From a virus: DNA of 24,677 nt. Position 1 is the stretch's first letter. Every line of letters begins with the position of its first letter. The translations under genes and the position numbers were made by a program. Below are positions 1 through 24,677 of the stretch, piece by piece. Location of the stretch: the IMG/VR virus record IMGVR_UViG_3300049460_000241, positions 1 through 24,677 of that record; one strand, 5' to 3'. The notes below the pieces were generated by a model that searched no databases, was not told the origin of the DNA, and saw nothing but the letters and a program-made list of their open reading frames with translations.

Positions 1-358
1 GCTCGGCACGACACTCAAACGGTCGATAGCGGAGGCAATCGACAGCGGAGAGTCTCCGGCGCTTGTTGTGCATCGTGGGCGCGATGTGGTTGCCGACTCG
101 AATATCGGTCGGACGACCCGATCGTGTGCCCTGATGCTGACAGCGGTCGTTCGCGACCCAGCTCCGGACCGGGCCGCCGACGAACTGTTCGAGTTTGCTC
201 ATCCGATCCTTATGCATTTCGGCGCTGACGGTGTGGTCGGCGTCAATGAGGAAACGACCGACGAACCGGAGACTGCGGAGATTGAGGGCGGCGTCGGGGT
301 CGTGACGTTGCACTACACGATTCTGTATCAAACGAACACCGACAGCCTGATCGCCTGA
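1..358 (+). CDS. Phage tail terminator / minor tail protein (gpU-like), 3' part
   Basis: The reading frame is open from the first full codon at base 2 to the TGA at 356-358, so the gene begins left of the window; a GTG at 68 is only an internal start candidate. The visible part has alternating beta-rich segments and ends with VVTLHYTILYQTNTDSLIA. The pattern of a hydrophobic strand, then ADEL and a helix, an acidic segment (GVNEETTDEPE) and a final YTILYQT strand is what I associate with tail terminator proteins, which cap the tail tube and join it to the head. Its place directly before the tail tube gene matches lambda U before V. The assignment rests mainly on order and general pattern, not on a diagnostic motif. 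Confidence 0.65.
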   Translation, partial: LGTTLKRSIAEAIDSGESPALVVHRGRDVVADSNIGRTTRSCALMLTAVVRDPAPDRAADELFEFAHPILMHFGADGVVGVNEETTDEPETAEIEGGVGVVTLHYTILYQTNTDSLIA

Positions 359-400
359 CATCGCGGTCGCCGCGTCACCTACCAATCTAGAGGAGTTGAT

Positions 401-1339
401 ATGGCCGGGTCCAAATCAATGAAGAATTCCGTCGTGCTGGCGGCACTGCAGGTCGCAATCGGCACGCCGGCCGTACCGACATCTGCCGACGATGCGATGC
501 TGGTGAGCAACATCAGCGCCAAGCCGGTCGCGGCCGACTATGTATCGCGCGACACGATCCGCCCGTTCTTCGGCAACGACCAGCAGCTCACGGCCGGCTG
601 TCACGCCGAGCTCGACTTCGAGATCGAAGTGGCCGCCTCGGGCGTCGCGGGTACGCCGCCGGCATGGGGGCGGCTGCTGGTTCCATGCTATTTCTCCGAA
701 ACGGTCACGGCAGACACCAGCGTTGTCTATGCGCCGGTCAGTGTGCAGCCGACCACGCCGTTGACGCTGTATTACTACCTCGACGGTCTCCTGCATAAGC
801 TCACCGATGCATACGGCACCGTGTCGTGGGACTTTACGGTCAAGCAGATCCCGAAGCTGAAATTCCACTTCATGGGCGTCTATAACCCGGTGACCGACTC
901 GCCGATCCCGGCCGGCACGGACTTCTCGAAATTCCTGGTGCCGAAGATCGCGAGCACGCAGTTCACGACGTGGCAGATGCATGCGTATAGCGGCCCGCTG
1001 CAGGCGTTGTCGCTCGACATCGCCAATACGCTGAACTGGTCGCAACTGATCGGTTACGAGCGGGCGGAAGTCACGGACCGGAAGCCGACGGGCAAGATCA
1101 CCATGCAGCTCGGCTCGGTCGCGGACAAGGACTGGTGGACCTCCGCCAGGGACGCGCTGCTCGGTGCGCTGACGATCACGCACGGGGTCGGTGCCGGCAA
1201 CATCGTCCAGCTCGATGCGCCCAAGGTGCAACTGACCGACCCGTCGTACACGGATCAGGACAACAAGGTCATGCTCGATGCGACGCTCACAGTCACGCCG
1301 GACGCCGGCAACGACGAGCTCATTATCACAGTAAAGTAA
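401..1339 (+). CDS. Major tail tube protein
   Basis: A 312-residue protein with a strong ribosome site (AGGAG five bases before the ATG). It is rich in beta strands, lacks a signal peptide or membrane segment, and ends in a Thr-rich beta segment (LDATLTVTPDAGNDELIITVK), as tail tube (gpV-type) proteins of long-tailed phages do. Such proteins stack as hexameric rings around the tape measure to form the tube. It is the first complete gene in the window. It is followed directly by an intrinsic terminator and then by the assembly chaperone gene, the usual arrangement for a highly expressed structural gene. A long open frame on the opposite strand is only a shadow. The tail tube role is secure from context; the exact family is not shown by a single motif. 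Confidence 0.8.
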   Translation: MAGSKSMKNSVVLAALQVAIGTPAVPTSADDAMLVSNISAKPVAADYVSRDTIRPFFGNDQQLTAGCHAELDFEIEVAASGVAGTPPAWGRLLVPCYFSETVTADTSVVYAPVSVQPTTPLTLYYYLDGLLHKLTDAYGTVSWDFTVKQIPKLKFHFMGVYNPVTDSPIPAGTDFSKFLVPKIASTQFTTWQMHAYSGPLQALSLDIANTLNWSQLIGYERAEVTDRKPTGKITMQLGSVADKDWWTSARDALLGALTITHGVGAGNIVQLDAPKVQLTDPSYTDQDNKVMLDATLTVTPDAGNDELIITVK

Positions 1340-1357
1340 CTTTGCTATTCAACGACG

Positions 1358-1387
1358 CGGGCCGCCATGTGCGGCCCGTTTTCTTTT
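1358..1387 (+). terminator. Intrinsic terminator after tail tube gene
   Basis: An 8-bp perfect GC-rich stem (CGGGCCGC / GCGGCCCG) with a 5-base loop, followed by TTTTCTTTT. It lies 18 bases after the tail tube stop codon and just before the ribosome site of the chaperone gene. It probably lowers transcription of downstream genes relative to the tube protein. Confidence 0.8.
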
Positions 1388-1397
1388 GAGGAACCGA

Positions 1398-1736
1398 ATG
1401 CCATACGTTCTCGCAAAAAATCCAACCTTCACGACACTCGTCAGGGTCGTCGAACCCGGCATTGCTGACGATGGTTCGCTCGAAACGCACGAATTCACTG
1501 CTGAGTTCAAACGGCTCAAGCGTGATGAGGCGGAAACGCTCATGAAGTCGGGTCAGCTGGCCTATGTGGCGCTGGCGGATGTGCTGGTCGGCTGGTCCGG
1601 ATTGAAGGGCGAGGATGGCACGGACCTGCCATTTACCGCGCAGTACCGTGACGCGCTGCTGCAGATTCCCCACGCGATCGTGGCTCTATGGGATGCGTTC
1701 CTGCTGAATACGTCGGGCGCAGCACGAAAAAACTGA
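1398..1736 (+). CDS. Tail assembly chaperone, short form (gpG-like)
   Basis: A 112-residue protein starting at ATG 1398, with GAGG six bases upstream; an in-frame TTG at 1386 lies inside the terminator T-tract and is unlikely. It sits between tail tube and tape measure genes, where lambda has G and GT. These chaperones coat the tape measure protein and recruit tube subunits during tail assembly. The last codons before the TGA form a classic slippery heptamer, so the frame is continued by -1 frameshifting into the next open frame. The sequence is mixed helical (EFKRLKRDEAETLMKSG) and shows no catalytic motif. Function is inferred from position and from the frameshift architecture. Confidence 0.8.
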   Translation: MPYVLAKNPTFTTLVRVVEPGIADDGSLETHEFTAEFKRLKRDEAETLMKSGQLAYVALADVLVGWSGLKGEDGTDLPFTAQYRDALLQIPHAIVALWDAFLLNTSGAARKN

Positions 1737-2113
1737 TTGACGCGGCGCGGCGGTGGGCCGGAGTTGCGGTCGACGAGGGTCGGGTCGATGCGGGCGTCGC
1801 TGCAGCGCTCGCGGCGTTCGGTGCACGACCGGAGGATGTCGAAAGGGCACGCGAGCAGCAGGCTGAAAACGACTTCGAGGTCTATCCGGAGAACTGGCGG
1901 GCCGTTCAGGTGTTCCTTGCGCTCTCGACACAATGGCGTACGGTCGCTATCTCTACGATGACCAGAGCCCGCCTCATTCATACCGGTCTCGACTATGCGG
2001 CAATCGAATCCGTCTTTCGGATGATGGGTATCAAACCGAAGCGCCGCGCCGCGATATTTCAGAAACTCAGGGTGATGGAAGAAGCCGCACTCGATGCGTT
2101 GCTGCCTGAATAG
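1398..2113 (+). CDS. Tail assembly chaperone, frameshifted long form (gpGT-like)
   Basis: Joining 1398-1733 to 1733-2113 by a -1 slip on AAAAAAC (1727-1733) gives a 238-residue fusion. The second part overlaps the end of the short form and is open upstream to an ATG at 1688, but that ATG has no ribosome site and lies inside the upstream gene. The T part contains YPENWRAVQVFLALSTQWRT followed by GLDYAAIES, which resembles the DUF1799 phage family found at this position. In lambda the T domain binds the tail tube protein while the G domain binds the tape measure, and the G:GT ratio is set by frameshift efficiency. An independent product from 1688 cannot be excluded. Confidence 0.75.
1727..1733 (+). 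promoter_or_regulatory. -1 programmed ribosomal frameshift site (A AAA AAC)
   Basis: In the chaperone frame the codons read CGA AAA AAC TGA, so the heptamer A AAA AAC is in the correct X XXY YYZ phase and the stop codon follows at once. Slipping back one base re-pairs both tRNAs with AAA AAA and continues CTG ATT GAC into the frame that is open to 2113. A GC-rich stretch follows and may act as stimulator. Confidence 0.8.
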
Positions 2114-2127
2114 CCCTGTCTGCAGAC

Positions 2128-2151
2128 GCCCCTCGTTCAGGGGCTTTTTTT
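2128..2151 (+). terminator. Intrinsic terminator between chaperone and tape measure genes
   Basis: A 6-bp stem GCCCCT / AGGGGC with a 5-base loop, followed by seven T residues. It starts 14 bases after the chaperone stop, and its T-tract ends 13 bases before the tape measure ATG. Confidence 0.75.
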
Positions 2152-2164
2152 ATGGCGGATCGAT

Positions 2165-4993
2165 ATGGCTGGAACAAGTGGGTCGCTCGGCCAGCTGGTC
2201 GTGCAGATCACGATGGACCCGTCGTCCTATCAGGCGGGTGCTCGTGGCATCAGGTCAGATGCGCAGGCGATGGGCTCGACCGTCGGGAAGGCGGGCAACG
2301 ATGGCGCCGCCGGCATGGACAAGATTGGCGCGCATACGGCCGGCGCGCGGCGGGAGTTGCTCGTCATGGCGCACGAGCTCGCAACCGGCAATTTCAAGAA
2401 CTTCGGCGGCTCGCTGATGGTTTTCGGCGAACAGATCGACGCATTCAGGTTCATTCTGAGTCCGGTCGGGCTCGCAGTGGGGGCCGTGGTCGCGGGGCTT
2501 GGCCTGTTCGCGGTAGCGGCGTACAAGGGCCACGAAGAGGCGGAGACGCTAAACAAGTCGCTGCAGGTCACGGGCAATTATGCGGGGCTAACGGCAAGCA
2601 GTTTTGCAGCCCTTGCGCAGCAGATTTCCGCCGGCACCGGTGACGGGTTCGGGACCGCACGCGCCGGCCTTCAGGCACTGGTCTCCACAGGTCAGATTAC
2701 GGGACAGTCGCTCGAAGTGCTTGGTGAAGACGTTGTGCGCATGCACGACCTGACCGGTGAGAAGCTCGACGATATCGCGAAGGATTACGCCAGGATGCCC
2801 GAAGGCGTGGCGAAGTGGGCGGAGCAGCATAACCAGAGCATGCACTTCATCACGACGGCGCAATACGATTACATCCGGCAGCTTGAAGACGCGGGCGACA
2901 AGCAGGGTGCAATGCTGGTTGTCGCGAAAGCGCTCGACGACCAGCTGCGCAACGAATCGCTCAAGAATCTGGGGTTGCTGGAAACCGCGTGGCGAAAAGT
3001 TGGCAATGCCGTCAGTGGCGCATGGGAATGGATGAAATCTATCGGTCGCGCGGAGACGGCTGCCGAGCAGATCGCAAGCGCAACGGCGGAGGTGCAGCGG
3101 TTGCAAAACGCGTTGAATGCACCCAGCGGCCAGATGAATGCCGATCTGCTGCAACCGCAGCTTCAGGCGGCGCAGGCGAGACTTGAATCGCTAAATCGTG
3201 ATGCTTTGCGTGCCCAGGATGCAGCGACGGAGAAGTCGCAGCAGGCACAAACACAACAGGCCGGCATTGCCGCGTCTGACTTCCTGAAAAAGCTGCAGGA
3301 CGAGGAAAAAGGCATTAGCCGCGTCAGCCAGGCGCTGGATGACTATCGCAAAAAGGTCGTGGACTACAACAAGGCCAATCCGAACAGTCCGGTTTCGAAG
3401 CAGCAGCAGGCCGCTGATGAGGCTTATCTGCGCAAGCAGTACAGCGATCATTCGGGGCAGTCCGAAGCAAACAGGATCCGCAAGAGCATGCTGGACGCTG
3501 CCTTGCAGACGACCAAAAACGGGCTGGACCTGATCCAGTCGGCGTACAAGGCGGCGGACGATCAGTTGCAGGCGCTGCACAAAGCCACTTTGATTTCCGA
3601 CCAGACTTTCTACACGGCAGAAATCACAGCGGCCGATGATGCCGCGCAGAAGCAGATCGCGGCCTACGAGCAGGAGAAGAAAACGCTGCAGGATGCGTAC
3701 TGGAGAGCGCCGCTCGACGAACGGATCAAGATCACGCAGGAGATCGGTGAAGTCGATACGAAGATTGCCAAGGTCCGGCAGGATAACGCATCGAAGGATG
3801 CTGTCTACCTGACGCAGCAGACAGAGGCGCAGCGCAAGTACCAGAAGTCCATCGAAGATACGCGCGATGCGCTTCTCGCGCAGTCCGGCGTGAGCGCTCC
3901 AAAGGCTGCACACGACTACGATGAAAAGAACCGCGGTGCGATGCTGCAGGCGGCGACGACGGGCGATCTGGGTGGCGCCGCATTCCTCGACCAGAACCGG
4001 CAACTCACGTTGCTGATCGCTCAATACAACGACGTGATCACGCAATCGAAAGAGGCACAAAACAGTATTTCCCTCGACCAGCAGACGGGCGTGACCGGTC
4101 TGCTCGATGCGTTTTCGCAATTGCGTTCGAATTCGGCCGACACCGTGCAGTCGCTGCAGTCCCTGTATGAGCAGGTGAACAGGCTTTCGTGGCAAACGAC
4201 CGACGAGGGTGTGCTGCGCAACCTTGACCAGTTGCGCGACAAGATCCGGCAGTCGATGCTCGATAGCCAGAACTACTTTCAGGACTTCGCCGACGCCGGC
4301 AAGAGTGCTTTCTCCGGGATGTTCTCGGACATCGTGACGGGTTCCAGAACGCCCGCGCAGGCGGTTCAGTCGATGGTATCCAGCATGCTCGCTTCGTTCG
4401 CGCAGCTTTTCGCGAACAAGGCGTATTCGAGCATCGTCAACGGCCTGTTTGGCTCGATCTTTCCGACGTCGACGGCGGCAACGGGAAGCGCTGCATACGG
4501 CTTTACGATGCCGTCGTCCATTCAGGGCAGCGGCGCGTTGTTCGGCGCCGATGCCGGGTTGATGTTCGCAGGCGGTGGCGACGTGTCGGGGCCGGGCACA
4601 GGAACCAGCGACAGCATCAACGCGAAGCTCTCGAATGGTGAGTTTGTAGTGAAGGAGAGCGTCGTCTCGCAGCCGGGCGTTCGCTCGTTTCTGCAGGCTC
4701 TTAACGGCGGTCATGGTGTCAGTGGCCGCAATCGCTTCGCTAACGGTGGGTATGTTGGAGACGACTCGTCGGGCGCCTCGGTATCAGGACCGAACGTCGA
4801 TCTGCATATCCACAACGCGCCGGCCGGTGCCCAGGTCAACCAGACGAAGATGCCGAACGGCGGTATGCGGCTCGACGTTATTCTGGAAAAGGTCGACCAG
4901 CACATTGCCTCCGGCATCCGGTCAGGCCGGGGTGCGACGGCCCGCACCATGCAGCAGCAGTACGGGCTTAACCGAACCGTGGGGCAAACCTGA
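2165..4993 (+). CDS. Tail tape measure protein (gpH-like)
   Basis: A 942-residue protein, the longest in the tail module after the tip protein. The N-terminal third resembles the prophage tape-measure family (GSLGQLVVQITMDPSSYQAG, then FGEQIDAFRFILSPVG) and has a hydrophobic stretch near residues 97-121. Residues about 280-560 are Gln/Ala/Lys-rich and predicted coiled coil. Residues about 713-780 (FSGMFSDIVTGSRTPAQAVQ onward) match the lambda-type tape measure C-terminal region, followed by a Gly-rich end with GGGDVSGPGTGTSDSI. The protein sets tail length and later helps DNA pass the cell envelope. At roughly 0.15 nm per residue it would specify a tail of about 140 nm. The start has only a weak ribosome site. 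Its stop overlaps the next start (TGATG). A 507-codon antisense frame is an artefact. Confidence 0.93.
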   Translation: MAGTSGSLGQLVVQITMDPSSYQAGARGIRSDAQAMGSTVGKAGNDGAAGMDKIGAHTAGARRELLVMAHELATGNFKNFGGSLMVFGEQIDAFRFILSPVGLAVGAVVAGLGLFAVAAYKGHEEAETLNKSLQVTGNYAGLTASSFAALAQQISAGTGDGFGTARAGLQALVSTGQITGQSLEVLGEDVVRMHDLTGEKLDDIAKDYARMPEGVAKWAEQHNQSMHFITTAQYDYIRQLEDAGDKQGAMLVVAKALDDQLRNESLKNLGLLETAWRKVGNAVSGAWEWMKSIGRAETAAEQIASATAEVQRLQNALNAPSGQMNADLLQPQLQAAQARLESLNRDALRAQDAATEKSQQAQTQQAGIAASDFLKKLQDEEKGISRVSQALDDYRKKVVDYNKANPNSPVSKQQQAADEAYLRKQYSDHSGQSEANRIRKSMLDAALQTTKNGLDLIQSAYKAADDQLQALHKATLISDQTFYTAEITAADDAAQKQIAAYEQEKKTLQDAYWRAPLDERIKITQEIGEVDTKIAKVRQDNASKDAVYLTQQTEAQRKYQKSIEDTRDALLAQSGVSAPKAAHDYDEKNRGAMLQAATTGDLGGAAFLDQNRQLTLLIAQYNDVITQSKEAQNSISLDQQTGVTGLLDAFSQLRSNSADTVQSLQSLYEQVNRLSWQTTDEGVLRNLDQLRDKIRQSMLDSQNYFQDFADAGKSAFSGMFSDIVTGSRTPAQAVQSMVSSMLASFAQLFANKAYSSIVNGLFGSIFPTSTAATGSAAYGFTMPSSIQGSGALFGADAGLMFAGGGDVSGPGTGTSDSINAKLSNGEFVVKESVVSQPGVRSFLQALNGGHGVSGRNRFANGGYVGDDSSGASVSGPNVDLHIHNAPAGAQVNQTKMPNGGMRLDVILEKVDQHIASGIRSGRGATARTMQQQYGLNRTVGQT

Positions 4994-5490
4994 TGGCAGA
5001 TCTTCCGACGTGGCCGGCCACGCTGCCGGATCCGCGTGCGACCGGTTATGGCATCCAGCCGGTGACACCGTACGCGCGCACCGATATGGACAACGGTGCC
5101 GCCAGACAGCGGCGCCGCTTCACCAGCGTCCCTTCGCACGTGTCGGTGACGTGGCGCTTCACGCACGCGCAGCACGCGATCTTTGAAGGGTTTCTGGCAT
5201 ACGAAATCAATCTCGGCACGGACTGGTTCGCAGTGGGTCTGCTCAACGGTATGGGCGTGAATCAGGTGCAGGCGCGATTCATGGATGATCCGCCGTACAA
5301 GTCAGCGATCAGCGACTCGCGTGCCTGGTTCGACGTGACCGCCACGCTTGAAGTGAAGGCGCTGCCGTTGCCGTCGCGAGATGAATATGAAGTGTTGCGT
5401 GCGTACACAGAGGCCGAAATTGCGGCAATGAGTGACTCGCTTCACGAACTCATACACGTGCAGTTACCCGGTCCGATGAGGTGGAACTGA
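4993..5490 (+). CDS. Minor tail protein M-like (tail tip)
   Basis: A 165-residue soluble protein whose ATG overlaps the tape measure stop codon by one base, so it is translationally coupled. Its N-terminus (LPTWPATLPDPRATGYG), a central segment on replacing or measuring (FTSVPSHVSVTWRFTHAQHA, FEGFLAYEINLGTDWFAV) and the position right after the tape measure match the small baseplate/tip proteins equivalent to lambda M. In lambda, M acts in assembly of the tail tip cone. No enzyme motif is seen. The assignment relies on order and general resemblance. Confidence 0.75.
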   Translation: MADLPTWPATLPDPRATGYGIQPVTPYARTDMDNGAARQRRRFTSVPSHVSVTWRFTHAQHAIFEGFLAYEINLGTDWFAVGLLNGMGVNQVQARFMDDPPYKSAISDSRAWFDVTATLEVKALPLPSRDEYEVLRAYTEAEIAAMSDSLHELIHVQLPGPMRWN

Positions 5491-6029
5491 TGGCGACAAT
5501 CACTGAGGCGCTGGCGGAAGTCTACGCCAGCAACCCGCAAGACGAGGTGGTGCTGACGACGCTGGAATTACGGCATTCGTCGTTTATCGATGATGCGGGC
5601 AATCCCGCGCCGATCCGCGTGGTCGCCGACTATAACGATCTGGTCGCAACACTGGAGAGTGACGCACCGCTAGACGCGGGACAGAGCGTGATCTTCACCG
5701 CCGTTGCGTTCCAGTTTGCGCTTCCGTCGATGGAGGAGGGGCAGGCGCCGCAAATCGACATTGTGATCGACGGTGCAAGCGCCCAGATTATCGGCCATCT
5801 CGAAAGTGCGGTTACGCAGACCGAGAAAATCGAGTGCACTCACCGACGTTTTCTCGCCTCTAATCCGACTGCGGGGCCGCACGACGAAGAACCACTGACG
5901 CTATATGTCGCGAGCGCCAAAGCAACTTTGACGCGGGTCACGGCGACGGCTGCGCTCACCGACATCAACAACAGTCCTTTTCCGTCGGACGTCTATAGCC
6001 CGGACGTCTTTCCGGGGCTCGTGCGATGA
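5490..6029 (+). CDS. DUF1833-like tail-tip protein (L-like position)
   Basis: A 179-residue protein starting at ATG 5490, which overlaps the previous stop (TGATG) and has GAGGTGG five bases upstream; a GTG at 5481 is a less likely start. The segments VIFTAVAFQFALPSMEEG, PQIDIVIDGAS and the ending FPSDVYSPDVFPGLVR are typical of DUF1833, a family found in phage tails between the M-like and NlpC/P60 genes. In lambda this place is taken by L, an iron-sulfur tip protein, but no cysteine cluster is seen here (only one Cys). It probably forms part of the tip that attaches J. Its end overlaps the next gene by ATGA. Confidence 0.8.
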   Translation: MATITEALAEVYASNPQDEVVLTTLELRHSSFIDDAGNPAPIRVVADYNDLVATLESDAPLDAGQSVIFTAVAFQFALPSMEEGQAPQIDIVIDGASAQIIGHLESAVTQTEKIECTHRRFLASNPTAGPHDEEPLTLYVASAKATLTRVTATAALTDINNSPFPSDVYSPDVFPGLVR

Positions 6030-6415
6030 CGCCAGAACAGGCAAACGCCTACATCGGCCTTCCCTGGGCGGACGGTGCTCGAGGTCCCGAGTGCTTCGAC
6101 TGCTGGGGACTGCTGCGCTGGGTCCAGCTTCACCACTTCGATCTTGTACTGCCGGACCTGCCCGCGATGCCAGACATGCGGCGAGACCTCTATCGCGAAC
6201 AGATGGACTCGGGGGCGTGGAACGTCATCGCGCGGCCCGTGCACGGGTGCGGTGTGCTGCTTCGCGGTGGAGATCGTCCGCACGTTGGCGTGTATCTCAA
6301 TCTCGACGGCGGCGGAGTGCTTCACGCGCAGGAGGGGGCGGGCGTCATCTTCACCGAGCGGTCAAAACTTAAAAAAGTGGGGTATCCACGTGCTAGCTGG
6401 TACAGCTTCCTATAA
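6026..6415 (+). CDS. NlpC/P60 family tail peptidase (K-like)
   Basis: A 129-residue protein with the papain-like NlpC/P60 triad: Cys26 in PECFDCWGLL, His86 in RPHVGVYL and a polar third residue near His100 (GVLHAQ). Members cut bonds next to D-amino acids in the peptidoglycan stem peptide. In tails they help the phage pass the cell wall during DNA entry. Lambda K has an extra N-terminal JAB (Mov34-like) peptidase domain; this protein has only the NlpC part. The start overlaps the previous stop by four bases (ATGA), and the J-like gene begins inside its last codons, so expression is coupled on both sides. Confidence 0.88.
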   Translation: MTPEQANAYIGLPWADGARGPECFDCWGLLRWVQLHHFDLVLPDLPAMPDMRRDLYREQMDSGAWNVIARPVHGCGVLLRGGDRPHVGVYLNLDGGGVLHAQEGAGVIFTERSKLKKVGYPRASWYSFL

Positions 6416-9400
6416 GGCGACGATCGTTCGCGCCGTGAATCCGTATTGTCATGCGCAGGGCCGGCAGGTTTATGAGCTGGACTCGCCATTGACGCCTGCA
6501 GAGTGGGCCGAGCGGGTCGGCGTCGACACGCAGCACACGATCATCTGCGTGGACAGCGATTACTGGTTAAGGAGCGATTGGGAAAGGCCGATTCCGCACG
6601 GGGCGATTGTGCAGTTCATTCCCGTGCCAAAAGGCGGTGGCGGATCAAATCCCCTGCAGGCCATACTGCTGGTTGCCGTGGCTGTTGCTTCGGTCTACAC
6701 GGGCGGTGCTGCTGCGGCTGCGTACACTGGGGCGTCGTCGGCCGCAGCGGCAGCAGCTGCGGGTATGGCGACGTCGTACGCCGTTGTCTCAACTGGCGTG
6801 TCGATGGCCGTCATGGCTGCGGGTTCGATGCTGATCAACGCGATCGTCCCAGCCAAGACGGCGAGCGTCGCGCAGGGCGTCACAAACAGCCCGACCTATT
6901 CGCTATCGGCCAGTGGCAACACCGCAAGACTGCTCGAGGCGATTCCAGTTCTCTATGGCCGGATGAACGTCACGCCCGACCTGGCAGCAACACCGTACAC
7001 GGAGTATCTGGGCAACGATCTCTACGTGTATCAGCTTTTCTGCATTTCGAAAGGCGAGATCGAGATCGAGCAGGTCCTGATCGGTACGACGGACATCGGA
7101 AATTTCAGCGAGATTGACTATCAGGTTATCGGACCGAACCAGGCGGTCACGCTTTTTCCCGATAACGTCGTAACGAGTGATGCAGTTAGCGGTATCGAAC
7201 TGCAGGCGCCAAACGATAGCGGCGACTGGGTCGGGCCATTTGTTGCCAATCCAGCAGCGAGTGCGGCGAATTTCATCGGGCTTGACATCACGCTACCCTC
7301 GGGTCTCTTTTACGCCGCCGATGACGGTTCGCTGCAGAACCTCTCGCTGACGTTTGAGGCGCAGGCGCGGCTCATTGACGACGCCGGTACAGCGGCCGGC
7401 GACTGGATCGGGCTTGATCTGCGGGAGCTCAATATGGCGACGTCCCAGCCGCAAATGATTTCGTACCGTTACAGCGTCACACCGGGCCGCTACGAGGTCC
7501 GCATGCGCCGCACGACAAATCTGAACACGGACACGCGTGCCCAGAACCGGATTCAGTGGGGGGCATTGCGCGCCTATCTGCCGAGCGAGCGATATTACGG
7601 CAATGTGACTTTGCTGGCGATGCGCGCGCGAGCCACGAATTCGCTGAATTCGAGCACGGCGCACGACGTGCACGTGATCGCGACGCGAAAGCTCCCGATC
7701 TGGACGGGGAGTGGATGGAGCGATCCGCAAGCGACAAAGAGCATTGCATGGGCGATAGCTGATGCGGTCCGCAACGCCGACTATAGTCTTGGCCTGCCTG
7801 ACAGGCGGCTGGACATTGATGCGCTGGAACGTCTCGATGCAGTGTGGGCTTCGCGTGGTGACGAGTTCAACGGTGTGTTCGACACGAAGGGATCGTTCTG
7901 GGATGCGCTGACTACGATCTGCCGGGCTGGCCGGGCAATCCCGATGTACTTCGGCGGAGTAATCAGCATCGTGCGGGATGAGCTGAAGACTGTTCGCACG
8001 GCAATGTACACGCCGCAGAACATCGTGGCGGGTTCATTTGAGGCGGACTACGGGTTCTTCAGCGTTGATTCGCCGGACTACGTGACGGTCGAATACATGG
8101 ATGAGACTACGTGGTCATGGCAGGACGTCGCATGTGTTCCGACGGGCTCGCCGGCTTTGGTCGAAAAGCGGATCCAGATGGTCGGTCCAACGAAGCGTGC
8201 GCAGGCGTGGCGCGAGGGCATTTACATGGCCTATGCGAACCGCGATCAACGCAAGACAATCATGATCACGACCGAGCTGGACGGTCTGATTCCGCTCTAC
8301 GGCGATCTGGTGGGAATCTCACACGATTTGCCGAAGTGGGGCATTTCCGGTGTCGTCGAGAGTTTTGACGGGGTGCGCGTCGGCGTCAGTGAGCAGCTTG
8401 AATGGACAGCCGGCGCACAGCACTACGTCTATTTCGCTCAGCGCAATGGCGCCCCGACGGCAGCGCTCCGCGTTGCGCAGCCGCCTGGCGATGCCGACGG
8501 CATGTCGATGATACTGGTGGATCCGTTGCCGGAGCTCTTCGACTTTAGCGACGGTTACTCGGAAGAACCGACCCGGTTTTCGTTTGGTCCGGCGCTCGAC
8601 AGGATTGCGCAGGACGTCCGGCTGATCAAGGCGACGCCGCGCGACGGCCAGGTCGAGCTGACGTTCGTGAACAACGCGGAAAGCCCTCATACGGCCGAGA
8701 CCGGGATGAGTCCGCCTGCGCCCGTATCGCCATCGCTTCTGCCGGGCGTGATCCACGCACCGATCATCGCGCAGGTGAGTGCCAACTCGAAGATCACGCC
8801 GGGGTATGTGTCGATCACCGCGTCTCCGGCCGCAGGGGCGTTGCTGTACGAGTATCAGGGCAGCCTCGACGCTGGCGTGACGTGGGCGCAGCTCGGCACG
8901 TCGGCGGGCAATGTCCTGACCGTGCCTATCGCGCTGGGGACGTGGGAGCTTCGCGTGCGCGCATATGGCGCGAGCGGGTTGCCAGGGCCGTTTGCAACCT
9001 GGACAGGAACGGTCGACGAGTTCAAGTATCCGCCGGCGCCGCCTGTGCTCACGTTGCGCGAACCGTTTGCCGGCAATCAGCTGTCGATCGAAATCCAGCG
9101 GTTGCCAGACGTCGATTATTTCGACGTTAGCGTTGTGGTGGGTGGCGTTGTCAAATACGGGGCGGAAATCACGGCACAGAACTTTACCTGGACGCTTGAT
9201 CAGGCGAAGTTCTACGGCGCCGTCGCGGGCACGTTCGACGTGAAGGTGGCCGCCGGCAACGTCGCTGGTTCAGGCAATCCCGGCACGATCACCGTCACGA
9301 ACCAGCCTCCGCCTGCGCCGAGCGTGGCCGTTACGGGCGGGGACACCACAGTGACTTTGTTGATGAGCGTCGCGGGCTATCCGGATGTCGCTGGCTATCG

Positions 9401-9587
9401 TGTCGCGGATCCGGACGGCGTCGTCGTATGCGACAGCACGACGGGAACCTGCACGATCGACCAGGACGGAGAGACCTACACCGTCTATGCCTACAACGCG
9501 TGGGGCAGCGTGTCGACCGGCACACCGGTTGTTGCTTCGCCGCCCGGTGGTGATGGCGGTCCAGGGGATGGCGGCGGACCAGCTTGA
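6390..9587 (+). CDS. Tip attachment / host specificity protein (gpJ-like)
   Basis: The frame is open from 6075, but the N-terminal residues upstream of 6390 are Cys/Arg-rich shadow sequence of the peptidase gene. I choose GTG 6390, preceded by GTGGGG, which gives 1065 residues. Residues about 86-157 form an Ala/Val-rich hydrophobic stretch (ILLVAVAVASVYTGG), as in lambda I/J N-termini. The following part (SPTYSLSASGN, IPVLYGRMNV) resembles TipJ-type tail-tip proteins. Repeated beta domains resembling fibronectin type III fill the C-terminal third, and the protein ends in a Gly/Pro/Asp tail (PPGGDGGPGDGGGPA). The protein closes the tail tip, and its C-terminus normally contacts the receptor. 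Because a large spike gene follows, receptor binding may be shared. Confidence 0.88.
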   Translation: MLAGTASYKATIVRAVNPYCHAQGRQVYELDSPLTPAEWAERVGVDTQHTIICVDSDYWLRSDWERPIPHGAIVQFIPVPKGGGGSNPLQAILLVAVAVASVYTGGAAAAAYTGASSAAAAAAAGMATSYAVVSTGVSMAVMAAGSMLINAIVPAKTASVAQGVTNSPTYSLSASGNTARLLEAIPVLYGRMNVTPDLAATPYTEYLGNDLYVYQLFCISKGEIEIEQVLIGTTDIGNFSEIDYQVIGPNQAVTLFPDNVVTSDAVSGIELQAPNDSGDWVGPFVANPAASAANFIGLDITLPSGLFYAADDGSLQNLSLTFEAQARLIDDAGTAAGDWIGLDLRELNMATSQPQMISYRYSVTPGRYEVRMRRTTNLNTDTRAQNRIQWGALRAYLPSERYYGNVTLLAMRARATNSLNSSTAHDVHVIATRKLPIWTGSGWSDPQATKSIAWAIADAVRNADYSLGLPDRRLDIDALERLDAVWASRGDEFNGVFDTKGSFWDALTTICRAGRAIPMYFGGVISIVRDELKTVRTAMYTPQNIVAGSFEADYGFFSVDSPDYVTVEYMDETTWSWQDVACVPTGSPALVEKRIQMVGPTKRAQAWREGIYMAYANRDQRKTIMITTELDGLIPLYGDLVGISHDLPKWGISGVVESFDGVRVGVSEQLEWTAGAQHYVYFAQRNGAPTAALRVAQPPGDADGMSMILVDPLPELFDFSDGYSEEPTRFSFGPALDRIAQDVRLIKATPRDGQVELTFVNNAESPHTAETGMSPPAPVSPSLLPGVIHAPIIAQVSANSKITPGYVSITASPAAGALLYEYQGSLDAGVTWAQLGTSAGNVLTVPIALGTWELRVRAYGASGLPGPFATWTGTVDEFKYPPAPPVLTLREPFAGNQLSIEIQRLPDVDYFDVSVVVGGVVKYGAEITAQNFTWTLDQAKFYGAVAGTFDVKVAAGNVAGSGNPGTITVTNQPPPAPSVAVTGGDTTVTLLMSVAGYPDVAGYRVADPDGVVVCDSTTGTCTIDQDGETYTVYAYNAWGSVSTGTPVVASPPGGDGGPGDGGGPA

Positions 9588-9607
9588 CCAGCAGACGCAT
9601 GACACAG

Positions 9608-9632
9608 AGGCCGCCTGAGCGCGGCCTTTTTT
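9608..9632 (+). terminator. Intrinsic terminator after J-like gene
   Basis: A 7-bp stem AGGCCGC / GCGGCCT with a 6-base loop, running into six T residues, 20 bases after the J stop and 23 bases before the spike gene. Confidence 0.75.
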
Positions 9633-9654
9633 ATTTCTACCGGGAAACCCATGT

Positions 9655-11775
9655 ATGGCACTTTCCACAATTCAGAAGATTGACCGGCTGTCGGTCGACT
9701 GCGACCTCGCACATCAGGTCATCCACGGTGAGGCGGATGCCATCGTGCAGACCGACGGCGGCCCGATTCCGACGATGGCGAATGCCGTGGCCACGCTCAA
9801 GGCTTACAACGTGCGTGGAGACTGGATCGCCGGTATGACCCTCGCGATGAAGGATATTGTCGTCGCGGGTGGCGTGGCATACGTCGGACTGTCGTCTGCG
9901 GCGTTCGTCTCGAATGACATCGCAGCGGATCTGGCTGCCGGCCGTATCGGGGTGCATCAGGGCGCGACGGTCGAGGATCTGGCGAATCCAGACAAGGGCG
10001 TCAGGATGGTGGCGCACGCGGTCGACGATCGGGATCTGGCAAGTGCTGACGCCGGCAAGGGCGTCGCGATGGTCGCCCATGCCGTCGATGACCGGGTGCT
10101 CGCAGGAGACGGCGGGGCGTCGCTCATTGGCTTTCTTGCGGCCGGTGATGGAGCGGTGCAGCAAATGCTCGCGGAGATTCTTAATGAGTCAGTAAGCGTC
10201 GCGAGCTACGACGCCGACCCGGCCGGCGCCGCGGATTCCACCGCAGCGTTCAAGGCGGCAATCACACGGGTTACCGCGCTGGTCACGGCACAGGGCAGTC
10301 CTTATCCTGCGCCGGTAATAGACGTGCCGCCTGGCGTCTACAAGCTTTCGGATACGTTGAACCTGCTGCCCTGGCACCGGATGCGATCGAAAGGTGTTGT
10401 GCTGCTCGACTTCCGCACGCTCGATGCGGCCAAGGACGGCATCGTCATGCGTAACGAACAGACGGCCATTGCGATGGGCGATGCGAAGTGGGCGTCGGTG
10501 GCCCCCTTCCTGGATGGCAGTGCGGGCTCGATTGTCGTGCTGGGGCCGGGCAAGGCGACGTCAACCGGCTGGGGTCTCCGGATGGGTAACACAACGGCCG
10601 AATCCAGCGACATTCGCGACACCGGCGGCCGCAACGTGATTGCGACGGGCTGGCGTGGCGCATTGCGCTACGACCCGATCAATTTGTATCTGATCACGTG
10701 GGAGCGCTGCCGTTTCGAGCAGAACGGCTCGGAAAACCTGTACGTAAGCAGCGCGACGCCAGTGGTCAATAGTGGCGAACGTATGACATTCAACGACTGC
10801 GTATTCGCTGCGGCTAACAATGCCGTTTATCACAACTGTGACGGCTACAGCTACGAGTTCGGCGGCTGCTCGTTCGACTACCACGCGACGCCCTTCAAAA
10901 TAGATGCGCTCGGCCGCTACTCGCGTTTTCTGTTCAAGGGTGGTCATTCGGAGGCGTTCGACCGCCTGTGGTTCGATGCGACGGCGAGCGGTGAACGTAT
11001 CGAGCTGACGATGCAGGGGCACGAGATTCTGCCGACGCATTATGTCGACGCATCGTTCATTGCTTCGCCGCGCACGCTTATCGACGGCAATGCGGCGAAT
11101 CGCGTGCGTATGTCGGCGTTCGGCACCTCGTTGCGTTACCTGTGGCGCCCCTATCTCGCCGACACGCCAATCGTCGGTGACAACGTGCTGATCCACGCAC
11201 TCGAGGGCACGATTCAGGAGGGCTATTACGTACCCCTTACCCGCTCGCGCTCTCTCGGCCGGGACTATGATTTTTCAGCGAACGCGATCGGGACGAGCGC
11301 TGACGCGCTCACCCACTGGACGCGGGATCTCGGATTGACCGATGTCGACGTGCGAGACATCCAGTCGACCCCGACGCTTGGTCAGTCATTGCATCTGCAC
11401 GGCGCGGCGGCCGATTCGACGATTACATTTCATTCTAACGAGAGCATTCCGTGCAAACCGGGTGAAACCTATTGCCCTGGCTGCGATGTGTTTGCGAATG
11501 GTACGGCTGGCGACCTGAATATCCGCGTATTCATGCGGTTCTATGACTATCAGGGCAATCAGGTCGGAAACGATCTCGGCACAACATACAAGATGGGCGA
11601 TGCATACGCGGATCCAATGCTTCCAAACTTCGCGTCGGGGCGTAACCGGGCAATGACAGTCGATCACCGGATCCAGACCGTTCCTCCACAGGCGGCCAGT
11701 TTCAGGTTGTTTTTCACCGTCTCTGCGTTTGTCGGCGACGTCTATATCAAGAACGTGCGCGCTCTGCGCGCCTGA
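9655..11775 (+). CDS. Tail spike / fibre with pectate-lyase-like beta-helix
   Basis: A 706-residue protein. Residues 1-107 (RGDWIAGMTL, VVAGGVAYVGL) look like a virion-binding head. Residues 108-126 and 127-147 are a direct duplication ending MVAHAVDDR in both copies. From residue 184 the sequence (YDADPAGAADSTAAFKAAI, then VIDVPPGVYKLSDTLNL) matches the start of the pectate-lyase-3 beta-helix fold seen in tail spikes that bind or cut surface polysaccharide. Residues about 600-706 (CKPGETYCPGCDVFANG, then a jelly-roll-like end) resemble a carbohydrate-binding module. It is likely the receptor-binding protein or depolymerase. Catalytic residues cannot be assigned by eye. The ribosome site is weak (GGGA nine bases upstream). 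GC content and codon use do not stand out from the module. Confidence 0.82.
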   Translation: MALSTIQKIDRLSVDCDLAHQVIHGEADAIVQTDGGPIPTMANAVATLKAYNVRGDWIAGMTLAMKDIVVAGGVAYVGLSSAAFVSNDIAADLAAGRIGVHQGATVEDLANPDKGVRMVAHAVDDRDLASADAGKGVAMVAHAVDDRVLAGDGGASLIGFLAAGDGAVQQMLAEILNESVSVASYDADPAGAADSTAAFKAAITRVTALVTAQGSPYPAPVIDVPPGVYKLSDTLNLLPWHRMRSKGVVLLDFRTLDAAKDGIVMRNEQTAIAMGDAKWASVAPFLDGSAGSIVVLGPGKATSTGWGLRMGNTTAESSDIRDTGGRNVIATGWRGALRYDPINLYLITWERCRFEQNGSENLYVSSATPVVNSGERMTFNDCVFAAANNAVYHNCDGYSYEFGGCSFDYHATPFKIDALGRYSRFLFKGGHSEAFDRLWFDATASGERIELTMQGHEILPTHYVDASFIASPRTLIDGNAANRVRMSAFGTSLRYLWRPYLADTPIVGDNVLIHALEGTIQEGYYVPLTRSRSLGRDYDFSANAIGTSADALTHWTRDLGLTDVDVRDIQSTPTLGQSLHLHGAAADSTITFHSNESIPCKPGETYCPGCDVFANGTAGDLNIRVFMRFYDYQGNQVGNDLGTTYKMGDAYADPMLPNFASGRNRAMTVDHRIQTVPPQAASFRLFFTVSAFVGDVYIKNVRALRA

Positions 11776-11788
11776 ACAGGGGAATTTC

Positions 11789-12034
11789 ATGCGAACTCTC
11801 GAAGCATGGATTTTGCGCAAGGTGCCGCAGGACAAGTGCCTGCACGCGCTCGCTGGTGTGCTGATCTTCGGCGCCGCACACTTTATTTCGTGGCAGGTTG
11901 GCATCGCAGTCGTGCTCGTTGCCGGTATCGCCAAGGAGCTGGTTGACCACCTGACGGGCGGCGACGTGTCCGTGTGGGATGTCGCGGCGACTCTGTCTGG
12001 TGGGCTGCTTGGACTGCTCTGTTTCGCGCGCTAG
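11789..12034 (+). CDS. Small VanZ-like membrane protein
   Basis: An 81-residue protein starting at ATG 11789, with AGGGGA five bases upstream; in-frame codons to the left overlap the spike gene. It has two or three hydrophobic segments. Its spaced motif DKCLHALAG, a hydrophobic stretch, then KELVDHLTGGDVSVWDVAATLSGG recalls the DKxxH...KExxD...D signature of VanZ-like proteins, in a minimal form. Similar short proteins occur near phage lysis genes, but their role is unknown. It lies 13 bases after the spike gene and is followed by a terminator, so it may be co-expressed with the spike. It could also be an auxiliary holin. I am fairly sure it is a gene and unsure of its function. Confidence 0.7.
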   Translation: MRTLEAWILRKVPQDKCLHALAGVLIFGAAHFISWQVGIAVVLVAGIAKELVDHLTGGDVSVWDVAATLSGGLLGLLCFAR

Positions 12035-12059
12035 CTGAATTTTTTAAGACGTTTCGCGG

Positions 12060-12081
12060 ACCGCCTTCGGGCGGTTTTTTT
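12060..12081 (+). terminator. Intrinsic terminator before the lysis cassette
   Basis: A 6-bp stem ACCGCC / GGCGGT closed by a stable UUCG tetraloop, followed by seven T residues. It lies 25 bases after the VanZ-like gene and 51 bases before the endolysin start. Confidence 0.85.
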
Positions 12082-12132
12082 ATGGCTGCTCCGATCGCAT
12101 GTCGGCGCGGCCTTTTTTCTTGGGGGCATCGT

Positions 12133-12693
12133 TTGAACGAGAACCTTAAATATTCCGATCAGGGCATGTCGCTCACGGAGAACGCGGAGACGCTGGTGCT
12201 GGTCGCGTATCCCGATCCAGCGTCGCCGCTCGAGAAAGCACTGCAATCACGGGGTCTGTGGCAGAAGACGCTGCAGGGTGCGCCGATCCCAGGTGAGCTG
12301 CTCGCCTTGAGCGGTGCGCCGTGGACCGGCGGATGGGGCCACACCGGGCCGGACGTCAGACCCGGGATGGTGATCACACGCGACATGGCCGTCGACTGGT
12401 TGAGAGCCGACGTGCGCGGCGCCGAAGCTGTGGTCAAACGCGACGTCAAAGTTGCTTTGAACCAGGAGGAGTACGACGCGCTCGTCGATCTGGTGTTCAA
12501 CATCGGCAGCGGCAACTTCGACACGTCGACCCTGTTGCGCAAGCTGAACGCCGGAGACACCGACGGCGCCATCGCCGAATTCGCCCGCTGGAACAAGGCC
12601 GGCGGCGTCGTGCTGGCGGGCCTGGTCAAACGGCGCGAGGCCGAACGCGCGCTGTTCCAGCTCGGCGCGAATCACATGAGGGCCGCCGCATGA
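12133..12693 (+). CDS. Endolysin, GH24 muramidase (phage lysozyme)
   Basis: A 186-residue lysozyme that hydrolyses the MurNAc-GlcNAc bond of peptidoglycan. I choose TTG 12133 because GGGGG lies six bases upstream and the resulting N-terminus (NLKYSDQGMSLTENAE) matches family members; ATG 12166 would lose the first conserved helix residues. The catalytic pair with T4 spacing is Glu19 and Asp28 (E-x8-D), followed by a 37-residue insert and GGWGHTG (residues 66-72), where most relatives have GYGHT. The C-terminal helices (LNQEEYDALVDLVFNIG, then FARWNKAGG) are typical. There is no signal peptide or signal-arrest segment, so release should depend on the downstream holin. The stop overlaps the next start by ATGA. 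Confidence 0.9.
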   Translation: MNENLKYSDQGMSLTENAETLVLVAYPDPASPLEKALQSRGLWQKTLQGAPIPGELLALSGAPWTGGWGHTGPDVRPGMVITRDMAVDWLRADVRGAEAVVKRDVKVALNQEEYDALVDLVFNIGSGNFDTSTLLRKLNAGDTDGAIAEFARWNKAGGVVLAGLVKRREAERALFQLGANHMRAAA

Positions 12694-13094
12694 AAAACGA
12701 TGCTCTCGCCCGGCTCATCTACGCATACATGGCGATCTATATCGCGGTGTCGGCGTTCGCCGCGCCGTGTTCGGCGACGTCGGTGATGCTCACGCGCGAT
12801 GGGTTCTGGGGGTATGTCGTCACGACAGGCACCGCAGTACTCGCGGTGGTCGTCGCGGCTGACGTCGCGATCAATGACTGGTTGCCGGACAGATACATAT
12901 TCCATTGGGCGCAGACCCGGCGGCACTGGCTCTATGCAACGACTGCGGCCTGCTACGTGACGCCGATATTCGCGGCAAGCGCGTACTTCGTCAACGCGGC
13001 ACAACTGTTTTTTTACGTGGGCATGGCGCTGTTCGGGCTGCTGCTCGGTTATCGGGAAACGCAGGCAAAACGGGGGATAACGTGCGCCGATTGA
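12690..13094 (+). CDS. Phage membrane protein of lysis cassette (holin or antiholin candidate)
   Basis: A 134-residue protein with four predicted membrane helices: LIYAYMAIYIAVSAFAA; YVVTTGTAVLAVVVAADVAI; WLYATTAACYVTPIFAASAYF; and FFYVGMALFGLLLGY. It ends in a short charged tail (RETQAKRG). Its ATG overlaps the endolysin stop (ATGA), and the LydA-like holin gene starts 13 bases before its own stop, so all three are coupled. I do not recognise a named family. Paired membrane proteins between endolysin and spanin genes are commonly holin and antiholin, hence the suggestion; it is not proved by sequence. Confidence 0.75.
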   Translation: MKNDALARLIYAYMAIYIAVSAFAAPCSATSVMLTRDGFWGYVVTTGTAVLAVVVAADVAINDWLPDRYIFHWAQTRRHWLYATTAACYVTPIFAASAYFVNAAQLFFYVGMALFGLLLGYRETQAKRGITCAD

Positions 13095-13489
13095 TTCAGT
13101 GGGGTTGGGGAGGGTGCGCGCTGCTGTGGGCTGCGGCGGCGTACGCCATGGTGCGGCAGACCGAGACGGTACTTGCCGATGGGCTGGCGGGCATTCCGGC
13201 CGCGTCGCTGGTGCTGGCCGTATTCCTTGCGTTGATCGGCGGCACCGCCAGTACGTTCCAGCGATTCGCGTCGAGCGATCCGCCGGCGCGTTCGGCGGCG
13301 ATCGAGATCGGCAGTGTGATCACCGCATCGATCGTCGCAGGTCTGTCCGCGTTCTTTTTTTGCGAGTGGCGGGGGTGGCCTGCGCCGCTGACCGCGCTCG
13401 CGATTACGTTGGCGAGCTGGGGCGGCAAACGCGTGCTGGATCAGGCGGTCGATGCCGGCCTTCGTCGCATTCAGGGGGAAAGGCAATGA
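13082..13489 (+). CDS. LydA-like holin (phage holin superfamily III)
   Basis: A 135-residue membrane protein from GTG 13082, with GGGGGA as ribosome site. The helices are about residues 6-24, 39-58, 76-94 and 101-115. The stretch LIGGTAST, then FFFCEWRGWPAPLTALAI (91-108) and ASWGGKRVLD (111-120) fits LydA-type holins as I know them (the FICEW..W...LT and SWxGGRALD pattern). Holins gather in the inner membrane and open at a set time, letting the cytoplasmic endolysin reach the wall. The gene overlaps the upstream membrane protein gene by 13 bases and the Rz gene by ATGA. Confidence 0.82.
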   Translation: MRRLIQWGWGGCALLWAAAAYAMVRQTETVLADGLAGIPAASLVLAVFLALIGGTASTFQRFASSDPPARSAAIEIGSVITASIVAGLSAFFFCEWRGWPAPLTALAITLASWGGKRVLDQAVDAGLRRIQGERQ

Positions 13490-13908
13490 TGGAAATCACC
13501 AGTCGTATCGCGACCGTAATCGCGGGCCTCGTCGCCGTTGTGCTTGCGATCGCGTGCACCGTGCAGTTCTTCGAGCTGCGCGGTGTCCGATCGGATTACG
13601 CATTGGCACAGCAGAAGGCGCAGACAGACGATCAGTCGATCGGCACGCTCCGCTCGCAGCTCGCAACGTCACAGGCGGATCTCATTGCGGCGGCCTCGGG
13701 CGCGCGAGCGTGCTCGGCCTCGGTGGCGCAAGCCGCATCTGAGGCGAACGCGGTCAGGGCTGCAGCAACGGTAGCACAGGCGAAGGCAGCAACGCAGGCG
13801 CAGGCCTACCAGCAGCAGATCGACGCGCTCTCAAAGCGCATTCAGGATCCATCTAACCAGTCGGAGACATGCGATGCGGCATTCGATCGTTTGCGCGGCG
13901 CTCTGTAG
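13486..13908 (+). CDS. Inner-membrane spanin subunit (Rz-like)
   Basis: A 140-residue protein with one N-terminal membrane helix (about residues 8-29, IATVIAGLVAVVLAIACTV), then a long Gln/Ala-rich periplasmic coiled coil (about 35-115) and a short C-terminal segment ending AAFDRLRGAL. This is the i-spanin layout. The protein pairs with the outer-membrane lipoprotein Rz1 to fuse the two membranes in the last step of lysis. The start ATG overlaps the holin stop (ATGA); a second in-frame ATG is at 13489. The Rz1 gene starts inside its last 35 bases in another frame, a hallmark of spanin pairs. Confidence 0.85.
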   Translation: MMEITSRIATVIAGLVAVVLAIACTVQFFELRGVRSDYALAQQKAQTDDQSIGTLRSQLATSQADLIAAASGARACSASVAQAASEANAVRAAATVAQAKAATQAQAYQQQIDALSKRIQDPSNQSETCDAAFDRLRGAL

Positions 13909-14179
13909 CGCGCTGCTTGTTATTCCCGGTTGCGGGACGTCGCCGCCAGCGCCGATTTCACCGGTTGTCCATACGGAAACCGTGGAGGCGAAAATTGAGG
14001 TGCCGGTTTCGTGCATTGATTCGATGCCGGGTACGCCTGATTTCCTGTCTGATACCGAGTTACTCACACCGCCCAACGGTTCGGCTGTCGACCGGGTGTG
14101 GCGAGATCATCTGCAGCGCAGGCAGTGGGAGGGGAAGCTTGAGGCGCTGCTGGTTGCGTGTGTGGGCGTGAAGAAGTGA
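13874..14179 (+). CDS. Outer-membrane spanin lipoprotein (Rz1-like)
   Basis: A 101-residue lipoprotein that begins inside the Rz gene in a different frame and continues beyond it. GGAG lies seven bases before the ATG. The N-terminus is a lipoprotein signal with lipobox VIPGC (Cys20), followed by a Pro-rich segment (GTSPPAPISPVV) as in Rz1. The mature part (about 80 residues) is longer than that of lambda Rz1 and contains a second helical segment (WRDHLQRRQWEGKLEALL). It would bind the Rz C-terminus in the periplasm. It is the last late gene on this strand before the structured non-coding stretch. Confidence 0.83.
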   Translation: MRHSIVCAALCSALLVIPGCGTSPPAPISPVVHTETVEAKIEVPVSCIDSMPGTPDFLSDTELLTPPNGSAVDRVWRDHLQRRQWEGKLEALLVACVGVKK

Positions 14180-14213
14180 AAAAAAGAAGCCTGCCGGCGG
14201 ACTACCGGCAGGC
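14178..14213 (-). terminator. Leftward intrinsic terminator (T-tract toward Rz1 end)
   Basis: A 9-bp perfect stem GCCTGCCGG / CCGGCAGGC with a 7-base loop. The plus-strand A-run 14179-14185 becomes the T-tract for minus-strand transcripts. A rightward T-tract is missing, so it works mainly leftward, although the hairpin also sits right after the Rz1 stop. Confidence 0.75.
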
Positions 14214-14340
14214 CTAAGGCATTTGAGGGATCGAGTTCGCCACCAAGGTTCCCTCAAACGGTCCGAGGTGGCGTGAGTGTAGGGTCCTGGCAAATCAGCC
14301 AGAAGTGGAACTGCGGCATAGACAAAGTATTGGCGGAATG
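14178..14340 (-). ncRNA. Candidate structured RNA with pseudoknot
   Basis: No protein is supported between 14180 and 14488. In it lie interlocked inverted repeats in the order A-B-A'-B'. Stem A pairs 14222-14230 (TTTGAGGGA) with 14250-14258 (9 bp, perfect). Stem B pairs 14238-14244 (CGCCACC) with 14267-14273 (7 bp, perfect). B lies in the loop of A and B' beyond it, so both stems together form an H-type pseudoknot. A small hairpin CTGGC / GCCAG (14287-14302) precedes it in the leftward direction, and the terminator at 14178-14213 follows it, giving the layout of a small leftward RNA. I see no convincing promoter. The same fold could form in the 3' end of the rightward lysis mRNA, so strand and function are open. 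Confidence 0.4.
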
Positions 14341-14347
14341 GATCAAC

Positions 14348-14376
14348 AAAAAAAAGCCCATCAGGAACTGATGGGC
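14348..14376 (-). terminator. Leftward intrinsic terminator of the glucosaminidase pair
   Basis: A 9-bp perfect stem GCCCATCAG / CTGATGGGC with a 3-base loop. Eight A residues on its left form the T-tract for leftward transcription. It lies about 110 bases beyond the stop of the leftward gene at 14489 and should end that operon. Confidence 0.85.
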
Positions 14377-14488
14377 CGAAACGTCTGGGGATCAGCCCGA
14401 ACGGAAGGACGATTGTGAAGAAGGGTGTTGAAATCGGGCAGTATGACTTTGATCGAAGATCAAGAGTGCCGTTGCCCGGTTGAATTGC

Positions 14489-14836
14489 TCAGTTGCCCGC
14501 GAGCGGCTTGAGTGGCAGATAGCGTTCGCCGTCATATGCGGTGGTGACTGTATAGCCATCCCGTTTGCGGATTTTTAGAAAGAAAAGTGTGGGCGACACG
14601 CCCTCGACGCCGCCGCAGGCATCGTTGTGATTCTCACGCACACGGACCAGGAAATACCTCCCTTTATCTGCGGTGTCGAACAACAGGCATTCAGTTTTGT
14701 CTTTCGAAAGCTGGTAAGTGCGCGTGATCTCAGAGGCACGGACGGCCGCATCGTCACCAGTTGCTAGCATCTGCTGGCCAGCACACGCCTGCGTGCAGGC
14801 GACGAGTGCGCATACGATGATTGCCCGGCGCATCAT
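14489..14836 (-). CDS. Small exported lipoprotein-like protein, partner of the glucosaminidase
   Basis: A 115-residue protein whose ATG (14836) overlaps the stop of the upstream glucosaminidase gene by four bases, so the two are coupled. The N-terminus is a signal peptide (MMRRAIIVCALVACTQACAG) with possible lipobox LVAC, or a signal peptidase I site at ACA-GQ. The mature part has two further cysteines, in KTECLLFD and NHNDACGGVEG, likely a disulfide. The pattern VRENHNDACGG, then SPTLFFLKIRKRDG, and the end YDGERYLPLKPL is shared, as I recall, with unnamed small periplasmic proteins. Coupling to a wall-cutting enzyme suggests an inhibitor or immunity protein acting in the periplasm, but this is inference. 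A longer upstream frame overlaps the glucosaminidase and is not chosen. Confidence 0.7.
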   Translation of the reverse strand: MMRRAIIVCALVACTQACAGQQMLATGDDAAVRASEITRTYQLSKDKTECLLFDTADKGRYFLVRVRENHNDACGGVEGVSPTLFFLKIRKRDGYTVTTAYDGERYLPLKPLAGN

Positions 14837-15357
14837 TGGGCGGCCTTGCGAGTGTCGTACTGGTCGAGCTTGTGGGCTCGGATGATTGCGTTGAGCTTCG
14901 CGGAATACCCGGGATCTGTCGCGTATCCGTTCTTCGCTAACTGAACCGCGAACTGCGAGCTGCTTGCATACAGGAAACATGAACGGAATCGCGGATTGTT
15001 TCGCAACATCTGTGCGTAGTCGTCGGCGGAGTCGTCATAGCTGGCGTAGGCACGAAACGCATCGTTGATCTGGATCGACTGCCCGTTGACGACCTCATGG
15101 GTGGTGAATGTCGTGCTATTGCCATTCGGCGCCCGGCCTTTCACGCCGAAGTAGGCGTTACCAACCACCGACCGTCCCCAGTTGCTCTCAAGAGCCGACT
15201 GCGCGATCACCAATCCGGCCGGCACGCGATATCTGCGTTGAATCTCCTTGGCTGCGTCCATGTGCGCGTCGATGAACGCCTGCACGTATGCCGGGGGCTC
15301 GTGGTGTTTCGGGGGATGGTGCGCGGCGTGTTGCCGGTGGGCGCCCGGTTGCGTCAT
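14833..15357 (-). CDS. GH73-type glucosaminidase (FlgJ-like)
   Basis: A 174-residue protein from ATG 15357, with GAGG five bases upstream. In-frame starts at 15429 (which would add a hydrophobic helix VIAVVAFCKFFLL) and 15552 have no ribosome site, but a membrane-anchored form from 15429 is possible. After a His/Pro-rich leader (residues 4-23) comes the GH73 core: VPAGLVIAQSALESNWG with the probable catalytic Glu57, then NAYFGVKG, YASYDDSADDYAQML and the end QLAKNGYATDPGYSAKLNAII. These enzymes cut the GlcNAc-MurNAc bond. It lies opposite in strand to the phage lysis genes, which already include a lysozyme, so it is probably an accessory gene and not the endolysin. It is coupled to the small exported partner. 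Confidence 0.85.
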   Translation of the reverse strand: MTQPGAHRQHAAHHPPKHHEPPAYVQAFIDAHMDAAKEIQRRYRVPAGLVIAQSALESNWGRSVVGNAYFGVKGRAPNGNSTTFTTHEVVNGQSIQINDAFRAYASYDDSADDYAQMLRNNPRFRSCFLYASSSQFAVQLAKNGYATDPGYSAKLNAIIRAHKLDQYDTRKAAQ

Positions 15358-15562
15358 GACGGCCTCATTCTTCAGGAGAAAGAATTTGCAGAATGCCACA
15401 ACGGCAATGACGCGGGCAATCCGCGCCATGTGGTACGCATAAAAGTTACTTTGACCGGGCTTCGCGGCTCGGGAAAAGACAGGGCGACCGGGATGATGTT
15501 CGCGCATTTCCCCCGGCCGCCTTTCCACTGCACTAGCCAGTGAATTAGCCAAGGCCCTGACA

Positions 15563-15574
15563 CCTACCGGTAGG
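15563..15574. repeat. 12-bp perfect palindrome in divergent promoter region
   Basis: CCTACCGGTAGG is fully symmetrical and lies 42 bases before the methyltransferase start and upstream of the leftward glucosaminidase gene. Its place fits an operator, but no partner repressor is visible, and single palindromes of this length also occur by chance. Confidence 0.3.
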
Positions 15575-15615
15575 CGGGGCGAATTCTAACAAATTCCCAA
15601 CAAGGCAATCCACAT

Positions 15616-16407
15616 ATGGCAACCCCCATCATTCCCTGGATCGGCGGCAAGCGTCGTTTGGCAGATCACATCATCCCGCGCTTTCCCGCGCATGAGTGCT
15701 ACGTCGAGGTATTCGCGGGCGGGGCCGCGTTGTACTTCATGCGGCCGCCCGCAAAAGTCGAGGTCATTAACGATATCAACGGCGAGCTGGTGAACCTGTA
15801 CCGTGTCGTGCAGCACCACCTCGAGGAGTTCGTGCGCCAGTTCAAATGGGCATTGTCGAGCCGGCAGGTGTTCAAGTGGTTGCAGGACACGATCCCGGAA
15901 ACACTCACCGATATCCAGCGTGCGGCACGCTTCTACTACCTGCAGCAGAATTGCTTCGGCGGCAAGATTGAAGGGCAGTCGTTTGGCACTGCGACGACCA
16001 CACCGCCCGGTCTGAACCTGCTGCGACTCGAAGAGACCCTGTCGGCGGCGCATCTGCGTCTGTCCAACACGTTCGTCGAGCGGCTTGACTGGAAGACCTG
16101 TATCGACAAATACGACCGTCCGCACACGCTGTTCTATCTCGATCCGCCGTATTGGGAAACGGAAGGCTACGGGGTGCCTTTCCCGGGCACGGAATATGTC
16201 GCAATGGCAGATCGGCTCCGTGCGCTGAAAGGCAAGGCGATCATCAGTCTGAACGACCACCCCGCGATAAGGCAGGCATTCGACGGCTTCCACATTGAGA
16301 CGTTGGATATTAAGTACACCGTGGGTGGCGGCGGGAAAGAAGCAGCCCGCAAGGAAGTAATTATTTTTAGTTGGGATGATGCGGCACAGCCGGTCGGGCT
16401 TTTTTAG
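15616..16407 (+). CDS. D12-class DNA N6-adenine methyltransferase (Dam-like)
   Basis: A 263-residue enzyme that transfers a methyl group from S-adenosylmethionine to adenine in DNA. Motif I is EVFAGGAALY (FAGG at residues 33-36), preceded by the N-terminal PIIPWIGGKRRL typical of the class. Motif IV is YLDPPY (DPPY at 176-179). The length fits D12 enzymes. The recognition site cannot be read from sequence. Dam-like phage enzymes often protect phage DNA from restriction or alter host gene control. No restriction partner is next to it, so it is a solitary methylase. The ribosome site is weak (AAGG ten bases upstream). It stands alone between oppositely oriented accessory genes. Confidence 0.92.
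   Translation: MATPIIPWIGGKRRLADHIIPRFPAHECYVEVFAGGAALYFMRPPAKVEVINDINGELVNLYRVVQHHLEEFVRQFKWALSSRQVFKWLQDTIPETLTDIQRAARFYYLQQNCFGGKIEGQSFGTATTTPPGLNLLRLEETLSAAHLRLSNTFVERLDWKTCIDKYDRPHTLFYLDPPYWETEGYGVPFPGTEYVAMADRLRALKGKAIISLNDHPAIRQAFDGFHIETLDIKYTVGGGGKEAARKEVIIFSWDDAAQPVGLF
16388..16405 (+). terminator. Possible weak terminator overlapping methyltransferase end
   Basis: A 4-bp stem AGCC / GGCT with a 5-base loop is followed by six T residues and lies inside the last codons of the methyltransferase gene. The stem is short, so the call is tentative. Confidence 0.35.
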
Positions 16408-16584
16408 CCGCGTTGATCGTGAGGGACCCTTTGTCAAGGGTTCCTACGTGGTTTCATGCAAACACCATAAATCGCGCGGTTTTTGGCAATTACAAGCGAT
16501 CAACTTGGATAGGCTAGTATTGTCAGACGAATACAATAATCTTCTCCGTGAAAGAGACTGAAATTTCACTCATGGAGGTTGGAA

Positions 16585-17178
16585 ATGGCCGCATCAGTAG
16601 ATGGAACTCTGTTCAAGGAAATTTTGGCCGAGATGCGTGAACACACGCTCAAGCGCATGACCAGTCCGAATCTTGAGGACTACGTTCCGTCGCAACGGCT
16701 TCACGAGGGCTACTCGCGTCTTCGGTCCGTGCCGTTGCCTGTATCCAATGACGACGAGTTAGACGACGCGATCCAGCAAATCAGGGCGGTAGGGAATTCT
16801 GGGGTAACTAACGCTGCAAGTCACAGCGAGTCCGGCATCACAAACGCTGCTAACGCATTTCAAAGCGATCAAAATGCGAGCGAGTTTGGTAACAAGATGG
16901 GGGCGACTCGCAAAAGTGCCCTAGGTGATGTTGGCAACGCGATCAACGCCACTTACGACAAGGCGGAGCAGATCGGAGCCAACTTGAACCCAAGCCAGCA
17001 GAATACCCTTCTGCAAGTGTTGGATACCTTGAATGACGGTTTTCACGCGATTTGGAACAAAATTTCTGGTTTTATCCTGGATGCAGTCCGGAACGTCGTC
17101 AGTTTTTGCCAGGAAGCACCGGGGAACATCATCCATTTTTTTGCAGACATTGGCTCTATGATTAAGAGCATTTTCTAG
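16585..17178 (+). CDS. Unrecognised protein with membrane-active-looking C-terminus
   Basis: A 197-residue protein from ATG 16585, with GGAGG six bases upstream. I do not recognise a family. The N-terminus is helical and charged (LFKEILAEMREHTLKRM). Residues about 72-91 contain an imperfect repeat (GVTNAAS / GITNAAN), and the middle is rich in Asn, Ala, Ser and Gln. The last 40 residues are strongly amphipathic or hydrophobic (KISGFILDAVRNVVSF, then GNIIHFFADIGSMIKSIF), as in proteins that insert into or lie on membranes. There is no signal peptide. The DNA looks more AT-rich than the tail genes, consistent with acquired cargo. It converges on the HEPN-type gene. Possible roles are a superinfection or toxin-like function; none is shown. 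Confidence 0.65.
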   Translation: MAASVDGTLFKEILAEMREHTLKRMTSPNLEDYVPSQRLHEGYSRLRSVPLPVSNDDELDDAIQQIRAVGNSGVTNAASHSESGITNAANAFQSDQNASEFGNKMGATRKSALGDVGNAINATYDKAEQIGANLNPSQQNTLLQVLDTLNDGFHAIWNKISGFILDAVRNVVSFCQEAPGNIIHFFADIGSMIKSIF

Positions 17179-17474
17179 ACTTCACCTATGCGAGGCCGTA
17201 GACGACTGAAGTTCGTCCCACGCCGCCCTTGTCAAGTATGGCAATTGGGCGCGTCGATCGCGCCCAATATGCGAGGCCCAAGCCGTCCTTTCGCCGCTGT
17301 CTGCGAGGGCAGGGAGTGACACTGGAGAAGTTCGAACGGAACATCAAACCATCAGCTTGTTCGCGAACTCTGCAAGCCGGGTGGAGCGTGCGGTCAGGAA
17401 AGGATGGTAAATGCTTAAGGCATGAACCCTACGGTGAACTTATACAAATGCAGCGTTTGGGCATCATCTCGGAC
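17179..17474. other. Convergent intergenic stretch with a strong hairpin
   Basis: No gene is supported here; the rightward frame starting at 17229 is a shadow running into the HEPN-type gene. A 10-bp perfect inverted repeat ATTGGGCGCG / CGCGCCCAAT (17244-17268, 5-base loop) lies between the two converging genes and may end both transcripts, although neither side has a T-tract. The 11-mer TATGCGAGGCC occurs twice, at 17187 and 17268, 81 bases apart. Confidence 0.5.
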
Positions 17475-18521
17475 CTAAGTCTCGATCGTCGTGGTTACAA
17501 GTTGTTCGTCAAATCGCAATTCGACAATCCGCTTTTTTATCAACGCCTGCAGTGTCGCAATCAGCAAAGATGCGCCGAATTTTCTGAGTTCGTGAAGCTC
17601 CATCAGGTGGTTGTCGAGACGTCGATCCATCACTTCGCTGGCGGCCGGGTGTGGCACCGCGTAACCACCGTGCACGAATGAACTGCGCCAATCGTACAGT
17701 TCGCGTAGCCGCTTGTTCAATCGTTTTTGAGTGGATGCATCGAGCTCGAGAATTGCGGCGAGGCGCCGCACCAATCCGGAGACGCTCTCGCCGACCTTTG
17801 TTGACACTATTGCTTCGAGTCCATGAAAGAGCCAGGTGGCCGAGTCGATTCGTGCGTCGTCGCGAGCCATGTGTAGCAGGACGAACAGCGCTCTCTCGAT
17901 TCCTGTTTCCGCCCGCTGCTTATACCCGATGTTCAGAGCCTTGAACCATTTGCAGACCAGTTCCGGTGGTAAGGCTTGCAGGCTGGGCCAGTTGCCGTCA
18001 AGTGACTCGGCCCAGCCGACGTCAAATGCGAAGGCGGACAGCCTTACGTCGGTCGAATGGCGCTGTTTGGGGTTTGCGATCGAGGTTCTGTAAAAGTCTG
18101 CGGACCCCGGCACAGAGAGATTTGCGATAAGAAATACTTCGTGGACGAAGGTATCCAGAAAGAAGGTTGGGTACCAATCGTAGGAGCAAAATTCATTGGT
18201 TCCGCTGACGGTGACCTCTGCACGGATCCGCAGTGGCCGGTCGATTTTAGCTAGCCAATCTTTGACTGGTGGCGTGTTCTCTCTCAGCGGCCGCAGCAGC
18301 CCGTAGTCGCGCCGGAGGCGACCTGCCAAGGGTTGCCAGTTGATGTCGACAGTGATGGTGCATCCTTCGTGTTCGTATTGGCGATTCCGCACCTCCTTTG
18401 GTGCTTTGTGCCAGAACTCCTGAATTTGCGGCTCGATGGTTTCCCAGTGTTCGTCACTATCTCGCGTGAGGTGCTTCAGCTCGAGTATGTGCGGGTATGT
18501 AATTGACTGCGATTGCGCCAT
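17475..18521 (-). CDS. HEPN-domain protein, Apea-like (candidate defence RNase)
   Basis: A 348-residue protein from ATG 18521, with AAGG eight bases upstream; ATG 18536 would add five residues but has no ribosome site. The C-terminal half is helical and carries RLRELYDWRSSFVHGG, where Arg279 and His284 form the R-x4-H motif of HEPN ribonucleases. The surrounding LYDxRSxxVHG matches what I know of the Apea-type HEPN group. An earlier helix WLFHGLEAIVS (about 230-240) fits the first part of that domain. The N-terminal half (residues 1-190) is beta-rich and unrecognised; it may sense a phage product. Apea-type proteins are linked to abortive infection. In a prophage this gene would protect the lysogen from other phages. 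No membrane segment or second toxin-antitoxin gene is seen beside it. Confidence 0.7.
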   Translation of the reverse strand: MAQSQSITYPHILELKHLTRDSDEHWETIEPQIQEFWHKAPKEVRNRQYEHEGCTITVDINWQPLAGRLRRDYGLLRPLRENTPPVKDWLAKIDRPLRIRAEVTVSGTNEFCSYDWYPTFFLDTFVHEVFLIANLSVPGSADFYRTSIANPKQRHSTDVRLSAFAFDVGWAESLDGNWPSLQALPPELVCKWFKALNIGYKQRAETGIERALFVLLHMARDDARIDSATWLFHGLEAIVSTKVGESVSGLVRRLAAILELDASTQKRLNKRLRELYDWRSSFVHGGYAVPHPAASEVMDRRLDNHLMELHELRKFGASLLIATLQALIKKRIVELRFDEQLVTTTIET

Positions 18522-18593
18522 ATGGTCAACCTTCATTCAAGAATCGACCGCCTGTGTGTAGACGGGTCCGCGTTCATGCGCCGCGAATGGAAA

Positions 18594-18610
18594 TGCTACG
18601 GATCTGCTAC
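18594..18610. repeat. Attachment-like 17-bp repeat, left copy
   Basis: TGCTACGGATCTGCTAC matches 16 of 17 bases with 24267-24283. It consists of TGCTAC twice at an 11-base period, like tandem binding sites of tyrosine recombinases. It lies just outside the last phage-like gene, which makes it a candidate attR. The assignment is not proved, because the left end of the prophage is outside the window. Confidence 0.45.
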
Positions 18611-18614
18611 GCTA

Positions 18615-18655
18615 GGAAAAAAGCCCGACCAATACCTCGTTGAGCGGTCGGGTTT
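18615..18655 (-). terminator. Leftward terminator shielding the HEPN-type gene
   Basis: A 10-bp stem (18621-18630 with 18646-18655, one G-T pair) with a 15-base loop. The A-run 18617-18622 on its left gives the T-tract for leftward transcription. It lies upstream of the HEPN-type gene and would stop transcription arriving from the right. Confidence 0.6.
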
Positions 18656-19111
18656 CGACCGATACGGTACTGATTGTTGTAACGAGCCCGTCTAGTGCAC
18701 TGCAAAGCGCGACAAGTCGTTCATTAAATGCATTTTTTTCGGTCATCCAAATACCCCGAGAGTATGTTTATCATTGGTGTTAGCTAGTTTCATTGTTTGG
18801 AGCGAAACCTAGTCTGGTGACTTAATCTTGGCGGCCCGCCAGAACCGGAGCTTACTCCATGGGCGCCTGCATTGAGTGTGGAGTTAAACAATCTGGGTTT
18901 TTGCGGAGTCAATCGCAATGCGCGCAGTATTGGCCGCGGCGAGACAGGCCTTGTGGCTGTCATCCCATCCGCTGACCTATCGCCGCCGGGAACACTCGTC
19001 AAAGTGACTTTGACCGGCTCAGGTCGACCCTTTTCGGACGGCCGCCATCTGGGCATGTATGGTTGGATTAAGCCTTGTATCGGACATTCAGCCGCAGCTG
19101 GGCGAAGCGCT
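18656..19111. other. Gene-poor stretch, possible dispersed-repeat remnant
   Basis: I see no convincing gene. Overlapping frames on both strands at 18790-19129 encode low-complexity, Arg/Pro/Ser-rich peptides without a ribosome site. The sequence AAAGTGACTTTGACCGG at 19001 is nearly repeated at 15442. From memory, similar short stretches recur in Burkholderiaceae genomes, which suggests a relic of a dispersed element; this is unverified. Confidence 0.35.
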
Positions 19112-19498
19112 TTATGGCAGTACGGGTAGCTCTAGCGCTTTTTCCACAGCCCTAATCAATGCGGCGCTGTCCAACGGCTTTTTCAGGTAGCCTGCCGCAC
19201 CTCTCGCGAAAGCCTTCTTGCGGACGGCCGGATCGTCGTGCCCGGTCATGAAGATGATGGGCACGCCAGTCGGAGCCAGGCGGCGCTGCAATTCCAGCCC
19301 GTCGATCCCTGGCATCTGGAAGTCCACGATCACGCAGGCGAGGTGGCACGAAGGTCCCGACGACGGCGTGCTCAGAAATGCCTCGCCACTGGGAAAAGTC
19401 TCCGCCTCTACTCCGAAAGAGTGCAGCAAACGCTTGAGGGCGCGGCGAACTGATTCGTCATCGTCGACCACCGCTACGATTCGATTGAAGTTGACCAT
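19112..19498 (-). CDS. Receiver-only response regulator (FixJ-type receiver)
   Basis: A 128-residue single receiver domain. The acidic pocket is VVDDDE (Asp12 to Asp14), the phosphoacceptor is Asp59 in CVIVDFQMPGIDG, the switch Thr is Thr85 in IIFMTGHDD and the conserved Lys is Lys107 in YLKKPLD. It resembles the receiver of FixJ/TtrR regulators but ends after the last receiver helix, so it has no DNA-binding output domain. It could act through protein contacts or as a phosphate sink. No histidine kinase gene lies nearby. No clear ribosome site is seen before the ATG. The gene type is common in soil and plant-associated Burkholderiales, outside phages, which supports a chromosomal or island origin for this side of the window. 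Confidence 0.9.
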   Translation of the reverse strand: MVNFNRIVAVVDDDESVRRALKRLLHSFGVEAETFPSGEAFLSTPSSGPSCHLACVIVDFQMPGIDGLELQRRLAPTGVPIIFMTGHDDPAVRKKAFARGAAGYLKKPLDSAALIRAVEKALELPVLP

Positions 19499-19724
19499 TT
19501 AACGTCGCGATAGCCGATGGTAGCTGCAGCGTGAGTCGGGATCAGTCGATGCACTCTAGGGCTTTGATGCACCGCCGGCACACCGGATAGCGCCACTCAA
19601 CCGACTATATTCCATAGGACTGACAGACGCCTTACGCGCCACGGGTAGACTGTTGTGCGAGTTAAACCCGTCTGCGAATGACGCTTCGTCCGATAAGATT
19701 GTTTATACGTTTTGCGAGGACGCA

Positions 19725-19967
19725 ATGACATCAGACTTCGAGGCAACAGTCGTCCCAGGCGGAGAATCGGCCGGGCAATTCGACGCCGCGTGCGACTACG
19801 TGCGTAACATGGCGCAAGCGCGCTGCGCAGCCGTGATCGTTATCGACGGCGAGTTGGGATCGGGCTATTCCGTGATGGGCCCGCTTGAAGCGCAGGTACT
19901 CTTGCCAGACATATTGCAGAAGATGGCAGATACCCTACGCGGCCAGCTCGCGAAAAATTTGCAGTAA
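19725..19967 (+). CDS. Small hypothetical protein
   Basis: An 80-residue acidic protein from ATG 19725, with GAGGA four bases upstream; an earlier in-frame start at 19653 has no ribosome site. It contains a hydrophobic strand AAVIVIDGELGSGYSVMG and a C-terminal helix LPDILQKMADTLRGQLAKNL, so it looks like a small soluble alpha/beta protein. No signal peptide, cysteine pair or known motif is seen. It is divergent from the response regulator gene (226 bases apart) and alone on its strand. I do not recognise it. Confidence 0.55.
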   Translation: MTSDFEATVVPGGESAGQFDAACDYVRNMAQARCAAVIVIDGELGSGYSVMGPLEAQVLLPDILQKMADTLRGQLAKNLQ

Positions 19968-20054
19968 CTAGCGAGTCTCCCCGCCTCGCGAGCAGTTCAA
20001 GCGGCCAATCGCGATGGGCCGGCAGTGCTAACGTAGCGGCCTTTCGGGTTAGGG

Positions 20055-20077
20055 CAGCGACGGTCGCCTCATGGCCG
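20055..20077 (+). repeat. Short dispersed repeat, copy 1
   Basis: CAGCGACGGTCGCCTCATGG and the next three bases match the copy at 23743-23765 with two differences. The copy lies in a gene-free stretch (19968-20201) that reads like relic sequence in both directions. A third, more distant copy is at 21382-21408. Confidence 0.4.
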
Positions 20078-20201
20078 GTCTCAGTCTGACGCGGTCGGCT
20101 CAGATCGACCCGTGAGGGACTTTCACCGAAGTCCGCCCAACGTCTCAACTTCAGCGCACACCTGCCAGCGGCGAAGTCTGTCCATAGTCCTGACAAGCGA
20201 T

Positions 20202-20423
20202 CTACCGACGTTTGCGGCGGAGTTCGCGCCCTGCGTAGACGGCTAAAAACAGGCCAATGAGCGTGGCCGCGACGGCCAACGATTCATCTTGCCATCCGGG
20301 GGGAACCGACAACGTCGCATAAAACCACAGGCCCATTCCGACTGCTGTCATGAGCAGGCCAAAGATAAGCCCCCACACCGGTCCGGCCGTATCAGAGCTT
20401 CCTAATCTGTGAGACATTTTCAT
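20202..20423 (-). CDS. Small two-helix membrane protein
   Basis: A 73-residue protein from ATG 20423, with GGGGAG seven bases upstream; an earlier in-frame start at 20489 would add 22 Arg-rich residues and is not preferred. It has two membrane helices, VWGLIFGLLMTAVGMGLWFY and SLAVAATLIGLFLAVYAG, joined by a short loop (VPPGWQDE), and ends in a basic tail RELRRKRR. By the positive-inside rule the C-terminus is in the cytoplasm. No family or function is recognised. Confidence 0.6.
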   Translation of the reverse strand: MKMSHRLGSSDTAGPVWGLIFGLLMTAVGMGLWFYATLSVPPGWQDESLAVAATLIGLFLAVYAGRELRRKRR

Positions 20424-20586
20424 CGCTATACTCCCCGTCCCGCACCGACGTTTCCTGATTGCCGCATCCTGCGAGTTCCGCATTCGCACGGTCTGAAGGT
20501 AGCGTACGCGTCCAAAATGACGCCTTCAACAACCTAAATTATCATCGAGGTCATTTAGAGTCTTGCGATCAAACGGACAGACACCA

Positions 20587-21009
20587 ATGAAAGAGAGGGC
20601 AACCGTTTTGTGTGTCCGAGACAACCGTATTCTGCTGGTTGCCAAGGAAAGGTCGAGATGGGCGCTACCGGGCGGAAGAATCCGTCGGGACGAAGCGTCC
20701 CATGAAGCCGCATTGCGGGAGCTGGAAGAAGAGACCACGCTCGTCGCAGATGAGCTAATGTATCTTTTTCAGTTTAATGGCTTCAACACGCAGCACCATG
20801 TCTTCTTCGCTGAGGTGGGGCCTCACCTGACCGCACAGCCCAGCAACGAAATTGCGAGGTGCAGGTGGTTCGCCCCGGTCAAAATCGCGACGCTTTCTTC
20901 CAGTGTGCCTACTCGTGGCATCGTGGAGCTTTTCTTCCGACACATCGGCATTCCGGAATCGGATGACGTACTGCGGACGTCGCAGCAGGTGGACCGGGTG
21001 ACCCCATGA
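20587..21009 (+). CDS. Nudix hydrolase
   Basis: A 140-residue protein from ATG 20587. The Nudix box at residues 30-52 (G-x5-E-x7-REL-x-EE-x-T-L) has all metal-binding Glu residues but Thr51 in place of the usual Gly. The N-terminus (KERATVLCVRDNRILLVAKE) is the usual first strand pair. Nudix enzymes cleave nucleoside diphosphates linked to another group, such as damaged nucleotides or sugar nucleotides; the substrate cannot be told from sequence. The stop overlaps the next start (ATGA), so the following small gene is coupled. An upstream in-frame TTG at 20563 is a less likely start. Confidence 0.9.
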   Translation: MKERATVLCVRDNRILLVAKERSRWALPGGRIRRDEASHEAALRELEEETTLVADELMYLFQFNGFNTQHHVFFAEVGPHLTAQPSNEIARCRWFAPVKIATLSSSVPTRGIVELFFRHIGIPESDDVLRTSQQVDRVTP

Positions 21010-21269
21010 GCCGCACTTATCACTATCACGGATTCGACATTGAAGTGGCCGTTGAGACTGACTTCAGTTGGAAGGGCGGCCCCAGCACGACAACCAGCGT
21101 CGGATTTGTGGCGGTCGTGAGGATCAGCAAGGCCGGTGCCTCTGTCGCCGTGTTCTCGCCGCTGCGGTTTGGCGAATCCCAAGGCAAACCATTTCTCAGT
21201 GAAGCCGATGCGGTCATGGGTGGCTTTAGTGCGGGACGACGTATTGTCGATGACTTGTTCAATTCGTAA
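21006..21269 (+). CDS. Small conserved-type protein coupled to the Nudix gene
   Basis: An 87-residue protein whose ATG overlaps the Nudix stop by four bases. It begins YHYHGFDIEVAVE, has a beta segment VGFVAVVRISKAGASVAVFS and ends in EADAVMGGFSAGRRIVDDLF. There is no signal peptide or membrane helix. I recall similar small proteins in Burkholderia genomes but no function. Coupling to the Nudix gene suggests a shared operon rather than a shared reaction. Confidence 0.7.
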   Translation: MSRTYHYHGFDIEVAVETDFSWKGGPSTTTSVGFVAVVRISKAGASVAVFSPLRFGESQGKPFLSEADAVMGGFSAGRRIVDDLFNS

Positions 21270-21381
21270 GCTTGTGCCCTGATGCTCATGCCGCGCAGGA
21301 AACCTCGCAGTCATCCATCTGAATCTCCGACGCTCTAAATGGCTGCCATGGCGTCATGACCGGCCATTCGGCAGCGCCGGA

Positions 21382-21408
21382 CGACTGTCTCTTCGTGGCC
21401 GCACACGG
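21382..21408 (+). repeat. Short dispersed repeat, copy 2
   Basis: The stretch from CGACTGTCTCTTCGTGGCCG through ACACGG matches copy 3 (23746-23772) with three differences. It lies in the 150-base gap between the small coupled gene and the leftward broken gene. Confidence 0.35.
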
Positions 21409-21419
21409 AAATTCGCCGA

Positions 21420-21895
21420 TCAGCCTGATTGAAGGTTGGCTACGAAGTTGTTGATTGCCTGTGCGAACTGCGGATTGGATAAATCGATACCGACACGCGC
21501 AAGCGAAAGCAACAATTGCTCGACGCCTTCGACAACCCCGACGATGCGTCCGTTTTCGATGGGATCACTGAAGCTGGGGAGCGCTTTCGGCAAGTCGGAT
21601 TCGATACTTGCAATTCCGTCTTCAACCCTGAGGTAGATTCCGAACGGTAGCGAGAATTCTCGAGTCTTGTTCATATCTCCGATGATCTCTACGTCCTCTG
21701 CAGTCGCATTGTCGACGATCTTGGGACCGCCGTCGACTGACCGGAACTGGCCGCGCACTGACTCATGCAAAACGCGTCGGGGGCTCGCCCTCCGTTGATC
21801 GCGATCGACGCCAGGCGACCCACAAGGGACGGTCGCAATTCTCCGAAGCGGTCGTTCAATGGCAGAGCACGGTCGAAGTCAACCATTTTGCTCAT
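21420..21895 (-). pseudogene. Probable frameshifted gene
   Basis: Two overlapping leftward frames appear to be parts of one gene. The 5' part (21895 to about 21785) encodes MSKMVDFDRALPLNDRFGEL and on to AINGGRAPDAF, then turns into unlikely residues. The 3' part (from about 21770 to 21420) encodes RVLHESVRGQFRSVDG and continues through SLPFGIYLRVEDGIASI to the end QFAQAINNFVANLQSG. They differ by one frame and meet near a run of five G/C bases at 21779-21783. A break, or a sequencing error, is likely. If not broken, a separate 84-residue product could start at ATG 21674. It lies 15 bases after the leftward exported-protein gene and may share its transcript. No function is recognised. Confidence 0.5.
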
Positions 21896-21910
21896 GTCAC
21901 GGATGAAATC

Positions 21911-22333
21911 TTATTTCGGGCAAAGTTGATCGGCGACCGTCGCTACGGGGGTAGCCGGACGAATGTCCGACGAGGGCTGCCTGCCAATAATCAACGTCAC
22001 TTCGCCTCTGTTTAATAAACGCCCGTCGATCAGCGTCACCTTTCTCGCACCGCAATCGATCTCATAATGACTCAACTGTTCGGTGATCGGAATTGATGCG
22101 ATCGTTAATTTAAACGGTTCGTCCCACAAAAATCTCATCGAGACAAAAATCTTGTTATCGGACACTCGTATAGAAGCCCGATCGAGTTGAGACCGAGAGC
22201 CCTGATAAGCCGCGATAGTCTCCCACTCAGCAGAATCCGCATGAGCTAGGCAGCATGTTGCCGACGCGGCGATGGCGAGCGCAGCCGCGAAATGCAACCG
22301 CCATCGTGCTAACGGGAAAATGGGTAGAGTCAT
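21911..22333 (-). CDS. Exported protein, surface-adhesin-E-like
   Basis: A 140-residue protein from ATG 22333 with a clear Sec signal peptide (RWRLHFAAALAIAASATCCLAHA, cleaved before DS). The mature part starts AEWETIAAYQGSRSQLDRAS and has the pattern W-x-x-I, then a Asp-Arg-x-Ser-Ile strand and a later YEIDCG, which resembles small proteins of the surface-adhesin protein E type. These are periplasmic or surface beta proteins of uncertain role. No strong ribosome site is seen; an upstream GTG at 22360 is possible. It lies 71 bases beyond the leftward gene at 22405 and is followed closely by the frameshifted gene. Confidence 0.65.
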   Translation of the reverse strand: MTLPIFPLARWRLHFAAALAIAASATCCLAHADSAEWETIAAYQGSRSQLDRASIRVSDNKIFVSMRFLWDEPFKLTIASIPITEQLSHYEIDCGARKVTLIDGRLLNRGEVTLIIGRQPSSDIRPATPVATVADQLCPK

Positions 22334-22404
22334 TGAGCGAAGGCGGTCTGCACCGAACACGTTTGTAGTTGCGAAGTCAGATTTAGATGCGGCGGTCCGG
22401 TTGG

Positions 22405-22989
22405 CTATTGGAGATCAAGTTGGCCGAGACGGGCAACACCGGTCCGCAAGACATACGACCGACTCGCCCGTCCTTCGCATGAGCCCGTGGTCGATGTCGT
22501 AAACGTCGGCAAGGTCAAGGTCAATGACCCGTCCTCGCGAATGCCCGAGGCGCGAACACTTCGGACGTCGACAGCGCACCCGTCGCCGACCTCCGTGAGC
22601 GCTGACAGCGCGTAGTACGGCAGTGGGTACTTTGGGCCCGGATTATTGGGTGGCCCGAATACAGCGAGAAATTGATGAACATTGTTGCCGTCACCGAACC
22701 CTTCGATGACGAAAGATGCGATAGCGATGGTCCCGTACTTCGGCATGTTAACAAACTGCAGTTGCCTGCCATGCGGCGGCTCCGCCGCGTACTCGTCCTT
22801 AATCGCGGCGACTAGACGATCGATTCGCGAGTTAATCTGACGCGCACGATCCGTGCGGACCTGCGCGTCAGTGAACTGTCCCGCTACGGCGGGGAATGCG
22901 ACAAAAGCAGTCACCAAAATCAAGGCGATGAGACGGATGCCTTCCGAGACCACACGCGTTCTCGGCAACTCTGTCCTCTCGGCTTCCAT
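22405..22989 (-). CDS. Exported hypothetical protein
   Basis: A 194-residue protein from ATG 22989 with a basic N-terminus and a hydrophobic signal segment (IRLIALILVTAFVAFPAVAG), probably cleaved after AVA. The mature part starts with a helical stretch (TDRARQINSRIDRLVAAIKDEY), then a beta-rich domain with FVNMPKYGTIAIASFVIEG and two cysteines (GDGCAVDV and GSCEGR), likely a disulfide in the periplasm. I do not recognise it. It is first of a leftward series with the adhesin-E-like gene and the broken gene. The start is uncertain: no ribosome site is visible, and a GTG at 22953 would also leave the signal segment intact. Confidence 0.6.
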   Translation of the reverse strand: MEAERTELPRTRVVSEGIRLIALILVTAFVAFPAVAGQFTDAQVRTDRARQINSRIDRLVAAIKDEYAAEPPHGRQLQFVNMPKYGTIAIASFVIEGFGDGNNVHQFLAVFGPPNNPGPKYPLPYYALSALTEVGDGCAVDVRSVRASGIREDGSLTLTLPTFTTSTTGSCEGRASRSYVLRTGVARLGQLDLQ

Positions 22990-23222
22990 AATTTGTAATC
23001 GCAATGTTTATAGTTGCGTGCATTGTCGCCAATTCAGATGGCCGTGTCGAATGTCTCCAGTTGGCCGCACAGAGTCCCACGTTGCCTCCGACGTGGTGGC
23101 CTCGGACACGCTTTCATGCGCCCGACATAAGTCGACCCAGTTGGGACGTTCGATCTGGCCGGAAGCAGACGCTCGCTATTTTTGAGCATTGATTTCGCCA
23201 GTCGCGTCATCGTTCATTCCTG

Positions 23223-23645
23223 TCACAGTTTGGAATCGAACACAAAGGATTGCTCGCCAACCGATGATGCCCAACTCGCGAGTTGAGAACCAAGTCGATT
23301 GATTGTTGCAGGCTCAAGCTCCACGGCGAACCGAGATCGAGCGCTTACAAGACGCGTACCATTTCTCTGGCACTCGACCTCAAGTGCCGAATGTCCAACC
23401 CCGTCGAAAACGAACACGCGCAGAACCAGCCAGCTATATGCATTCGGAGAATTCGAGCCGTTCTCAAAAACCACTTCGTCTGTAGATGACCGAGGAAATT
23501 CATGCAGAGTCCGACCGAACGTTTCTATCGCCTTCGGATAGTTGTAGAAATTGACTTCTGCTGCAAAGCCAGAGCCTTGCATGGAAAATCGAAGTTCCAG
23601 CATGCCATCGTGATCGCGCCACAGCGGCTCCAGGGTAAGTAGCAT
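23223..23645 (-). CDS. Immunity-like hypothetical protein (WapI/DUF6228-like pattern)
   Basis: A 140-residue protein from ATG 23645, with GGAG five bases upstream; in-frame starts at 23693 and 23711 would add a short basic leader. It is soluble and beta-rich: LTLEPLWRDHDGMLELRFSM, then FAAEVNFYNYPKAIETFGRT, HEFP, WLVLRVFVFDGVGHSALEVE and the end ELEPATINRLGSQLASWASS. The order of strands with a final helix recalls small immunity proteins of contact-dependent toxins (WapI type, DUF6228). No toxin gene is in view, so it would be an orphan. The match is by general pattern only. Confidence 0.55.
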   Translation of the reverse strand: MLLTLEPLWRDHDGMLELRFSMQGSGFAAEVNFYNYPKAIETFGRTLHEFPRSSTDEVVFENGSNSPNAYSWLVLRVFVFDGVGHSALEVECQRNGTRLVSARSRFAVELEPATINRLGSQLASWASSVGEQSFVFDSKL

Positions 23646-23742
23646 TCCAACTCCGACCTCATCTTTCCGGGGTGTCCGAACACTTTTTACCATACCCGGC
23701 AAGGGATCCAAACACCGAGATAGTCGGCGATCGAGCCGGCGA

Positions 23743-23772
23743 CAGCGACTGTCGCTTCATGGCCGAACACGG
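23743..23772 (+). repeat. Short dispersed repeat, copy 3
   Basis: CAGCGACTGTCGCTTCATGG and the next ten bases (through ACACGG) match copy 1 over the first 23 bases (two differences) and copy 2 over its last 27 (three differences). It lies between two leftward genes. Confidence 0.4.
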
Positions 23773-23782
23773 TATCGAAACC

Positions 23783-23995
23783 TTACGCCGACCCCCAGTA
23801 TTTGAACTGGTCAAGCTCATAAAGCACAAATGCGTCGAATGCGATGAAGCCTGCGGCCACCGCGATCGTCAATGTCATAGATGCCCACCGTTTGCGCTTA
23901 CCGAGTGAATAGGCAAGAAACGGCGCTGAAAGTATGCTGATTGGGGAAACAACGATCAATCCAAATACGACAAAAGCCCGCCAGTCATTCGACAT
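23783..23995 (-). CDS. Small two-helix membrane protein
   Basis: A 70-residue protein from ATG 23995. It has two membrane helices, AFVVFGLIVVSPISILSAPF and MTLTIAVAAGFIAFDAFVLY, separated by a basic loop SLGKRKRW that should face the cytoplasm. It ends ELDQFKYWGSA. There is no known motif. A weak ribosome site (GGATAGCAG) precedes the start. It is leftward and ends near the repeat copy 3. The gene is plausible by helix pattern and codon use, but it is short and unrecognised. Confidence 0.5.
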   Translation of the reverse strand: MSNDWRAFVVFGLIVVSPISILSAPFLAYSLGKRKRWASMTLTIAVAAGFIAFDAFVLYELDQFKYWGSA

Positions 23996-24266
23996 GTCTG
24001 CTATCCATTTTCCTTGAGGACGGTTAAAACCAGTCGACTCGAATTTCCGTAACGGTCAGATTAACCGCTTCGCACACAAAGCTGCGGACAGGTTCGCGTT
24101 CTCAGCTGCATCATTTGACGCACACGGTAAATCGGGACGTGCCGCAATTGTCAGCAATCCTCCCTTATATGTCGAGCGTCCATTGCTGGCCGATTGTCGT
24201 CGGATGAGTGGCGCGAGCCAGACCGGCGGAATTGGCGATTGTCGCTATAAATGGGGAAGTTTTGCG

Positions 24267-24283
24267 TGCTACAGATCTGCTAC
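24267..24283. repeat. Attachment-like 17-bp repeat, right copy
   Basis: TGCTACAGATCTGCTAC differs by one base from 18594-18610. The next bases (AGCAGG) extend the 11-base periodic pattern TGCTACAGATC / TGCTACAGCAG. It lies about 220 bases from the rubredoxin terminator and may mark the original chromosomal insertion point. Confidence 0.45.
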
Positions 24284-24501
24284 AGCAGGGGTGGCGATCC
24301 ATATCTGACGGGCCTTGCGCCTGTCATTCCACCCCCTGAACTACAGGGAGAGGACCAAACCAAAATGATCGCCGCAATCCCGCTATCGAACAAGGTCCGC
24401 GAGGATCGGGCGAGTCCAAATTCGCCAGCGAGCGCAGAGTATATCAAACACACCCAAACGCGAGGAGGGCCTGCAGGAGTGCCGAAGCCCGTCCCACAAA
24501 G

Positions 24502-24538
24502 CACACGGCCCAGCAGTCAAAGCCTGCTGGGCCGTGTG
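24502..24538 (-). terminator. Terminator of the rubredoxin gene
   Basis: A 15-bp perfect stem CACACGGCCCAGCAG / CTGCTGGGCCGTGTG with a 7-base loop. In the leftward direction it is followed by CTTTGTGGG, a poor T-tract, but the stem is very strong. It lies about 70 bases beyond the rubredoxin stop codon. Confidence 0.75.
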
Positions 24539-24609
24539 AACTGCACGGGCGACCTCTCCAGCGCGCGCAACGACCTAACGCAGCGCCCCGGCAGCCCGAT
24601 AAACCCGCC

Positions 24610-24677
24610 TCAGAACTCCACCACCGCGAACTCAGCCTTGCCCACGTCGCACAGCGGGCAGCGCCAGTCTTCGGGAA
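24610..24677 (-). CDS. Rubredoxin, C-terminal end
   Basis: The last 22 codons enter from the right edge: PEDWRCPLCDVGKAEFAVVEF then TGA at 24610-24612. The second CPxC iron-binding pair (CPLC), preceded by a WxC context and followed by GKAEF, is diagnostic of rubredoxins. These small cytoplasmic proteins hold one iron between four Cys and carry electrons, for example to alkane hydroxylase systems. The first CxxC pair is outside the window. It is an ordinary chromosomal gene and marks the host side of the junction. Confidence 0.88.
   Translation of the reverse strand, partial: PEDWRCPLCDVGKAEFAVVEF

Follow-up and report, generated by a model that had tools for sequence, protein, structure and literature searches.

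A one-gene HEPN protein within or at the margin of a Paraburkholderia prophage as a probable anti-phage defense

The HEPN gene of the window, the whole 24,677-nucleotide stretch of viral DNA analyzed here, probably encodes a one-gene anti-phage defense that shields both the bacterium and its resident prophage from other viruses. Taken as a whole, the explanation is that of single-gene anti-phage cargo (a 'moron') carried by a temperate phage, and we hold it with good though not high confidence. A defense role is considered probable because relatives of the gene fill prophage slots that otherwise hold known anti-virus systems; this evidence comes from the integrase-to-PrtN interval of other prophages, the window gene's own interval being the one from Dam to the right flank. 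The original prediction, made from the letters of the sequence, had already proposed defense, and the slots back it independently. The short region upstream of the gene would drive its expression in the lysogen, and the protein would form a dimer in which R279 and H284, together with Glu236, would make up a metal-independent endoribonuclease site. The N-terminal half may hold this RNase latent and sense infection, with a product of the infecting phage as the putative trigger that relieves latency. RNA would then be cut and phage growth would stop, probably at the cell's cost, as in abortive infection.

The gene and its immediate surroundings comprise the following features:

17475–18521, minus strand: gene of the HEPN protein (P0001, 348 aa), supported by its open reading frame and translation, an 89% identical homolog (L001), a dN/dS of 0.15 and a Shine-Dalgarno sequence
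17469–18610, unstranded: stretch shared with Burkholderia sp. OK233 (88%, blastn), containing the gene and 89 bp upstream and nothing else
18616–18652, minus strand: hairpin resembling a terminator, located upstream of the gene; its GC stem of 7 bp precedes CTTTTTT (dG -17.5, z -1.4)
17244–17268, unstranded: strong hairpin 3' of the gene with a 10-bp stem (dG -21.6, z -3.6)

The open reading frame is a real gene. Its start had been placed at the ATG at 18521, a choice now supported by a well-spaced Shine-Dalgarno sequence, GAAGG, at 18530–18534; an alternative in-frame ATG at 18536 has none. The dN/dS of 0.15, obtained against the gene in Burkholderia sp. OK233 (89% identity), separates into 0.19 for the N-terminal half and 0.10 for the C-terminal half, placing both under purifying selection, and two prophage copies of the HEPN gene give 0.11 between them. 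These low values indicate that the HEPN protein is maintained. A scan of the window's signals found no sigma-70 consensus promoter. The upstream terminator, originally drawn at 18615–18655, is plausible, although its z-score against shuffles is just -1.4; its loop exceeds what the terminator scan covered. It falls just beyond the DNA shared with OK233. The hairpin proposed on the 3' side is indeed strong but lacks a T-run.

Over its left 16.4 kb, the window encodes tail, lysis and Dam functions typical of a tailed phage, here a Paraburkholderia prophage, whose last recognized phage-type gene in the window is the methylase:

15616–16407, plus strand: Dam-type methylase (Pfam MethyltransfD12), conserved in sister loci and the last gene common to the sister prophages

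DNA that matches a phage-free stretch of another Paraburkholderia replicon starts at 19079, and the response-regulator gene to the right of the HEPN gene has a counterpart of 97% identity on another G103 replicon. The earlier view of a stand-alone gene at the prophage end fits a prophage margin, between the Dam gene and the replicon-like DNA at 19079. The data place the HEPN gene either inside the prophage or at its edge, and no more closely because the exact prophage end was not found; no integrase or repressor is seen near this copy. The late genes as far as Dam are also present in sister loci of Paraburkholderia G103, G072 and G009. These loci match the window again at 24.25–24.68 kb, and between the two regions they carry 6–10 kb of unrelated DNA. 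The window's HEPN gene lies inside this variable interval.

The right margin with its repeats and unrelated DNA, along with a decayed copy in G123, would suit passenger DNA, that is, a HEPN gene that arrived by horizontal transfer, was left behind in a prophage margin rich in repeats and has lost its function here. The intact, Shine-Dalgarno-bearing reading frame and the low dN/dS against OK233, with both halves under selection, speak against such a loss and make it very improbable.

Several observations concern the margin itself. A 60-bp block at 18972–19030 was dropped as a candidate phage end, since it recurs elsewhere in Paraburkholderia genomes; noncoding and dispersed in several of them, it occurs near prophage Dam genes, once flanks a transposase-like gene on either side and is possibly an IS end or a small repeat. 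An interpretation of all DNA right of 19079 as plain host was weakened by the presence of the 24.25–24.68 kb stretch in three sister prophages. The segment 24267–24677, shared with L143, L144 and L145 at 6–10 kb past their Dam genes, suggests a common integration neighborhood, and an ABC-F-like ATPase gene lies near its counterpart in two of the three. In a G103 sister prophage (L143:11488–12828), an ORF resembling an IS256-type transposase interrupts the Dam gene. Near another sister prophage's Dam gene, a 1246-aa protein (L147:4652–8392, minus strand) has a restriction-endonuclease-like N-terminus by eye and no PDB match.

Structural modeling divides the protein into two parts, with its putative catalytic residues in the second:

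17532–17909, minus strand: predicted C-terminal HEPN domain, residues about 205–330 (AlphaFold helices and top VIA-align matches)
18072–18521, minus strand: N-terminal half, residues 1–150, a possible sensor (AlphaFold; ferredoxin-like prediction, weak structural matches)
17670–17687, minus strand: predicted catalytic motif R279-SSFV-H284 at the end of helix 262–284 (all nine family members keep R, S280, F, V and H)
17814–17816, minus strand: codon of Glu236, the predicted helix-2 acidic residue (invariant in nine family members)

The segment LYDWRSSFVHGG, in which R279 and H284 had first been noted, is exact in the 348-aa translation. Presence of an Rx4H motif alone is no proof, because about two thirds of shuffled versions of the protein (68%) also contain one, and the actual protein has three. 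Only the copy at 279–284 is conserved. The family alignment combines the window protein with eight homologs, including deep branches at 27–33% identity, and leaves out L013, which has lost the motif, and the very distant L014. All nine members keep the pattern R279-S-x-F-V-H284-G-x-Y plus Glu236, with E236, R279, S280, F282, V283, H284, G285 and Y287 invariant; judged from this alignment, Rx4H conservation across such divergent members is well beyond chance. The excluded L013 (7332–8345, minus strand) is a distant HEPN relative whose catalytic histidine is gone (RNGLFL), possibly a non-catalytic homolog.

The AlphaFold model, built from seven input sequences (mean pLDDT 74, pTM 0.79), predicts a C-terminal bundle of helices at 207–220, 227–239, 247–258, 262–284 and 300–329. 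E236 lies in predicted helix 227–239, while R279 and H284 close the penultimate helix, 262–284. In HEPN domains, helix 2 carries an acidic residue and helix 3 ends with the motif; an additional helix may stand between the two (PMC3710099). The predicted model shows this four-helix HEPN fold with the motif closing helix 3, and the protein combines an Rx4-6H motif, a polar residue after the arginine (S280) and a helix-2 acidic residue (E236). Against the PDB, the first 15 VIA-align rows all belong to the HEPN superfamily (Z 7.2 to 4.3), the top ones including 2hsb (AF0298), MNT-HEPN toxins, Las1, MtlR and RnlA; helical bundles can reach Z of about 7 in structural alignment. Foldseek returned no significant match to the full model in the PDB or among viral models, its first-placed, non-significant rows being LsoA and an RNaseLS-like viral protein. 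The HEPN assignment is strong because predicted fold and invariant Rx4H/Glu residues agree, and the model thus supports the original claim that the C-terminus is a HEPN domain. The N-terminal half is predicted as a beta-alpha-beta-beta-alpha-beta, ferredoxin-like core plus a helix. Folded alone, it gives weak ferredoxin-like matches at Z of about 4, the same as background, and it is as unrecognized as first described; a sensor function for it is possible.

Profile searches place the protein outside cataloged families. Pfam, NCBIfam and PADLOC gave nothing for P0001 at E<=10, with zero PADLOC-DB models matching at that threshold, and Pfam gave no HEPN match for any of the eight homologs. The only PHROGs match is a weak one, to the unnamed family phrog_28161 (E 0.0017, residues 223–290), and a PDB sequence search with the family profile found none. 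The label 'Apea group' given at first did not hold. HEPN_Apea (PF18739) proteins, tied to defense by gene context (PMC3710099), do share a HEPN C-terminus with Rx4H; those of the same genus, Paraburkholderia, are 440–580 aa with a long N-terminal part, whereas the window protein has 348 aa. Membership in that family was dropped: the PF18739 model matches neither P0001 nor any of the eight homologs at E<=10, and in hhalign the PF18739 proteins of Paraburkholderia give a signal close to noise, with the domain reaching a probability of 3.4% and a score of 22 versus at most 18 in 20 shuffles, barely above them though with the motif in register, and the full-length comparison being noise. By these comparisons, the right label is 'HEPN, unassigned family'. 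The family is uncataloged, and the one-gene prophage defense that it probably represents is of an already known kind.

The relatives of the gene occur in varied surroundings. In OK233, the HEPN gene shares its island with a serine recombinase, a DUF2971-like protein, a helicase and, directly upstream, an FRG-domain protein; a 58% relative has an Mrr-type endonuclease and a helicase-like gene in its vicinity. On two Alteromonas plasmids, a 29% relative is found two genes away from a tyrosine recombinase (plasmid integrase). At L003:6374–7703 (plus strand), also in Alteromonas, two genes lie between plasmid integrase and HEPN relative, one with a weak PD-(D/E)XK match, forming a possible small defense island. 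Two viral contigs place a 34% relative (L007) convergent with an S24-type repressor, named by eye, and four prophages (L024, L025, L042 and L044) have a HEPN relative directly downstream of the integrase, at 8 to 44 bp where measured. Each context has its own flanking genes. Among the relatives, L006 is decayed and the prophage copy L024 carries a frameshift close to its start.

The strongest contextual evidence comes from a set of 80 prophages (L045–L124) collected by an integrase at least 84% identical to that of one HEPN carrier. All 80 have a PrtN-like gene, named by eye, downstream of the integrase and reversed, and the interval between the two, 361 to 5428 bp long, holds a wide variety of unrelated gene sets. 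HEPN relatives occupy this slot in 3 of the 80, the fourth carrier, L025, lying outside the set. At least 23 of the 80 slots hold proteins matching known or candidate defense families, a count obtained by extending scanned cluster representatives to the other cluster members and possibly too high, as the methylase matches are generic. By prophage, the contents are type II methylase (8), PD-Lambda-5 (A/B; 5), Septu PtuA/PtuB (4) and KAP/PDC-S20 (4), and an AriA-like ATPase and an NsnA-like protein also occur.

This distribution bears on two other functions. An RNA-binding HEPN protein with weak or no catalytic activity that tunes lysogeny as a phage or host regulator, in the manner of MtlR, would explain why relatives adjoin an integrase or repressor and why MtlR is among the fold matches. 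It is nevertheless unlikely: the complete, invariant Rx4H plus Glu is typical of active HEPN RNases, and the gene behaves as optional cargo, missing from most of the 80 related prophages. The other candidate is the toxin of a toxin-antitoxin or addiction module, an RNase that would stabilize the prophage instead of fighting phages. HEPN toxins are frequent in such pairs, and both MNT-HEPN toxins and RnlA are among the solved folds closest to the model. The MNT-HEPN toxin HepT ranks with the top structural matches (Z about 7), but no MNT partner is seen for the window gene, which also has a long extra N-terminal half. RnlA/LsoA (RNase LS), itself an anti-phage RNase, likewise joins an N-terminal alpha/beta part to a C-terminal HEPN domain and resembles the model in structure (VIA-align Z 4.5; non-significant top Foldseek row, E 0.29), but no antitoxin gene is seen near the window gene and there is no PDB sequence match. 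The unit shared with OK233 is a single gene without a partner, the neighbors change from one context to the next, and the slots of L044, L042 and L024 measure 1174–1210 bp, room for the HEPN gene alone. Because the slot in three of four HEPN carriers just fits one gene, no partner protein appears to be needed, and a toxin role is accordingly improbable. Toxin-antitoxin, regulator and dead passenger are each less likely than defense.

The best precedent for defense by such a protein is Tha, a one-gene prophage HEPN RNase proven in S. aureus, which is switched on by tail proteins of the infecting phage and needs its HEPN histidine (PMC11087260). Like Tha-1/Tha-2, the window protein is the product of one prophage gene (301 aa there, 348 aa here) and couples an unrecognized N-terminal half to a C-terminal HEPN domain with Rx4H. 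Tha sits beside integrase and repressor, as do the relatives L024, L025, L042 and L044 (integrase) and L007 (repressor). The two differ in that no sequence relation is detectable (BLASTP E 1.5; hhalign E 0.6 full length, 0.17 domain) and that no counterpart of Tha's tail-protein trigger or of its antisense inhibitor Ith is known here. The window protein may therefore work like Tha rather than be Tha, no sequence relation being detectable. By this analogy, the best-supported mechanism is a Tha-like, one-gene abortive-infection RNase that would stay latent until infection is sensed.

More tentatively, and with somewhat less than even confidence, the family may represent new one-gene HEPN defense proteins with a previously undescribed N-terminal domain, each sensing a phage product directly, and ranging from Paraburkholderia islands and Alteromonas plasmids to the integrase-to-PrtN slots of other prophages. 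Tha offers the precedent, being a prophage HEPN protein that stands alone and is activated by a conserved phage protein. If the reading is true, a second family of Tha layout in which no sequence relation to Tha can be detected would point to repeated origin or divergence of this design. It would also be a compact system invisible to PADLOC and Pfam, whose sensing could be mapped to an N-terminal half of about 150 residues.

The integrase-to-PrtN slot is also a compact catalog of known and unlabeled candidate defense genes. Its unmatched gene sets are candidate new defense systems, among them a pair in L065, L062, L075 and L099, another pair in L111, L115 and L106, and the set in L122, L121 and L116.
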